Part shown: one piece after another, positions 1-50,887 of the stretch | Position numbering within the stretch: the stretch's first letter is position 1 | How the letters are laid out: the number at the start of each line of letters is the position of its first letter | IMG/VR virus record: IMGVR_UViG_3300035698_002459 | Coordinates: 1 to 50,887 of that record | Strand: one strand, 5' to 3' | From: a virus | DNA: 50,887 bases | Notes under the pieces: generated by a model | Seen by the model: only the letters and a program-made list of their open reading frames with translations | What the model was told of the DNA's origin: nothing | Database searches by the model: none | Made by a program: the position numbers and the translations under genes

Positions 1-447
1 GCCAGAGTTACTAGCATAGTCAGAATCACATATAGAGACAGAACCAGAGCCACAGACAGCGCTAGAGCCAGAGCCAGAGCCAGAGTCAGAGCCAGAGCCA
101 GAGCCAGAGAAGAGCCAGAGCCAGAGCCAGAGAAGTTTGACCCACATGACCCGGATTTTGCAGAGCCAGAATCGACCAGGGATAAACTTCGACAAATTGG
201 ACAAGCGCGGATGTTCTTCAGAAGACTCAAGGATCAGATTAGTGACAAGCCTGGTGGATTTACGATGAAAAGCGTTCAAGAGGTTGCTGGTTTTATGCAC
301 TTTATGCACTCCGATAGTCCCAACAGTAAAACTCTTCATAGGGTCATTGCTTACTTGGTTCGAAACGACTATCTGACAATGACAGACTTGCCAGATGGTG
401 GACAAGGATTCTCGATCAATTGGAACAGACCTAGAAATAATTCTTGA
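1..447 (+). CDS. Partial winged-helix-like protein with repeat-encoded N-terminus
   Basis: The reading frame is open from the first base of the window and stops at 447, so the N-terminus is probably missing; the only in-frame ATG is at 211. The first part is encoded by a hexanucleotide repeat. It reads as Arg-Ala repeats and then switches to Glu-Pro repeats after a 5-base interruption at 106-110. The C-terminal 80 residues (from about ATG 211) look like a compact helical DNA-binding unit: a helix, the stretch SVQEVAGFMHFM, a second helix RVIAYLVRNDYL and a glycine wing-like turn DGGQGFSI. This resembles a winged helix, but I recognise no named family. It ends 42 bases before the resolvase gene. 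Function unknown; DNA binding is an inference from fold-like pattern only. Confidence 0.45.
   Translation, partial: ARVTSIVRITYRDRTRATDSARARARARVRARARAREEPEPEPEKFDPHDPDFAEPESTRDKLRQIGQARMFFRRLKDQISDKPGGFTMKSVQEVAGFMHFMHSDSPNSKTLHRVIAYLVRNDYLTMTDLPDGGQGFSINWNRPRNNS
64..135 (+). repeat. AGAGCC hexanucleotide tandem repeat
   Basis: Tandem copies of AGAGCC run through this stretch with one T substitution at 86. They are interrupted by a 5-base AGAGA at 106-110, which moves the repeat out of phase by one base. Both blocks end in AGAGAAG. In the open reading frame the first block encodes Arg-Ala and the second Glu-Pro. Such repeats are prone to polymerase slippage and to assembly error near contig ends. 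Confidence 0.85.
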
Positions 448-489
448 CTCTGAATCAGAAGAAATACATCCTCTCCTTGAGGTGATTTA

Positions 490-1011
490 ATGATTTTAGG
501 TTTAGACATATCAACCGTTTGTACCGGTATCGCCATCTTGGACAATGATGGGAAGCTAGTTTTAACAGACTTCGCTGCTTCTGATAGTAAAGATTTGGAT
601 CTGTTTGATAAAACCAAACTCCAACTTTCAATTATAAATGAGATAATTGAAAAGTATGATATAACACATATCTTTATTGAATCTCCTCTGCAAAAGTTTA
701 GACCTGGATCTTCAAGCGCTCATACAATCGCAGTATTGCTCAAGGTAAACTATGCAGTCTCCTGGGTGTTATACGCGACTTATGGAATTAAAGCAGAGTT
801 TCTCAGCAGAAGTTCTGCAAGAGTGGGAGTGTGTGGTACAAAGAAAAGAGGCGAGAAAGATAAGAAGATTTGCCTAGACTGGTGTATCCTGAATGAGCCA
901 CTTTTCTCCTTGACGATGGGTCCACGGGGTGGTATCAAACCCTTTAACTATGATAAGGCCGACGCCATCATTATAGCTAGAGCGGGATTTTGGAAAGTTC
1001 ATCCAAGATAG
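490..1011 (+). CDS. RuvC-like Holliday junction resolvase (RNase H fold)
   Basis: The 173-residue protein begins with the RuvC/RNase H strand motif ILGLDIS (Asp6). It continues with FIESPL (Glu64) and ends with YDKADAIIIA (Asp155 and Asp158), giving the spaced acidic residues expected for two-metal nuclease chemistry. Length and motif order match the phage/bacterial RuvC-like resolvase family, which cuts four-way junctions and branched replicative DNA before packaging. T4 uses endonuclease VII (gp49) for this job, so a RuvC-type enzyme would be a replacement. A Shine-Dalgarno GAGGTGA sits just before the ATG. The 3' end overlaps the primase gene by 22 bases, suggesting coupled translation. 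Confidence 0.75.
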   Translation: MILGLDISTVCTGIAILDNDGKLVLTDFAASDSKDLDLFDKTKLQLSIINEIIEKYDITHIFIESPLQKFRPGSSSAHTIAVLLKVNYAVSWVLYATYGIKAEFLSRSSARVGVCGTKKRGEKDKKICLDWCILNEPLFSLTMGPRGGIKPFNYDKADAIIIARAGFWKVHPR

Positions 1012-1934
1012 AGTTACTGACACGGCACTTCGGATCTCCAGAGAGACACGCGGGTGAATACCTTTTTCTATGCCCAGCCTGCAAAGGTCCAAAAAGAAAG
1101 CTATCTGTAAACTTCGATAAGAACGTTTTCAAATGTTGGGTCTGTAAATATTCAGGGAAAGATGTCAAGATTCTAATCCGAGACCACATTGGTGGTTTCA
1201 TAGATTGGGACATCAAAGACTCATCAACTCCCCTGGAATCCTTTAAGGAGGTTTTCTACAACCAGCAGGAAAAAGAAGTTGAAGAGAAGGAAACATTCTT
1301 CCCCGAGAACTTTATCCCAATGACAACAACCCGTGAAACTCGGTTGTTGGAGTCTGCCCAGGATTATCTAAGACAGAGAGGGATAACCCGAAAGGACCAA
1401 ATCAAATGGAGAATCGGATACTGCGAGGGTGAAAACCTTTACGGTAGAATAATCATTCCTTCATTTGATTCTGAAGGTGATTGTAACTTCTATGTTGCAA
1501 GAACCTTTACTGGCCAAAAGATTAAATACTGGATTCCTGCCACGAAGAAGAAGAACATCATCTTCAACGAACTAGACATTGATTGGTCCAAACCTGTCAC
1601 TCTGGTTGAAGGAGTCTTTGATGCTATCAACGCTGGCGAGAATGTAATTCCATTGCTGGGATCTGCCCTTGACAAAGGTGGGTCAAGGTTGTTTTCAAAG
1701 ATCATCGAGAACACCTCTAGAGTGTATATGGCCTTAGACAATGACAAGGATGCGAAGAGAGCAGCGACCAAAATTGCAAAATTGTTCTTGGAATATCAAA
1801 TAGAAGTTTTTATGGTCGATCTTGGCGATGCGAACGATCCTGGCGAAATGACCAAGTCTGAATTTCAGGAATGCAAAGAAAGTGCAACACCATTTAATTT
1901 CTATTCCTCTTTGAGAGAAGCACTAACACGATAA
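990..1934 (+). CDS. 61: DNA primase, zinc-finger plus TOPRIM (gp61/DnaG type)
   Basis: The 314-residue protein has an N-terminal zinc ribbon, CPAC at 28-31 and CWVC at 49-52, as in DnaG-type primases. It is followed by a TOPRIM domain with the glutamate motif LVEGVFDA and the metal motif ALDNDKDA. It should synthesise RNA primers for the lagging strand with the DnaB-type helicase encoded at 45446. T4 gp61 is of similar size (about 340 aa). The start is a TTG at 990 inside the resolvase gene; no later ATG would keep the zinc ribbon. The gene is followed by a 54-base gap with no clear terminator. Confidence 0.85.
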   Translation: MESSSKIELLTRHFGSPERHAGEYLFLCPACKGPKRKLSVNFDKNVFKCWVCKYSGKDVKILIRDHIGGFIDWDIKDSSTPLESFKEVFYNQQEKEVEEKETFFPENFIPMTTTRETRLLESAQDYLRQRGITRKDQIKWRIGYCEGENLYGRIIIPSFDSEGDCNFYVARTFTGQKIKYWIPATKKKNIIFNELDIDWSKPVTLVEGVFDAINAGENVIPLLGSALDKGGSRLFSKIIENTSRVYMALDNDKDAKRAATKIAKLFLEYQIEVFMVDLGDANDPGEMTKSEFQECKESATPFNFYSSLREALTR

Positions 1935-1988
1935 AAATGTTTGATAAATAGAGTCTGTATATAAAGATATTGGACTAATTACCGTATT

Positions 1989-3983
1989 ATGAAAGTAAAG
2001 TTCCTATTAAGAGAAATCTCTGCCAAGAATCTCACAAAGAAGTTTCCTGCTTGGGGATACGTTATCAGTCTATTGTCAGACGCTGATCCATCAAATACTG
2101 ACAAATATCTTGATTGGATGTTTGGTAAATACAAAAAAGTTACAAAGAAATTGGTAGAGAAGGAAAGTTGGATAAATCCAAAACTAGATGATGGCACTGA
2201 TGCTTCTCTATTTCTTTTGAAGATGATCTCAGCGGTGCAAGAGTTTCACCAGAACGCGAACTTCTTTCAGACTTCAAAATCCTTCCAAACAAAAGTAAAT
2301 CCCGACATCTATAGCTACAAAACAATAGACGAGCTTCACGCCATAGTTTTCGAAGACGAAAGCAAAGCACTTGAGGAAAGCGATGTCTGTCTTGATAATC
2401 AAGACGTTTATGCCACCAGACCACTAGATGATTTTGCTTGTGCATATTGGGGCAGGGGAACTCCTTGGTGTATATCTCAGTTGGAGAATAATTATTATAA
2501 CGATTACACTAATGATGAAAAATTGGTCTTTGTCCACTATTTTTTGAAGAACCTAAAAGACCTTGACTCAACCGGAGAACACAAGTTTTGGAAACTGACT
2601 CGTCAATTTGACAGAGAAGGAGACCTGGAAGAAACTTGGACATACCCAAATCATGGAATAGAGAATGATGAGTTTACGGCCTATTTGACATTGAATGTCT
2701 TGTGCGGATCTAAAACGTTCAAAGATAACTTCAAGTGGCAACATGTGTTCCCTCCTACCAAGCCAACATATGGCGACGGTCCAGGTACCATTACGGGCGG
2801 ATTCGGCCCTTTACCAGACAGTTCATTGACTTCTCGATCCGGGATGCTCATGGAGATTTATGAATCGTTCTTAACTCCAGAACAGATACAACAAGTTGTG
2901 AAAGACATTCGGGAAAAATATTCCGACAATGAAAGATTCATGGGCAAGACGATCACGAACATCCCAGAGCTTTACGCCAGCGTTCAAGACGTTATCGCCC
3001 AACGAGATTTGGAAAGGTCTGAACAGAAGATCGCAGAAAGTATTGAAGCAAACCCGATGGGGATTCCCTTTGAAAAATTTGAAAAACACGTCGACAACTT
3101 CTCTTCAAGATATTTCAACCCCTCTACGGAGGAAGGGAATATGGAGGGAAACACGGTTTATGTCTGGATGTCTGGATACATAGATCTTAATGATATATAT
3201 TCCATGTGTGACAATGAAGAAATCATAAAGAGATCTCATAATTATGAGTCCATTGCAGATCTGCTCATTAATGAACTGTATCTTGATGATCTTGATATTC
3301 AAGATTCATATGTTGATGGCTCCCATTTACAATTAAGTTTTGATACCATAGTCACAAGTGATCCTGATCACTTGGAACAAGAACTTGACCAGTTTGATGA
3401 TGCTCGAGTAACAAGAGCCATGGAAAAATTAGTTGAAAAGCTGGACAAAAAATTCAATATAGAATATTTTGATACTGACGAACTTGAAGACATATTTCTT
3501 CACATCGACGGGCGATTTCCATTTCCAATTGAAGTGGATATTGAACAAGAAGAAGTTTCGATCACTATTCCATTCGAATTTAATATCGATGTTAAATCAG
3601 CAGGAGAGGAACTAAGAAGTCCCGCCTTGACGCCCTTGACCCAATACCGACAAAAAATGATCAAACTGGTTAAGTATTGGAAATTAAAGTATAAAATCGG
3701 CTACGAAACGGAACTGCAAATAGATGCTAGGCTGTCTCGGTCTTGGTCTTGGGCTCAGGGGCCAAGAGCGCCAACTAGAGTAACCCCTGGAAATATGATC
3801 GTTAGAATGATCTACAGGTTTGAACACGGATCTGATATTGTATCAAGTGACACGATTAAGAATGAAGCTTATAGCATTCTCGGAGCATATGATCAGATCA
3901 AACTAGACCTTGAGAAAACATTTCTCCAATACGATTTAAAATATGAAAGCCTAAGAAACTGGTTAAGCAAGTTTGTGTTATAA
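1989..3983 (+). CDS. Large uncharacterised protein with GTPWCI motif
   Basis: This 664-residue protein is not a family I can name. Around residue 153 it carries YWGRGTPWCISQ followed by an aromatic-rich stretch. A G-T-x-W-C-I core near a Phe/Tyr-rich strand is something I have seen in other large-phage hypothetical proteins and in PcfJ-like proteins, but I would not transfer a function. The second half is very acidic, with many Asp/Glu and Leu repeats between residues 400 and 560. The C-terminus is basic and aromatic. It has no signal peptide or membrane segment. It lies between the primase and the recombination nuclease genes, so a role in DNA metabolism or early takeover is possible. The ATG is preceded by a weak ribosome site. 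Confidence 0.45.
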   Translation: MKVKFLLREISAKNLTKKFPAWGYVISLLSDADPSNTDKYLDWMFGKYKKVTKKLVEKESWINPKLDDGTDASLFLLKMISAVQEFHQNANFFQTSKSFQTKVNPDIYSYKTIDELHAIVFEDESKALEESDVCLDNQDVYATRPLDDFACAYWGRGTPWCISQLENNYYNDYTNDEKLVFVHYFLKNLKDLDSTGEHKFWKLTRQFDREGDLEETWTYPNHGIENDEFTAYLTLNVLCGSKTFKDNFKWQHVFPPTKPTYGDGPGTITGGFGPLPDSSLTSRSGMLMEIYESFLTPEQIQQVVKDIREKYSDNERFMGKTITNIPELYASVQDVIAQRDLERSEQKIAESIEANPMGIPFEKFEKHVDNFSSRYFNPSTEEGNMEGNTVYVWMSGYIDLNDIYSMCDNEEIIKRSHNYESIADLLINELYLDDLDIQDSYVDGSHLQLSFDTIVTSDPDHLEQELDQFDDARVTRAMEKLVEKLDKKFNIEYFDTDELEDIFLHIDGRFPFPIEVDIEQEEVSITIPFEFNIDVKSAGEELRSPALTPLTQYRQKMIKLVKYWKLKYKIGYETELQIDARLSRSWSWAQGPRAPTRVTPGNMIVRMIYRFEHGSDIVSSDTIKNEAYSILGAYDQIKLDLEKTFLQYDLKYESLRNWLSKFVL

Positions 3984-4010
3984 CCTATTACTATCCATCT
4001 AGGGATTAGA

Positions 4011-7000
4011 ATGATTAAGATTGCACATATCGCCGACACCCACTGGCGAAACCTTGAACGACACGCAGAATTCAGAACGGTATTAACAGAACTCATCTCT
4101 CAGCTTAAAACAGCGAAAGTTGATCTAATTGTACACTGTGGGGACATGGTTCATCAAAAGACCAACATCTCTCCAGAGTTAGTTGATAATGTAGCTTGGT
4201 TTATGCGAGAGCTTGCAGACATCTCTCCGTTGTATATGATCCTGGGAAACCACGATGGCTCTGTTAACAACAGGAGCAGGCAGGACGCAATCTCTCCGAT
4301 TGTAAATTCCCTAGCACATGTGAATATCAAGCTCTTTAAAGAGACCCAAAAGTTCTATCACTATAAGAAACCGGAAGGGTATAGATCCTCCGTCGTTGTT
4401 GATGAGGACATTTGTTTTTCATTTTATTCATGCTTTGATGAAATAGAAAGACTTGAAATAGACCCAAATGATATCAACATTGCTCTCTATCATGGTCCAC
4501 TCAATAATTCCCTGACAGATTCAGACTTCGCTCTGATAGACGATGATTATCTAAAAAAGTCATTCTTTGAAGGATACGATTTTGTCATGCTCGGAGATAT
4601 CCACAAGCAGCAAATGCTCGATAAGGATGGGAGAATTGCATATTGTGGCTCCACCGTTCAACAGAACTTTGGCGAGGATGACAACAAAGGTTGTTTAATT
4701 TGGAACATCGAGTCCAAAGACAAATGGGACATTGATAGACTTGAAATCAAAAACCCCAATCCGTTCATCACTGTCAATCTCGACAAGGGAGATGCCTGGA
4801 CACCAGTGAAAGGATCTAGGTTGAAGTTTGTTGGCTCAAAAGAACTGTGTGCCAATGCTCTATCTTTGTTCGACAAGAGCCAAGTCGAAAGCGTTGTCTG
4901 TCAATACACAGATACAAGCGTTGCCTTGATTAGTAAAAATATTAAAGAGGTAAAGAGCAACCTATCAGATGTTGAATTCCAAAACGAATTCATCAAAGAA
5001 AACGTAGAGCTAGACGATTCTATTGTTGATGATATTTGCAATCTCAATACGAAATACAATAAGAAGCTAACCATTAAATCCAAACTAAATGACGTTTGGA
5101 CGATCAATAAGCTCTCTTGGAAAGGGCTGTTTAATTTCCGAGGCGAACAAGAGATTGATTTTAGACACAAAAAGATAACTGGTGTTTTTGGATCGAATTA
5201 CTCTGGCAAATCCAGCTTGATCGAAAGCATGATTTGGACCATCTTCGGGAAAACATCTAAAAACATCTCCAAAAATAGCCACTTCCTCAACAACCTGTCT
5301 GATGCAGGCTGGGGCAAGGTTGAGCTTGAGTTGGATGGTAGAATCTACATCATCGAGAGAAAGCTCAAGAGGGGCTCAAAAACGGTCACTGTGAAGCTTT
5401 CCTTCCACTGCGATGGTAACGATCTCACTGGCGATACGAAGAACGATACAGAGAAAACCATTCAAAAAGTGTTTGGAATGTATTCCGATTTTGTTCTGAT
5501 TTCGCTATCCTCTCAGTTCAATAATTTCGGACTGATTGACCACGGCGACACGAAAAGGAAAGAGATCATATCAAGGTTCTTGGACTTGGACTTTTTCAGT
5601 GAAATCGACCCACATGTAAAAGACGATATCGTTAGAATGAAGGCAAGGTGTTCAGCCCTCTCGGACGACTTTGCAGCCAAAATTGATAAAGAAGAGAAAT
5701 CGATCGAGGAAAATCAAGGTTGGTTAGATGAGCTTGAAGAAGTTCTGGGCCTGGAAACCACTCTTCATGCGACAATCGGAATGAAAATCCCAGAAATCCA
5801 GGCAGAGATAGACTCTCACCAAGTTCCATTCATGGATTTGGATGCGTTGGTGAAAGCGAAATATAAAACAGAAGAGGATATTGAAGAATGTGTTGAAGGT
5901 ATCAAAAGAAATACCGAGTATTACGATCAACAAGCGGCCACTCTCAGATACACTGAAGAAGCTATTTCAACGACCTCCAGGGAAGAACTGGTAACGCTCG
6001 TTACGCTTCACAACGAAATCAAACAGAAAATTTCTAACCTAAAGCACGACCTGAATGTCAACGAGACATCTTTAAACCTTGCGAAAGAAAACGCAGAACT
6101 TTTATATGGTGTCCCGTGTGGTGGTGAATATACCAAGTGCAAATTTCTATTGAGCGCAATCGGGGATAAGGCAAGGATTCCAGAACTAACAACGATCGTA
6201 GATTCAGACTTGATTGTACTTGCCAATCTAGAAGAGTCTCAAATCAAGGATCGCTCCGGGGACTTGGCAAGACTTGATGACTTAGAAAGGGATAGGTCTC
6301 ATCTTGTCAAAGATATGAATCGTTCGCAAGAATCCATAAAGGGTCAAGAAAAGACAATGGCCAGGTTACAGGCCGATCTAGCAGTCAATGTGAAATCAAT
6401 TGATGTTTACTATGAAAACCAAAAATCCTTAGAGAGAAGGCACATACTCATAGGCAAGAGAATAGCGTTCGATGACTCGCTTGAAATTTCCGCCAAAAAG
6501 ATAATGAAGCTCCAAGTTGAAAAGCTTTCCTTGGGTAATAAAATATTGATATCTCAATCAAGGTCGGAACAAATTACGGAAGCGAAAGAAAAGTGGTCCA
6601 AGTCAAATTCCGAACTTGCACTCTTGGAAAAATACAGAAAAATTATTGGCAAGAACGGATTGCCGTTGTTGTTAATTAAGAACTATATACCCAAGATTAA
6701 CGACATCGTAAACGCAACTCTCTCAGATATTGTCACCTTCAGGGTCAAAATGTGGATAGAGTCTGATAAGATTCAGATTTCATTGCTAAGAGGTGATCAG
6801 CAAGTCCTAATAGAATCCTGTTCGGGAGCAGAGAAAACCTTGGTATCTCTCGCCCTAAGATCCGCCCTCTACAATATAACACCGCTATCCAAATCTAAGT
6901 TTTTGATTATGGATGAACCAGGAACTTCTTTAGATAGAAATCACATTTTGAACTTCAAGAAACTACTTAATGTGTTGGAAGATAGTTTTGATTCTATTAT

Positions 7001-7076
7001 GATAGTAACACATATCGATGAAATTAAAGACATGGTTGAGACCATAATAGAGGTCGAAAACGGAAGAATCGTCTAA
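4011..7076 (+). CDS. Single-chain Mre11-Rad50 (SbcD-SbcC, gp47-gp46) recombination nuclease
   Basis: The 1021-residue protein joins two enzymes that T4 encodes separately. Residues 1 to about 330 form a Mre11/SbcD metallophosphoesterase with HIADTH (Asp9, His11), HCGDMVH (Asp45), GNHD (80-82) and MLGDIH. From about residue 360 a Rad50/SbcC ATPase follows. It has Walker A GSNYSGKS (394-401), long coiled-coil arms, a probable hook with Cys703 and Cys710 at the apex, the ABC signature SCSGAEK (936-942), Walker B FLIMDEPG (964-971) and the His switch VTHIDE. Together these process DNA ends for recombination-dependent replication and host DNA breakdown. The hook cysteines are separated by six residues instead of the usual CxxC. 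The frame is continuous with no internal restart, so the fusion looks real. Confidence 0.9.
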   Translation: MIKIAHIADTHWRNLERHAEFRTVLTELISQLKTAKVDLIVHCGDMVHQKTNISPELVDNVAWFMRELADISPLYMILGNHDGSVNNRSRQDAISPIVNSLAHVNIKLFKETQKFYHYKKPEGYRSSVVVDEDICFSFYSCFDEIERLEIDPNDINIALYHGPLNNSLTDSDFALIDDDYLKKSFFEGYDFVMLGDIHKQQMLDKDGRIAYCGSTVQQNFGEDDNKGCLIWNIESKDKWDIDRLEIKNPNPFITVNLDKGDAWTPVKGSRLKFVGSKELCANALSLFDKSQVESVVCQYTDTSVALISKNIKEVKSNLSDVEFQNEFIKENVELDDSIVDDICNLNTKYNKKLTIKSKLNDVWTINKLSWKGLFNFRGEQEIDFRHKKITGVFGSNYSGKSSLIESMIWTIFGKTSKNISKNSHFLNNLSDAGWGKVELELDGRIYIIERKLKRGSKTVTVKLSFHCDGNDLTGDTKNDTEKTIQKVFGMYSDFVLISLSSQFNNFGLIDHGDTKRKEIISRFLDLDFFSEIDPHVKDDIVRMKARCSALSDDFAAKIDKEEKSIEENQGWLDELEEVLGLETTLHATIGMKIPEIQAEIDSHQVPFMDLDALVKAKYKTEEDIEECVEGIKRNTEYYDQQAATLRYTEEAISTTSREELVTLVTLHNEIKQKISNLKHDLNVNETSLNLAKENAELLYGVPCGGEYTKCKFLLSAIGDKARIPELTTIVDSDLIVLANLEESQIKDRSGDLARLDDLERDRSHLVKDMNRSQESIKGQEKTMARLQADLAVNVKSIDVYYENQKSLERRHILIGKRIAFDDSLEISAKKIMKLQVEKLSLGNKILISQSRSEQITEAKEKWSKSNSELALLEKYRKIIGKNGLPLLLIKNYIPKINDIVNATLSDIVTFRVKMWIESDKIQISLLRGDQQVLIESCSGAEKTLVSLALRSALYNITPLSKSKFLIMDEPGTSLDRNHILNFKKLLNVLEDSFDSIMIVTHIDEIKDMVETIIEVENGRIV

Positions 7077-7093
7077 CGCTAGGAGATATTATT

Positions 7094-7408
7094 ATGAACT
7101 TACCATTAACATTTGACGCGGCCCCCGAACTAGGTACTCTAGCTCTTATCATTGTTCTGTCCGCATTTGTAGCGGTGGCCCTAACTCAAGTCGTGAAGAT
7201 GACATGGGATTTCGTCAGGAAGACGCAGGGCGTGACTGGGCAGGCAGCAGCATCGAACTTCGTACTCAGGTCCAGCAGCATCGTGCTCGGCGCTGTATCG
7301 GCCTGTCTGATGGGCGCTGGCTTCGGCTGGTGGGCTGTCATGGCAGGAATCATCGGTGGCGGATTCGGAACTTGGATCGTCAAGAAAGCAAAAGCAAAAG
7401 TGGCATAA
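7094..7408 (+). CDS. Small membrane protein, holin-like
   Basis: The 104-residue protein has a hydrophobic segment at about 16-36 (LALIIVLSAFVAVALTQVV), a basic middle, a second hydrophobic region at about 60-95 rich in Gly/Ala/Trp, and a lysine-rich tail (KKAKAKVA). Two membrane spans, small size and a charged C-terminus fit the holin class, which opens the inner membrane at lysis. The two following membrane proteins support a lysis cassette, but no endolysin is visible nearby. A strong AGGAGATATT ribosome site precedes the ATG. The gene is noticeably GC-richer than its neighbours. It could instead be a superinfection or membrane-takeover protein. Confidence 0.45.
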   Translation: MNLPLTFDAAPELGTLALIIVLSAFVAVALTQVVKMTWDFVRKTQGVTGQAAASNFVLRSSSIVLGAVSACLMGAGFGWWAVMAGIIGGGFGTWIVKKAKAKVA

Positions 7409-7720
7409 ATGTCAGGAAGTATTTTAAACCAAAAGAGAAGAAAGACTTTTAAAGGCTTCACGATTTTGTATCAACTTGAGCCAAAACTTGGAGTCCATAC
7501 TTTTCTTCTAGAAGAGATACGTTACTCACTTGAGGACGGGAAAGTCGTCCCAAGGACAACTAATTTATATGGGTCTAATTCTCTGGGAAATGCTATCGAA
7601 TGCATTTCTCCAGAGGATATTGAAATGAAATTCTATAAGCCTGGAGAATATCTGGAGTTGCGAAAGTATTACGATCCAAACAAGCATCAAGATGCATCGG
7701 TTCGTCCAGAAGGAGATTGA
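7409..7720 (+). CDS. Uncharacterised small protein
   Basis: This 103-residue protein begins with a basic stretch (QKRRKTFKGF). It continues as mixed beta-like sequence with EEIRYSLEDGKVVPRTTNLYG in its middle and an acidic tail. It has no cysteines, signal peptide or membrane segment. Its ATG follows the stop of the holin-like gene without a gap and without a clear ribosome site, suggesting coupled translation. It lies inside a run of membrane-protein genes. I do not recognise it. Confidence 0.5.
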   Translation: MSGSILNQKRRKTFKGFTILYQLEPKLGVHTFLLEEIRYSLEDGKVVPRTTNLYGSNSLGNAIECISPEDIEMKFYKPGEYLELRKYYDPNKHQDASVRPEGD

Positions 7721-7721
7721 T

Positions 7722-8045
7722 ATGAAAACCTTTTTCAAGAAGTATTGGCTTAAGATTGTAATTGGGTTTGCCGTTGTATTTGGGACTCTTTTAATTTTCA
7801 GATTCTTTTCCGGTAATGACAAATTAAAGACTAAGCTCAAAGAGGTTGCCGACGAGAGCCGGAAGAAAGTTGTAGAAATAGACACGAAGAAGAAACTTGA
7901 ACAAATTGAAATCCGAGTCGAGCTTGAAGAAAACCTCAAGAGAAAGGTTGTTCTAAAGAGAAGCCTTGTGTTAATCAAAAAAATACCCGATCGCAAGAAG
8001 CGATTGGAATCGCTGATAGCCTTCCATAAAAGGATTAGAAAATGA
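7722..8045 (+). CDS. Membrane-anchored coiled-coil protein (inner-spanin-like)
   Basis: The ATG at 7722 is chosen because AAGGAG lies just upstream and the product then begins MKTFFKKYWLK. A single N-terminal membrane segment (about residues 10-28) is followed by a long, highly charged helix rich in Lys and Glu, for a total of 107 residues. That layout, an N-in anchor with a periplasmic coiled coil, matches inner-membrane spanins. Position after a holin-like gene and before a gene with a signal peptide supports a lysis role, but the evidence is architectural only. The 3' end overlaps the next gene by four bases. Confidence 0.4.
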   Translation: MKTFFKKYWLKIVIGFAVVFGTLLIFRFFSGNDKLKTKLKEVADESRKKVVEIDTKKKLEQIEIRVELEENLKRKVVLKRSLVLIKKIPDRKKRLESLIAFHKRIRK

Positions 8046-8437
8046 GATTGATGATTGGAATCATAGTATTCCTTATGATATCCGGCCCCGTGTACGGGCA
8101 AGTGGAAGTTTTAGACTTTGATCCAATAGCTACGGAAATCACCCTTGACGAAGAAACTTTTGCAGGGATTTTGGTGGATGAAGAGGATTACTCAAGATAT
8201 GTTGATATAGAGATCGACAATCAGGTATTGAAGACGGAGAACAGACTTTTAAAGGAAAGCGTCTCTTCTCTAGAGAGAGGGTACAACTCCATCCTAGATA
8301 CTCATGATAAATTCGCAAATAAGATTACAGATTTGAGCAAGCGATCTTGGTTTCAAGTAAACAAAGGATGGTTTGCAATGGTGTTGGGATTTGTAGTTGG
8401 AGCCGGAACTGTGGCTCTGGTAGTCTCCATAGATTAG
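8042..8437 (+). CDS. Secreted/membrane protein with signal peptide and C-terminal membrane span
   Basis: The 131-residue protein starts with a signal-peptide-like segment (MIGIIVFLMISGPVYGQ, cleavage plausible after Gly-19 or nearby). It has an acidic, coiled-coil-prone middle (about 70-100) and ends with a hydrophobic segment AMVLGFVVGAGTVALVV before a two-residue tail. It would therefore expose its middle to the periplasm between two anchors or, after cleavage, be a C-terminally anchored protein. No lipobox cysteine is present, so it is not a classical outer spanin. The ATG overlaps the preceding stop (AAATGA). Role in lysis is possible. Confidence 0.4.
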   Translation: MRLMIGIIVFLMISGPVYGQVEVLDFDPIATEITLDEETFAGILVDEEDYSRYVDIEIDNQVLKTENRLLKESVSSLERGYNSILDTHDKFANKITDLSKRSWFQVNKGWFAMVLGFVVGAGTVALVVSID

Positions 8438-8498
8438 ACTTGACTGGTTTAAACTTGGTTGTTAATATGCATGGATATATATCATAGGAGGTATTCAA

Positions 8499-9218
8499 AT
8501 GCGTGAAGATTTAACTCACATTACATTTATCATAGACAAGTCCACTTCAATGTCGGGACAACGAGAACAGATTGTTTCTGGGGTCAACGATCTCTTAGAG
8601 AAGCAAAAGCTAGAAGATGGATCCGCTCGGATCACAATTGTTCAATTCTCTGGGGAAATGGGGTTTGGATTGGTCTCATCTGGAATGAAGTTTAGAACCC
8701 AGTTTGAATTGGATGGATCTTATTACGAGGTCACAACAGAGGATGTAGACCTAAAGGACGTTCAACTATTGACCGAAGCCGATTATGTGCCCTCTGGTTG
8801 TACAGCTTTGTATGATGCCATAGGCAGAGCCGTTAATGAACTCGGGGAAAAGCTTAGTGCCACTGTGGAGTCTGAGCGTCCTGGCAAAGTTATGATTGTG
8901 GTGATGACGGACGGTCAGGAAAACTCATCGGTAGCCTATCCAGCATCTGCTATCAAGGAGATGGTCAATCATCAACGTGATAAGTACAATTGGGAGTTTA
9001 TATTCATTGGTTCCGATCCGACTGCTGTTGTAGACGCAGTTCAGAATCTAGGTATGCTCAAGGATTTGGCTGTTAATGTGGGCAATGACTGGGCCAGGAA
9101 CTTTGCCACAATAAACAAAACCGCTTCATCTTACCGAAAAGGTGCAACTAGAGCAGTCTACTCTTCCGTACTTCAATCAGGAGCATCATCTTCCGGGGTG
9201 GAGCCATCGACCAAATAG
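8499..9218 (+). CDS. VWA (von Willebrand factor A) domain protein
   Basis: The 239-residue protein is essentially one VWA domain. It has the MIDAS motif DKSTSMS (Asp13, Ser15, Ser17), a central Thr-containing loop CTALYDAIG, and the third metal-site strand VVMTDGQENSS. VWA domains bind Mg and mediate protein-protein contacts; phage VWA proteins have no single known role. A strong ribosome site (AGGAGG) lies 8-9 bases before the ATG. The tail is Ser-rich and low complexity. A Cys-rich open frame continues in the -1 frame across the stop codon, so the native protein may be longer. Confidence 0.75.
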   Translation: MREDLTHITFIIDKSTSMSGQREQIVSGVNDLLEKQKLEDGSARITIVQFSGEMGFGLVSSGMKFRTQFELDGSYYEVTTEDVDLKDVQLLTEADYVPSGCTALYDAIGRAVNELGEKLSATVESERPGKVMIVVMTDGQENSSVAYPASAIKEMVNHQRDKYNWEFIFIGSDPTAVVDAVQNLGMLKDLAVNVGNDWARNFATINKTASSYRKGATRAVYSSVLQSGASSSGVEPSTK

Positions 9219-9418
9219 AATATCCCGAGTGCGAATGTTGTGAATCCCCAGAAGGACACTTCTGTGCGGAGGAACATGATAACTGTCGTATATGCTCGCC
9301 ATATACGAGAAAAGCATATGCTAAGAGTAATTTTGTCTTAGAGACAGAAGAGAAGGAAAAGATCTATCAAAAGTTGAAAAACCTTTATGTGCGCTCTTCC
9401 AAGCCGGTTGTAAAATAA
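9206..9418 (+). CDS. Cys-rich zinc-knuckle-like ORF in -1 frame of the VWA gene
   Basis: The frame is open from 9152 to the stop at 9416-9418 and overlaps the end of the VWA gene in the -1 frame. It has no ATG, GTG or TTG start before the cysteines. The product contains PECECC, HFC and NCRIC followed by a charged helix, which looks like a metal-binding knuckle. It may be reached by a -1 frameshift from the VWA gene, by an unusual ATC/ATA start (a GGGGTGGAG stretch lies at 9195-9203), or be a degraded remnant. I found no canonical slippery heptamer in the overlap. The start given is only a lower bound. Confidence 0.4.
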   Translation: MDQIEYPECECCESPEGHFCAEEHDNCRICSPYTRKAYAKSNFVLETEEKEKIYQKLKNLYVRSSKPVVK

Positions 9419-9449
9419 GACTAAAATAAATTAGAACTTAAGATTGAGA

Positions 9450-9478
9450 AGCCCTTACTTACCGTAAGGGCTTTTTTT
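9450..9478 (+). terminator. Rho-independent terminator after VWA/Cys-rich genes
   Basis: A perfect 9-bp stem AGCCCTTAC / GTAAGGGCT (9450-9458 with 9464-9472) encloses a 5-base loop and is followed by a run of seven Ts. It closes the lysis-like/VWA transcription unit 17 bases before the next start codon. Confidence 0.9.
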
Positions 9479-9494
9479 ATTTTGGGGGACAACG

Positions 9495-9944
9495 ATGAAC
9501 GAGAATAAAATACTTTTGCTGGACAAGCCGTATGAGAAGATCTCCTACAAAATGTCAAATCAACCAGTCGCAGAACAGGTTCCCGTTGGGCTTTGGTACG
9601 TTCTAAATGAACACTGGCTTACTTGGGCCATGAAGAACAGTTTCAAAAGTAATTACATCTATTCGATAGTTACCGAAGATTCTCAAATTTACAAAGTCCA
9701 CGACTACGAAAGCTACAAGAAGTTCACTGTAAGATTTTCAGCAGGAAATGATCCCGGCAATTTCTCGAAAATTGCTTGGCAAGAGGTTTACCAATACTTT
9801 GATGGCGTCGAGGTCGACTTCAAATATCCTAAAGGAAATACGTGGCTGGCAAATAAACTGTGGAGAATACCAACTGGGTGCATTTGGGATAAAGATGCCA
9901 TCGCAAAGATTCACAAGATCACGGTTGACAACGAAGAAGCCTAG
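9495..9944 (+). CDS. Uncharacterised protein
   Basis: This 149-residue protein is rich in aromatic residues (many Trp and Tyr), for example in GLWYVLNEHWLTWAMK and IAWQEVYQYFDGVEVDF. There is no membrane segment or signal peptide. It is the first gene after the terminator and has a plausible GGGGGA ribosome site. The lack of neighbours of known function leaves its role open. I do not recognise the family. Confidence 0.5.
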   Translation: MNENKILLLDKPYEKISYKMSNQPVAEQVPVGLWYVLNEHWLTWAMKNSFKSNYIYSIVTEDSQIYKVHDYESYKKFTVRFSAGNDPGNFSKIAWQEVYQYFDGVEVDFKYPKGNTWLANKLWRIPTGCIWDKDAIAKIHKITVDNEEA

Positions 9945-9958
9945 ACTAGTTACTGCAT

Positions 9959-10330
9959 ATGTTTGATAAACTTGCAGATAAAGATAGGCTTGAAAAAGCA
10001 ATACGCGAAAAGTATGGCGACGATGCCGTGCAAAACCTAAGAGGTGGATGGAATTCATCCAAGGAAAAAACTTACAAACAACAAGTCTCCGAAATAGACT
10101 ATACAGGCTTTGACAACTTCTCAGAAGAGAAACGGGAAAAGTTTGTTATAAAGTCAAAAGTGAACAGATCTTTATTCAAGAACTGTGACGCTTGCAACAA
10201 ATCCATTTTAAATAATAAAGATTATTATTGTTATTTAAAATTCGATACTTGCGAATATTGCTATATACAATACATAGAAGGTAGAGAACAAAGGTGGGAA
10301 GACGGATGGCGACCAGAAAAAAAATCTTAA
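9959..10330 (+). CDS. Small protein with C-terminal zinc-ribbon-like Cys pairs
   Basis: The 123-residue protein has a charged N-terminal half (FDKLADKDRLEKAIREKYG). Its C-terminal half carries CDAC and, after a Tyr-rich linker of about 20 residues, CEYC, the spacing of a zinc ribbon. It overlaps the next gene, which also encodes paired CxxC motifs. Function is unknown; metal binding is inferred from the cysteines. Confidence 0.5.
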   Translation: MFDKLADKDRLEKAIREKYGDDAVQNLRGGWNSSKEKTYKQQVSEIDYTGFDNFSEEKREKFVIKSKVNRSLFKNCDACNKSILNNKDYYCYLKFDTCEYCYIQYIEGREQRWEDGWRPEKKS

Positions 10331-10653
10331 AAACTATTGTCAACGAGATAAACGCTTGGTTTGAAGAGACTGCGAAAGAAGTCTCTGACAAAGTCAAGTC
10401 TAGGCTCGATGAGAACTTCATGGAAAGTGAAGCTTCTGTAACTCCAGAAGAGAGAGAACAGGAGAGGGGCGAAGAAGAAGACGTTCAACATGAATACGGC
10501 GATTGCCGTTGTTGTGGTGGATCTGGTGATGTATACGACGACGGAAACTACAAAGAACAATGCTGGGAGTGCAAAGGATCTGGATTTCAAACAGACCCGC
10601 AGGACACACATAACGTACAACGAGAGGATGGAAAACATGAAGAACACAGATAA
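10306..10653 (+). CDS. DnaJ-type zinc-finger repeat protein
   Basis: From ATG 10306 (a GTG at 10294 is an alternative) this encodes 115 residues. A helical, charged N-terminus is followed by CRCCGGSG and CWECKGSG, two repeats of the CxxCxGxG motif of the DnaJ central zinc domain. DnaJ has four such repeats, so this protein has one zinc site. No J domain is present. Such isolated domains are used for binding other proteins or metal-assisted folding. The C-terminus is His/Glu-rich. It overlaps both neighbours. Confidence 0.6.
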   Translation: MATRKKILKTIVNEINAWFEETAKEVSDKVKSRLDENFMESEASVTPEEREQERGEEEDVQHEYGDCRCCGGSGDVYDDGNYKEQCWECKGSGFQTDPQDTHNVQREDGKHEEHR

Positions 10654-11836
10654 GGTCGAAGTGTTCCAGGCTCTAGCGCAAGCAGCCAGGAACGCCAATG
10701 ATTTCACAGATATGAAAAAGACCGGGACGTTGCACCGTGAGAAGGGCGATATGTGGAAAGAGTTCACAATTAATGATGGCTTCAAAGTCAAGTTCGTTGA
10801 TAACAAAGTAATCGTATCCTATCAGTGCCAGGTCCAGAACTCAGTTACAACGAAGAACATTCAGTTTGAAGCTAAGTGTGAATCTCAGTTGGAAGGGGTC
10901 GTGTCCTATCTCAAGAAGGAATACAAAAAGATTTCAGGAAAGACTGTCAACCTGAAGAAAGTTGGAGACATCAAGCAGAGCCATGAACAAATTTCCATGG
11001 CACGCAAGATTGTCACAGCAGTGGGAATCTATGAGATTTCAGGCGTCGAGAGCCAAGTGTCACAATACAAGAAAGATCTCAAGACTCACCAGAAGAATCA
11101 GTTAGATAAACTAGGAGAGTCAAAATCCAGTTTAAACGAAACAACTATTGGAAGAGATAAGGGTAGGTTTAATTCAATCATGATGAATAATATAATTGGC
11201 CAGCCGCCCACCGAATGGGTTCAAAAATGGGGTTCCCTAAAAGCACAAGAAAAAAGTATAAAAAGCAAGTGGGGACGTGAGACTGGCTCTTCATCAAAAG
11301 GAGGATCTCTTGAGAGAGTTAAGAGTCAGTTGAGCGATCATGTCATCTCGGGAATTAAGCTTGGATTTATAGATTGGGATTACCGAAGGGAAAGCGTTGA
11401 CCTTCTTATAGAAAATGGCGGTGGCGTAGCAGGCGGCGGAATCATTTGCGGAGAATGCGGTGGATACCTCGGAGACGAGGGAGAAACAGAATCCATGGTC
11501 GATTTCAAAGGTCTAGGAGAATCGAAAAACATAACGCCAGTTGTGTCCGAAGCTCCAAAGAAGTTCGACTTCAGGCAAAGAATCAGAGATATATCCAAAG
11601 ATTATCAAGAGAGGGTCTTTGATAAGCGCAAGTTTGAAAACGAACTGTCAATCTTAAAAGAAAGCAGCACCGGAAAAGTTTGCCCACATTGTGGAGCACC
11701 AAGAAAAGCGGAGGGTGGTCTTAGGGATGAGTTTGGATTTGAAGATGAGCCGGATTTAGAAGAGGTGCGTCACATGACGGACCTTGGAACTCCCAAGGTG
11801 AAGAAACCAGAGAAAGAGTGGCGTAGCGAATATTAA
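10637..11836 (+). CDS. Uncharacterised protein with two CxxC knuckles, upstream of TerL
   Basis: Start ATG 10637 is chosen because GAGG lies 9 bases upstream; 10628 is an in-frame alternative. The 399-residue product has an N-terminal mixed domain (about 1-130) with beta strands such as FKVKFVDNKVIVSYQCQV, then a Ser/Lys-rich linker. Its C-terminal part contains CGECGG near residue 270 and CPHCG near 350, which could join into one zinc ribbon interrupted by an insert. It sits 17 bases before the terminase large subunit. That is where a small terminase or other packaging factor might be expected, but I see no small-terminase helix-turn-helix. Function unknown. Confidence 0.5.
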   Translation: MKNTDKVEVFQALAQAARNANDFTDMKKTGTLHREKGDMWKEFTINDGFKVKFVDNKVIVSYQCQVQNSVTTKNIQFEAKCESQLEGVVSYLKKEYKKISGKTVNLKKVGDIKQSHEQISMARKIVTAVGIYEISGVESQVSQYKKDLKTHQKNQLDKLGESKSSLNETTIGRDKGRFNSIMMNNIIGQPPTEWVQKWGSLKAQEKSIKSKWGRETGSSSKGGSLERVKSQLSDHVISGIKLGFIDWDYRRESVDLLIENGGGVAGGGIICGECGGYLGDEGETESMVDFKGLGESKNITPVVSEAPKKFDFRQRIRDISKDYQERVFDKRKFENELSILKESSTGKVCPHCGAPRKAEGGLRDEFGFEDEPDLEEVRHMTDLGTPKVKKPEKEWRSEY

Positions 11837-11853
11837 GAGATTGATATAACCCT

Positions 11854-13416
11854 ATGGAATTAACTAAACAATTTAAAGCAAGAGAAATAAAGAGATCTAG
11901 GAATCCTAAGTATTTCATCACAAACTATGTCTATATCCAGCATCCAAAGCAGGGCAAGATCCTCTTTAAAACTTGGGACTTTCAAAATAACGCCTTGGAT
12001 GATTTCAGAGACCACCGGTTTAACATAATATTAAAAAGTAGGCAGTTGGGCCTATCCACTTTGATATCGTCGTACATCCTTTCGATGATGCTTTTTAACA
12101 AGAACAAGAAAATCGCAACTGTCTCAATCAAGAGAGAGGACGCGGTAGATATTATTGAAAAGATTAAGTACGCCTATGACAATCTTCCCGAATGGATGAA
12201 GAAAATCTCTGGTATTAAAACGGACAATGTTTTCATATTTGCTTTAGAGAATGGGTCAAGAGTGACCGCGACTGCCACGACTGCCAACATTGCCCGTGGG
12301 CAATCTCTAAGTCTCCTGTTCATCGATGAGGGCGCCTTTATTGATGGCTTAACGGAAGCTTGGGCGTCAGCCTGGCCTACGCTATCAACAGGCGGGTCGG
12401 CTATCATTAACAGCACTCCAAACGGTGCTGGTGGATTCTTCTATGATATGTGGAAAGACGCAGAAGAAGGCAACAACGACTTCCATAACATCCTTCTTCC
12501 TTGGGATATACACCCAGAGCGTGATCAAGAGTGGTACGATAGCACCAAACGAAACATGTCTAGGGTTAAGTTTGCACAGGAATATGAGTGCGACTTCACC
12601 TTGTCTGGGGACACAGTCATATCACCAGAAGTTATCAAGCTTCTGAAATCTGAAGTTAAGGAGCCGGATTATAAATGTGGTCCAGCCAACAACTTATGGA
12701 TCTGGGAAGACTATGATTATTCTTCAAACTACATTCTTACAGTCGATACTGCTAGAGGCGACGGTGCAGACTTTTCAGCCTTCCATGTCGTTAATACAAG
12801 CACTGTTGAGTGTGTTGCGGAATTTAAAGGGAAGGTTACTGTAGATATATTTTCTGACCTTGTGTTTGACACTGGTTATAAATATGGTATCTGTCTTGTT
12901 ATCCCAGAGAACAACAGCATGGGCAACACATTGATTGAGAAAATGATTACGAAGGAATATCCAGCTTTATTCTATTCAGAGAAGTCAACATACAAGTATG
13001 TAAACCAGTTCGAAGCAGAGGGCAGGGATGATGTGGTTCCCGGCCTCTTCGTTAATGTTAAGACCAGACCATGGTTAATTTCTAAATGGGAAGAATACAT
13101 GAGAAATGGCGCCTACAAGACATATTCTTCTAGATACATAACCGAGCTTGAGAATTTTGTTTACAAGAACGGCAAGCCACAATCCAGAAAGGGAAAGAAC
13201 GACGACCTAGTTATCTGTGCAGCATTAGCATGTTGGGTCAGAGACACAGCGTTATCCGTCAACCGCAGAGACGTTGAGTTCAAGAAACAATTTTTAAATT
13301 CAATTAAACGAACGAATTCGATATTTAACAGTGATTTAGTAGCGCAACCGCCACAGTTCAAATACAGAGGAACTGATGGAGTATACAGAGACTATTCTTG
13401 GCTAATAAAGGGATGA
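11854..13416 (+). CDS. terL: Terminase large subunit (gp17-like)
   Basis: The 520-residue protein is the DNA-packaging motor. The ATPase has a Walker A-like LKSRQLGLST (60-69), Walker B SLLFIDEGAF (153-162; Asp158, Glu159) and the coupling motif STPNGAGG. The C-terminal RNase H-fold nuclease has TVDTARGDGAD (Asp298), VIPENNSMG (Glu352) and KNDDLVICAAL for the third acidic residue. The variant P-loop without Lys directly before Ser/Thr is a known T4-group form. It is somewhat shorter than T4 gp17 (610 aa). It is followed by the portal gene after 10 bases, the usual order for head genes. Confidence 0.93.
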   Translation: MELTKQFKAREIKRSRNPKYFITNYVYIQHPKQGKILFKTWDFQNNALDDFRDHRFNIILKSRQLGLSTLISSYILSMMLFNKNKKIATVSIKREDAVDIIEKIKYAYDNLPEWMKKISGIKTDNVFIFALENGSRVTATATTANIARGQSLSLLFIDEGAFIDGLTEAWASAWPTLSTGGSAIINSTPNGAGGFFYDMWKDAEEGNNDFHNILLPWDIHPERDQEWYDSTKRNMSRVKFAQEYECDFTLSGDTVISPEVIKLLKSEVKEPDYKCGPANNLWIWEDYDYSSNYILTVDTARGDGADFSAFHVVNTSTVECVAEFKGKVTVDIFSDLVFDTGYKYGICLVIPENNSMGNTLIEKMITKEYPALFYSEKSTYKYVNQFEAEGRDDVVPGLFVNVKTRPWLISKWEEYMRNGAYKTYSSRYITELENFVYKNGKPQSRKGKNDDLVICAALACWVRDTALSVNRRDVEFKKQFLNSIKRTNSIFNSDLVAQPPQFKYRGTDGVYRDYSWLIKG

Positions 13417-13426
13417 GTGGCAATAA

Positions 13427-15502
13427 ATGAGACAACCAACAATTCTAAAGCGGAGAAGAAATAACCCGTATAATACAGCTTCCCCCCTTTATAAAAGGCT
13501 GACCAGACTATTAAGTGGTCCGATTACCAATTATAAACAGCAGAACATGAGAATTGGTCGAAAGAAAGATCTCGACAAATACAAGTTCAAATCTGCTAGT
13601 GGAAAAGCCTTCAAGAAAAGTGGTTCTTATAACCCGTTCAAAGAGATCCAGGCTGGCGCATTGGCGAATGCCTCTCGCGCAGAGCGATACATGGACTTTG
13701 ATCAGATGGAATTCACCTCTGAAATTGCCTCCGCTTTGGACATCTACGCTGACGAAATAACAACCTATACGCAATTTGCACCTCTTCTCAAGATTACATC
13801 TCCGAATCAAGAGATAACAGAAATCTTAGAGTTTCTTTTTTATGAAGTTCTAAACATTGAATTGAATGCACACGTTTGGACACGTACCGCATGTAAATAC
13901 GGAGACCTTTTCTTGTACCTCGATATAGACAACGAGAATGGAGTCACAAACGTAATTGGACTACCACCGGCAGAAGTTGAAAGACTTGAAGGCGAAGACC
14001 CCACCAATCCAGATTACGTCCAATTTCAGTGGAACGCCGGGGGCTTGACATTTGAGAACTGGCAAATTGCACACATTCGAATCCTTGGAAATGACAAGTA
14101 TGTTCCTTACGGTTCGTCTGTTCTGGAGGGCGCTCGGAGAATTTGGAAGCAGTTGAATCTTCTTGAGGACGCTGTGATGGCGTATCGTATTGTCAGATCT
14201 CCAGAAAGAAGAGTATTCAAGATCGACGTTGGAGGTATTGACCCTAAAGATGTACCCGCGTACATGGAGCAGGTTAGGACCGAACTGAAGAGAAATCAGA
14301 TTGTTGACCCCGATACTGGCCGAGTCGACCTGAGATATAATCCTCTTTCAATCGAAGAGGATTACTTCATCCCCGTAAGAAAGGGAGACTCATCCGAGAT
14401 CTCTACTCTTGCTGGTGGCAAGTACACTGGTGATATCGATGATATTAAATACTTTAGAGATAAGCTCTTTACTGCCCTAAAGATTCCAGCCTCGTATCTA
14501 TCTCAAGGAGATGGAACAGAGGAAAGGAGTTCTTTAGCTCAGAAAGATATTATGTTTGCAAGAACAATCTTGAGAATCCAAAGCACAATCTCTTCAGAAC
14601 TTAGAAAGGTTGCGATTATCCACCTTGCGACACTTGGATACAAAGGGAAGGACTTGCTCAATTTTGATCTGTCTTTCCATAATCCATCAAGAATCTCAGA
14701 ACTTCAAGAACTTGAATACATGAGAACCAAATTTGCGGTTGCCATCGAAGCAAAAGATCTATTCTCCGACTCTTGGATTTCTAAGAAAATCTTCGATATG
14801 TCAGATGACGAGATTATTAGAAATAGAATTGAGAAGTTTACCGATGTTAAGTTCGATGTATCTCTTGAGTCCTATCTGGAAACGGGTGGGGAGATGGATG
14901 CAATGGGCGGCATGGGCGGGGGCGGCATGGGTCCACCCGAGGGCTTGGCAGGGCCAGGCATGGACATGGGCGGGGCAGAAGGGGGCGCTGACGGGGCAGA
15001 TGGACCAGAGACCACCCTTGCATCCATTCCCACCGATGATGACATAGCAGCGCTGTCAGGCGAGCCACGCAAGGGCGCTTTGTCCAAGGTCCACGATGAC
15101 GCCAAGAGACAATCAAAGCCTTCAAAATTATCCACGCAACCTCAAGCAAGAGGAAAGGAACGTTCGAAGTTGAAGCCTGGACACGACAATAGACGCGCAG
15201 ATGGCCCACGACAAAGAACCAGAAAGGCTGCTGGTGGAGCATTCCTAGCGAACCCAAGTTTGGAAGATATTTTTGCAGGGATGAACAATGGCTTGCAGAA
15301 TTTGACCAAAAATGTATGGGAAGGAAAAGAGAAAACTGAGGAAGATATTGATGAAGCGATCTTACAAGAAATATCTTTAAGAATTAAAACTACATTAGCT
15401 GACAAAAAAGATCTAATTAATGAAAGAATCTCAGAGTTAAACAAAAATAACAGAGAGAAAAACGACACAATAGAGTTGGAAGCCGAATCTGATGATACAT
15501 AA
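13427..15502 (+). CDS. 20: Portal protein (gp20-like)
   Basis: The 691-residue protein matches T4-type portals throughout its first 480 residues. Examples are the crown/wing region with IEEDYFIPVRKGDSSE (about 309-324), KYFRDKLFTALKIP and QKDIMFARTILRIQS. Portals form the dodecameric channel through which TerL packs DNA. T4 gp20 is 524 aa; here about 200 residues are added at the C-terminus. That extension starts with a Gly/Met-rich, GC-rich stretch (about 487-525), then a basic linker, then a charged helical end. The 3' end overlaps the next gene by 11 bases. A segment of this protein is repeated as a separate mini-gene at 17043. Confidence 0.92.
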   Translation: MRQPTILKRRRNNPYNTASPLYKRLTRLLSGPITNYKQQNMRIGRKKDLDKYKFKSASGKAFKKSGSYNPFKEIQAGALANASRAERYMDFDQMEFTSEIASALDIYADEITTYTQFAPLLKITSPNQEITEILEFLFYEVLNIELNAHVWTRTACKYGDLFLYLDIDNENGVTNVIGLPPAEVERLEGEDPTNPDYVQFQWNAGGLTFENWQIAHIRILGNDKYVPYGSSVLEGARRIWKQLNLLEDAVMAYRIVRSPERRVFKIDVGGIDPKDVPAYMEQVRTELKRNQIVDPDTGRVDLRYNPLSIEEDYFIPVRKGDSSEISTLAGGKYTGDIDDIKYFRDKLFTALKIPASYLSQGDGTEERSSLAQKDIMFARTILRIQSTISSELRKVAIIHLATLGYKGKDLLNFDLSFHNPSRISELQELEYMRTKFAVAIEAKDLFSDSWISKKIFDMSDDEIIRNRIEKFTDVKFDVSLESYLETGGEMDAMGGMGGGGMGPPEGLAGPGMDMGGAEGGADGADGPETTLASIPTDDDIAALSGEPRKGALSKVHDDAKRQSKPSKLSTQPQARGKERSKLKPGHDNRRADGPRQRTRKAAGGAFLANPSLEDIFAGMNNGLQNLTKNVWEGKEKTEEDIDEAILQEISLRIKTTLADKKDLINERISELNKNNREKNDTIELEAESDDT

Positions 15503-16295
15503 CAAAAAGAGAAATACGAGATTTTTATTTGAAGTTCTTCTTAGGGAGTGGTCCGAGTCTTTTATAAAGAAGGACTACGAGAAGATTGAATCGATCAAGG
15601 AAGTCTTAAAGACTTTCTTCTATAAGAACTCTGTCCTGATTAGAGATCTTAAGCACTACAACAAGATGATGAATCTTGGCGTTAGTAAGGACAATCTTAG
15701 AATCGTACAAGAAATCAAGATAGGATATTCAAAACTAGATCAGAAAAGCATTTACTCAGAACAGACCAAACTGTTGTTCGAACTCAATAAGAACTTCGGC
15801 AAAAAGATATTTGGGCATTTTGTTCCCAAGTATCAAACCATCGCGTCCATCAATAAAATATTCAATTCTGACATCTCTCCAGAATCAAAGATTCAACTAG
15901 AGAACAAGCTTCTAGAAAACATTTCAGACCGCAAGTCTGATGAATTGGAGAAAACTGACAATCTCATATACCGAAAGTTTATCAAGAAGTTCAACGAGGA
16001 ATACAAGTTCCTGATTCCAGAACAGAAGGAGCTTATCAAAAGATATGTTTCTTCGTTTGATGACGGAGGAATTGATCTCGCTGTCTATCTAAATACTGAA
16101 GTGAAGAAGATTAAAGTAGAGTTGGGAACTTTACTTACTGACAATCCAGATGAAGTCTTAAAAGAAAAGATAACCGGCATTGTAGAGATGCTTGAGACTT
16201 GGGGAAGCAAGAAAATTCAACAACCCGAATTTGTTAAAATACTGAAAATACAGGGATTAATTAACGAATTGAGAGAGGATACTGCTGGTGATTAA
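15492..16295 (+). CDS. Uncharacterised helical head-module protein
   Basis: This 267-residue protein is almost entirely helical and highly charged (Lys/Glu-rich), with no cysteine and no membrane segment. It begins MIHNKKRNTRFLFEVLLREW. It overlaps the portal gene by 11 bases and the next gene by 8 bases, so it is translated with the head genes. Its position between portal and protease is where T4 has the small core proteins gp67 and gp68, but it is much longer than those. It could be a prohead core or assembly factor; no family recognised. Confidence 0.5.
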   Translation: MIHNKKRNTRFLFEVLLREWSESFIKKDYEKIESIKEVLKTFFYKNSVLIRDLKHYNKMMNLGVSKDNLRIVQEIKIGYSKLDQKSIYSEQTKLLFELNKNFGKKIFGHFVPKYQTIASINKIFNSDISPESKIQLENKLLENISDRKSDELEKTDNLIYRKFIKKFNEEYKFLIPEQKELIKRYVSSFDDGGIDLAVYLNTEVKKIKVELGTLLTDNPDEVLKEKITGIVEMLETWGSKKIQQPEFVKILKIQGLINELREDTAGD

Positions 16296-16812
16296 TGAAA
16301 AGAAATACGACGCGGTTGTAAAACTCAATACCGTATCTCTGGATATTAAGAAGACTCTTGACGGGAATATCATCATCTATGACCACCCGAAGATTCTCAT
16401 CATTGTATCTTGGAAAAACAATAAGATAATCACTCTACCCAAATTTGATTCTGATGAAGACGTCTACAATATGGAAAAGAGATACTTCGACTTCTTAGAA
16501 GAGAGAGGTCTTATCGAACTGGGGTCGGTTCAAGGCGGGGCAATGTATGCCAGTATAGAAGCCACAATCCCAGATTCCGAAGAGATGAAGGCTGTCGAGA
16601 CCATTATACAATCTACCGCTGAATTTCTTAAAGACGAAAAAGAAATGTTAAGCAACATAGATAACTACAAGGATGAGGTCGAAGATTGGATGCTCGATCC
16701 AAGCGACGAAGATTCCACAGAACTGGGAGAGGTTCCACACAGAGCAAAGAAGGGATCAATTCCTTCTAGACCGTTCGGCAAGTACGGCGGTTTTTACGGA
16801 TACTATTACTGA
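16288..16812 (+). CDS. Uncharacterised acidic head-module protein
   Basis: The 174-residue protein starts at a GTG overlapping the previous gene. Its N-terminal 60 residues are beta-rich (LDIKKTLDGNIIIYDHPKIL). A long acidic helical part follows, and it ends in a Gly/Tyr-rich tail (FGKYGGFYGYYY). Aromatic, glycine-rich tails of this kind are common in virion-associated proteins. Position in the portal-protease interval suggests a core or internal head protein. No homologue recognised. Confidence 0.5.
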   Translation: MINEKKYDAVVKLNTVSLDIKKTLDGNIIIYDHPKILIIVSWKNNKIITLPKFDSDEDVYNMEKRYFDFLEERGLIELGSVQGGAMYASIEATIPDSEEMKAVETIIQSTAEFLKDEKEMLSNIDNYKDEVEDWMLDPSDEDSTELGEVPHRAKKGSIPSRPFGKYGGFYGYYY

Positions 16813-16825
16813 GGGGTAAGACACT

Positions 16826-17056
16826 ATGAAGATTAAGATGCCGAAAGAGCAATTTGAAGCTATTTTAAAAGAAGAGATTGCAAAGTTTATCGAGGAAAAA
16901 ACTGACATTCACCTGGGTCCAGAAGATGGGTCAGGTAGCAGTATGCCAGGGATTGACCCAGAAGGTGGAGCGTCAAACGACTTCCACCAAATCCCTCCAG
17001 AGGATCTAAACCGACTACCAGAGGATGAAGAAGAAGGGACAGATGAAGAAGTATAG
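16826..17056 (+). CDS. Small acidic protein, positional analogue of prohead core gp67
   Basis: This 76-residue protein has a helical N-terminus (EQFEAILKEEIAKFIEEK) and an acidic, Pro/Gly-rich C-terminus ending in a Glu/Asp run. T4 gp67 is an 80-residue prohead core protein with an acidic tail, encoded between portal and protease genes. The analogy rests on size, charge and position, not on residue matches. The gene overlaps the portal mini-gene by 14 bases. Confidence 0.45.
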   Translation: MKIKMPKEQFEAILKEEIAKFIEEKTDIHLGPEDGSGSSMPGIDPEGGASNDFHQIPPEDLNRLPEDEEEGTDEEV

Positions 17057-17195
17057 CCCAATACAGATAGAAGAAGATTACTTCATCCCTGTTCGGAACA
17101 GAGACAGAACGTCCGCAGAAGACGTGGAGTATTTCAGAAACAAACTGTTCGACGCGTTGAAGATCCCAAAGAAATATTTGGAAGAGGAAGAATGA
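17043..17195 (+). CDS. Portal-fragment mini-gene (50 aa)
   Basis: ATG 17043 to TGA 17195 encodes 50 residues whose core, IEEDYFIPVR then VEYFRNKLFDALKIPKKYL, closely matches residues of about 309 to 360 of the portal protein encoded at 13427. The portal's loop between these two blocks is shortened by about a dozen residues. The frame is intact, starts and stops by overlap with both neighbours (14 bases upstream, 4 bases with the protease start), and has diverged at the DNA level from the portal copy. This suggests an old duplication that is maintained. Possible roles are a portal-interacting peptide or assembly regulator; it could also be a harmless remnant. Confidence 0.75.
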   Translation: MKKYSPIQIEEDYFIPVRNRDRTSAEDVEYFRNKLFDALKIPKKYLEEEE

Positions 17196-17827
17196 TGAAG
17201 AAGTTCCTGATCAGAGAGAATTTTATATTAGAAGGCAAAAATGTAAGAACAGATCTGCTTACGGAACAGGACCAGAGATTCATTGACCAAGGTGGAACCG
17301 TTCTTGCTGGAGTAATGCAAAGAGCAGATTCTATCAACGGGAATGGAAGAATATATTCCAGGTCACTCTTGGAGAGAGAGCTTGAAAACTATCAAGTTCT
17401 GATCCGAGAGAATCGAGCTTATGGAGAATTAGATCACCCAGAGTATGCAGAGATCAAGCTTGAGCATACTTCTCACAGAGTGACAGAGATTGGTTGGGAC
17501 GGGGATGATGTAGTGGGAAAGATTATGCTTGCCCCACATCCGAGTAAAGGTGCCATAGCCAAGGCGATACTAGATATTGGTGGGATAATAAGCATCTCGT
17601 CAAGAGGTCTCGGGTCGGTAACAAAGGAAGGGAATAGAACGGTTGTCAATGATGACTTCCAATTGATTTGCTTCGACCTTGTTACGGAGCCGTCCACAGA
17701 CAGGGCTCACATGATGAGAGAAATGAAAGAAATTGAAGTCGGAGATAAAACATATTTTCACATCTCTAAAGACCAAATACCAAAGAGTCATCGTATTTAC
17801 TCACTAATTGATGACATACTATTATAA
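17192..17827 (+). CDS. 21: Prohead maturation protease (gp21-like)
   Basis: The 211-residue protein matches the T4 gp21 serine protease family in length (T4: 212). It has GVMQRADSINGNGRIYS near 40, the catalytic His in GELDHPEYAE (His82) and the serine region IISISSRGLGS (Ser136/Ser137). It cleaves head proteins after Glu in an (L/I)xE context once the prohead is built. Candidate target sites are visible in the capsid protein and in the next gene's product. ATG 17192 overlaps the mini-gene stop; ATG 17195 is an alternative start. Confidence 0.92.
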   Translation: MMKKFLIRENFILEGKNVRTDLLTEQDQRFIDQGGTVLAGVMQRADSINGNGRIYSRSLLERELENYQVLIRENRAYGELDHPEYAEIKLEHTSHRVTEIGWDGDDVVGKIMLAPHPSKGAIAKAILDIGGIISISSRGLGSVTKEGNRTVVNDDFQLICFDLVTEPSTDRAHMMREMKEIEVGDKTYFHISKDQIPKSHRIYSLIDDILL

Positions 17828-17836
17828 GGAATTGAT

Positions 17837-18319
17837 ATGAAGAAAGAACTTTTTAAAGATATAATCAAAGAAGCATTAAGGGAAATATTACAAGAAGATT
17901 TGTATAAAATCATAGGTAGTATCCTCGACTCTTCGCTGAAGCCTCTCATCGAAGGAAGGGCTCTGCCAACACCAAGACGCAGCACCTCCCAGTTAGAGGT
18001 TGTTGCAGAGTCAAAATATGCAGAGGAAGATGCAGCAGTCCTTTCTCTATTCGCTAAACAGAGAGCAGCGGACGCATCCACCAACATATCAGCAGCCTCT
18101 GTAGACAAGAACAGCTTGATGGCGAAGATTCTCCAAGAGTCTCGGGCAGGCGAAAACTTGCAAACGACTTCTGATCATCCTGAAAGCCTTGCGGGATTGG
18201 TGTCAAGCTCAGGTCCAACTCCAAAGGGAGCAGTCAATGAAGATTTGGTACTAAACGATCCGGTTCTCAAGAAGGCATTCCTTTTCAATCAGAAACTGAT
18301 GAATAAGAAGAGAGGATAG
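17837..18319 (+). CDS. Probable prohead internal/core protein
   Basis: The 160-residue protein has a helical, amphipathic N-terminus (KELFKDIIKEALREILQ) like T4 core proteins. Residues 37-40 read LIEG, a perfect match to the gp21 cleavage consensus (L/I)xE before Gly/Ala. After this site the sequence becomes Ala/Ser-rich with low hydrophobicity. Together with its place directly after the protease gene this suggests an internal head protein trimmed during maturation. No named family recognised. A ribosome site AAGGAATTG precedes the ATG. Confidence 0.45.
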   Translation: MKKELFKDIIKEALREILQEDLYKIIGSILDSSLKPLIEGRALPTPRRSTSQLEVVAESKYAEEDAAVLSLFAKQRAADASTNISAASVDKNSLMAKILQESRAGENLQTTSDHPESLAGLVSSSGPTPKGAVNEDLVLNDPVLKKAFLFNQKLMNKKRG

Positions 18320-18320
18320 A

Positions 18321-18560
18321 GTGAGTTCAGTAGTAAATGTTGAAGTAAGAAGAAGAGAAAATGAACCGATCGAAAGACTGATCAAGAGATTCAAGAAGAA
18401 AGTCTACAAAAGCGAAGTTCTAAAAGACGCTGTTAAAAAGTCTCGCTTTCAGAAAAAGTCTGATAAACTCAGAGAAAAGAAAAGAGATGCAAAACGCCTC
18501 ATGGCGAAAAACGAACGAAAACAAAAAATACAAGAATTGAAAAGAAAAAGACGCAGATAA
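18321..18560 (+). CDS. rpsU: Ribosomal protein bS21 homologue
   Basis: The 79-residue, strongly basic protein matches bacterial bS21 along its length. It has VVNVEVRRRENEPIERLIKRF (compare the bacterial V-x-V-RENEP-x(6)-RRF pattern), then the helix KKKVYKSEVLKDAVKKSRF and the Lys/Arg-rich C-terminal helix. bS21 sits on the 30S platform beside the 3' end of 16S rRNA and affects start-site selection. A phage copy could replace the host protein and bias initiation. It starts at GTG one base after the previous stop and lies among head genes, so it is expected to be expressed late. Phage bS21 has been reported in other large phages. Confidence 0.85.
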   Translation: MSSVVNVEVRRRENEPIERLIKRFKKKVYKSEVLKDAVKKSRFQKKSDKLREKKRDAKRLMAKNERKQKIQELKRKRRR

Positions 18561-18587
18561 TTCTATATACTAAAAGGAAGCTAAATT

Positions 18588-19052
18588 ATGTCAGCAAATC
18601 ATGGTTATCACGTCGGTACAAAACCCGGTGTCGGGAACACCCCATCATATCAATCTTCGGGAACCCCCTGGTCGACAGGAAGTTTTATCGGAGCAACAGA
18701 CTATTGGGTCAAGGTTACCTTTCCGAAGGTTACCAAGTCATTCACTGTCATTAACAAAGATCCACAGCAGCTTCACCCTTCCGGTTCCATTACTGGTGGA
18801 CAAGCTATCTATGTCTTCTTCGGACCAGAACCTTCTTCAAGTTTAGGTTTGCCGGAAGCAGTTGAGACAAACCACTTCACGACACTACCCGCTCTGGACG
18901 ACTCATTTACTTTTGATGTCAAATGTAAAGAGTGTTTCATCGGACAGTATACCCCATCTGGAACAGGGTCGTTCCAGATTGTAGCAGAGCTTACCAGTAT
19001 TGATACTGCCGAAATGTTTCCACTATCTGGTACTGGCTACAACCAATATTAA
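18588..19052 (+). CDS. Probable virion surface (decoration) protein
   Basis: This 154-residue protein is Gly/Ser/Thr/Pro-rich and beta-rich, with no charged helices, as typical of small capsid decoration or fibre domains. Recognisable blocks are the Ser/Gly-rich N-terminus (GTPWSTGSFIGATDYWVKV), FPKVTKSFTVIN, and a late pair of cysteines in VKCKECFIG. The ribosome site AAGGAAG lies upstream. It lies between bS21 and other surface-like genes. The assignment is by composition and position only. Confidence 0.4.
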   Translation: MSANHGYHVGTKPGVGNTPSYQSSGTPWSTGSFIGATDYWVKVTFPKVTKSFTVINKDPQQLHPSGSITGGQAIYVFFGPEPSSSLGLPEAVETNHFTTLPALDDSFTFDVKCKECFIGQYTPSGTGSFQIVAELTSIDTAEMFPLSGTGYNQY

Positions 19053-19081
19053 GTGTCTGAACATCAGCCATCTTTAGGCGT

Positions 19082-19399
19082 ATGAATTTTTTAGAAGCAT
19101 TTTTATTAGCATTTCTACTTCCATTCTTAATGTCATTTGATGGAACTTTGGGCCGAACTTCTACTGGAACTGTCACTATTACCCTAACTGTTCTAGCGAC
19201 AGAATATAATGCCCCCGTCACATATACGGTGATAGAAGATGGGCAGACCATTGCAAAATATACTAACGATAACGGTATGTTAAGTGTAAAAGATGGTAAT
19301 AGAATAGCAAGAGAGAGTGCCATGAAGAAGGCGCACACTATATTAATTGCCGGTCCAGTATATTTTTCTAAAAGATACGTTATATTATCACCTATTTAA
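19082..19399 (+). CDS. Small protein with hydrophobic N-terminus
   Basis: The 105-residue protein starts with a strongly hydrophobic stretch (FLEAFLLAFLLPFLMSF), which could be a signal or an anchor. A beta-rich part follows (TGTVTITLTVLATEYNAPVTYTV), then a basic end. The middle resembles an Ig-like or beta-sandwich fold. It has no clear ribosome site. Function unknown; possibly a membrane-anchored or virion-associated small protein. Confidence 0.4.
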   Translation: MNFLEAFLLAFLLPFLMSFDGTLGRTSTGTVTITLTVLATEYNAPVTYTVIEDGQTIAKYTNDNGMLSVKDGNRIARESAMKKAHTILIAGPVYFSKRYVILSPI

Positions 19400-19416
19400 G
19401 TTGGAGATATTATAAC

Positions 19417-19845
19417 ATGATACCACGGAAAAGAAGAATCAAACGACAATGCCAAATAGAATCAGGTATGACAAGCGATGTTCCATACAATACTCGATTT
19501 AATTACTATCTAAACAAAACGAATTACGGCAGAAATAGGGAAGAATTAAAAGAAGACAACGTAACAGATGCAGACCTTCTAGCCATTTACATGTACTTCC
19601 TTGATTATAGCACGTTGCTTGGGAACAAATCTTGGTTTGGAGCAAATGAAGCAGCCGATTATTGGGGGGCTCCGTCTGCAATAGCCTCCCTGTTTGATGG
19701 GGCTACGCCATTTACCATGGCAGCATGGTTCAGGCTACCGTCCAATGTCGTTCACGGTTCTTCTATCTGGTCTCTGGGTACATCTGGAACCGGGTATACA
19801 ACTCATGTCTTGTCAAACGAAACTATCCAATCTGGATGGATTTAA
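19417..19845 (+). CDS. LamG/concanavalin-like protein, N-terminal half (frameshifted)
   Basis: The 142-residue frame has a basic N-terminus and then the beginning of a LamG-type jelly roll: FDGATPFTMAAWFRLPS and SSIWSLGTSGTG. It stops at TAA 19843-19845 in the middle of the domain. The next strands continue in the +1 frame immediately afterwards, so the two frames together make one LamG domain, typical of sugar-binding tail or head fibres. A ribosome site GGAGATAT precedes the ATG. Confidence 0.6.
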   Translation: MIPRKRRIKRQCQIESGMTSDVPYNTRFNYYLNKTNYGRNREELKEDNVTDADLLAIYMYFLDYSTLLGNKSWFGANEAADYWGAPSAIASLFDGATPFTMAAWFRLPSNVVHGSSIWSLGTSGTGYTTHVLSNETIQSGWI

Positions 19846-20293
19846 TGCTGGAAATATGGCCGCCGCTGCACAATCAACAGAAGTTTGGCATTCCATTATG
19901 GTCAAACACGGAGTACTAGATGGCGAGATATGGATTGATGGAGTCTCGGCAGCTACTACAACTGCGAATGCAGTGGACAGAACTTATACCAGTCTCACAG
20001 TTGGGCAATACAGGTCAGGCGATGGAAGTGTTTATTATGGTGAAGGGCATTTGTTCGAAATGGCAGTTTGGTTAGACACAGAACTCACGATAAGCGACGC
20101 CGTTGCCTACCACAATAGTGGTATCGCTGGTGACGCTAGAATCCTCGTATCTAACCCTGGCCTATACTGGCGTATGGCTGATGCGGTTGGAACCCCGTAT
20201 GTAGTTCCAAATGCTGGCAGCATTGCCAACGCTGATTTAACAGCACAAGCATCTATCGTCTCCGGTGACTTAGTCACGGTAATTCCTGCATAA
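19805..20293 (+). CDS. LamG/concanavalin-like protein, C-terminal half (frameshifted)
   Basis: This frame carries the second half of the LamG domain: STEVWHSIMVKHG, GEIWIDGVSA, YTSLTVGQYRSGDG and GEGHLFEMAVWLDTEL. It ends with a Gly/Ala-rich tail. ATG 19805 is the first reasonable in-frame start but has no good ribosome site and lies inside the first half, so independent translation is unlikely. Either a +1 frameshift near ATT TAA T (19840-19846) or a sequence/assembly indel joins the two halves. If neither applies, the gene is broken. Confidence 0.5.
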   Translation: MSCQTKLSNLDGFNAGNMAAAAQSTEVWHSIMVKHGVLDGEIWIDGVSAATTTANAVDRTYTSLTVGQYRSGDGSVYYGEGHLFEMAVWLDTELTISDAVAYHNSGIAGDARILVSNPGLYWRMADAVGTPYVVPNAGSIANADLTAQASIVSGDLVTVIPA

Positions 20294-20327
20294 CGTAAGA
20301 ATTTTATTCGTTTATGTCACCAGAACA

Positions 20328-20335
20328 CTATTTAC
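20328..20335 (+). promoter_or_regulatory. CTATTTAC leader motif (candidate late promoter element)
   Basis: CTATTTAC lies 33 bases before the scaffold start codon in a short intergenic gap. The same 7-8 bases recur in four other intergenic leaders (24268, 27459, 28460, 33094). Confidence 0.35.
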
Positions 20336-20368
20336 CCATAAGAAATATATTTTTCGGAGTGAAACCAA

Positions 20369-21475
20369 ATGTCTGCCACCATGCTTGATCAAGTTATAAT
20401 CGATGCAAAACAATTAAGAGAAGTTGCGCTTAAAACCGCAGAATCCACTCTTAAGGAAAAGTACGCATCGGAATTTGAGAAAATGTATCTTACAGAGTTG
20501 AGCGACGAAGAGGATGCCGAGGAAGCCCCAGTTGTCGATCCAGATGAGATTGGGGCTGGGGAAGAGGCAACCCTTCTGCACGATGGTGAAGAAGCTCCTG
20601 AAGGTCCTTCGATGGAAGCCCCTGGCGACGAGTTTAATATGGGCGACTTCGGAAATAACGAAGAGGACGCAGAAGCAGAAGCAGAAGCTTCCAACCCAGA
20701 ATTCGTACTAGACCAGTTAGATTTCGCACATGAAGACTCAGATGGTCAGGTTGTTATCGACCTTGGCGACCTTGAGATCGATGAAGACGAAGAACTTGGA
20801 TTAGGCCAAGAGTTGCCCGAAGCAGACTCACTCCCCGGAGCAGAGACCCAAGAAGTCCCGATGCCTCAAGACGAGGAAGCAAATGAAGATGGACAAGCCG
20901 AAATGGCCAACCATGATGACGAAGATTACTTATCAACTGAATCACTTGAAAAAATGATGCAGGAACTCTTGTCTGATGAAGACAAGAAAATAAACACACT
21001 TGAAGAACAACTAGAGGAAAAGTGGCTCGCTTCTCTTCAAGTGATTAAAGGGGCACACGAAAAGAAGGTAGCAAAATTAGAAGAAAAAGTTTCTAATTAT
21101 AAAGCGACCTTAAAGGAATCGAAGAATCTTAACTTCGAATTAACTGAGAGATTGACGACGGCTACTTTAGCAGGACTCAAGCTTTCATATAAAAATAGAA
21201 CTCTGAATGACGATTCACTGAATGAACGGCAGAAACGGAGTATTTGCAAAGCCATCACTGGCGCAAAGAATGCGGATCACGCAAAGGATGTTTACGAAAC
21301 TCTCAAAGAGAATATCATCGGGACTGTTAAAAATGAGTCCCTCAATGAAGCTATCGGCAAGACTTCGAATTCTACTAGGTTTGTGAAGGATTCACCCAAA
21401 GACAATGCAAAATCAACAAACCGCTTGTCTGTGGAAATGCAAAGACTACAACGTCTTGCAGGAATTAATAAATAA
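20369..21475 (+). CDS. 22: Prohead scaffold/core protein (gp22-like)
   Basis: The 368-residue protein lies directly before the capsid gene, the fixed place of the T4 scaffold gene. It begins with a helix (QVIIDAKQLREVALKTAESTL). It then has a very acidic middle (about 49-210) and a coiled-coil region (about 205-265, EEQLEEKWLASLQVIKGAHEKK). It ends with a basic tail ERMQRLQ-like segment (VEMQRLQRLAGINK). Scaffolds of this type guide capsid assembly and are then destroyed by the gp21 protease. It is longer than T4 gp22 (269 aa) because of the acidic part. Confidence 0.75.
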   Translation: MSATMLDQVIIDAKQLREVALKTAESTLKEKYASEFEKMYLTELSDEEDAEEAPVVDPDEIGAGEEATLLHDGEEAPEGPSMEAPGDEFNMGDFGNNEEDAEAEAEASNPEFVLDQLDFAHEDSDGQVVIDLGDLEIDEDEELGLGQELPEADSLPGAETQEVPMPQDEEANEDGQAEMANHDDEDYLSTESLEKMMQELLSDEDKKINTLEEQLEEKWLASLQVIKGAHEKKVAKLEEKVSNYKATLKESKNLNFELTERLTTATLAGLKLSYKNRTLNDDSLNERQKRSICKAITGAKNADHAKDVYETLKENIIGTVKNESLNEAIGKTSNSTRFVKDSPKDNAKSTNRLSVEMQRLQRLAGINK

Positions 21476-21499
21476 ATTACATTTGGAGGAATTATTATT

Positions 21500-23320
21500 A
21501 TGTCTGATATTATGACACTTCTGTCTGAAAACGTCGTCATTCGCGACCGTAGAGTAGAAGTTACTAAGATTTCATCTTGGTGGGAGCAAACTGGTCTTCT
21601 AGAAGGACTAGCTGACAGAGACTCTCAGCAGGTTAAATCGAACATTGCGGTTCTCTTAGAGAACCAAAAGAACAACTTGAGAAAGGAATACTTGATCCGT
21701 GAGTCTAGTGCTATGGCTTCTGGTGACGTTACTGGCTTTGCAGCCGTTGCGTTCCCACTTGTCCGTCGTGTTTTCGCGAATCTGGTTGCTAATGAGCTTG
21801 TGTCCGTACAGCCGATGTCGCTCCCTACTGGCCTTATCTTCTACTTGGATTTCCAAGCTGGAACAAATAAGGGTGGAGTCGGCCTTGACCAAAACGCATC
21901 CATCTTCGGTGGTGGCGCTGTAGGTTCCGAGATCGCCCCTGGTATCAGCCTCGCTGGCACCAATGCCGATACTGGATTCTACAACCTTAACACTGGTTAT
22001 GCATCGCCGACTGGTTCTGGTTGGGTAGATGGTGGATATACCGTTCTTGTTTCTGGTACTGTTGGTTCCAACAGCGCCTACAGTTCGGTTCTTGATAAGG
22101 CAGTTAAGTATGACCCGGATCTTTCCGGTGCGTTCTGTGCTGTTGTATCTGTCCCACTTACCACCTTCCAGGGTAACGGAAACAACCTGAATGAGAGAGC
22201 GTATACCTCGATTAACGAAGTTTCGCTAACTGGTTCAGCTACTTCGGGAACTCTAGTCAGAAGACTTACTTCTAGACTAACTGGTTCGACTGGTCTTCCA
22301 AATTCCAGCAACCTTCTGATGGTCTTCTCATCGTCTCTCGCTCACGCGGCAGGCTTGGTAGACTCTGTCGGAACGCTTGGGGAAGAGAAGTTCATGGGAT
22401 CACTGACTGGTACGCTAGTTGATGGTGTCGGCGATTCTATCTCAAGAAAGCTTCTGTTTGCCATCGATGATCAATTCGCGCAGGGATCAGCCCTCGGTTC
22501 GACCATCGGTGACCCAGCATGGGGTCTAGAATTCGGTTCGAATGTTGGTGAGAACGCGGAAATACCGCAAATCGACATTCAAATTGATGCGACAGACATT
22601 ACAGCAATTACCAAGAAACTAAAGGCGCGTTGGACTCCTGAACTTGGTCAAGACCTGAATGCCTACCACAACTTGGATGCTGAAGTAGAACTTACTTCAA
22701 TTCTCTCAGAACTGATTTCCCTTGAAATCGATGTTGAGATTCTTGGAGACCTAGTTCGTCACGCTTCTGCGGGTACTTACTACTGGTCGCGTAGACCGGG
22801 TCGCTTCCTAAACCGTACTACGGGTGAGGTTCTTGCGGCGGCTCTTACTGGTGACTTCACTGGTAACGTCTCAGAGTGGTATCAAACTCTGCTAGAGACA
22901 ATCAATGATGTCTCTGCTCAGATTCACCGTAAGGTTCTGCGTGGTGGAGCGACGTTCATCGTCGCTTCTCCAGAAGTTGCAAACATCCTTGAGTTTACTC
23001 AAGCGTTTGTTGCTACTGTAACGCACGATACTGACTCGGCTGGTTCTGCTGGCGTGCTCAAGGCAGGTACACTGTCGAAGAAGTGGGATGTGTTCGTCAC
23101 ATCATACTTCCCTCGCAACTGTATCCTAGTCGGTCGTAAGGGGTCTTCGGCTCTTGAAACCGGTTATGTCTATGCTCCGTATGTGCCATTGCAAACAACT
23201 CCTGTTGTTCCCGATCCGGTAACCTTTGTTCTGAACAAGGGTGTCATGACTCGGTACGGCAAGAAGATTGTTCGCGCCGATATGTACGGTATCGTTGTTG
23301 TTCAAGACCTATTCGGCTAA
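21500..23320 (+). CDS. 23: Major capsid protein (gp23-like)
   Basis: The 606-residue protein matches T4 gp23. It shows VKSNIAVLLENQK near the N-terminus, FPLVRRVFANLVANELVSVQPM (the start of the HK97-like fold) and PTGLIFYLDFQ. In its C-terminal third it has YVYAPYVPLQTTPVV and RYGKKIVRADMYG. Residues 66-68 read IRE before SS, a plausible prohead-protease site close to the known T4 position (65). A strong GGAGGAATT ribosome site and a terminator directly after the gene fit very high late expression. It is longer than T4 gp23 (521 aa), with Gly/Ser-rich inserted loops between about 110 and 270. Confidence 0.95.
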   Translation: MSDIMTLLSENVVIRDRRVEVTKISSWWEQTGLLEGLADRDSQQVKSNIAVLLENQKNNLRKEYLIRESSAMASGDVTGFAAVAFPLVRRVFANLVANELVSVQPMSLPTGLIFYLDFQAGTNKGGVGLDQNASIFGGGAVGSEIAPGISLAGTNADTGFYNLNTGYASPTGSGWVDGGYTVLVSGTVGSNSAYSSVLDKAVKYDPDLSGAFCAVVSVPLTTFQGNGNNLNERAYTSINEVSLTGSATSGTLVRRLTSRLTGSTGLPNSSNLLMVFSSSLAHAAGLVDSVGTLGEEKFMGSLTGTLVDGVGDSISRKLLFAIDDQFAQGSALGSTIGDPAWGLEFGSNVGENAEIPQIDIQIDATDITAITKKLKARWTPELGQDLNAYHNLDAEVELTSILSELISLEIDVEILGDLVRHASAGTYYWSRRPGRFLNRTTGEVLAAALTGDFTGNVSEWYQTLLETINDVSAQIHRKVLRGGATFIVASPEVANILEFTQAFVATVTHDTDSAGSAGVLKAGTLSKKWDVFVTSYFPRNCILVGRKGSSALETGYVYAPYVPLQTTPVVPDPVTFVLNKGVMTRYGKKIVRADMYGIVVVQDLFG

Positions 23321-23338
23321 ACGCCTGATTGTCTAGAA

Positions 23339-23370
23339 AAGGGTCACTCTTCGGGGTGGCCCTTTTTTTT
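23339..23370 (+). terminator. Rho-independent terminator after the capsid gene
   Basis: A 9-bp stem AAGGGTCAC / GTGGCCCTT (23339-23347 with 23356-23364, one T-G pair) with an 8-base loop is followed by a run of Ts (23363-23370). It ends the head transcription unit. Confidence 0.9.
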
Positions 23371-23437
23371 GAACATTAGTTTAAATATTCTATCGATTGA
23401 ATGATTATTGCCCTAATTAACTTAGGCGGTTCGACGG

Positions 23438-23914
23438 ATGAAAGCAGAAAATATCATAGATATAGCATCGGGAGCTAAATTTAGCCTGGCAGAATTAGCT
23501 GTGAAAGCAACTTCTATTGCCATTATAAAAGAAGCCGCTTTTGAAAGATGTCCAATTGCAATTTGGTATATCACTGTAGATGGGGATACCCAGTTAAACA
23601 GAGAAGCTCGGAGAATCGTTGGAGATGTTGATGCTGATTTTGAATTTGGTAAAATAATTTGGGAAACGTGGCACATGGATGGTAGCAAAATGGACATATC
23701 AGAGTGGCCAGTGACAAGGGCTTTTGATGGGGAAACCGTTAAAAATATAGAAATGGTTATTGTATCTCCACACCGAGAAGCATATGCAATTATTGTAAGC
23801 TCATCCTTTCCCGTAAAAAGTGGGGGCAATATTGTTGGGTTGGCTTTGTATCTGAACGAAATACCACTACCAAAAATAGAAAATCCACCATGGGGGAGAC
23901 GTTTTGGAAGCTGA
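23438..23914 (+). CDS. PAS-domain protein
   Basis: The 158-residue protein reads as one PAS fold after a short helical N-terminus. It has a strand ERCPIAIWYITVDGDTQLN, the helix with Asn-x-Glu-Ala (NREARRIVG), and the linker WPVTRAFDGETVKNIEM that corresponds to the usual P-x-x-R-A-L-x-GE-x-V pattern. The final strands are AIIVSSSFPVKSGGNIVGLALYLNEI. PAS domains sense small ligands or mediate partner contacts. No kinase, cyclase or DNA-binding domain is attached. It overlaps the next, membrane-anchored gene by 11 bases. PAS assignment is by pattern; ligand unknown. Confidence 0.6.
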   Translation: MKAENIIDIASGAKFSLAELAVKATSIAIIKEAAFERCPIAIWYITVDGDTQLNREARRIVGDVDADFEFGKIIWETWHMDGSKMDISEWPVTRAFDGETVKNIEMVIVSPHREAYAIIVSSSFPVKSGGNIVGLALYLNEIPLPKIENPPWGRRFGS

Positions 23915-24245
23915 ATTTATACAATCCATCATGGCAAAGATTGATAAGATCGATTCCACCATGGTAAAAGTTAAAGAAGACTTAACTATATTGAAGGCTG
24001 AGTGGAGAGCATCTGCCGAGAACAGAAAACTACACACCGAATTTACAAGAGAGTTCGGGACCGCTGAAAAGCTTGGTCAATACATGGCCAAACTCGATAC
24101 CAAGGTGTATAAGCTTGAGCATGATAGAACAGTCGCCAGTACAATCAGCAAGACTCGTTCTACATTATTTGGCGCAGCCGCAGGCGGTTCTATCGCAATT
24201 ATAATAGCAGTTGTCCAAATTTTATTACAATCAGGCACTCCTTAA
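23904..24245 (+). CDS. Coiled-coil protein with C-terminal membrane anchor (XhlA-like)
   Basis: The start is a TTG at 23904 with GGGGGAGA upstream. The 113-residue product has a coiled-coil N-terminal part (IMAKIDKIDSTMVKVKEDLTILKAEW) and a charged middle. Its C-terminal membrane segment (about 88-107, LFGAAAGGSIAIIIAVVQIL) has only a few residues after it. The layout resembles XhlA-type lysis-associated proteins of Bacillus phages. It is translationally linked to the PAS-domain gene, so the two may act together at the membrane. Confidence 0.45.
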   Translation: MEAEFIQSIMAKIDKIDSTMVKVKEDLTILKAEWRASAENRKLHTEFTREFGTAEKLGQYMAKLDTKVYKLEHDRTVASTISKTRSTLFGAAAGGSIAIIIAVVQILLQSGTP

Positions 24246-24267
24246 GGGAATTAATAACTTTTCTTTT

Positions 24268-24275
24268 CTATTTAC
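24268..24275 (+). promoter_or_regulatory. CTATTTAC leader motif (candidate late promoter element)
   Basis: The motif lies only three bases before the ATG at 24279, in a 33-base gap. If it is a promoter core the transcript would start inside the coding region, so it may alternatively serve a downstream start or be coincidental here. Confidence 0.25.
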
Positions 24276-24278
24276 TGT

Positions 24279-24572
24279 ATGTTAGACAAAACAGCTAAGA
24301 GAATCGGTCCTCCAATCACAAACGAGACCTTAAAAACGGAAAGGTATATAATTCTACAGAAGTATTCTTTCGATCCTCCACTATATGGCATATCGGAAGG
24401 CTTCATAGTAACTGATTTTGAACACGAATACTCAAGATTGGGCGGTTTCGATTATCCAGAAGGCTTGGACACTAGATTTGGCAAGATTTCGTTTGTACCA
24501 AACGGACCACGTCAGCTTCCGACCACTGATCACAAAGTCTACCTTGAGGAATATGATTATTTAATCAAATAA
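24279..24572 (+). CDS. Uncharacterised small protein
   Basis: The 97-residue protein is rich in Tyr, Gly and Pro, with GISEGFIVTDFEHEYSRLGG and FGKISFVPNGPRQLP as its most distinct parts. It has neither membrane segment nor cysteines. It is placed before neck/connector-like genes, so a virion or connector role is possible. The ATG has no strong ribosome site. Family not recognised. Confidence 0.45.
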   Translation: MLDKTAKRIGPPITNETLKTERYIILQKYSFDPPLYGISEGFIVTDFEHEYSRLGGFDYPEGLDTRFGKISFVPNGPRQLPTTDHKVYLEEYDYLIK

Positions 24573-24577
24573 TAACA

Positions 24578-25807
24578 ATGCCAATTAATTTAAACCCCAT
24601 GAGCACGATAAGTGCCTTAGTCCTACCGGTGACTGGAACTCATTCATCTGTAGCTACCTCAGTTCCATACAGCATCTATACCGCAGACAGTTATTTTGTT
24701 AGTGGAGCGGTTGACCAAGTCAACTTCACATATCATAGGCTTGGAGGTTCTGTATTGGACGTAGAAATAACCGCTGCTGATGTATATGTAGCTTACGACG
24801 AAGCCGTGAGGGAATACTCATATACAATTAACAGTCATCAAGCATCAAACGTGCTTATGTCCGCTCTCGGATACACAACTGGCACATTCGACCACGACGG
24901 TGAACTCCTGACTGGCGTAGACGCCGCGTTAAAGTACCCCAGGTACGACTTTGGGTACGCAAGGCGCATTGCCACGGCTTACTCCCAGGAAGCCAACGTA
25001 GGGGGCGATATGAGGCTGTATTCGGCATCCTTCGCCACGGTCGACGGCAAGCAGGACTACAACTTGCAAGAAGTCGTTCAAAATTCAACGGAATTCTCAG
25101 CTTTGGTAGGAAGAACGAAGATTTTAATCAAGGATGTATTCTATCGAACCCCGGCATCAATGTGGAGGTTCTTTGGATTCTATGGGCACGCTTCAACCAT
25201 TGGTAACTTCAATTCCTATGGACAATACGCAGATGATAGTACATTCTATCTCGTTCCAGTGTGGCAAAACAAGCTACAAGCTATTCAGTATGAAGATGCT
25301 CTTTGGACAAGAACATCTCACTATTCATTTGAATTGGTAGACAACTGGGTAAAGATTTTTCCAATTCCAAACCCTGTAACCCCACATCAAATGTGGTTCA
25401 GATTCATGATACCTCAAAACTCATGGGAAGAGGCTGACGCAGAAGTCAGCACTGGACTTGATGGGGTAAACAACATGAATACCTTGCCGTTTGCGAATAT
25501 ACCATACCAAAACATCAACAGTATTGGTAAACAATGGATTCGGCAATATGCCCTAGCAGTAGCCAAGGAAATACTAGCCCAAGTCAGGGGCAAGCTTGAT
25601 TCAATCCCGCTTCCGAAGGGGAGCGTCAGATTAAATGGAGATTCCCTCATGACTCAAGCGAAGGAAGAAAAAGCAGCTTTGAAGAAAGAACTGTCAGATA
25701 GGTTAGACAAGATGTCATATGACGAGCTTGCAAAAAGAGCCAAGGACCAGGCCGATGCAGCCATAGAAACCTTCAAAGGTGCTCCGTTAGGAATATACAC
25801 AGGATAG
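24578..25807 (+). CDS. Neck/connector-like virion protein
   Basis: The 409-residue protein begins with a Ser/Thr-rich stretch. It has a block HQASNVLMSALGYTTGTF and then FYRTPASMWRFFGFYGH. Near residue 275 it has the aromatic block PHQMWFRFMIPQNSWEEA. It ends with a helical, charged tail containing KAALKKELSDRLDKMSYDELAKRAKDQ-like heptads. Proteins with this aromatic block occur in the head-tail connector region of T4-type environmental phages as I recall. It would then correspond to the T4 gp13 position (capsid to sheath interval). Assignment is positional with moderate sequence feel; not proven. Confidence 0.4.
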   Translation: MPINLNPMSTISALVLPVTGTHSSVATSVPYSIYTADSYFVSGAVDQVNFTYHRLGGSVLDVEITAADVYVAYDEAVREYSYTINSHQASNVLMSALGYTTGTFDHDGELLTGVDAALKYPRYDFGYARRIATAYSQEANVGGDMRLYSASFATVDGKQDYNLQEVVQNSTEFSALVGRTKILIKDVFYRTPASMWRFFGFYGHASTIGNFNSYGQYADDSTFYLVPVWQNKLQAIQYEDALWTRTSHYSFELVDNWVKIFPIPNPVTPHQMWFRFMIPQNSWEEADAEVSTGLDGVNNMNTLPFANIPYQNINSIGKQWIRQYALAVAKEILAQVRGKLDSIPLPKGSVRLNGDSLMTQAKEEKAALKKELSDRLDKMSYDELAKRAKDQADAAIETFKGAPLGIYTG

Positions 25808-25818
25808 GGGGTTGATCA

Positions 25819-26337
25819 ATGCCAACAGATGACCCTACTGACAGGGCTGATGAAGATGCAAAATGGAAAAGGCCAGATTCTCCACCACCTCCTATATTTT
25901 TGGGAGAAGCTGAGAGAAACTTTGTCAAGCAGATCGATGATGAGATTATCGAACGCATCATCGGCCAAGCCATTTTGTATTATGCTATCGATCAAGAAAG
26001 GACGAATTACCATTCTCTATACGGAGAAGCTGTGGAGAAAAACTTCCTGCCCCCTCTAAGAGTGTATGCCCTTATTGATTACGATGATCAAACAACTGAA
26101 ACTACCAGTGTCGGCATCGATAGAAAATCCGAAATCACTGTCCATTTCCACAAAAGAAGACTGACGGAAGATCAAAATCTATTTGTTAGAGAAGGAGATT
26201 TTATATATTACGGAGAACAATTCTATGAAATTGTTCAAATAAAAGAACCAACAGAACTCTTTGGAAGAATCGAAAACAAAATGGAACTTTCAGCCGTATG
26301 TATAAAGACAAGAACCAGTCTTTTTAACGGAGAATAA
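25819..26337 (+). CDS. Neck/connector-like protein (gp14 position)
   Basis: The 172-residue protein starts with an Asp/Pro-rich segment. It then has a helical part (FVKQIDDEIIERIIGQAILYY) and a beta-rich half with ITVHFHKRRLTEDQNLF and GDFIYYGEQFYEIVQI. The statement of a ligand-like loop GDFIYYG before a long strand is shared by many head-tail connector proteins. It is encoded directly before a tail-completion-like gene with no gap (stop at 26337, ATG at 26338). Role as neck protein is inferred from order and pattern. Confidence 0.4.
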   Translation: MPTDDPTDRADEDAKWKRPDSPPPPIFLGEAERNFVKQIDDEIIERIIGQAILYYAIDQERTNYHSLYGEAVEKNFLPPLRVYALIDYDDQTTETTSVGIDRKSEITVHFHKRRLTEDQNLFVREGDFIYYGEQFYEIVQIKEPTELFGRIENKMELSAVCIKTRTSLFNGE

Positions 26338-27276
26338 ATGACAACTGACAACACACATCCAGCTACGATAGAGAATATGGACTTTGCGATCTACGAATGG
26401 TTAGATGAGTACCTTGATTTATCTGTCAATACGAATTCTGGGATGAAAAAGATTCCTATTGTATTCTCTTCCCCGGAAAGAAGCTTCCTATCAAAAGATA
26501 AGCAAGGAATCAGAGATGAGTTCGGAACCTTGGTTTTCCCAATCATGTCGGTGGTTCGTAAAGATATACAAAAACCAAATGTCAGAAGAGGAAATATGGG
26601 GGTTAACAAGTGGCCCAATCCAGATCACAAGAAAGGTTCCATTGTGATCAACAGAAAAATAAATCAAGACAAAAGCAGGGATAGAGCAAACGCCAGTTCT
26701 TTGAAACTTCACAGCGCATTAAATCATCCAAGGAAAAATTCAAAAGTCGTTTATGAAACGTGGATTATACCACAACCCGTAAACATAGAAATTCCGTATA
26801 CGATCACGATCAAAACAGAATTCCGCAAACAAATGAACACGGCGATATCTTCTTTCATGAGTAGGATTGGAAATATCAATTCGTTTTACCTTGAGCGTAA
26901 CGGGCACAGGTATGAAGCATTTGTTGATGAGAGTTTTTTATCAGACAACAACTCGGATAATTTAGAATCATCTGAACGAGCTTTTGAAACTAAAATTACA
27001 ATAACCGTTATTGGATACATAATTGGAGAAGGGACAAACCAAAGAACCCCAAATGTAATTAAACGAGAAAATTGGACAGATCTCGCAGTCAAAGAATATA
27101 TTGGAACAGGCGGAAGTGAATTCTCAACGGAGGACGACTTAAGAGTCCAGTACGTCCCTGCAACAGTTTCAGTCTCCAATTTGGTAGTTGCCACAGATGG
27201 ATCATTAGTGTTCACATTTTCACAACCAATGGACACTTACAGCGTAGAACAAAACTTCCTCTTAAGGAAAGTCTAG
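26338..27276 (+). CDS. Tail-completion/neck-like protein (gp15 type) with truncated Ig-like C-terminus
   Basis: The first 250 or so of 312 residues contain IPIVFSSPERSFLSKDK and RDEFGTLVFPIMSVVRKD, then WIIPQPVNIEIPYTITI and ITVIGYIIGEG. This order is typical of proteins that cap the tail tube in T4-type phages (gp15-like). Near the C-terminus a separate domain begins: NLVVATDGSLVFTFSQPMD is the first half of a Big_5/SbsA-type Ig-like domain. The protein stops at TAG 27274-27276 before the domain is complete. The missing half is encoded directly downstream in the -1 frame. Confidence 0.45.
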   Translation: MTTDNTHPATIENMDFAIYEWLDEYLDLSVNTNSGMKKIPIVFSSPERSFLSKDKQGIRDEFGTLVFPIMSVVRKDIQKPNVRRGNMGVNKWPNPDHKKGSIVINRKINQDKSRDRANASSLKLHSALNHPRKNSKVVYETWIIPQPVNIEIPYTITIKTEFRKQMNTAISSFMSRIGNINSFYLERNGHRYEAFVDESFLSDNNSDNLESSERAFETKITITVIGYIIGEGTNQRTPNVIKRENWTDLAVKEYIGTGGSEFSTEDDLRVQYVPATVSVSNLVVATDGSLVFTFSQPMDTYSVEQNFLLRKV

Positions 27277-27452
27277 TGTCAGTTTCTGGCAGTTTCGCAT
27301 GGTCAGAAGATTTGACCGAAATGACATTTACACCTGTTCAAGAGCTTGTAACTGGATCATATGAGGCCAAACTTGGTTATTTAACATCTGGAATTGATGG
27401 GTATAGATTGGTAGGGGATAATCACTTTGATTTTGAAGTCGAGAATACTTGA
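27276..27452 (+). CDS. C-terminal half of Ig-like (Big_5) domain, small ORF
   Basis: GTG 27276 overlaps the stop of the preceding gene (TAGTG) and leads to a 58-residue product. It starts SVSGSFAWSEDLTEMTFTP, continues with ELVTGSYEAKLGYLTSG, and ends HFDFEVENT. These match the second half of a Big_5 Ig-like domain (the ltftP-x-x-x-L-x-x-G-x-Y pattern). It fits onto the C-terminus of the preceding protein in the -1 frame. Either termination-reinitiation makes a separate peptide, or a frameshift makes one complete domain. Confidence 0.55.
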   Translation: MSVSGSFAWSEDLTEMTFTPVQELVTGSYEAKLGYLTSGIDGYRLVGDNHFDFEVENT

Positions 27453-27458
27453 AATAAA

Positions 27459-27466
27459 CTATTTAC
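27459..27466 (+). promoter_or_regulatory. CTATTTAC leader motif (candidate late promoter element)
   Basis: The motif lies in the 32-base gap before the fibre-like gene, 18 bases before its ATG. Confidence 0.35.
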
Positions 27467-27484
27467 AACATAGGGAAACAAACA

Positions 27485-27871
27485 ATGGCAGGAATTACAA
27501 ATTACTTTGCATCACAATCGCTAGGTTGGCAACTAACGGGGGACTCTGTAACAAGACCCACGGCTTGGTATCTAGGACTTGCACAAACGAATGCATCTGA
27601 TGATGACATGACCGGGTTTGTAGAGGTTTCTGCTTCTGGTTATACCAGACAAACGGCAAGTTTCTCTATAACTGGTAGTTCAACTGGAAGCTTACCCACA
27701 TCGGTAAGCTTCGGTCCTTTGGGTGCAGGCACTGTTGTTTCTGGCGTATCAATTTGGGACGATCCTACTGCTGGAAACTGTTTATACCATAATGCGGGAA
27801 CTCCGATTTCATCATCTAGTGGTTCATATATTACTCTACCAACAAGTAGTTTCTTTATCAAGGCAGAATAA
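27485..27871 (+). CDS. Fibre-like structural protein
   Basis: The 128-residue protein has a pattern shared by many small phage surface proteins. It starts with GITNYFASQSLGWQLTG, then has TAWYLGLAQTNASDDDMTGFVEVSASGYTRQTA and later VSFGPLGAGTVVSGVSIWDD and a final strand YITLPTSSFFI. It is a beta-sandwich unit, found alone or at the ends of tail fibres. The stop overlaps the following ATG (TAATG). A virion surface role is likely, the exact place unknown. Confidence 0.55.
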   Translation: MAGITNYFASQSLGWQLTGDSVTRPTAWYLGLAQTNASDDDMTGFVEVSASGYTRQTASFSITGSSTGSLPTSVSFGPLGAGTVVSGVSIWDDPTAGNCLYHNAGTPISSSSGSYITLPTSSFFIKAE

Positions 27872-28191
27872 TGTCAATTTCTGGCAGCTTCCAATGGTCT
27901 GAGGACCAAACTGAAATGATCTTCACACCCTCTAGCGAACTAGAGAATGGTGAATTATATTCGGCCATATTTGGATTTGAAGCTGCTACTACAGGTCAAG
28001 GAAGATTACTTAACAGAGGTGCATTTTATTACACCGCGTTTGATCCAATCATCGACTTCGATGGATTTATATCCAGCCTTTCAAGTTTAAGCTACGATTC
28101 TCAGCATAGTAAGAGAATTGGTAGCACGATTACCACATCTCACGATGTGACATATTCTTTAACAGAAACAATCCCCAGCGGTCCCGCCTAG
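27871..28191 (+). CDS. Ig-like-half paralogue with extended C-terminus
   Basis: The 106-residue product begins SISGSFQWSEDQTEMIFTP, almost the same as the ORF at 27276, and its DNA is visibly similar over about 60 bases. It also starts at a stop/start overlap (TAATG) and is in the -1 frame relative to the gene before it. After the Ig-like half (about residue 35) the sequence is different and Ser/Thr-rich. It appears to be a duplicated module that has gained another C-terminus. Confidence 0.5.
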   Translation: MSISGSFQWSEDQTEMIFTPSSELENGELYSAIFGFEAATTGQGRLLNRGAFYYTAFDPIIDFDGFISSLSSLSYDSQHSKRIGSTITTSHDVTYSLTETIPSGPA

Positions 28192-28230
28192 GAGTCTCGG
28201 CGAGGCCGGGTCAAGATCCACTTCGGGACC
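28180..28230 (+). other. GC-rich potential RNA structure over the stop codon
   Basis: GGTCCCG (28180-28186) can pair perfectly with CGGGACC (28224-28230). Inside this, GCCT (28187-28190) can pair with AGGC (28203-28206). The stretch is much more GC-rich than its surroundings and includes the stop codon of the previous gene. No T-run follows, so it is not a plain terminator. Confidence 0.35.
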
Positions 28231-28237
28231 CTTGAGG

Positions 28238-28396
28238 ATGCTGGTTAAAATCAATCCAAATAAGATTCCATCCAAATGGTTCCGAGTAGATGGAACGACA
28301 TTAAAAGCCAGCGTAATACTTGTCGGCATTGCTGAAGATGTGCGTGCGCTATATTCAGATATCAATAGCGCCTTCTATCGTCCTGATGATATTTAA
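28238..28396 (+). CDS. Small uncharacterised ORF (52 aa)
   Basis: ATG 28238 follows a CTTGAGG ribosome-site-like sequence and gives a 52-residue product starting MLVKINPNKIPSKWFRVDG and ending FYRPDDI. The frame is open upstream through the GC-rich structured stretch. It occupies most of the 307-base interval between the Ig-like ORF and the sheath gene. It could be a real small protein or the remains of a longer C-terminus of the preceding gene. Confidence 0.35.
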   Translation: MLVKINPNKIPSKWFRVDGTTLKASVILVGIAEDVRALYSDINSAFYRPDDI

Positions 28397-28459
28397 CAGC
28401 TTTCAGGTCGCCCAAACTTGAATTTCTTAAAATAAAGCTAAGGCTAGGATATAGTTTTA

Positions 28460-28467
28460 CTATTTAC
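28460..28467 (+). promoter_or_regulatory. CTATTTAC leader motif (candidate late promoter element)
   Basis: The motif lies 31 bases before the tail-sheath ATG; an AGGAG ribosome site stands between them. Sheath is a highly expressed late gene, which makes this the best-placed copy. Confidence 0.4.
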
Positions 28468-28498
28468 TACAGTCTAATATTTTAGGAGTGTAAGTTAA

Positions 28499-31435
28499 AT
28501 GTCCGAAAAGAAATTTAAGTTTGTGTCCCCCGGAGTTCAAATCAACGAGATTGATAACTCTCAGTATGATGCGACACCAGAAGATACAGGTTACATGATT
28601 GTCGGGAGAGCGCGAAGAGGACCAGCCATGCGCCCCGTAACGGTAAGATCCTATTCGGAGTTCATTGAGATTTTTGGAGATCCGCTCCCCGATTCCTCAA
28701 CGAACACAGATGTGTGGAGAGAAGGCATCCAACTTGGACCCACATATGGCGTTTATGCTGCTCAAGCAGCACTAAAGAACAAAAGCAGTCTTACATACGT
28801 GAGATTACTTGGAACCAAACATGCAGATTACACTGTTGGCTCGGGAGAGGCAGGCTGGAAGGCTGGAACTACTTCACAAACAGATTGGAGCGGTGGAGCT
28901 TATGGTCTCTTTATGTGGCCATCTGGATCAGGTGGACCAGTTGCCATGACAGGAACGCTTGCGGCAGTCTGGTACTGCACAACTGGCTCAATAAACCTAT
29001 CAGGTACTATGCGCGGGAATACCGATTTCCCGATGACCGGTACAGCGGTAATGATTGAAGCGACCGCAGCCAAACAATTTGTTGTAGTTGTTAAAGATAA
29101 TGTTGATTCCATAACGGAAACGGTGAAGTTTGACTTCACCCCCGGAAGCGACAGGTTCATCAGAAAAGTCTTTAATACGAACCCTTCTTTGACAAATGGA
29201 TCTGTTTTTGCGGCCACTTCTAGCTATTGGCTGGGAGAGACTTACGAAGATTTCATTAATGATAACGATGAAATTGGTGATCAATTTGCCACTAAATCAT
29301 GGGTCGGAGCAGTTTTTGCTCTGAGCGATGGTGTTAACCCTGTTAGTAACCGACAAAGGGAAATGACCAACTCACAGACCGGTTGGTTCTTCCGTCAGGA
29401 TATGGCAGTGGATAACACAACTTACGATCACAACGAAATGACCAAACTATTTAAGTTTCACTCGTTGAACTCTGGGGAATGGAACCAGTCGCATATCAAA
29501 ATTTCCATTGCGAATATCAAACAATCCAAGAACGATCAGTATAATCAATTTGGGACGTTCGATGTTATTATCAGATCTATAAATGATACAGATGGTAACA
29601 TAATTGTTCTTGAACGATTCTCAAGATGTAATCTAAATCCAAATTCAGGTGACTACGTTGGCAAGAAGGTTGGAGATAAGTACATCGTCTTCAGCGACAC
29701 TACTCGCAGAAACGTTGAATATGGGCAGTTTAATAACAACTCTAAATTCATTAGAATTGAGATGGCAGAAGCTGTTGCAAACGAAGGAATCATAAAAGAG
29801 TCTTTACCGTTCGGCGTTTATGGGCCAATTCAATTCAAGGACTTTACCTTGATGAGTGGATCTGCCAACTACTTCCCAACGGGACCGGCAAGTCTTGACG
29901 ACACAACTGTTGGTGGACACAGGCCGTTCATTATGGGCGGAACAGGCTCAATCGACAACTGGAGAGAAAGTGACACTTACGGTCCTCAAGCTCTGAGCAT
30001 GGGCTGGGCTGACCCAGGAACGACAGCGACAGCTACCGATCAGATAACTGCCTCTATCATCTACCCGTCTGTCAGATTACGACAAACGACATTATCCGGC
30101 ACTCTATCCGAGCCAAAGGCTGCATTCTTCGGCGTTTATACCGACGATTCATTTAACACCTTTGCCCCCGGAGTCAAAGATTTGACAAGAATTATGCCTG
30201 CTGGCGTCTCGGTGTCTTCTGTAGAAGCAAACACTGATTATCAATGGGTCTTTACCCTTGATGACATTCGCTGGCACGTCCAGAGTGGAACTCCCGGTAC
30301 GGATGCTATATATTCAACTTATGATGCTGAATGGGTTTCCGGCACACACGTAGACGGTTACTCAATCACTACAACTGGATCAGCAAGTTGGACAACTGTT
30401 CTTGATGCCGGTTTTAATTCCTTCACTACTGTCCTCTATGGGGGATTCGATGGGATTGATATAACAGAAGTTGAGCCATTTAATAATGAAGACTTGGCCA
30501 ACAGTTCAGAGAAAACGAGTTATGCTTTCAATACAATTAAAAGAGCAATCGATGTTGTTGCAGACCCGGAAGAAGTAGTCTTCAGTGATTTCTTTATGCC
30601 GGGTATCACGAACACAACTTTAACTGCTCACGCACTTTCTATGTGCGAAGAGAGAGCAGACGCGCTTTGTATTATTGATATTGAAAATGATTATGTTCCA
30701 AGAACTGAAACCGCAAGTTCAGAAGCTACTCGGATTGGTACTTCAACTGCGGCTGTCAATTCAATGAACGAAAGAGCAATCAACAGTTCATATGGTGCTG
30801 CTTACTACCCATGGTGCCAGATGCGAGATAACGTGTCTAACAACCTTGTATGGGTTCCACCTTCGGTTGTTGCTGCTGGTGTATTCGCCAAGACAGACCG
30901 CGATGGTGGTCCATGGTGGGCACCCGCTGGTATGAAGAGAGGCGGCCTTTCAAGTGGCGGCGCAGGAGTGCCAATTGTAAACGTCCGACAAAGACTAGCA
31001 AAGCAGGATAGAGATGATCTTTATGAAGTCGGTATTAATCCCATCGCTTCATTCCCACAACAAGGAATTGTCGTTTGGGGACAAAAGACTCTGCAAACTA
31101 CCACTTCTGCTCTAGATAGAATCAACGTTAGAAGAATGGTTCTCTTTATCAAAAGAAAGCTTTCCAGAATAGCTCTGCAAACAGCATTCGAATTCAATGA
31201 TGTTGTTACGTGGGAAAGGTTCAAGGGAAAGGCCGATGTCTTCCTGAGTCAAATCTTCTCGGATAGAGGAATCTCGGAGTACAAGCTAGTCTTGGATGAA
31301 ACAACTACAACTCCAGACTCAATAGATAGAAATATTTTGTACGCCAAACTATTTATTAAGCCAACTAAGGTTGCAGAATTCATTGCTGTAGATCTTGCCA
31401 TAACAAACCAAGGCGCTTCGTTCGCAGATTTTTAA
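28499..31435 (+). CDS. 18: Tail sheath protein (gp18-like), enlarged
   Basis: The 978-residue protein has the conserved sheath N-terminus (VSPGVQINEID, then GYMIVGRARRGPAM). Its C-terminal fold contains ERADALCIIDIEND, SSYGAAYYPWCQMRDN, WVPPSVVAAGVFAKTDR and GIVVWGQKTL. The end (RINVRRMVLFIKRKLSRIALQTAFEFND through DLAITNQG) matches T4-type sheaths, where these termini link neighbouring subunits. T4 gp18 is 659 aa, so about 300 residues are inserted in the middle, probably surface domains. It forms the contractile outer tail with the tube gene next door. Confidence 0.93.
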   Translation: MSEKKFKFVSPGVQINEIDNSQYDATPEDTGYMIVGRARRGPAMRPVTVRSYSEFIEIFGDPLPDSSTNTDVWREGIQLGPTYGVYAAQAALKNKSSLTYVRLLGTKHADYTVGSGEAGWKAGTTSQTDWSGGAYGLFMWPSGSGGPVAMTGTLAAVWYCTTGSINLSGTMRGNTDFPMTGTAVMIEATAAKQFVVVVKDNVDSITETVKFDFTPGSDRFIRKVFNTNPSLTNGSVFAATSSYWLGETYEDFINDNDEIGDQFATKSWVGAVFALSDGVNPVSNRQREMTNSQTGWFFRQDMAVDNTTYDHNEMTKLFKFHSLNSGEWNQSHIKISIANIKQSKNDQYNQFGTFDVIIRSINDTDGNIIVLERFSRCNLNPNSGDYVGKKVGDKYIVFSDTTRRNVEYGQFNNNSKFIRIEMAEAVANEGIIKESLPFGVYGPIQFKDFTLMSGSANYFPTGPASLDDTTVGGHRPFIMGGTGSIDNWRESDTYGPQALSMGWADPGTTATATDQITASIIYPSVRLRQTTLSGTLSEPKAAFFGVYTDDSFNTFAPGVKDLTRIMPAGVSVSSVEANTDYQWVFTLDDIRWHVQSGTPGTDAIYSTYDAEWVSGTHVDGYSITTTGSASWTTVLDAGFNSFTTVLYGGFDGIDITEVEPFNNEDLANSSEKTSYAFNTIKRAIDVVADPEEVVFSDFFMPGITNTTLTAHALSMCEERADALCIIDIENDYVPRTETASSEATRIGTSTAAVNSMNERAINSSYGAAYYPWCQMRDNVSNNLVWVPPSVVAAGVFAKTDRDGGPWWAPAGMKRGGLSSGGAGVPIVNVRQRLAKQDRDDLYEVGINPIASFPQQGIVVWGQKTLQTTTSALDRINVRRMVLFIKRKLSRIALQTAFEFNDVVTWERFKGKADVFLSQIFSDRGISEYKLVLDETTTTPDSIDRNILYAKLFIKPTKVAEFIAVDLAITNQGASFADF

Positions 31436-31460
31436 AATAAACATGGAGAGGGTAAATTAA

Positions 31461-31997
31461 ATGTCACAATTTTGGTCAAGTCCGTATTCGGATCCAAAAC
31501 GTCAGTATAGGTTTTGTATAATCTTTGGGGATTTCGAACCTTGGGTTATGACAGGAGCAGGGCTTCCGTCGTATTCAATCAACGAAGCTACTCATGCGTA
31601 TCTAAACCATACGTTCAAGTTCCCAGGCAGAATCACTTGGAATGATGTAACTATCAAGATGAGAGATCCGGCACTACCGGACACTTCTCAAGCTATCATG
31701 AAAATGTTGAAAAAGTCTGGTTATTACTTTCCAGACGCGCAGATCGATCTTAACAATAAGGCCACTGTATCTAAGGCGCAAGCAATCGGAGCGTTGGGTT
31801 CAAACTCAATCAAAATCCAACTACTGGATGGTCCCGGTAAGGTTATTACCCAGTGGGAAATGATGAATGCTTGGGTTAAAGATTTCAAACAGAGTGACCT
31901 AGATTATACTTCTGACGATCTTATTGAACTTGAACTAGTTATCACATATGATTGGGCAAGATCAGAGCATTTCGCTCCTAATCTTCCAACCGGATAA
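31461..31997 (+). CDS. 19: Tail tube protein (gp19-like)
   Basis: The 178-residue protein is slightly longer than T4 gp19 (163 aa). It has SSPYSDPKRQYRFCIIFG at the N-terminus, then AYLNHTFKFPGRITWNDVTI and ending ELELVITYDWA, the classic tube pattern. It polymerises into the inner tube through which DNA passes. It follows the sheath gene after 25 bases with an AGAGGG ribosome site. Confidence 0.93.
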   Translation: MSQFWSSPYSDPKRQYRFCIIFGDFEPWVMTGAGLPSYSINEATHAYLNHTFKFPGRITWNDVTIKMRDPALPDTSQAIMKMLKKSGYYFPDAQIDLNNKATVSKAQAIGALGSNSIKIQLLDGPGKVITQWEMMNAWVKDFKQSDLDYTSDDLIELELVITYDWARSEHFAPNLPTG

Positions 31998-32013
31998 TAA
32001 CTACGAGGTTTAA

Positions 32014-32850
32014 ATGAATAGCAAAATGAGTAGAGGGGGAAGCGGTCCAGAAGTGGATGCTCCCCCTGTTTTTTCTTTTAATTTCCCATTAGGGACAGAT
32101 TACATAGACGTTCCATCGGCAGGAAAATTTTACCCAGAAGACAGTCCCTTGTTTGGAATCTCTTCGATAGAGTTAAAGCATATGACTGGGAAGGATGAGG
32201 AAATCCTCACGAACCGGAACTACATCAAGAAGGGAGTCGTGATTGACAAGTTGCTGGCCAACTTGATTGTGGACCCGATGATTGTAAGAAACATGCAAGA
32301 CATGATCGCTGGCGACAAGGCCGCTTTGTTCGTTGCTGCAAGGATATCAGGCATCTCAGATGAGTATCTCACAGAGGTAGTATGTCCAGAATGTTCTACA
32401 AAGCAAACATATGCTTTCGACCTGAACGATTCCACTCTGTACCCTGGCATAAGCGAAGATGACCCAGATGTTACCCAAGTTGAAAACAACATCTTCAGAA
32501 TTAAACTCCCAGTATCAAAAGTGGAAGTAGACGTTAGACTTACAACATCAAGAGATTCAAACAGAATCATAAAGATTGCACAAGGCAACAAGACATCCAT
32601 CGGTAACAAGGAAATCCTTGGCCGAAATTTGGTTTCCGTCACTACACCAGATGGTGTTACATTTACAGATTCCAAATCAAAAGAAGTCTTCTTTCAGAGC
32701 ATTCCAGCTAAAGAACTTTTATTCCTGAAGCAAAAGGTCAAAGACATCAACCCCGACTTCTCAATCAAACAAGAATTTGATTGTCAACATTGCGTTTACG
32801 TTGATGAGATGGAGCCTCCTTTCTCTGTAAATTTTATCTATCCAAGGTAG
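32014..32850 (+). CDS. 26: Baseplate hub / tail assembly protein (gp26-like)
   Basis: The 278-residue protein has the T4 gp26-family opening DYIDVPSAGKFYPEDSPL and ELKHMTGKDEEILTNRNYI. It continues VIDKLLANLIVD, and has two Cys pairs, CPEC and CQHC, that can bind zinc. T4 gp26 is 208 aa. Its place, between tube and tape measure, is that of the tail assembly chaperone in most tailed phages. A slippery heptamer near its end (32829) allows extension into the next frame. The last residues of the unshifted form are NFIYPR. Confidence 0.75.
   Translation: MNSKMSRGGSGPEVDAPPVFSFNFPLGTDYIDVPSAGKFYPEDSPLFGISSIELKHMTGKDEEILTNRNYIKKGVVIDKLLANLIVDPMIVRNMQDMIAGDKAALFVAARISGISDEYLTEVVCPECSTKQTYAFDLNDSTLYPGISEDDPDVTQVENNIFRIKLPVSKVEVDVRLTTSRDSNRIIKIAQGNKTSIGNKEILGRNLVSVTTPDGVTFTDSKSKEVFFQSIPAKELLFLKQKVKDINPDFSIKQEFDCQHCVYVDEMEPPFSVNFIYPR
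32829..32835 (+). promoter_or_regulatory. Candidate -1 ribosomal frameshift site A AAT TTT
   Basis: In the gp26-like frame the codons are GTA AAT TTT ATC, so the heptamer A AAT TTT has the canonical X XXY YYZ form. A -1 slip places the ribosome in a frame open from 32781 to 33077. A GGAG lies 14 bases upstream (32811-32814), and CCATCA (32862-32867) can pair with TGATGG (32894-32899) downstream. Confidence 0.6.
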
Positions 32851-33077
32851 TTTGGGAAATTCCATCAATTTATACAAAGGAGTTGTATTTTGCTGATGGC
32901 GATTTGGAAACTATTGCAAGAAACTTGCATACCGAGCTTCACCAACTAAGCTTCCATGGGGGTTGGTCAATAATTGAGGCATATAATTTGCCCATCGGTT
33001 TACGGAAGCACTACCTTAACATGTTGAAGGAATCTATTAAAGAGCAAAACAAAGATAAAAGCGTTCGGCAACTTTAA
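32835..33077 (+). CDS. Tail assembly ORF reached by -1 frameshift from gp26-like gene
   Basis: This frame has no ATG or GTG. A TTG at 32883 directly abuts the AAGGAG (32877-32882), so its spacing is too short for normal initiation. Read from the slip site it gives about 80 residues, starting YLSKVVWEIPSIYTKELYF and ending with the conserved-looking GGWSIIEAYNLPIGLRKHYL. The last part resembles small T4-type tail proteins with a W-x-x-x-Y-x-L-P-x-x-L-R pattern. The fusion product would be about 354 residues. If made separately the protein is 64 residues. Confidence 0.6.
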   Translation, partial: YLSKVVWEIPSIYTKELYFADGDLETIARNLHTELHQLSFHGGWSIIEAYNLPIGLRKHYLNMLKESIKEQNKDKSVRQL

Positions 33078-33093
33078 ATTATCCCTTCTAGTT

Positions 33094-33101
33094 CTATTTA
33101 T
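33094..33101 (+). promoter_or_regulatory. CTATTTAT leader motif (candidate late promoter element)
   Basis: The motif lies in the 45-base gap before the tape-measure gene, 21 bases before its ATG. Between them is a run of eight Ts with no stem before it. Confidence 0.3.
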
Positions 33102-33122
33102 AGCACGGTTGAGATTTTTTTT

Positions 33123-35384
33123 ATGAAGAACGCAGATCTAGAAAAACTAAAGAAACTTTTCGGAGATTCGGCAAACGTTATTGACGAATTTACCGAGGCT
33201 CTCAACAGGGCTCACTACGCTAGAGAAGATTTGCGAAAGGCAATGATGGAGCAGGTTCTTCTTGAGGAAAAACTTGAGGAAGCTCGGATGAGAGAAGTCA
33301 AAGGTGTTGGAGATTCTACAGCAAAAAAAGAAGAAGAAATAAAAGCGATTCAAAAGCTTTTAGATGCAAAGAAAAGAGAGCGTGCTGGCCTAGCGCAAGA
33401 TAAAAAACACTTGGACTTATATCTAAAAAGCTTAGATTCTGTCTCGTCTGCCATAGAGAAGATGACTGGGCTTACCAACAAGTCAACCACGGTATTCGAT
33501 GATTTCTTTGATGTTCTCGGAAGAGGACCGGATAAGGAAGGCAATGGTGCTCTTAAGATTCTAGCTGCTGCCACCAAGAGGGTCACGAAAGAATCGTTTA
33601 CCTTAACGAAAGTAATGGGTGGGCTCCTAAGAGTGATGGTTAGCTCAACAGTTAAATGGCTAAAGGTTGCTGATGATCAAATAAGTTCATTTGAAAAGAC
33701 AACTGGATTAGTAGAAGAATACAATTCCATTATGTTAGATGCTTATGCTACCAATCTAAGATTCGGAAACTCCATCGCAGACATTGTTTCAACTACAATA
33801 GCCTTAACAGATACCTTCCATGGTTTTTCTACTATGGTCGGTACTGCTAAAAGAGATCTTATAGAGTTTACAGCTTTACAAATTAGGCTAGGGGTTTCAG
33901 CACAAACAACTGCTCAATCGCTATCGTTCTTCGTTGATGCTTTGGGATATTCCCACGAAGCTGCAATGTCCAACGTGCGCTCTCTTGAGGCGATGGCAGC
34001 TTCTCTAAATATAAGCGCTTCAAAAGCGATTACCGATTTTAATTCCTTGCTCCCCGACATGATCCAGCATGGAGAAAATGCGGCAGAAGTGTTTATAGAA
34101 TTGTCTGGTACTGCAAAGGCTTTGGGAATTGATGTTAAAGATTTGTATAACTCGATGACTCAATTCGACACATTTGAAAGTGCAGCGAGATCCGTTGGTA
34201 GACTTAACGCTATTTTGGGAGGACCGTTCTTAAACAGCATGAGTCTCATGAGAGTGGAAGGTGCTGAAAGAACTAAGATGATGATTGAGGGCTTACAAGC
34301 TTCTAACAGAAGCTGGGACGGTCTCCACAAATTTGAGAGGCAAGCAATACAAACAGCTTCAGGTATCAAAGATATGGCAACGGTACAAAAGCTTTTCAAT
34401 GCAGACCTTGGGAACCTTGATTCTCTATTGATCAAGACAAGCATGTCTCAAAAAGAAAATGAAGAAAGGGCGTCGAAGACAGCAAGTATAACAGAGAAGC
34501 TTGATATAGTTTTCCAACAGTTAATGTTCACTCTTGAGCCTATTATCGATGTTGTTGGTTGGGTGTTGGATGCATTTGTAGCAATGACCGGTGCGGTAGA
34601 CGAAATGTTAGAACCTCTTGGTCTCGGAGGCGATGCCTTAAAGGTATTCGGGATGATTGCCTTTGTTGTGATTGCAAAGAGAATGATGTTCTTTAGCAAA
34701 GCCATTGGGGGGATAGGAAAGGCTGCTGTTGCTGCTGGCCCCGCTGCGGGCGGAATCATCTCTGGCGTGCTCGGAGGGGCTGCTGCTGGCCTTGCAGCGG
34801 TCGGTGCAGTCGCTGGCCCAATCGCAGTCGCAGGACTAGCTATAGGCATATTTCTTGCCCTTGTAGGGGCAGGCGGGGCATTAGCTCTGGTCGTGTTAGG
34901 CGGGGCGTTGCATATTTTAGCTGGTGGCATCAATGCTGTTAGTGAGGCTTTTAAATGGTTTAACGAAAATGACTTAGGAGATCAGCAAGCTATCACCTCG
35001 ATGGCTGATACCCTCGGATCTATTCCGGGTGGAGCTTCTAACAATATAGATATGATCTCTGCTTCTATCAAGGGCCTTGGGAAGTCAATGGATGATCTGG
35101 ATGTGTTCAAAATGTTCGCCTTCCGAGAAGTCTTGGACGGGATTTCAAGCCTTTCAGATACACAAGTTCAAGTTGCAACGCAATTCTTGAACCCGCAGGT
35201 TACAGCAGGGATCAATCAAGCTGTCGCTTCCGGTGGCTCATCAGGTGGGAACCTTACTACTACAAGTTCCTCATCCACAAGTGGAGGAATGAGGGAAGTG
35301 ATTCTTCAAGTCGGGGAAAAAGAATTGGGAAGAGTAGTTATAGACATATTAGAGAAGAGGTATAACTTACAACTACATGGCTAA
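33123..35384 (+). CDS. Tape measure protein / tail length determinator
   Basis: The 753-residue protein has a long helical, charged N-terminal half with coiled coil (about 40-130). Its central segments are Ala/Ser-rich, as in other tape measures. A very hydrophobic Gly/Ala block lies at about 535-610, a feature needed for DNA passage into the cell. The end has a Ser/Thr/Gly-rich linker and a small C-terminal unit REVILQVGEKELGRVV. It follows the tail assembly ORFs, the standard order. T4 uses gp29 (590 aa) for this; sequence similarity to gp29 itself is not evident to me. Confidence 0.75.
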   Translation: MKNADLEKLKKLFGDSANVIDEFTEALNRAHYAREDLRKAMMEQVLLEEKLEEARMREVKGVGDSTAKKEEEIKAIQKLLDAKKRERAGLAQDKKHLDLYLKSLDSVSSAIEKMTGLTNKSTTVFDDFFDVLGRGPDKEGNGALKILAAATKRVTKESFTLTKVMGGLLRVMVSSTVKWLKVADDQISSFEKTTGLVEEYNSIMLDAYATNLRFGNSIADIVSTTIALTDTFHGFSTMVGTAKRDLIEFTALQIRLGVSAQTTAQSLSFFVDALGYSHEAAMSNVRSLEAMAASLNISASKAITDFNSLLPDMIQHGENAAEVFIELSGTAKALGIDVKDLYNSMTQFDTFESAARSVGRLNAILGGPFLNSMSLMRVEGAERTKMMIEGLQASNRSWDGLHKFERQAIQTASGIKDMATVQKLFNADLGNLDSLLIKTSMSQKENEERASKTASITEKLDIVFQQLMFTLEPIIDVVGWVLDAFVAMTGAVDEMLEPLGLGGDALKVFGMIAFVVIAKRMMFFSKAIGGIGKAAVAAGPAAGGIISGVLGGAAAGLAAVGAVAGPIAVAGLAIGIFLALVGAGGALALVVLGGALHILAGGINAVSEAFKWFNENDLGDQQAITSMADTLGSIPGGASNNIDMISASIKGLGKSMDDLDVFKMFAFREVLDGISSLSDTQVQVATQFLNPQVTAGINQAVASGGSSGGNLTTTSSSSTSGGMREVILQVGEKELGRVVIDILEKRYNLQLHG

Positions 35385-36186
35385 AAAGAAAACCAGACAG
35401 ATATTTGATAACGAAATTCATCAAATGAATTATGAGAGAAGGTACGAATCTGCCAACGCAGTTCTACGTTTCCACTATGTGGCAACAAGCGCGTCTATAA
35501 GATTTCATGCATATCTCACGGCAATGTCTGAGACGTTTAATTCTAGATGGCAAAAAACACCAGTCTACGGACGTATGGACAACATCGCAAATTATGAAGG
35601 GACAGACAGAACTTTACAACTTGCGTGGGACATTCCGTCTTATAGTATAGAACAAGCCAGAGTACATTTATCATATGTTTCAGAGTTGATTACATACACA
35701 TACCCAGTTATGGACAACTCTCAAGGAATAGGTAATATTAACACACCTCCCATTTTGAGATTGGAATTCGGAAACTTAATCAAAGATGTATCTTCAAACC
35801 AGGGGTTGCTTGGGTTTATCGATGGGGGTCTTTCGATCACGCCAGATTTAGATGCTGGTATGTTCATGGAGAGAGGAAAGTTTTACCCAAAAAACTGGAA
35901 GCTTTCACTAAGCTATTCAGTTCTTCACACGCACAAGCTCGGATTCCACAACAAGCCAAAAATGCCTGTAAACTTTCCATATGAAGTGCCTAATGATTAT
36001 CACGATCAAAAGGCGACAGCAGAAGAGTTTTACAAGCTTCAAAAAGAAGCTCCGCTTGAAAAGATTATTGGCGAGGCTTCGGCAAATGCGGCACAAGCCC
36101 TGGTCCCTGGCTTGATCGGCGGTGCTATACCGCTTATCGATGCAAAGATGAGAGAAGCCAAACAACAAGGATTATTAGACGAATGA
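35377..36186 (+). CDS. Baseplate tail-tube cap/initiator (gp48/gp54-like)
   Basis: The 269-residue protein carries WQKTPVYGRMDNIANYEGT and LQLAWDIPSYSIEQA, then a conserved PPILRLEFGNLIKD and LGFIDGGLSITPDLDAG, ending in FYPKNWKLSLSYSVLH. This series is known from T4-type proteins that seed tube growth on the baseplate (gp48/gp54). It overlaps the tape-measure gene by 8 bases and the next gene by 4. Which of gp48 or gp54 it corresponds to cannot be said. Confidence 0.6.
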   Translation: MAKKKTRQIFDNEIHQMNYERRYESANAVLRFHYVATSASIRFHAYLTAMSETFNSRWQKTPVYGRMDNIANYEGTDRTLQLAWDIPSYSIEQARVHLSYVSELITYTYPVMDNSQGIGNINTPPILRLEFGNLIKDVSSNQGLLGFIDGGLSITPDLDAGMFMERGKFYPKNWKLSLSYSVLHTHKLGFHNKPKMPVNFPYEVPNDYHDQKATAEEFYKLQKEAPLEKIIGEASANAAQALVPGLIGGAIPLIDAKMREAKQQGLLDE

Positions 36187-36524
36187 GATATGGAAAGAAG
36201 AAAAGATTGTTCCTAACTCATGAATTTTATGAGAAGACTCTAGATGATAGAGGAATTAAATCGCTTGAATACTTTGGGTTGAGTGATGGCTCTCTAAAAT
36301 ATCCTAGCGCAACTCAATTAAAAGAATTAGAAATAACTTCTTATATTTGGGAAAAAGGAGATAACTATATGAATCTTGCTTTTGAATTTTATAATAAAAA
36401 TTCTGAGTATTGGTGGATAATTGCATTCTTTAACCAAAAGCCGTTAGATCAGATGGTTAAAGTCGGGAGTCTCATTTACATCCCAACTCCACTAAACAAG
36501 ATTCTTAGCATTTACGGAATATGA
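36183..36524 (+). CDS. 53: Baseplate wedge protein (gp53-like, LysM-type)
   Basis: The 113-residue protein has YIWEKGDNYMNLAFEFYNKN, EYWWIIAFFNQKPLDQ and VGSLIYIPTP. This is the LysM-type pattern of T4 gp53 and other small wedge proteins, which bridge the hub and wedges. T4 gp53 is 196 aa, so this is a shortened form. Its ATG overlaps the preceding stop (ATGA), and the following gene starts at 36521 with a 4-base overlap. Confidence 0.65.
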   Translation: MRYGKKKRLFLTHEFYEKTLDDRGIKSLEYFGLSDGSLKYPSATQLKELEITSYIWEKGDNYMNLAFEFYNKNSEYWWIIAFFNQKPLDQMVKVGSLIYIPTPLNKILSIYGI

Positions 36525-38959
36525 GCAAAGAATCAAAATTCGAACAAGCTATGTTGTTAGATCCTGACAACATAGCCATGATACTTCGTACAGTAAGAGA
36601 GAAAGATAAGGGGTTTTGGGAAAAATACCAAAATCTTTTAATCAGAATCGGGGACGTTGCGCCCGAGTTCTTGATAAGCCTTTTAACCGTGATCCAAAAG
36701 GATCAGGTGGAGCCGTTTTTGGGAATTACCCCTGCCCAAATGTCATCACTGGTTCCCGTTATAAAGCTATGGCATGTGAATGCAGAAGGGGAAGATATTC
36801 AAATTCACATCAAAGAACATTACGAAGAAGAAGAAATAAGAACCAGAAAGTATTTTGCAGAAACTGCCAGGGAAAACGAGAATAACAAAGAATTTGAAAA
36901 ATTTCTAAAAGAGACCTCATCTTCTGGAGTTGGAATCAAATCTCTCAACCTTGTTAACAGAAACGAGAAGCCTGGCGATGTGAACATACAATGTGACATA
37001 GAACTTTACTTTGATGACATCATTTCTCTCCTACAAGGACCACATAAGGAAATGTTCCGAGTGCCCCGGTCAGTTAACGATTCAAACCCTATAGATTTCA
37101 GGCTGAAACTGCTTATTGGATGGGCTGTGCCAAATATTCAAGACGAATATTTTCCAGAAGAACTAAGAAAGTCTATAGAGAAGACTCAACAAGTCTTCAT
37201 GCTGGCTCTGGTTCAGCACGCCCTGACCTTTAATACAAATGGGTCAATCACTCTCAAATTAGAGTATCAAGGGGCAATGGAGAACATATTCTACTCGCCC
37301 GAGTCTGATATCATCTCATTGGACAAAATTCTTTATGTCCCAGGCACAACGGCAGAAATATTTACCAAGCTAGAAAATTATGAACAAAAGAAGGGCGTAG
37401 GAAATGGGTTTCTGGCATTCCTTGGTGTCAACACTGCTGCTGACGACACGCTTGAACTCATCACCCCTGCCGAATATACCATGTATAAGAACGGGGAAAA
37501 GGCTATAGTCGCAAAAATTAAAGAGTATGAAAGAGAGGACTCAAACAAGGCAGACGACATAGAGAAGTTGCAAGAAGACTTGGAAGAAATCACTGAGAAA
37601 CTTGCGGAGTTAAGAAAAGACACAAGAAAAGAAAGATATCGGTCTATTATGGACAGGATCCTTGAAAGGAGCAAGCTCTATTACACTAAGGTTGATCAAC
37701 TCACATATACACAAGCACAAATTTTAGGGGCGTCCCAATTGAAGGCCGACTTGAGTGGGAAATCGTTCAAAAATACAGCTTCGGGGTTTATCGGACTCTC
37801 AAACAAAGAAGATGTTACCCAAGAGGGTGTGCCGATGCTAAAAAACGTCTGGAGAGTATCGCCAGAGGACAGAGTTCTGCGGAACGCTAAGGTCGCCAAA
37901 ATCAGAAGGGCTCTTAGCGGGGAGACGGATGTAATAGACTCTGTTGTACTAGCATCTCTACCTATAGGCGTTGGGGAATTTGCCAAAGCCTATGCTAAAG
38001 TGAGATATGGCGACAATGCCAACCCCAAATATGAAACAGAAGCGGTCACAAATGAAGAAAGAATCATTCATTTCTTAATGTTGGGAGACATTATCGAAGT
38101 AGCCGCCAGTTTCTTAGAAACTGACAAAACCAACAATATCGTTCTTGGTCCCATTCGTTTAAGAGGCAAGGATATAATCAACATTGCGGATATACCTGTT
38201 CCACTGAGTGCATTTACCTCTTGGTTTATATCCAAGGTAACATCTCAAGACAAAGAAAAATGGTTCTTCAAAGAATTCATAAAAGACATCATCAATCAGT
38301 TGATTGGACCTTATATGATAGGGTCACATGGCAGCAATGGTAAACGATTACAGTTTGATTTGGCTGTTGAGACGTTTTATACCCCTACGGAAATCGAACA
38401 GGGAACTGAAATCAGAGGCGACAAAATCAAAGGCATTTTGTTAAATTCATTTCATAACAAAGATGTTGAGAAAAATGTTTACACCTATTTCCTCCTGTAT
38501 GCCACTAGCCATTCGACAATAAATCGCAATGGAGACTATTTTGAAGATATAGAAGACGGCATCTATCATTTAAAAGTCGGGACAGACTCAGGTATTCTGA
38601 AAAGTTTGAATTTTAGCAAGGTCGACAACAATAAACTCAGAACTGCTAGAATGACGAACGATCAATTAAACACCGAAGGCGAATTCCTAAGAGAACACTA
38701 TGACGCTAAGGTAACCTTGCTTGGGAATCATTTGTTCCAACCCGGAAAGCTTTTCTTCGTGGATGGGAGCTATTTGGGAGTGCTCGGACGAAAAACGGCT
38801 CATATGATTGGGTTAGGAGGATACTACAGTTGTACTGAAGTGTCACATACGCTAGGGGCGGGCAAGTTTGATACCACAGTCGGAGGGTTTTGGCAAGACA
38901 TGGGAACTGGCAGGGGAACACCACAGTCGCCGTCAATACCAGAGAAGGATAAGAAATAA
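36521..38959 (+). CDS. Large baseplate hub-like protein
   Basis: The 812-residue protein has IDFRLKLLIGWAVP near residue 200, a charged coiled-coil insert (about 325-380), and the C-terminal block GNHLFQPGKLFFVDGS followed by GLGGYYSCTEVSHTLGAGKFDTTV. In contractile tails this C-terminal block is typical of hub proteins related to gp27/gpD. No lysozyme domain is present. Its position among baseplate genes supports the call; the N-terminal half I cannot assign. Confidence 0.5.
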   Translation: MSKESKFEQAMLLDPDNIAMILRTVREKDKGFWEKYQNLLIRIGDVAPEFLISLLTVIQKDQVEPFLGITPAQMSSLVPVIKLWHVNAEGEDIQIHIKEHYEEEEIRTRKYFAETARENENNKEFEKFLKETSSSGVGIKSLNLVNRNEKPGDVNIQCDIELYFDDIISLLQGPHKEMFRVPRSVNDSNPIDFRLKLLIGWAVPNIQDEYFPEELRKSIEKTQQVFMLALVQHALTFNTNGSITLKLEYQGAMENIFYSPESDIISLDKILYVPGTTAEIFTKLENYEQKKGVGNGFLAFLGVNTAADDTLELITPAEYTMYKNGEKAIVAKIKEYEREDSNKADDIEKLQEDLEEITEKLAELRKDTRKERYRSIMDRILERSKLYYTKVDQLTYTQAQILGASQLKADLSGKSFKNTASGFIGLSNKEDVTQEGVPMLKNVWRVSPEDRVLRNAKVAKIRRALSGETDVIDSVVLASLPIGVGEFAKAYAKVRYGDNANPKYETEAVTNEERIIHFLMLGDIIEVAASFLETDKTNNIVLGPIRLRGKDIINIADIPVPLSAFTSWFISKVTSQDKEKWFFKEFIKDIINQLIGPYMIGSHGSNGKRLQFDLAVETFYTPTEIEQGTEIRGDKIKGILLNSFHNKDVEKNVYTYFLLYATSHSTINRNGDYFEDIEDGIYHLKVGTDSGILKSLNFSKVDNNKLRTARMTNDQLNTEGEFLREHYDAKVTLLGNHLFQPGKLFFVDGSYLGVLGRKTAHMIGLGGYYSCTEVSHTLGAGKFDTTVGGFWQDMGTGRGTPQSPSIPEKDKK

Positions 38960-40005
38960 TGTCCATTAAAGAATTATTTGAAAGAGAGAAAGCCTTTCAG
39001 GATGAAATAAATTTTCCAAACCTGTTTGATAAGAAGCTGGCTCCGAACTTTGGAAAGGTTGACCTAGAGGGGATCCCAATGGTTCCTAGAAGTTCTGCTT
39101 TGAAAAAGGTCGGCGACCATATTAACTTGCATTTTGTGATGGATGCATTTGAGGGGTTGATGAATGAGCTAAAGTCAAACAAGGGCATCATACCGGCAAA
39201 TTCTTTGTTCCATTATAAAAACGTAAACATTCTAAGATCTTATGTGAGTCCTACTCCATCATACACACAAAATCTTGCAGAGAATCTGGTTCACTTTTTA
39301 GATTGGATCAAACCCCATAAAAAATCAATTAAAACTTTCAAAGACTACTTCTCTAAATTAAATGTTTTTTTAATCTTCAAAACAAATCGAGATATCACAT
39401 TTGAAAGTTACCTAAAAAATTCTTTAACCATTTTTTCGACAGGATTAAGTCTACAGGTGCTTCCCGATAAGAAGCCAAGAGAAGCGCATTACAATGACCC
39501 TGCCTTCGCATATTTTAACAACGTTTGTTTGAAGCACAACTTCATGTTAAGTAAAGATTCTCCTTGGATACTGGTTTATAACCTCAAAGCTATAGAAGTT
39601 ACAGAAGCTTCGTTCTTGAACATATATGACTTTGAAATAGACATAATGAAGAATACAATTTGGAGTTACTATAAATCATTTGTTGACGAGTACCCATATG
39701 AGATCAGTAGAGATAATCACGGTTGTCTCCAGAGAGAGTTTAGAGAATCGCTTGATAGTATTCCGTTAAGACACACGGAGGTAATAAGTCTCTACTCTGC
39801 TCTTAGAGTGAGGGAAGGCAAAGAAATGATCGACAAGATTCTGCTTGACACGACGAAAATGGAAGTCTATAAGCTCATTGGGTCTGGGGCATGGGGGCAA
39901 AGCTTGTCCAGCTTAACCATGTTGATCAATAGGTTAACGTATGTCTCAAATAGTTCTCTACTCTCCAATAACAGATCAATACCATACCAAGAGTATTATA
40001 GATGA
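38959..40005 (+). CDS. Uncharacterised protein at end of the tail module
   Basis: The 348-residue protein starts at TAATG overlap with the hub-like gene. It is Lys/Phe/Tyr-rich with central KTFKDYFSKLNVFLIFKTN and DPAFAYFNNVCLKHNFMLS, then SPWILVYNLKAIEV. No membrane segment or metal site is visible. Proteins with this WxLVYNL context occur next to tail genes in other large phages as far as I recall. It is probably virion-associated. It overlaps the polymerase gene by 65 bases. Confidence 0.45.
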   Translation: MSIKELFEREKAFQDEINFPNLFDKKLAPNFGKVDLEGIPMVPRSSALKKVGDHINLHFVMDAFEGLMNELKSNKGIIPANSLFHYKNVNILRSYVSPTPSYTQNLAENLVHFLDWIKPHKKSIKTFKDYFSKLNVFLIFKTNRDITFESYLKNSLTIFSTGLSLQVLPDKKPREAHYNDPAFAYFNNVCLKHNFMLSKDSPWILVYNLKAIEVTEASFLNIYDFEIDIMKNTIWSYYKSFVDEYPYEISRDNHGCLQREFRESLDSIPLRHTEVISLYSALRVREGKEMIDKILLDTTKMEVYKLIGSGAWGQSLSSLTMLINRLTYVSNSSLLSNNRSIPYQEYYR

Positions 40006-41044
40006 TGACTATCATAACTACCTTTGGTCATATAGGGATCAAGACATATACAAGATCAACTCTATTGTATACTTAAACTTGATCCACCAAGAGCCAGACT
40101 TTGGCTCTGTAGCAGATCCCAATTTGTACCAAGACTATCTCAGCAAGAAAGCTCGTCTGGAAGTTGAGTTCAAAGTTTACTGCAAGGTGTTCCAGGGAAG
40201 TATTCTTTTCAAGGATTATTTAGATGAAGGACTTCATCAACAATACGTTGATTCATATTTCAGACTCATTGAACCTCTTGTGGCACCTATTCCAGATGAT
40301 TACACTATCAGGTTTAAGTCTTATCTTATATCTAAACAGATAAACAAATATAATCTGAACCTGTCGGAACCAGTGAAGGGACACAAAACGAAAATCTCTG
40401 TCAATCCATTCACAAAGTTGGGGAGGCTGAAGACCTGTAAAAGCTCTTTTCCAATTCTCAATATTAAAAAGTCAGAGCGGTTTAAGATAAGCCCCAACAA
40501 TGATTTCTTCTTAGAAATTGATTACAACGCCATTGACTTGAGATGCCTCTACGGTCTTGCCAATATAGAGCAAGAAGAGGGAGACCTCCATAATTACATT
40601 AAAGAAGAATATTTTCCGTCCATGACTCGCGATGAGTACAAGAAAGAGATCTTTAGAATCATGTTCTCTTCAGATGAAAACAAGGTATTGCCAGTTGACT
40701 TCGAAAAACTTAAACAAGATTTCTTTAAGAATGACCACATCATCACTCCATTCGGGAAAACCATACCATGTGATGATTATCATTTCCTTAGCTATCTACT
40801 TCAGTCTTGCTCTGCTTGTGTATTTTTTGAACAACTTTTTAAATTCTTAGATTATCTTGAAGAACTCGGGTGGGAAGATTCTTTGGCGTTTACGGTGCAT
40901 GATAGTCTGATACTCGACTTGAGGCACAATCAGCTAAAAGAAATCTTAGAAAATTTACATATTCTAGAAGATACCAGATTTGGATTCTTTCGATTGAATA
41001 AGAAGATTGGCGACAATTACGGAAACATGTCAGATTATGAATAA
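39941..41044 (+). CDS. Compact family-A DNA polymerase (palm/fingers only)
   Basis: The 367-residue protein retains the pol-I catalytic core. Motif A is FLEIDYNAIDLR (Asp194). The O helix has exact pol-I spacing: Arg230, Lys234, Phe238 and Phe242 in SMTRDEYKKEIFRIMF. After GDLH (215-217) and PFGKTIP comes motif C FTVHDSLILD (His320, Asp321). Two usual residues are replaced: Glu of DYSQIELR is Asp199, and Glu of HDE is Ser322. No exonuclease or 5' nuclease domain is present, and the N-terminal 150 residues would be a reduced thumb. T4 uses a family-B polymerase, so this may be the main or an auxiliary enzyme. Confidence 0.75.
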   Translation: MSQIVLYSPITDQYHTKSIIDDDYHNYLWSYRDQDIYKINSIVYLNLIHQEPDFGSVADPNLYQDYLSKKARLEVEFKVYCKVFQGSILFKDYLDEGLHQQYVDSYFRLIEPLVAPIPDDYTIRFKSYLISKQINKYNLNLSEPVKGHKTKISVNPFTKLGRLKTCKSSFPILNIKKSERFKISPNNDFFLEIDYNAIDLRCLYGLANIEQEEGDLHNYIKEEYFPSMTRDEYKKEIFRIMFSSDENKVLPVDFEKLKQDFFKNDHIITPFGKTIPCDDYHFLSYLLQSCSACVFFEQLFKFLDYLEELGWEDSLAFTVHDSLILDLRHNQLKEILENLHILEDTRFGFFRLNKKIGDNYGNMSDYE

Positions 41045-41387
41045 AGTAATTATTGTTTGTGGTGGTAGGGACTACTCAAATAAGGAATATTTATTTGAAG
41101 TCTTGGATTTGTTCTTGGAAGAGACTCAATTTGGCATCTTGCGTACTGGTGGCGCCTGGGGGGCTGACTATTTGGCCCAGGAGTGGGCCGAGAGCCGGGA
41201 TGTGACCTATCAGGTGATGAGGGCCGAGTGGGGCCGTCACGGGCCAGCAGCAGGGCCTATACGGAACAAGACGATGGCGGTGATGGAGCCAATACCGGCA
41301 TATACCATTGCATTCCCTGGCGGAAAGGGTACACTCGACATGATACGCACGTCGAAAGAGTTTGGCATACGGGTTTTGAAACTATGA
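41037..41387 (+). CDS. SLOG-fold protein, DUF2493/YspA-like
   Basis: From ATG 41037 this encodes 116 residues. It has the nucleotide-binding start VIIVCGGRDYSNKEYLF, the middle LRTGGAWGADYLAQEWA and AEWGRHGPAAGPIRNKTM, and the end IAFPGGKGTLDMI. These are the marks of the DUF2493/YspA branch of the SLOG (Rossmann-like) superfamily, which is thought to bind nucleotide-derived ligands such as ADP-ribose. The gene is GC-richer than both neighbours, a hint of recent transfer. It overlaps the polymerase stop by 8 bases and the next start by 4. Confidence 0.75.
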   Translation: MNKVIIVCGGRDYSNKEYLFEVLDLFLEETQFGILRTGGAWGADYLAQEWAESRDVTYQVMRAEWGRHGPAAGPIRNKTMAVMEPIPAYTIAFPGGKGTLDMIRTSKEFGIRVLKL

Positions 41388-42238
41388 ATAAACTTCTAAT
41401 CTCAATGGGCATGTTACCCAAATTAGTTGCCACCAATCTTGAGAAATATTTTTCTGAAACTGTATGTATGGAAGATCATTTAGAAAGTGTTCAATCCATC
41501 GAAGATGCCGAAGAAAAGGGACAATTTTTACCCCTCGGCGAGCTATTTAATAAACCGGAAACATATGAAACTATCATCTGCATAATAGATGGTAGTGAAG
41601 ACATTTCTGGTTGTTGTTTGACAGTTTTAGAATATTTCAAAAACCAAAAAATACAAATCCTGTATTTGAAACCTGATTTAGAATACGATTCCGACACAGC
41701 AAAGGTGAATCATAAAATTGTAAATCAGATCTTGCAGGAGAAGACCAGAGCCGGTTCTTTCGATAGGATGTATCTAATAGATATCGCCTTGGTAGATAAA
41801 TACATTGATAACATATCAATATCAAATTACTACGAAAAGGTTGCAGAATCTATCTCCACATCTTTCTACAATCTTTTGTGGATTTTCGATGAGAAGCCGA
41901 TCTTTGGGAAAATGAGGAAGTCGAACGTCATCAATAGGATTTCAACTATTGGATTCATAGACTTCAAAAATAACGCTATCTTGCCATTTTATAATCTGGA
42001 AATGGTAAGAGAAAATGAGTTTTATATACTACTAGGCGAAAAGGAGGTGAACGAGGATAACAACCTCTTAAAACAGATCAGGAAGGACGTTTCGTCCTTG
42101 ACTAACAGTTTGGACCATGATAGTGTCACAATCTCAACAAGTTATGGAATTTACGGGACTTCATACCCTCGTAGCTTCTATTATTGCAAACTAAATACCA
42201 ATTTAGTCCAAGAATCACAATATATAAAGGAACATTAA
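41384..42238 (+). CDS. Uncharacterised protein, possible divergent tubulin/FtsZ fold
   Basis: ATG 41384 overlaps the previous stop (ATGA) and gives 284 residues. The middle runs CIIDGSEDISGCCLTVLEYFKN, then QILYLKPDLEYDS, then NQILQEKTRAGSFDRMYLID, and then ISNYYEKVAESISTSFYNL. This order (Gly/Ser loop, helix, strand ending in KP, helix, strand with Asp/Asn, helix with regularly spaced aliphatics) parallels the GTPase half of FtsZ/tubulin. The Gly loop is reduced to GSEDISG and lacks GGGTGTG. I regard this as a fold hypothesis. It lies directly before the SSB gene. Confidence 0.35.
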   Translation: MNKLLISMGMLPKLVATNLEKYFSETVCMEDHLESVQSIEDAEEKGQFLPLGELFNKPETYETIICIIDGSEDISGCCLTVLEYFKNQKIQILYLKPDLEYDSDTAKVNHKIVNQILQEKTRAGSFDRMYLIDIALVDKYIDNISISNYYEKVAESISTSFYNLLWIFDEKPIFGKMRKSNVINRISTIGFIDFKNNAILPFYNLEMVRENEFYILLGEKEVNEDNNLLKQIRKDVSSLTNSLDHDSVTISTSYGIYGTSYPRSFYYCKLNTNLVQESQYIKEH

Positions 42239-42239
42239 A

Positions 42240-43133
42240 ATGAGCAGATTACAAGAGCTATTGAATAGCACAAAGACAGATAATGACGCACTTAACTCCA
42301 TTGACACCGGAGGCAGTGCAACGAAAGACCCGCTTGATCCATTAAACTGGAGACCAAATGCGGGAGAGCAACTAGTGAGAATCCTTCCGGCACTAGACGG
42401 CAAGCCACTTAAGGAAGTAAGCGTACATTGGAAGGTTGCGAAGCAGCCATTTCTTTGCCCCAAGAAGAACTTTGGTGAACATTGTCCCGTTTGCGACTTC
42501 GGGTGGGACCAATGGGGCGAGGCTGGTGACAGCAAGGCTCTGAAGGAGAAGGCAAAAGTCTTCCTGCCCGACCAGCGATACGCGGCTCTAGTCGTCGTAA
42601 GAGATCTGGAAGAGATTGATATCAACGGCGTAGAGGGAAAGAGAGAGGCGCACGGCAAGCCATTTGCCCGTATTTGGGACTTCAACTGGTCCACCTATAA
42701 GGACCTTCGAAAGATTATGAAGAACGAAGAGTACGGTAACATTGAATCCGTTGTAGATGGATTTGATATGACTCTGACCTGGGATCCAGACTTGGCTGCG
42801 GCACGGGAACAGTCGACAACTGTTCTGCCTCGCAGAAAGGAGACTCTGGCTCTTAACTTCAAGGATAAGAAGGGTCCTTATGCAAAGATCCTTAAGAACG
42901 AAGAGGATATGGCTGGAATGATCTTCGAAATGCTGGAAGAAGCTCCTGACATTTACGGAAGATTTCCCAGAGTTACTTCCGAAGAAGCCCTTGAGTTCCT
43001 TCAGAGGTATGAGGAAAAGCCAAGTGCCAATTCTGATAACGTAGAGAAGTACGGTAAGGGAGCGGAGGATGGAGTAGCGACAGACGCAGCCTCTAAGATT
43101 AACAAGTTTTTCAAGGATAATGAAGATGAGTAG
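42240..43133 (+). CDS. 32: Single-stranded DNA-binding protein (gp32-like)
   Basis: The 297-residue protein matches T4 gp32 (301 aa). It has an N-terminal basic/helical region for cooperativity. The core contains a zinc site formed by His63, Cys73, Cys82 and Cys85 (HWKVAKQPFLCPKKNFG then CPVC), nearly the T4 spacing. An OB-fold part has RIWDFNWSTYKDL, and the acidic tail (FFKDNEDE) binds partner proteins. It coats single-stranded DNA for replication and recombination. It has its own AAGG ribosome site and is followed by a strong hairpin. Confidence 0.93.
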   Translation: MSRLQELLNSTKTDNDALNSIDTGGSATKDPLDPLNWRPNAGEQLVRILPALDGKPLKEVSVHWKVAKQPFLCPKKNFGEHCPVCDFGWDQWGEAGDSKALKEKAKVFLPDQRYAALVVVRDLEEIDINGVEGKREAHGKPFARIWDFNWSTYKDLRKIMKNEEYGNIESVVDGFDMTLTWDPDLAAAREQSTTVLPRRKETLALNFKDKKGPYAKILKNEEDMAGMIFEMLEEAPDIYGRFPRVTSEEALEFLQRYEEKPSANSDNVEKYGKGAEDGVATDAASKINKFFKDNEDE

Positions 43134-43165
43134 ACTTATCACGCTAAAGTAAGACGACAATGGTT

Positions 43166-43197
43166 GAGAAAGGGACAATTTCGGTTGTCCCTTTCTC
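43166..43197 (+). terminator. Strong hairpin between gp32 and UvsX genes
   Basis: A perfect 13-bp stem GAGAAAGGGACAA / TTGTCCCTTTCTC (43166-43178 with 43185-43197) closes a 6-base TTTCGG loop. There is no run of Ts after it; the UvsX ribosome site AAAGGAG follows within a few bases. It may act as a partial terminator, an mRNA stabiliser for the abundant gp32 message, or a processing site. Confidence 0.65.
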
Positions 43198-43212
43198 GTT
43201 AAAGGAGACAAA

Positions 43213-44301
43213 ATGGCAAAAAAGAAGAAGTTATCAGCATTAGAGATAAGAAGCATAATCGGGAAGGGAATTGATAAGTCTGTTACTTTCAACCTTAATG
43301 ACACAAATCCAACCGATGTAACAGATTGGATTCCCACATCAAACAGGTGGATGGATAATATCATCGCCAGAGGGAAAGCGGCGGGAATCCCCACTGGAAA
43401 GATTATCGAGATTGCAGGTCTTGAACATACTGGAAAGTCGTTTCTTGCAGCATTTATCGCCAAGAACGCACAAGACATGGGGATCAACGTCGTTTGGTTC
43501 GATTCGGAATTTGCTGTTGATTCTCACTTCCTGAGAACAATCGGCATCGATTTGGACAAGTTTATTTACCAACCAGCAAAAAGCGTTGAGATGGTATTTG
43601 AAACTATAGAATTGCTCATAGCGACTGGAGAAAAGTATTTGTTTGTGTGGGATTCGTTAGCGATGACCAAAACAAAACTTGAAGATGAAAGCGGATATGA
43701 TCCTAAAGATGACATTTCTGGTAAGGCAAGAGTTATTAATAGAGGAATATCAAAGCTTATCATCCCGCTTGGAATGGCCCAATGCACTCTGGTTGTCGTA
43801 AACCACCTTAAGGACAAGATTGGTGGGGTGGACAAATACACACCAGTTCTGGAGAGATATTATACTCCTGGCGGAAAAACCTTTCTTTATGCCTATTGTT
43901 TGAGAATTTGGCTAACCTTGAAGAAGGGGAAAGCCAATCTATTATTGAACGAGTTTGATGTACCGATTGGTTCCGAGTCCAAGGTGACCTTGATAAAATC
44001 AAGGTTCGGATCGTTTATGAGAACCTGCACCATGAAGATGGTCTGGGGGTCGGACAATATCAAAATGGGCAATGAAGAACTTTGGATGGAAGCTCTTGGG
44101 GAAAAAGAGCATGAGTTGCTTGACTATAGCAAGCAAACGTGGGGCACGTTCAAGGGAACAAAAGACTATAAGTTCATGAAGAAGAAACCCGCTCTTGCAA
44201 TCAATAAAGACCCGGAGTTTAGAAAAGAACTGATGGCAGTTCTCGATAACGAACTGATTCGTAAATATGTCGACAATTCAAAGATTGAAGACGATGAATG
44301 A
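43213..44301 (+). CDS. uvsX: UvsX/RecA-type recombinase
   Basis: The 362-residue protein has the RecA core. Walker A is GLEHTGKS (69-76), the catalytic Glu region is WFDSEFAVDS, Walker B is LFVWDSLAM, and the L2/Q-type region is VVNHLKDKIGG with YTPGGKTF. It is close in length to T4 UvsX (391 aa). It pairs single strands coated by gp32 with homologous duplexes and starts recombination-dependent replication. A KKKK start and an acidic tail IEDDE are visible. A strong AAAGGAG site precedes the ATG. Confidence 0.92.
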   Translation: MAKKKKLSALEIRSIIGKGIDKSVTFNLNDTNPTDVTDWIPTSNRWMDNIIARGKAAGIPTGKIIEIAGLEHTGKSFLAAFIAKNAQDMGINVVWFDSEFAVDSHFLRTIGIDLDKFIYQPAKSVEMVFETIELLIATGEKYLFVWDSLAMTKTKLEDESGYDPKDDISGKARVINRGISKLIIPLGMAQCTLVVVNHLKDKIGGVDKYTPVLERYYTPGGKTFLYAYCLRIWLTLKKGKANLLLNEFDVPIGSESKVTLIKSRFGSFMRTCTMKMVWGSDNIKMGNEELWMEALGEKEHELLDYSKQTWGTFKGTKDYKFMKKKPALAINKDPEFRKELMAVLDNELIRKYVDNSKIEDDE

Positions 44302-44494
44302 GAAGGAGTTGAAGATCGGGTCTCTTGTTCGCCTTAAACAAGTCAAGGACGGTAAGCTTTTAAAGTCGAAGCTTAAACAAACTGGCATCGTTTATTGTAT
44401 AGAAAAAGAGGGCGAGGTGATAGTTTCAGTCTCCGTCATGTTTAAGGATATTTCATTTGATTGGCCGATTGATCTTTTGGAGATTGTTCTGTGA
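44294..44494 (+). CDS. Small basic protein, SH3/KOW-like
   Basis: ATG 44294 overlaps the UvsX stop by 8 bases and gives 66 residues. The pattern IGSLVRLKQVKDGKLLKSKLKQTGIVYCIEKEGEVIVSVSVMF is a small beta barrel typical of SH3/KOW-like modules, where the G-x-V/I strand after a basic turn is common. It sits between the recombinase and the nuclease genes and overlaps both. It may be an accessory of the replisome. No family name is given. Confidence 0.45.
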   Translation: MNEKELKIGSLVRLKQVKDGKLLKSKLKQTGIVYCIEKEGEVIVSVSVMFKDISFDWPIDLLEIVL

Positions 44495-45441
44495 AAGAAA
44501 GGTATTTAATAGTCGACGGGTACAATATGTTCGTCCGGGGATGGATAGTGATACCATCCATCTCATCTGTAACAGGCGAGCACGTTGGTGGTATCGTCGG
44601 AATGGTGAAGATGCTTCAGACCGCTGTTGATATAGCCAATCCGACCAAGATTTTCATCATTTGGGATGGTGCTGGCGGGAATCAGAAAAGAAGGCAAATA
44701 AATAAAAACTATAAGGCTGGACGTAAGCCGCCGAAATTAAACAGATCTAATTCGTACAATTCTGAAGAGGAACAAGATCGGAATAGATATTGGCAACAAC
44801 ATCGAACCATCGAATATTTAAACTATATGCCGGTCACACAAATATGCGAAGACGGAGTTGAAGCTGATGATATAATTTCTTATATTTGTTTTAAGAACCC
44901 AGATGTGCAAAAGATAATTCTATCAAGTGACAAAGATTTTTGTCAATTGGCAGATAAGACCACAATCGTCTACAGACCTATAAGTAAAGAAATCATAACA
45001 GAAGACACAGCACTTGAAAAGTTCGGCGTACACCCGATCAATTTGGCCCTGGCACGGGCCATCGAAGGTGATAAAAGTGATAACTTGCCGGGGGTTGCTG
45101 GCGTCGGAATGAAAACGGTAGTCAAAAGATTTCCGTTTCTTAAAGACCCAGAGTTTTACTCGATAGATTGCCTTCTCGATTACGCGAAAGGCAAAGAGGA
45201 AGAAAGCTCGGCATATAAAAAGATCGTGGAGAACGACAACCTGATTAGGGTGAACTATAGACTCATGCAGCTTTATAGTCCAAACCTTCACAGTGCGGCG
45301 CGAGAAGGCGCTGATACTCAGATGGAAAGCGGCGGATCTTCTTTTAATAAGAAAACTGTTTTCCAAATGTTCATGGTTGATGGAATATTCGGGCTAGATC
45401 TTAAAAGACTGTTCGTACATTACGAAAATATGGAGAAATAA
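44491..45441 (+). CDS. rnh: 5'-3' exonuclease / flap nuclease (T4 RNase H type)
   Basis: The 316-residue protein shows the FEN-family acidic sites: LIVDGYNMF (Asp9), IFIIWDG, EDGVEADDIISYI and LSSDKDFCQL. The helix-hairpin-helix region is AIEGDKSDNLPGVAGVGMKTV. Length matches T4 RNase H (305 aa), which removes RNA primers and flaps during lagging-strand synthesis. The start is GTG 44491, overlapping the previous gene by 4 bases. Position between recombinase and helicase genes fits. Confidence 0.9.
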   Translation: MKERYLIVDGYNMFVRGWIVIPSISSVTGEHVGGIVGMVKMLQTAVDIANPTKIFIIWDGAGGNQKRRQINKNYKAGRKPPKLNRSNSYNSEEEQDRNRYWQQHRTIEYLNYMPVTQICEDGVEADDIISYICFKNPDVQKIILSSDKDFCQLADKTTIVYRPISKEIITEDTALEKFGVHPINLALARAIEGDKSDNLPGVAGVGMKTVVKRFPFLKDPEFYSIDCLLDYAKGKEEESSAYKKIVENDNLIRVNYRLMQLYSPNLHSAAREGADTQMESGGSSFNKKTVFQMFMVDGIFGLDLKRLFVHYENMEK

Positions 45442-45445
45442 ATAA

Positions 45446-46831
45446 ATGCTAGATAAAAAAACAGACTTTTCAAAATTCGGAACCTCTTTCCAAGAGAACT
45501 TGGCCAGATTGCTCATTTTGGACAGACCATTTTGCAATCAAATGATGGAAATTATTGATATGAACTTCTTGGAGTTCGAAAGTCTAAGATTCATCACGAA
45601 GAGGCTCTTTGATTACAAAGAGAAGTATAAGATTCATCCAAGCCTGGAAGTTGTGAAAACGATTTGCACGTCAAAGATGAAAGGATTGGAGGATATCACA
45701 AAGAAGCAAGTAAAAGATCTTCTTGATGGTATCGAGTTAACAACTATAATTAAGGACTCTGATTATATTAAGGCGACTACGGTTGACTTCTGTAGAACCC
45801 AGAAGGTTAAGGAGGCAATGTTAGAGTCTCTTACCTTCCTAGAAGACGCTAACTTTGATGTAGTCCATTCCCTGTTTGAGAAGGCTTTCAAGCTTGGTCT
45901 AGATCAGAGTCACGGACACGATTATCTTGAAGACTTTCAGGAACGCTACGAGAGCGACAAACGGGTGGCAATCGAGAGTGGTTGGCCTATCATTAATGAA
46001 GAGACACAAGGAGGTTGGGGTCGAGGGGAACTGGCTGTTCTGATCGCACCCACGGGCTGCGGCAAGAGTATGCGGTTGGCTCACGCAGGTGCATACGCCC
46101 TTTCCCAAGGCAAGACGGTTGTTTTTTATACTCTAGAATTGAAAGATACTACCATTGGAAAAAGATTTGACTCATGCCTGAGTGGGATTCCAATCAACGA
46201 TCTGTGGCAGCATAGAGAGGAAGTACAAACTCTTGTAGAAAACGTTCCGGGTCGTTTGATTATCAAAGAATATCCGATGAAGACTGCGTCTCCTAAAACT
46301 ATCGAAAATCACCTTGAGAAGTTGATGTTGAGAGACATCTATCCCGACTTGGTTATCGTTGACTACGGAGACTTACTAAGACCAACAGCAATTACCAGAG
46401 ATAGTAACTCGGTAAACGATGCTAAGGCAGTTTACCAAGAACTGCGTGCCCTGATGCAAAGGTTTGATTTGGCTGGACTGACAGCCTCTCAATGTAACCG
46501 TTCCGGTCTGAATGTGGATGTATTGACATTAGAGTTCATCGCAGACGCATTCGCAAAGTGCATGATTGCAGACTATATCCTTACTTTCTCATCAAAGGGA
46601 AAGGTTTATGTGGCAAAGAACAGAAACGGAGCCACTGGTATGGTCTATTCTGAGTTTGCTGACTTTGCAAAAGTTCATTCTGATATTGTACATCAAGTCG
46701 ATGAAGATGATATCAATGCTGAATTGGCAAATAGCGCAAAAGAACTAATAGAGCGCCGCCCCGATCTGTCTGAAAAGATCAAGGCATTTGTTAAGAAGAA
46801 GGGAAAAAATGGAAATAATAGAAACAGATAA
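45446..46831 (+). CDS. 41: Replicative DNA helicase (DnaB/gp41 type)
   Basis: The 461-residue protein has the N-terminal helical domain and a RecA-type motor with Walker A APTGCGKS (201-208). Walker B is LVIVDYGDLLRP, and LTASQCNRSGL and a final Arg-containing VAKNRNGATG follow. T4 gp41 is 475 aa. It forms a hexamer that unwinds DNA at the fork and works with the primase encoded at 990. The C-terminus is basic (KKKGKNGNNRNR). It starts 4 bases after the nuclease gene and overlaps the MORN gene. Confidence 0.92.
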   Translation: MLDKKTDFSKFGTSFQENLARLLILDRPFCNQMMEIIDMNFLEFESLRFITKRLFDYKEKYKIHPSLEVVKTICTSKMKGLEDITKKQVKDLLDGIELTTIIKDSDYIKATTVDFCRTQKVKEAMLESLTFLEDANFDVVHSLFEKAFKLGLDQSHGHDYLEDFQERYESDKRVAIESGWPIINEETQGGWGRGELAVLIAPTGCGKSMRLAHAGAYALSQGKTVVFYTLELKDTTIGKRFDSCLSGIPINDLWQHREEVQTLVENVPGRLIIKEYPMKTASPKTIENHLEKLMLRDIYPDLVIVDYGDLLRPTAITRDSNSVNDAKAVYQELRALMQRFDLAGLTASQCNRSGLNVDVLTLEFIADAFAKCMIADYILTFSSKGKVYVAKNRNGATGMVYSEFADFAKVHSDIVHQVDEDDINAELANSAKELIERRPDLSEKIKAFVKKKGKNGNNRNR

Positions 46832-47084
46832 TGATGATCTTACAAGAGTAGCTTATTTTACCCCCATATGGAAGGGCACTGGAAAATATGGCTATAGATT
46901 ATACATAACGGGACAAGTGCTTGAAGGAAAGAGGCACGGTATATGGAAATTCTTCTCCGAGGATGCTTCTGCTCTCTTAAAGGAACACGAATACGAAGAC
47001 GGCGTGTTGACAAATGAAAAAATATTTACCGGGGGGGAAGATTTAGAATGTATGAGCAAGACAAAGTCAGAAAAAGAACTTTAG
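46809..47084 (+). CDS. Small MORN-repeat-like protein
   Basis: ATG 46809, within the helicase gene end, gives a 91-residue product. Its middle, YRLYITGQVLEGKRHGIWKFF and later LKEHEYEDGVL, fits two copies of the MORN-type pattern G-x(n)-G-x-W-x-x-Y/F. MORN repeats form beta hairpins used for membrane or protein contacts and, in YwqK-like proteins, for antitoxin-like functions. The 5' end overlaps the helicase gene by 23 bases and the 3' end overlaps the reductase gene by 37 bases, so expression is coupled. Confidence 0.55.
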   Translation: MEIIETDNDDLTRVAYFTPIWKGTGKYGYRLYITGQVLEGKRHGIWKFFSEDASALLKEHEYEDGVLTNEKIFTGGEDLECMSKTKSEKEL

Positions 47085-49456
47085 AATCTTTTGATTCGGA
47101 TGAGTTAGCCACAGATGTGTGGATGAAAAAATATGCACTGAGGGATAGGCTTGACAATTTTCTAGAACTTGTTCCCCTTGATATGCATAAGAGATTGGCA
47201 TCTGAGTTCTATAGAATGGAATCGAAGTATCCCAACCCTGTTAACGAAGGGGCTATATTAGGTGCTATGTCTAATTTTTCCAAGGTCGTTCCACAAGGTT
47301 CCCCTATGGCGGGGATGGGCAATAACGTACAGAACGTATCTTTGAGCAATTGTGTAGTGGTTGACAATCCAGAGGACAACATATCCTCTATTATGAATAA
47401 GGGCAGAGACTTGGCGAATCTCTTTAAGAGGCGTTGTGGTGTCGGTGTTGATATCTCGACACTGAGACCGGAGAATGCCCTGGTGACAAACTCAGCTAAG
47501 ACCTCGTCAGGAGCCTGGTCCTTTTCAGACCTGTACTCCTATATCACAAGAATGATTGGGCAGGAAAATAGGCGCGGCGCATTGATGATAACTCTTGGGA
47601 TTGAACATCCAGATGCTCCCAAGTTTGCTGTTATGAAAAATGACTTATCCAAGGTAACGGGAGCTAATATCTCTCTAAAGATATCAGATAAGTTTATGCA
47701 GACTCTAGAGAATGATGGCATTTGGACAATGCAGTGGCCAGTTGAGGGTGAGGCCAAGATTATTAATGGGATGCCAGCAAAGGATCTCTGGAATTTAATC
47801 ATTGAGTCAGCTACTAATTTTGCAGAGCCTGGTCTATTGATGTGGGACAACATCACAAAGATGCTACCTGCTCATTGTTATGCGGAGTTTAAGACTCTTA
47901 GTACAAATCCCTGCGGAGAAGTACCCCTATCCGCTTACGACAGTTGCAGACTGATCTCTCTCAATCTCAAGTGGATGGTTCTTACTGCATTTGAAGATGG
48001 ATCAGAATTCGACTTCGAAGAATTTGAATACATTGTTAGAATGGCTATGAGACTCTGCGATGATCTTGTAGACCTTGAACTAGAGAAGATTGAAAATATC
48101 TTATCCATCTGTGATTCTCCCGATGAAAGAGAGCTTTGGCAGAAGATGTGGGATGCGTGTCATAATGGACGCAGAACGGGTCTTGGGACACACGGTTTGG
48201 CAGATGCCCTGGCTCGCTTAAGAATGAAGTATGATTCGGATGAAGCTTTAGTAGTTATCGACCAGATTTACGAGACTTTAAAGCTGACCGCATATGACGA
48301 GAGTGTCAATTTGGCTATTGAGCGTGGAGCATTCCCCGCTTTTGATTGGGAAACTGAAAAGGACTGTGAGTTCTTTAAGAGCTTCCCGAAAGAATTGATA
48401 GACAAAATGAAGAAGTATGGGCGTCGGAATATTTCTATTCTGACAAATGCTCCGACTGGATCTGTCTCCATCTGTTCCCGAACCTCTTCAGGACTTGAGC
48501 CTGTTTTCCGAAACTTCTATATCAGAAGAAGAAAGTTGCAGAGCAAGTCGGAGAAAGCGGACTTCATAGATGACATGGGAGATCGCTGGCAGGAATATCC
48601 AGTATATCACCACAATGTAAAAGAATACCTTGAAGAATTCGATACCAAAGAGATCCCAGACTTCTTTACAACTTCAGATCAAATCGATCCGTTTAGAAGA
48701 GTAGAAATTCAGGCGGTAATGCAGCGTCACATCGACCATTCGATAAGTTCAACGATCAATCTTCCGAAGGGGACTACCCCGGAACTAGTTGGGCGCTTAT
48801 ACATGTCTGCATGGAAGCATGGACTCAAAGGAGTGACGGTGTACGTTGATGGGTCCAGGGACGGGGTTTTACTGGCTGCTGACGCCCCTACAAAGGCTCG
48901 CGCAGGCGAGGGCCTGTTTGAGATGGCTGATGCCTTCAAGCGTCCAGAATCCCTGCCCTGTGACATTCACAATGTGACAATCAAGGATGAAAAGTGGACT
49001 ATATTCGTCAGTCTCTTAAATGGTCATCCTTATGAAGTGTTTGGAGGCTTATCCGACAAGGTTGAATTAGCAGATGAATATTCAGCCGGGACCATTATCA
49101 AGAGGCCGCGCAAGACTGTAAACTCCAGATACGATCTTAAGCTGAATGGGTTCACGATAAAGGACTTAGTGAAAACATTCGATAATCCAGAATATGGAAC
49201 TTTAACAAGATTGATTTCGCTTTCCTTAAGACATGGAGCACACGTTGAATATGTCTGTTCCCAACTACAGAAGGATAAAGCATCGAATATCTTTTCGTTT
49301 CACAAAATTCTAGCGAGGGTATTAAAGAGATATATCGAAGACGGAAGAAAAGCTTCAAGCGATAAGACGTGTGAGTCTTGTAATGTTGAAGATGGACTAA
49401 TTTATCAAGAGGGGTGCTTAATATGCACTTCATGTGGGTATAGCAAATGCGGTTAA
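47048..49456 (+). CDS. nrdJ: Class II (B12-dependent) ribonucleotide reductase
   Basis: The 802-residue protein has the RNR barrel with the redox Cys pair Cys102 (SLSNC) and Cys300 (DSCRL). The radical site is STNPCGE (Asn287, Cys289, Glu291). Further on it has NAPTGSVSICSRTSSGLEP, GVTVYVDGSRDGVL and a C-terminal zinc-ribbon-like tail (Cys775, 778, 790, 793, 796). The last two features are typical of adenosylcobalamin-dependent NrdJ. It needs no small subunit and works with or without oxygen. It makes dNTPs from ribonucleotides during phage replication. It starts at ATG 47048 inside the MORN gene. Confidence 0.88.
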   Translation: MYEQDKVRKRTLESFDSDELATDVWMKKYALRDRLDNFLELVPLDMHKRLASEFYRMESKYPNPVNEGAILGAMSNFSKVVPQGSPMAGMGNNVQNVSLSNCVVVDNPEDNISSIMNKGRDLANLFKRRCGVGVDISTLRPENALVTNSAKTSSGAWSFSDLYSYITRMIGQENRRGALMITLGIEHPDAPKFAVMKNDLSKVTGANISLKISDKFMQTLENDGIWTMQWPVEGEAKIINGMPAKDLWNLIIESATNFAEPGLLMWDNITKMLPAHCYAEFKTLSTNPCGEVPLSAYDSCRLISLNLKWMVLTAFEDGSEFDFEEFEYIVRMAMRLCDDLVDLELEKIENILSICDSPDERELWQKMWDACHNGRRTGLGTHGLADALARLRMKYDSDEALVVIDQIYETLKLTAYDESVNLAIERGAFPAFDWETEKDCEFFKSFPKELIDKMKKYGRRNISILTNAPTGSVSICSRTSSGLEPVFRNFYIRRRKLQSKSEKADFIDDMGDRWQEYPVYHHNVKEYLEEFDTKEIPDFFTTSDQIDPFRRVEIQAVMQRHIDHSISSTINLPKGTTPELVGRLYMSAWKHGLKGVTVYVDGSRDGVLLAADAPTKARAGEGLFEMADAFKRPESLPCDIHNVTIKDEKWTIFVSLLNGHPYEVFGGLSDKVELADEYSAGTIIKRPRKTVNSRYDLKLNGFTIKDLVKTFDNPEYGTLTRLISLSLRHGAHVEYVCSQLQKDKASNIFSFHKILARVLKRYIEDGRKASSDKTCESCNVEDGLIYQEGCLICTSCGYSKCG

Positions 49457-49779
49457 GATATTTTGTACTATGTATTTTTCTTGTAGGAACGCTTCTGGGA
49501 ATCATGTCAGGATTCATCCTTGTAGGGTGTGATTGTGATTATGACCACTCGCCCCCACCTGACCCAGCATGTGAAGAGTCTACACTCGGAGAATCTTATT
49601 CCGATGGGGAATCTTGTCATACTTGCACCTATTGGGATCAGCCTTCGGAAGAACCTTGGCCTGATGGGATAGGTGGTATTGGTAATGGTCCCGAGTATAA
49701 CTTTGATTCCATTGTTCCGTTGGAGGAATGTATTGAAGGTATATGCTCGGCTGTGGCATGTAGTGTGGTGGTTCAATAG
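49447..49779 (+). CDS. Putative Cys-rich lipoprotein
   Basis: ATG 49447 overlaps the reductase gene end by 10 bases. The 110-residue product has a basic start and a hydrophobic signal (YFVLCIFLVGTLLGIMSGF). A lipobox-like ILVGC follows, after which the protein is Cys, Pro and Asp-rich (for example CHTCTYWDQP and ECIEGICSAVACS). It would be anchored to the outer face of a membrane and held together by disulphides. A role in superinfection exclusion is possible but unsupported. Confidence 0.55.
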   Translation: MRLRYFVLCIFLVGTLLGIMSGFILVGCDCDYDHSPPPDPACEESTLGESYSDGESCHTCTYWDQPSEEPWPDGIGGIGNGPEYNFDSIVPLEECIEGICSAVACSVVVQ

Positions 49780-49988
49780 TGGATGATCTAATAAAAGCAT
49801 TTATTTTACAACAGACCCCACTTTTTGCAAATGATTTGCAGCCTGATGTGAAAAAAGCTGTTAACATTCTGGTGAGCGCGGGATATCTTGGAGATGCTAA
49901 CGATCGGTTTGAGAGAACTGAATCCGGTGATGCCTGGCTAGATGCATTTTATAAAGAGTTGGACAAGGAATTTGAGGGGGAAGAATGA
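49779..49988 (+). CDS. Small uncharacterised protein
   Basis: GTG 49779 overlaps the preceding TAG (TAGTG) and yields 69 residues. The pattern DDLIKAFILQQTPLF, then VKKAVNILVSAGYLG and RTESGDAWLDAFYKEL suggests a small winged-helix-like or helical fold. The end is acidic. It overlaps the next gene by 4 bases. No family recognised. Confidence 0.5.
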   Translation: MDDLIKAFILQQTPLFANDLQPDVKKAVNILVSAGYLGDANDRFERTESGDAWLDAFYKELDKEFEGEE

Positions 49989-50743
49989 GTGATTGGGATT
50001 TTATATATGATACGCCGAAGATGCTAAAGAACGACAACAAAACCCTACGCGCCGAGGTCGACGAACTGAAAGATGTTGCAGCTACGGCTGTGATCCAGTT
50101 GGCCGATACAGAGGCCGAGGTCGCGCGGCTTGAGGGGTTCCTTGCCGACGAGCGGTCCGAGATATTGAGGCTCATGGGGGTACACGAACAGACTAAAGAC
50201 GCCCTCCGCGCCAAGGTCGAGCGGCTGACGAACCTCAACACCTACTTGGTGGAAGATAACGCTCGCCTTGAAGCCGACCTGGAATCAATGACCGCGTCCG
50301 CGACGTCATGGGCCAAGGTTTCCGGTCGTTGCGCCTCTGACTGCGTCGCCCTCCGCGCCGAGGTCGCTGAATGGAAGCGGCGCAACGTGGACGTACTTGC
50401 TGCGTCCAGCCGGCGCTGGGAGGAACGAAACGTCGAGTTTGCCCTGTACGCCGACGACCGGAACGAGGCGCGCGCCGAGGTCGAGCGGCTGCAACCGGCC
50501 AAGCGGCTGGCTGATGCCGCTCTGCGCGAGGGCTTCGACGACCCAGAGACCGGCCTTGTTGCCGCATTTGACGCGATTCGCCGCACGCCGTTGCCTACCG
50601 CGCATCACAGGAGAGCGGCGATGAGTGACAACCCGTACCATCCGAACGACGTGCTGTGGTGGCGCTCGACACGCGCGACTGCTTGCCAGCGCGATGATCT
50701 GATCGCTCTCTGGAGACGTGTACGTCATCGCGACGCTGGTTAG
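49985..50743 (+). CDS. Coiled-coil protein with repeated RAEVERL modules and GC-rich body
   Basis: The 252-residue ORF begins with AT-rich codons like its neighbours (about the first 18 residues). It then turns abruptly GC-rich. The body has at least six copies of a heptad-like unit (LRAEVDEL, TEAEVARLE, LRAKVERL, LEADLES, LRAEVAEW, ARAEVERL), predicting a long coiled coil. Near the end, an AGGAGA followed by ATG at about 50621 could be an independent start for a small gene in the same frame. Function unknown; the base-composition jump suggests transfer from a GC-rich source or a joint in the assembly. Confidence 0.5.
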   Translation: MSDWDFIYDTPKMLKNDNKTLRAEVDELKDVAATAVIQLADTEAEVARLEGFLADERSEILRLMGVHEQTKDALRAKVERLTNLNTYLVEDNARLEADLESMTASATSWAKVSGRCASDCVALRAEVAEWKRRNVDVLAASSRRWEERNVEFALYADDRNEARAEVERLQPAKRLADAALREGFDDPETGLVAAFDAIRRTPLPTAHHRRAAMSDNPYHPNDVLWWRSTRATACQRDDLIALWRRVRHRDAG

Positions 50744-50887
50744 CAGTGTCGGACGTCAGTCGACGCGACACCTACGCGCGAGTCGAGCGGTGAACAGCTC
50801 GCGCATCATCGACCGCGGACATCGACGCGAAAGACGCTCCGCGAGGGGTAGCCTACCGCCAGTCGCGATACTGACAGCGCTCATGCA
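50744..50887 (+). other. GC-rich tail of the window without a visible gene
   Basis: The last 144 bases continue the GC-rich composition of the coiled-coil gene, with many CG dinucleotides. I see no start codon with a ribosome site, no terminator and no repeat beyond short CGCG/GCGCG words. A gene could begin beyond the window. Confidence 0.4.

Follow-up and report, generated by a model that had tools for sequence, protein, structure and literature searches.

A 50-residue portal-derived open reading frame in the prohead operon of a T4-like virus

Introduction

Why should a virus that encodes a portal protein also encode one piece of it in a separate short frame? The locus that raises this question lies in IMG/VR record IMGVR_UViG_3300035698_002459, which comes from a T4-like virus of bacteria and was analysed here over its whole length of 50,887 nucleotides (the window). 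An initial sequence-only reading, made without database searches, had described a free-standing 50-amino-acid copy of a portal segment just before the protease gene and had suggested that the peptide is maintained. The genes that bear on its identity are the following.

13427-15502, plus strand: T4-like portal protein gene (gp20 homologue, 691 aa), paralogue of the mini-gene; matches Portal_T4 with E 1.3e-75, and the best Foldseek hits of its model are T4 gp20 chains; the copied region, residues 303-360, lies at 14333-14506.
15492-16295, plus strand: conserved 267-aa head-operon ORF between portal and protease, with homologues in relatives.
16288-16812, plus strand: 174-aa head-operon ORF, conserved in relatives.
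16826-17056, plus strand: 76-aa acidic ORF, a putative prohead-core protein, whose N-terminus MKIKMPKEQFEAILKEEI is like a motif shared by small ORFs at the same position in relatives.
17043-17195, plus strand: 50-aa portal-fragment gene (mini-portal ORF, here the mini-gene), comprising a clip strand and inner clip loop (residues 3-22), stem helix alpha-7 and the start of the tunnel loop (residues 24-46), and an acidic tail, EEEE.
17192-17827, plus strand: prohead core serine protease gene (Peptidase_S77, gp21 homologue), whose start overlaps the mini-gene stop (ATGA).

Results

The mini-gene reads without interruption as 50 codons, for MKKYSPIQIEEDYFIPVRNRDRTSAEDVEYFRNKLFDALKIPKKYLEEEE, followed by a stop codon. 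As the sequence-only reading had it, this intact frame overlaps both neighbours: it shares 14 nt with the upstream 76-aa ORF, which ends at 17056, and 4 nt (ATGA) with the start of the protease gene at 17192. A further in-frame start codon lies at 17025, but the purine-rich ribosome-binding stretch ahead of the ATG at 17043, GAAGGG, has the better spacing. In its codon usage the mini-gene is like the window as a whole, and no promoter or terminator scored above chance near the mini-gene on the plus strand. The terminal codons, GAAGAGGAAGA, are also the purine-rich ribosome-binding stretch of the protease gene. This double use could mean that the sequence is kept for translational coupling or as the protease ribosome-binding site, the peptide itself being irrelevant. 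Such a role in cis would explain only the 3' end, whereas portal-like codons 5-46 are held at the amino-acid level with free synonymous change; nor is the RNA unusually structured when compared with shuffled sequence (z -0.78), a value on which a structured RNA element or other RNA-level role was rejected. We consider a purely cis-acting function very unlikely.

The relationship to the portal is supported by several searches. The mini-gene matches the Pfam family Portal_T4 (PF07230) with an E-value of 8.7e-9 and 35.1 bits, above the curated cut-off of 22.9 and hence as a member of the sequence family, although the match spans only profile positions 248-307 of 433; it matches the PHROG family phrog_213 with an E-value of 2.3e-8 and, by blastp within the window, portal residues 303-360 with an E-value of 2e-12. 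Its own record contains two matching places only, the mini-gene itself and that portal segment at 14333-14506. A search of PDB sequences with the 50-aa peptide returned nothing meaningful. Aligned with its own portal, the mini-gene is identical at 27 of 44 residues and carries a 12-residue (36-nt) deletion. The two blocks that had been seen as repeated around a shortened loop are indeed present in both proteins: IEEDYFIPVR is identical at 10/10 positions, the second block reads YFR(N/D)KLF(D/T)ALKIP..YL, and the loop is 12 residues shorter in the mini-gene. The DNA has drifted from the portal copy, again as the reading had stated, with 56 of 132 aligned nucleotides differing, only 11 of 44 codons identical, and a different synonymous codon at 16 of the 27 conserved residues. 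Chance similarity is ruled out by the E-values (Pfam 8.7e-9, blastp 2e-12), and an assembly artefact by the number of nucleotide differences. What lies in the prohead operon is thus a genuine ORF with an intact frame, derived from the portal and a paralogue of the portal gene.

The portion of the portal that has been kept was located by aligning the window portal to T4 gp20 and transferring the numbering, with domain limits taken from PMC4493910; the T4 residues R338, K342 and T349 in the alignment agree with the numbering of that paper. In T4 gp20 the clip comprises residues 279-358, the inner clip loop contains R338 and K342, the channel loop (350-359) narrows the channel around the DNA, stem helix alpha-7 spans 359-377 and the tunnel loop spans 374-398 (PMC4493910). 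Residues 3-22 of the mini-gene correspond to about 324-343 of gp20 and residues 24-46 to about 358-380. By this alignment the first part of the peptide is one clip beta-strand with its inner clip loop, and the second part is helix alpha-7 running into the beginning of the tunnel loop; the 12 missing residues (about 323-334 of the window portal) correspond to the clip strand that comes next and to most of the channel loop, which contacts the DNA. In a predicted structure of the window portal, with a mean pLDDT of 64.5 and values of mostly 70-95 in the core, a strand lies at 313-317, a second at 324-329 and a helix at 337-351, in the same order as the T4 alignment. In the T4 portal neighbouring subunits share the three-stranded sheet of the clip, one contributing a single strand and the other contributing two, and no other inter-subunit contact is made through main-chain hydrogen bonds; we equate the strand of the peptide with this sheet in general and not with a particular one of its three strands. 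Modelled as a free peptide, the mini-gene product has a helix of moderate confidence at residues 25-38 and a poorly ordered N-terminal half (mean pLDDT 70.6), and in this prediction the disordered strand half looks as expected for a piece that needs a partner. The resemblance to T4 gp20 is therefore one of sequence homology over a clip strand, the inner clip loop and stem helix alpha-7. Unlike gp20, with its approximately 520 residues, the 50-residue peptide has only one clip strand and helix alpha-7; the wing, the crown, the alpha-5 stem helix and the remaining clip strands are absent, as is most of the channel loop, and the peptide would form no ring channel alone. It falls short of a functional portal, which needs a wing, two stem helices, a complete clip and both channel and tunnel loops to build a dodecameric channel.

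Related genomes were searched for a second stand-alone copy. By tblastn against 50,697 named phage records, a match was obtained in 1,026 records, at exactly one place in each; among the matches listed, the annotated functions are portal genes, and in none of the 1,026 was there a second copy. About 330 IMG/VR loci, gathered by four kinds of query (protease, portal, mini-peptide and a DNA pattern), contained no other stand-alone copy, and a profile of the segment found no match in the portal-protease gap of some 185 loci. DNA patterns built from the two blocks and the shortened loop had no genuine occurrence in IMG/VR or among 84,980 species genomes (GTDB); one gapped-pattern match in IMG/VR (L332) is out of frame, contains stops and was rejected as chance, and the gapped pattern had no match with the other Asp codon or in the GTDB genomes. 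In 22 whole records only portals were found, apart from one chance match, a weak second one in Flavobacterium phage immuto that falls within a gene annotated as a hydrolase. The sequence-only reading had proposed a search of related phages for the same mini-gene; the relatives covered, among the named records and the IMG/VR loci, are distant ones. For even the nearest, identity is about 65% in the portal core and does not exceed 54% in the protease; all are without the mini-gene and have a different neighbourhood at that place. Absence from relatives here means absence from distant relatives; records very near the window may also be left out of the searched set. With no orthologous stand-alone gene in the phages searched, the mini-gene does not form a conserved phage gene family, and we found no published report of a stand-alone portal-fragment gene in the open-licence literature. 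It is apparently a lineage-specific, selected portal-fragment gene. Among the gathered loci, the portal homologues of L048, L049 and L050 (also L334) lie inside very long frames of 1,387-1,573 aa, which suggests fusion with an extra domain.

Is the peptide held by selection? Compared with its own portal, the mini-gene has a pN of 0.24 with pS saturated (NG86) and a pN/pS of 0.21 (0.12-0.33). A codon model gives an omega of about 0.06 and rejects omega=1 (2dlnL 36.4), and a neutral mini-gene is rejected by 2dlnL 21.2 if both copies spent equal time in one genome (shared-lineage clock). The shared-clock test assumes a duplication inside the lineage, and the constraint signal is conditional on such an origin. 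The dN/dS comparison envisaged in the sequence-only reading thus came out on the side of selection under that condition; as to its maintained portal-derived peptide, the derivation stands and is joined by saturated synonymous divergence with held residues, and the maintenance is as conditional as the test. At conserved residues, changes of synonymous codon number 16, against 16.1 expected for independent codons. Portals are at least 95% constant at 23 of the positions compared, and the mini-gene has changed at 5 of these, so that constraint appears looser than on the portal. Selection on the peptide is, then, supported but conditional.

The condition turns on where the copy came from. In a tree of 44 columns the mini-gene pairs with its own portal (SH-aLRT 91.5), a grouping that is not decisive given the number of columns and the long mini-gene branch; the own-portal branch has zero length. 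The mini-gene and its own portal share the residues YFR; the corresponding residues are YLR in 98% of 277 relatives, and the three outgroup portals that are nearer also show YL. Overall similarity fails as proof of this origin, with 29/48 identities to the own portal and 30/48 to the best other portal. An own-portal origin is favoured only by the tree and the YFR residue, and is likewise supported but conditional.

The same data accommodate a different history, in which a portal fragment of a diverged sister phage was inserted by recombination fairly recently and is a neutral leftover, its conservation reflecting past selection on the donor portal. A diverged donor would explain synonymous divergence equal to that of unrelated codons (16 vs 16.1) without any time spent in this genome; several portal-invariant residues are changed in the mini-gene, which is absent from all relatives searched; and neutral drift of 0.1-0.2 substitutions per site would leave the frame open 50-67% of the time. 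Against this, the tree and YFR point to the own portal lineage, with its zero-length branch, the frame fits neatly between its neighbours through the 14-nt and ATGA overlaps, the deletion is a clean in-frame removal of one structural unit, and omega=1 is rejected under the same-genome clock. We regard this history as the main rival to the portal-contact role proposed below and as about equally probable, each well short of even.

The neighbourhood offers a further reading. Downstream of the protease gene lie other head genes, up to a gp23-type capsid protein at 21500; in relatives the usual occupants of the portal-protease gap are a small protein predicted to be a membrane protein and a group of small ORFs. 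Many of the latter (e.g. L081, L098, L135, L172) share the N-terminal motif MKITK..LK.IIKEEL, often followed by LxE-like sites, and could from their sequences be a cargo family delivered in the head. This motif, present with I/LxE-like sites in the 76-aa ORF and the ORFs of relatives, presumably resembles that of T4 capsid-targeted proteins (CTS). No relatives of the 76-aa ORF were confirmed in IMG/VR. In T4 the core genes 67 and 68 sit between the portal and protease genes. Prohead core roles of their products are described in PMC9958956. The mini-gene occupies the corresponding position, and the preceding ORF and many ORFs of relatives there share the N-terminal motif followed by I/LxE-like sites, so the peptide could be a lesser component of the prohead core or of the structure, incorporated at the portal vertex or in the core and removed or processed by the protease. 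However, the short amphipathic T4 CTS-like targeting motif is absent from the N-terminus of the mini-gene, which has no sequence relation to gp67 or gp68, and its I/L-x-E triplets (IEE, LEE) are short enough for chance, IEE occurring also in the portal. A minor structural or core component is an improbable identity for the peptide.

Two further features of the window were recorded. A 79-aa homologue of ribosomal protein bS21 is encoded at 18321-18560 in the head operon (Pfam E 5e-9), and in Microcystis phage Mel-JY01 an annotated RpsU likewise follows the protease, in the equivalent position. Two small ORFs of the tail region, 27276-27452 and 27871-28191, lie on either side of a gene that has a Gp80-like domain; they are paralogues of each other (45% over 53 aa) and the only other clear protein duplication within the window.

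Discussion

We tentatively propose that part of the portal gene was duplicated in the lineage of this phage and came to lie after the small head genes and ahead of the protease gene, that the duplicated piece lost a 36-nt stretch (one clip strand and most of the channel loop), and that the remainder became an independent 50-residue gene, still under selection, whose product caps or competes for portal contacts. Because the mini-gene overlaps both neighbours, it would probably be translated by coupling with them, at the time of prohead assembly. One clip strand and alpha-7 are kept and lining of the DNA channel is not possible, so the peptide may pair up with complete portal subunits, or with some partner by which the same piece of the portal is recognised, and so serve as a transient cap or competitor while portal rings form or proheads are initiated. 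Weighing against this account are the occurrence of the mini-gene in a single record, its looser constraint, the disordered strand half of the modelled free peptide, and the short alignment and long mini-gene branch of the tree.

Judged from the sequence, the likeliest role of the peptide is to compete for portal contacts or to cap them, at a confidence well short of even. Competition of this kind was among the possibilities named in the sequence-only reading; it is plausible, and it is made specific by the kept strand of the clip, the domain whose sheet neighbouring T4 subunits share, and by the absence of most of the channel loop. A stronger form, in which the peptide is dedicated to regulating assembly, capping the clip contact between subunits or competing there before prohead initiation or while it proceeds, so that a fragment of the portal controls portal assembly, seems to us rather unlikely. 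A weapon against competitors is conceivable too: a dominant-negative portal fragment could poison the rings of co-infecting relatives and be tolerated by the virus's own portal, which has YFR rather than YLR. Hundreds of related portals carry the kept block in identical or almost identical form, but the idea is purely inferential and late head-operon placement is not typical of exclusion genes; we think it extremely unlikely.

For the proposed capping or competing peptide there are partial parallels. In T4, peptide 288-311 of gp20 binds the packaging motor gp17 and inhibits packaging, according to the passage of PMC4493910 that cites this work. By analogy it may serve as a precedent for activity of free clip pieces, as a piece of the portal clip able to act alone, although in that account it is a synthetic laboratory peptide from another part of the clip and not a gene. 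Duplication of one head gene to give another also has a counterpart, T4 gp24, the vertex protein, being a paralogue of the major capsid protein gp23; gp24, however, is a whole-gene paralogue with a known structural place, whereas the mini-gene is a short portal fragment.

How portal rings reach exactly twelve subunits, with one ring per head, is a long-standing question. Even as a neutral leftover, the mini-gene would clearly exemplify the duplication of a head-gene fragment in T4-like phages. If the proposed account is true, a natural, separately expressed piece of the portal that carries part of the inter-subunit contact domain and is without the channel loop would be a tool to probe ring assembly.

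Follow-up and report, generated by a model that had tools for sequence, protein, structure and literature searches.

The window, which is the whole 50,887-base IMG/VR virus record analysed here, encodes at positions 18321-18560 of the plus strand a 79-residue protein with a GTG start (RENEPIERLIKRF) that is almost certainly a true homologue of the ribosomal protein bS21, and its setting is a T4-like head cluster made up of the terminase large subunit (TerL), portal, protease, p160, bS21, p154, scaffold and Gp23. As read from sequence comparison, what appears to be new is the constant place and strand of bS21 across relatives, its apparent, weakly supported descent as one phage lineage, a type distinct from that of Bacteroidia, and an N-terminus devoid of a protease site.

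The bS21 gene and its head cluster

The preliminary description had named the product as bS21 and proposed a search against Pfam Ribosomal_S21, in which PF01165 gives 36.1 bits (E 5.2e-9) against a cut-off of 27, bearing the assignment out. TIGR00030 likewise passes its cut-off (31.1 bits against 28.95), PHROG 21469, 'ribosomal protein S21', matches weakly (E 1.3e-3), and phmmer retrieves bS21 chains from the PDB from E 1.7e-4 onwards; it is the single bS21 match in the entire record. The core described as running from RENEP to RRF holds at its first end, RENEP being present, but not at its second, which reads KRF. At the position of the EKP(S/T) loop motif the protein has QKKS, with the proline gone, and a lysine replaces this proline in at least seven other phage sequences. 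Overall it is divergent, at 47% identity to the nearest phage relative and 34% to the nearest sampled cellular bS21.

An AlphaFold2 model, computed with 60 phage sequences as input, has a mean pLDDT of 90.2 and helices at residues 17-31, 33-41 and 46-78. Compared with the PDB by Foldseek, it yields 18 matches at E up to 10, of which the first 16 are bacterial, chloroplast and mitochondrial ribosome entries, their chains taken as bS21 through chain names and sequence search, and the last two are flagellar doublets. Owing to the small size of the protein all E-values are weak, the lowest being 0.06; the E. coli chain 4ybb_AU superposes with an rmsd of 1.6 A and a TM-score of 0.81 by target length.

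The placement among head genes is confirmed by Pfam, which finds Peptidase_S77, Gp23, Portal_T4 and terminase around the gene. All on the plus strand, the cluster comprises TerL (11854..13416, Pfam and PHROG), the portal protein (Gp20, Portal_T4; 13427..15502, Pfam E 1.3e-75), p267 (start 15492) between the portal gene and p174 (start 16288), p76 (start 16826), the T4 gp21-like prohead protease (Peptidase_S77; 17192..17827, Pfam E 5.4e-23), p160 (17837..18319), bS21, p154 (18588..19052), an acidic, by its position scaffold-like protein (20369..21475) just before the major capsid gene, which matched no Pfam or PHROG family, and the major capsid protein itself (Gp23; 21500..23320, Pfam E 6.3e-69). 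Protease and p160 are separated by 9 bases, p160 and bS21 by 1 base, and bS21 and p154 by 27 bases; a Shine-Dalgarno (SD)-like GAGAGGA at 18310..18316 ends 4 bases before the bS21 GTG. Given this setting and the 1-base gap after the p160 stop, co-expression of bS21 with the head genes is likely. Promoter searches gave no clear signal: the late-promoter-like TATAAATA, at up to 1 mismatch, occurs 68 times in the window, a count that 7 of 100 shuffles reach and that is not clearly beyond chance, and sigma-70-like signals, at 19 against 19.6 expected, show no excess.

Other features of the window were recorded as well. A 56-codon ORF at 17025-17195 overlaps p76, runs into the start of the protease gene and duplicates a piece of the portal (residues 303-360, 47% identity over 58 columns, E 2e-15). 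The ORFs at 19417-19845 and 19694-20293 overlap in different frames and, judged by eye, look like the two parts of a single lectin-like protein that a frameshift has broken. At the right end (49985-50887) the GC content rises from 0.41 to 0.53-0.66, for which a foreign piece, a chimeric contig end and a late insertion are candidate readings.

The neighbours of bS21 had been described as a protease substrate before it and surface genes after it. For the ORF between protease and bS21, 134 loci (some overlapping) with both genes on the plus strand supplied 92 distinct middle ORFs, 76 of which encode 118-180 residues, the window's own not counted; the largest similarity group has 75 members. The N-terminus of this family, typically MKKxEFKxxIKExVKEVLxEE, is helical and basic. 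Against the family profile p160 scores 15.3 bits, the best of 200 shuffles reaching 6.3, and the gene at the corresponding place in Microcystis phage Mel-JY01 scores 47.1 bits. Thus p160 appears to be a divergent member of a conserved family, its kinship being modest since the hhalign alignment covers the first 21 residues only. The cleavage motif of T4-type proteases has the form (L/I)xE. Such a site, with its glutamate at residues 15-26, is found in 71 of the 76 family members (shuffle mean 23, maximum 32), a fraction that reads as conservation rather than as independent events because the members are related. It makes p160 a plausible prohead protease substrate or core protein, so that the first half of the description gains in plausibility. 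According to the excerpted text of PMC9026906, the short motif at which T4-type proteases cut has a glutamate just before the cleavage point, and proteins enter the head by means of targeting peptides. For the second half there is a weak fold hint: p154, a predicted beta protein whose relatives, present at 73 loci, mostly lie no more than 30 bases away from bS21, has a model with pLDDT 76.5 whose best Foldseek match is the Ena2A fibre (E 6e-4, TM 0.35), followed by viral coat proteins, cupins and others, and it is possibly a virion surface protein.

Relatives and descent

Relatives of the window bS21 were reached through a protease query first and then through an alignment. A single-sequence bS21 search of viral contigs returned no relative, nor did tblastn with the window bS21 against 50,697 phage records (E up to 1), and a capsid query matched nothing in viral contigs. 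The protease query led to 53 loci; with three loci left out, the records of 50 were searched with Pfam, and bS21 lies above the cut-off in 44 of them. Among those without it, L033 and L040 break off no more than 700 bases past the protease, and L049-L052 extend to the capsid gene with no bS21 and no detectable p174 or p154. Led by bS21 itself, a scan in which the best 80 of 105 relatives were kept finds the protease in 75 of these 80 loci, always on the same strand and 253-4181 bases upstream of bS21. Three further loci start too near bS21 to show the protease, with scaffold and capsid following, and in L155 and L158 none of the query genes was seen. The fractions 44/50 and 75/80 are not independent, as contigs are partly shared and the bS21 query was built from protease-linked sequences. 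In Flavobacterium phage immuto the head cluster is present and bS21 absent.

Several relatives are of interest in themselves. In seven loci (L039, L041, L044-L046, L048 and L054) which form a subgroup, some 35 additional N-terminal residues, basic in character, precede the bS21 domain. The 484-kb phage LR756508 (L171, record position 169725) has bS21 close upstream of the capsid gene; this bS21 groups with the sequences of phage PAC2 and Pseudomonadota, which hints at a separate acquisition. PBOB01000007.1 (L089), binned in an Acidiferrobacteraceae MAG that has its own bS21 on another contig, matches the IMG/VR phage contig L032 (24,260 bases, bS21 coordinates).

The bS21 tree was built from 139 non-redundant sequences, comprising 96 phage, 19 Patescibacteria-type, 21 Pseudomonadota and 3 others. 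One split without any cellular sequence holds 94 of the 96 phage bS21s, the window and Mel-JY01 included (FastTree support 0.649), the huge phage LR756508 and Pseudomonas phage PAC2 having been left out of this count beforehand. This tentatively suggests that the phage bS21s of these head clusters form a single lineage, a result that is only suggestive because the sequences have about 70 residues and cyanobacterial cellular bS21 is not in the set. In a Mantel comparison of 92 phages, bS21 distances correlate with protease distances (rho 0.305, a value that none of 1000 permutations reached), and weakly so for the window alone (rho 0.18, p 0.08). Strong purifying selection acts on the relatives, in which the median dN/dS of bS21 is 0.053 over 107 pairs from 39 relatives, the window lacking a sufficiently close relative for inclusion.

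The expectation that phylogeny would identify the host clade was not borne out, as the phage bS21s cluster with one another and not with the cellular sequences sampled. If they are indeed one lineage, the sequence of a phage bS21 would not name its host, which serves as a warning for host assignment. A scan of genomes with bS21 motifs, tried as a route to the host, gave five loci, four of them cellular (a Patescibacteria, a Parcubacteria group bacterium and two unspecified bacteria) and the fifth that of PBOB01000007.1, and was rejected; the window is not joined to them in the tree, and the resemblance to Patescibacteria is biased since the scan patterns were derived from phage motifs. The four cellular loci have the same neighbours, which we take to be hisS and YqeY.

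Leader reading and action on the ribosome

In Flavobacterium johnsoniae, as stated in the excerpted text of PMC9976891, the 16S tail is held by bS21, bS18 and bS6 in a way that prevents the reading of SD sequences; the bS21 change Y54A increases translation of strong-SD messages. A takeover of the kind described by Chen et al., in which the host would belong to Bacteroidia and the phage bS21 would mimic that of the host and keep the anti-SD covered, draws some weight from the best isolate matches of TerL (39%) and protease (42%), both in Flavobacterium phages, and from the Bacteroidetes hosts predicted, in the text excerpted from PMC9723584, for published phages with bS21 in the head cluster. 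It is nonetheless disfavoured and judged quite improbable, for the window bS21 has Arg59, hence no aromatic residue, at the position of Tyr54, a correspondence aligned through the Parabacteroides bS21, with the match of 7jil to the phage profile stopping one residue earlier. Among the 96 aligned phage sequences 69 have R and 15 have K at this position, 84 in all, and one has H. The leaders point the same way: counted by one gene-calling rule, SD-like leaders precede 22 of 44 genes in the window (against 16.2% of internal ATGs) but only 3 of 42 in the bS21-less Flavobacterium phage immuto (internal ATGs 21.9%). Mel-JY01 has 17/42 (internal ATGs 7.4%) and Sinorhizobium phage phiM19 17/49 (internal ATGs 11.4%), and an earlier count in the window with a shorter ORF limit gave 26/54 against 16.4%. 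An SD-like leader also stands before bS21 in 65 of 90 relatives. Additionally, the bS21 of Chen et al. is reported to be encoded in the opposite direction to the head genes, whereas that of the window lies on the same strand, as do all 75 of the 75 bS21-led loci with a protease. Judged by Arg59, strand and SD-rich leaders, the window bS21 is not of the Bacteroidia type, and the leaders together with Arg59 make it very likely that SD sequences are read by the host. Conceivably, the host could instead belong to Bacteroidia, with the window bS21 opening the anti-SD for phage messages.

The reading preferred here is that bS21 probably acts on host ribosomes at the time of head-gene expression, with incorporation and message selection extrapolated from other phages. 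Made together with the head proteins, it would enter the host 30S subunit, taking the position of the host bS21, which is loosely bound, and sit next to the 3' end of the 16S rRNA, where it would favour initiation on the SD-led head messages of the phage. The anti-SD would stay accessible, as it is in bacteria that use SD sequences, since an arginine stands where the bS21 of Bacteroidia has the tyrosine that stacks on the anti-SD. Counting against a ribosomal role are the divergence of the protein, the lost proline of EKPS, the weak PHROG match and the missing promoter signal.

The exchange might also inhibit rather than redirect, as ribosomes carrying the bS21 of Pelagibacter phage HTVC008M yielded in vitro about 5% as much protein as the control (excerpt of PMC6375957). 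A phage bS21 that enters the 30S subunit as a poison and lowers host translation, phage messages being less affected or made earlier, is nevertheless unlikely, since that activity was measured in the ribosome of a foreign host, the gene is surrounded by head genes, the products of which are required in large amounts, and its relatives are under strong purifying selection. Packaging of bS21 in the capsid, followed by injection with the DNA and action on ribosomes from the start, was considered possible by Chen et al. (PMC9723584, in excerpt), and it would fit both the position of the gene beside protease, scaffold and a probable core protein and the N-terminal targeting sequences through which T4-like phages package small proteins (PMC9026906, in excerpt). 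Yet an (L/I)xE site at residues 15-26, kept in 71 of 76 p160-family members, occurs in only 2 of 60 phage bS21s (shuffle mean about 10); the window bS21 has none in its first 30 residues, and most bS21s, the window's included, begin directly with the bS21 domain. The rarity of the site makes a packaged bS21 not likely, and we regard this reading as highly doubtful.

Beyond the preferred action on the ribosome, a wider view may be offered as speculation that is improbable as a whole. In this T4-like lineage bS21 would then have ceased to be a gene taken now and again from hosts; it would belong permanently to a head operon with the protease, the p160 family and often p154, and would be passed on along with the head genes in phages that infect different hosts. 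It may act in concert with these neighbours, either as a ribosome factor that gives preference to head messages with SD leaders in any host or as a basic protein that binds RNA or DNA and has been recruited to prohead assembly.

Comparison with known systems

Phage bS21 was, as the preliminary description held, already known from elsewhere (Chen et al. 2022; Mizuno et al. 2019), and the idea of ribosome takeover by it is in print; the window contributes a new, divergent bS21. Cellular bS21s of E. coli, Patescibacteria, Bacillota and Bacteroidota share its profile, fold and basic C-terminal helix, and those in the sampled set are at most 34% identical to it. Mizuno et al. (PMC6375957, excerpted) found the bS21 of HTVC008M in E. 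coli 70S ribosomes by mass spectrometry; the window likewise has a phage-encoded bS21. The excerpted text of PMC7029224 places the bS21 of pelagimyophages in no specific cluster.

The phages of Chen et al. (PMC9723584, as excerpted) are closer in arrangement, with bS21 a few genes from TerL, portal, prohead protease and major capsid protein; of 900 published phages, 310 have the prohead protease no more than 10 genes away from bS21. In lake phages bS21 is highly transcribed along with the head genes, in late expression, and the role proposed is the same. They differ in the opposite strand, the aromatic residue at the Tyr54 position and the predicted Bacteroidetes hosts, where the window has the same strand, Arg59 and SD-rich leaders. 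The window thereby adds a head-operon lineage of bS21 that does not fit the Bacteroidia model of a covered anti-SD.

The cultured Microcystis phage Mel-JY01 (PP395634), on which a literature search found no publication, has its bS21 (WWT39311, annotated RpsU) at the same place as the window. On one strand follow TerL, the next gene, three small genes, protease, a small gene, bS21 and, further on, the capsid gene, and the leaders are similarly SD-rich. Unlike the window, Mel-JY01 has no detectable relative of p154 or p174, and its bS21 is distant from that of the window, with different nearest neighbours in the tree. As a cultured relative with the gene in the same position, it opens the takeover hypothesis to testing in a phage-host pair that can be grown in culture and uses SD sequences.

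Follow-up and report, generated by a model that had tools for sequence, protein, structure and literature searches.

A probable −1 frameshift joining gp26-like and gp51-like tail-assembly chaperone domains in a metagenomic T4-like virus, with +1 counterparts among its relatives

The region between the tail tube and tape measure genes of the DNA analyzed here (a metagenomic virus record of 50,887 bases, hereafter the window) most probably encodes tail-assembly chaperones, with −1 slippage yielding a long form besides the short gp26-like product (probability about 0.83, judged from sequence comparison). The pair is supported as the T4-family equivalent of lambda G/GT, consisting of gp26 and a gp51-like frameshift extension. 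A −1 frameshift at this locus had been proposed in an earlier sequence-only reading, and this mechanism is well supported but not new in kind, because −1 shifts in gp26-type genes were already reported in 2022. That reading knew of no description of such frameshifts in gp26-type genes of T4-like phages; as far as the citing papers convey, Vladimirov, Gautam and Davidson (2022) described chaperone genes with polyT −1 signals in T4-like phages (via PMC12846349), and the same study is cited for T4-like phages with two separate genes (PMC10885494). What is possibly new here is the A_AAT_TTT site, a large +1 clade with an upstream signal, and a change of direction between the two.

Organization of the chaperone locus

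The genes in this part of the window are arranged in the order sheath, tube, gp26-like and tape measure, with the following features:

28499-31435: tail sheath, 978 aa
31461-31997, plus strand: tail tube protein, gp19-like (phrog_4542 tail tube, E=6.1e-22; PF06841, E=2.6e-7)
32014-32850, plus strand: gp26-like gene, putative short tail-assembly chaperone (TAC-N), 278 aa (PF12322, E=2.4e-11; phrog_150, E=1e-9)
32808-33077, plus strand: −1 open frame, from 32835 on a predicted 80-aa extension (TAC-C, gp51-like)
32811-32814, plus strand: Shine-Dalgarno-like GGAG, preceding the heptamer by 14 nt (read from the sequence)
32829-32835, plus strand: A AAT TTT, −1 slippery heptamer in the gp26 reading frame (read from the sequence)
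32848-32850, plus strand: gp26 stop TAG, 12 nt 3' of the heptamer
32862-32900, plus strand: possible stem-loop CCATCA/TGATGG, weak and distant (folding against shuffles)
32883-32885, plus strand: TTG directly behind AAAGGAG with zero spacer, the sole rival start near the gp26 stop
32919-33056, plus strand: conserved T-type domain (RNLHTELHQLSFHGGWS..LPIGLRKHYL..), predicted to be helical (HMM alignment)
33123-35384, plus strand: tape measure protein, 753 aa (phrog_167, E=1.1e-5)

The gp26-like ORF scored 44.2 bits against PF12322 (curated cut-off 24.5), which places it in the T4 gp26 family. The T4 gp18 sheath is much shorter than the window sheath, whose unusual length is shared by IMG/VR relatives.

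The location between the tube and tape measure genes, to which the sequence-only reading had pointed, was confirmed, and a −1 frame does overlap the end of the gp26-like ORF and run to 33077. Its opening had been placed at 32781; it actually opens at 32808, because a TGA at 32805-32807 closes it, and the overlap, put at about 70 bases, measures 43 nt. Both the in-frame A AAT TTT within this overlap and the GGAG 14 nt before it were found as described, and the proposed product of about 354 residues agrees with a count of 274 + 80 codons. The second ORF indeed appears to lack a usable start: there is no ATG in the −1 frame until 33021, which is already inside the conserved domain, and the TTGs before it (32883, 32904, 32925, and 32988) are poorly placed. 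Fusion by a −1 shift is likewise supported. The fused partner is a C-terminal chaperone domain of the gp51 type and is neither the tube nor the tape measure protein.

We infer the slippage itself, its efficiency and the chaperone roles of the products as follows. Most ribosomes would read gp26 through to its stop and produce the 278-aa short form, while a minority would slip back one base on A_AAU_UUU, where the Asn and Phe tRNAs could re-pair as AAA UUU. The slipped ribosomes would bypass the gp26 stop and produce a 354-aa long form, whose 80 additional residues end in the helical gp51-type domain. If the two forms work like lambda gpG and gpGT, coating of the tape measure protein would fall to the short form and recruitment of tube subunits to the long one.

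The −1 extension and the identity of the chaperones

An extension profile based on nine relatives, with the window excluded, recovered the window −1 ORF at E=3.2e-17, the next of 1089 six-frame ORFs being at 0.61; therefore, the −1 ORF is regarded as part of a gene and not as a random open frame. In the AF2 model, the extension, taken as 81 aa, forms helices at residues 25-43, 47-51, and 55-79, and a fold search with the extension returned nothing useful. Compared with the relatives, the window extension has about 20 additional residues after the shift site, and the approximately 28 residues from the shift site to the conserved domain have no clear counterpart there; an open stretch of such length has a probability of about 10% by chance. 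The match of the extension to T4 gp51 (phrog_634, E=0.11) covers the C-terminal half only, and the C-terminus of T4 gp51 carries a similar motif, with an hhalign alignment to the extension that is not significant. Matches to the Pfam family DUF6760 (PF20546) were found at 8230-8409 of L009 (E=3e-4) and 4809-5051 of L037 (E=5e-3), both weak and below the cut-off, and the extension and DUF6760 may be related.

The AF2 model of the window gp26 had a pLDDT of 88.8, and its three highest-probability PDB matches were 2ob9_A and 2ob9_B (HK97 tail assembly chaperone) and YqbN (3klu), with probabilities of 0.80, 0.69, and 0.54 and E values of 0.15-0.43, which are not significant alone. YqbN is a prophage tail chaperone. 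Gene position and these predicted fold matches support a role as tail-assembly chaperones by the logic of G/GT (PMC5009743). Both T4 proteins, gp26 and gp51, appear in the literature as chaperones of hub assembly, the latter being required yet absent from the particle (PMC3004832).

The slippery site and its surroundings

The window codons homologous to the shift site of the relatives read GTA AAT TTT ATC TAT CCA AGG TAG, and the heptamer falls on the same Phe codon where the relatives shift. The window genes, with 11,574 codons, contain 33 heptamers of the AAA/TTT type, which corresponds to 0.04 expected per 14-codon overlap. The window GGAG corresponds to a conserved coding motif (MEVP) in the relatives; GAG is kept, and the +1 site and CCG/GCG signal of the relatives are lost. 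With an extension in −1 and a site of AAT TTT ATC, the window falls outside the +1 clade, which is defined by a +1 extension and a TTT_Y or CTT_T site.

As for the stem suggested downstream, CCATCA and TGATGG can pair, but the stem starts 26 nt past the heptamer, a gap much larger than for usual stimulators, and folding is weak: three stretches near the site folded only slightly better than shuffles (z of −1.2, −2.35, and −1.5), and no strong downstream structure at normal spacing was found in the folding of the region.

Searches for a near relative with a −1 site, using gp26, the sheath, tube, and tape measure and two further baseplate-region proteins (36521-38956 and 35377-36183) as queries, returned +1 relatives or nothing, and no relative was found among viral contigs with the window gp26 alone as query. 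Two loci were obtained from bacterial genome contigs, both of which were +1.

Relatives and the +1 clade

Relatives of gp26 occur in five phage records, annotated or uncultured, and in each of these a small ORF in a different frame follows gp26 immediately; most of these small ORFs contain the motif GGWS..E.YNLP..LR, those of L003 and L004 being divergent. Together with IMG/VR searches whose queries were the sheath, the tube, and an alignment of gp26, these records provided 99 distinct complete junctions. In the comparison of relatives, suggested earlier as a check, the extension is out of frame in 99 of 99 junctions (none in frame 0), but its direction is +1 in 97 and −1 only in the window and L003. 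The shift region of the +1 junctions hardly varies; the sites are TTT TTT TGG (74 junctions), TTC TTT TGG (14), TTT CTT TGG (6), and TTT CTA TGG (1), the remaining two +1 sites being TTT CTA TTC in L002 and TTC TTT CGT in L004. At all sites there is either TTT with T or C as the next base or CTT with T as the next base, from which we infer that one-base forward re-pairing of tRNA-Phe or tRNA-Leu could account for every +1 site. A −2 shift in this clade was rejected by reasoning, since no re-pairing would be possible on TTC TTT TGG and TTC TTT CGT. The overlap of the two frames always covers the F-F-W/F-P shift codons; the shortest overlap measures 23 nt among +1 loci and 10 nt among the −1 loci of cultured phages. 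In no case does the +1 frame open downstream of the site: its latest opening is just at the site, with 23 nt left to the end of the gp26 stop codon. Several relatives have no ATG, GTG, or TTG near the junction.

Codon usage around the +1 site is strongly biased. When shared ancestry is ignored, as in all p values for codon bias given here, seven of 112 conserved gp26 columns show bias at p<1e-6, all of them among the last twelve, around the shift site. Where TGG is preceded by a Phe codon, this codon is TTT in 88 of 88 junctions, compared with 75% elsewhere (p=1e-11, ignoring ancestry), and an upstream conserved Glu is encoded by GAG in 88 of 89 relatives, compared with 38% elsewhere in gp26 (p=7e-36, with the same reservation). 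CCG, GCG, and GAC are also favored just upstream of the site. In addition, GGAGGT lies 22 nt before TGG in 78 of 95 junctions and is near-invariant about ten codons upstream of TTT TTT TGG (junctions L007-L133), a spacing unlike that of known Shine-Dalgarno stimulators. The CCT bias at and after the site is partly due to the sequence coding in two frames. Dual coding is an unlikely cause of the upstream bias, because loci in which a stop shortly before this stretch closes the +1 frame have mostly kept GGAGGT, CCG, GCG, and GAC, which suggests that an RNA-level signal is likely. A candidate hairpin, CCGN..NCGG, immediately before the slippery codons is possibly part of this signal; its pairs fit in 271 of 344 cases, compared with 85-127 in slid controls, and covariation lends it weak support from a single pair (Fisher p=0.008).

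Alternative explanations

A long form made by −1 slippage has to be weighed against the production of a separate small protein, with no fusion, by termination and reinitiation at TTG 32883 or 32904 after the gp26 stop. Both starts would retain the domain that begins at 32919, and related loci (Pseudomonas Cygsa01, Vibrio 1.255.O, and L003) show TAATG, an ATG overlapping the gp26 stop, which in the two named phages suggests reinitiation. However, TTG 32883 abuts AAAGGAG without a spacer and TTG 32904 is 21 nt away from it, the other frame of the relatives always opens upstream of the shift site, with several lacking a start codon near the junction, and the heptamer would have to be a coincidence, so that reinitiation in the window is considered improbable.

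The metagenomic origin of the record and the +1 frame in 97 of 99 junctions raise the question of whether an assembly or sequencing indel has disguised a relative that truly uses the +1 frame. This is very improbable, given that gp26 shows an undisturbed C-terminus as far as the homologous F-x-x-P, that the +1 site is gone (TTT_A, not TTT_Y) with a canonical −1 heptamer in its place, and that the window +1 frame stops at 32894-32896, shortly past the gp26 TAG. Slightly less probable still is fusion by transcriptional slippage instead of ribosomal frameshifting: a T7 run is present at the site in most +1 relatives, whereas the window has AAATTTT only, and the run is broken in more than 20 of the 97 +1 relatives (TTC TTT T, TTT CTT T, and TTT CTA T). 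Ribosomal −1 frameshifting on the heptamer is the preferred reading.

The wider gp26/gp51 family and known frameshift systems

A −1 extension with T_TTT_TTY at or near the gp26 stop was found in Pseudomonas PA5oct, Agrobacterium Atu_ph07, and Stenotrophomonas CM1, and T_TTT_TTY with a −1 extension also occurs in Synechococcus S-CAM22, Vibrio VmeM-32, Variovorax V45v66, S-MbCM6, Melnitz-1, ME01, ACP17, and phiAS5. The canonical heptamers of these distant T4-like phages are located at codons homologous to the window shift site. The window shares with S-CAM22, phiAS5, and other T4-like phages with gp26 and a short gp51 the −1 gp51-type extension at the end of gp26, whereas their T_TTT_TTY lies next to the stop and the window combines a longer linker with A_AAT_TTT. 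In Bacillus SP-15 and Listeria LIS04, the extension is in +1. The TAATG of L107, L140, and L003 represents an apparent change from frameshifting to reinitiation, and L003, with T_TTT_TTC upstream of its TAATG, may use either route.

In T4 itself, genes 26 and 51 are separate and divergently transcribed from opposite strands, unlike the single gene with a predicted frameshift in the window, which shares the gp26 family N domain. T4 gp51 consists of a gp26-like domain (PF12322, E=3.9e-52, residues 1-201) and a short gp51 C-terminal domain of the same kind, and for this reason it looks like the long form encoded as its own gene. The S-CAM22 'gp51' comprises the extension only (phrog_634, E=9.5e-33), and cyanophage gp51 has been described as being without the first ~200 residues (PMC3037559), a truncated appearance for which the overlap between gp26 and the extension offers a likely reason. 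Public annotations shorten or omit the gp51-type extension in several cultured T4-like records (L105, L134, L137, L139, L005, and L101): that of S-CAM22 is annotated from an internal ATG, Flavobacterium phage immuto has a 36-aa ORF only, and those of LIS04 and S-MbCM6 are unannotated.

RF2 is a +1 frameshift site. The clade related to the window would likewise shift +1, on TTT_Y or CTT_T, whereas the window itself would shift −1, and the upstream signal of the clade is reminiscent of the forward-pushing 5' elements of T4 gene 60. Other +1 cases include the UUU_CGU site of influenza PA-X and a putative +1 chaperone shift suggested earlier for the haloarchaeal virus HSTV-2 (PMC5009743). The −1 chaperone frameshift of lambda gpG/gpGT has been reviewed (PMC5009743); the window resembles it in the position between tube and tape measure genes, the short ORF with an out-of-frame extension, and an X_XXY_YYZ site near the end of the first ORF, and differs in showing no sequence relation and in having a PF12322-type N domain with zinc-ribbon-like cysteines and A_AAT_TTT as the heptamer. 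Short and long chaperones produced by a −1 shift late in the first ORF are also known in Vandenendeviridae and Andersonviridae, which are other phage families and use another motif, GTTTTT (PMC12846349).

Change of shift direction and its implications

There is an even chance that the chaperone frameshift reversed its direction at the same codon within one T4-like family, the uncultured clade with its upstream signal using +1 and the window −1. Under such a reversal, the large uncultured clade would slip +1 on UUU_U (UUU UUU UGG), aided by GGAGGU and possibly the CCGN..NCGG hairpin, and the window lineage would have lost the upstream signal and adopted a standard −1 heptamer. With its different heptamer, the locus would add a T4-like lineage to the known range of lambda-type chaperone frameshifts. 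As a single gp26/gp51 family includes −1 and +1 extensions, separate genes, and cases of apparent reinitiation, what seems to be conserved is the out-of-frame short/long arrangement and not the direction. What tail assembly requires of the shift could thereby be addressed by exchanging sites, and the +1 clade, with 95 TGG-site junctions and a conserved upstream signal, offers an unusually well-sampled natural set for studying +1 slippage.

Elsewhere in the window, an ORF at 39941-41044, which sits after the baseplate genes and overlaps the preceding ORF by 65 nt, carries motifs that by eye resemble the palm of family A DNA polymerases (EIDYNAIDLRCL and FTVHDSLIL).
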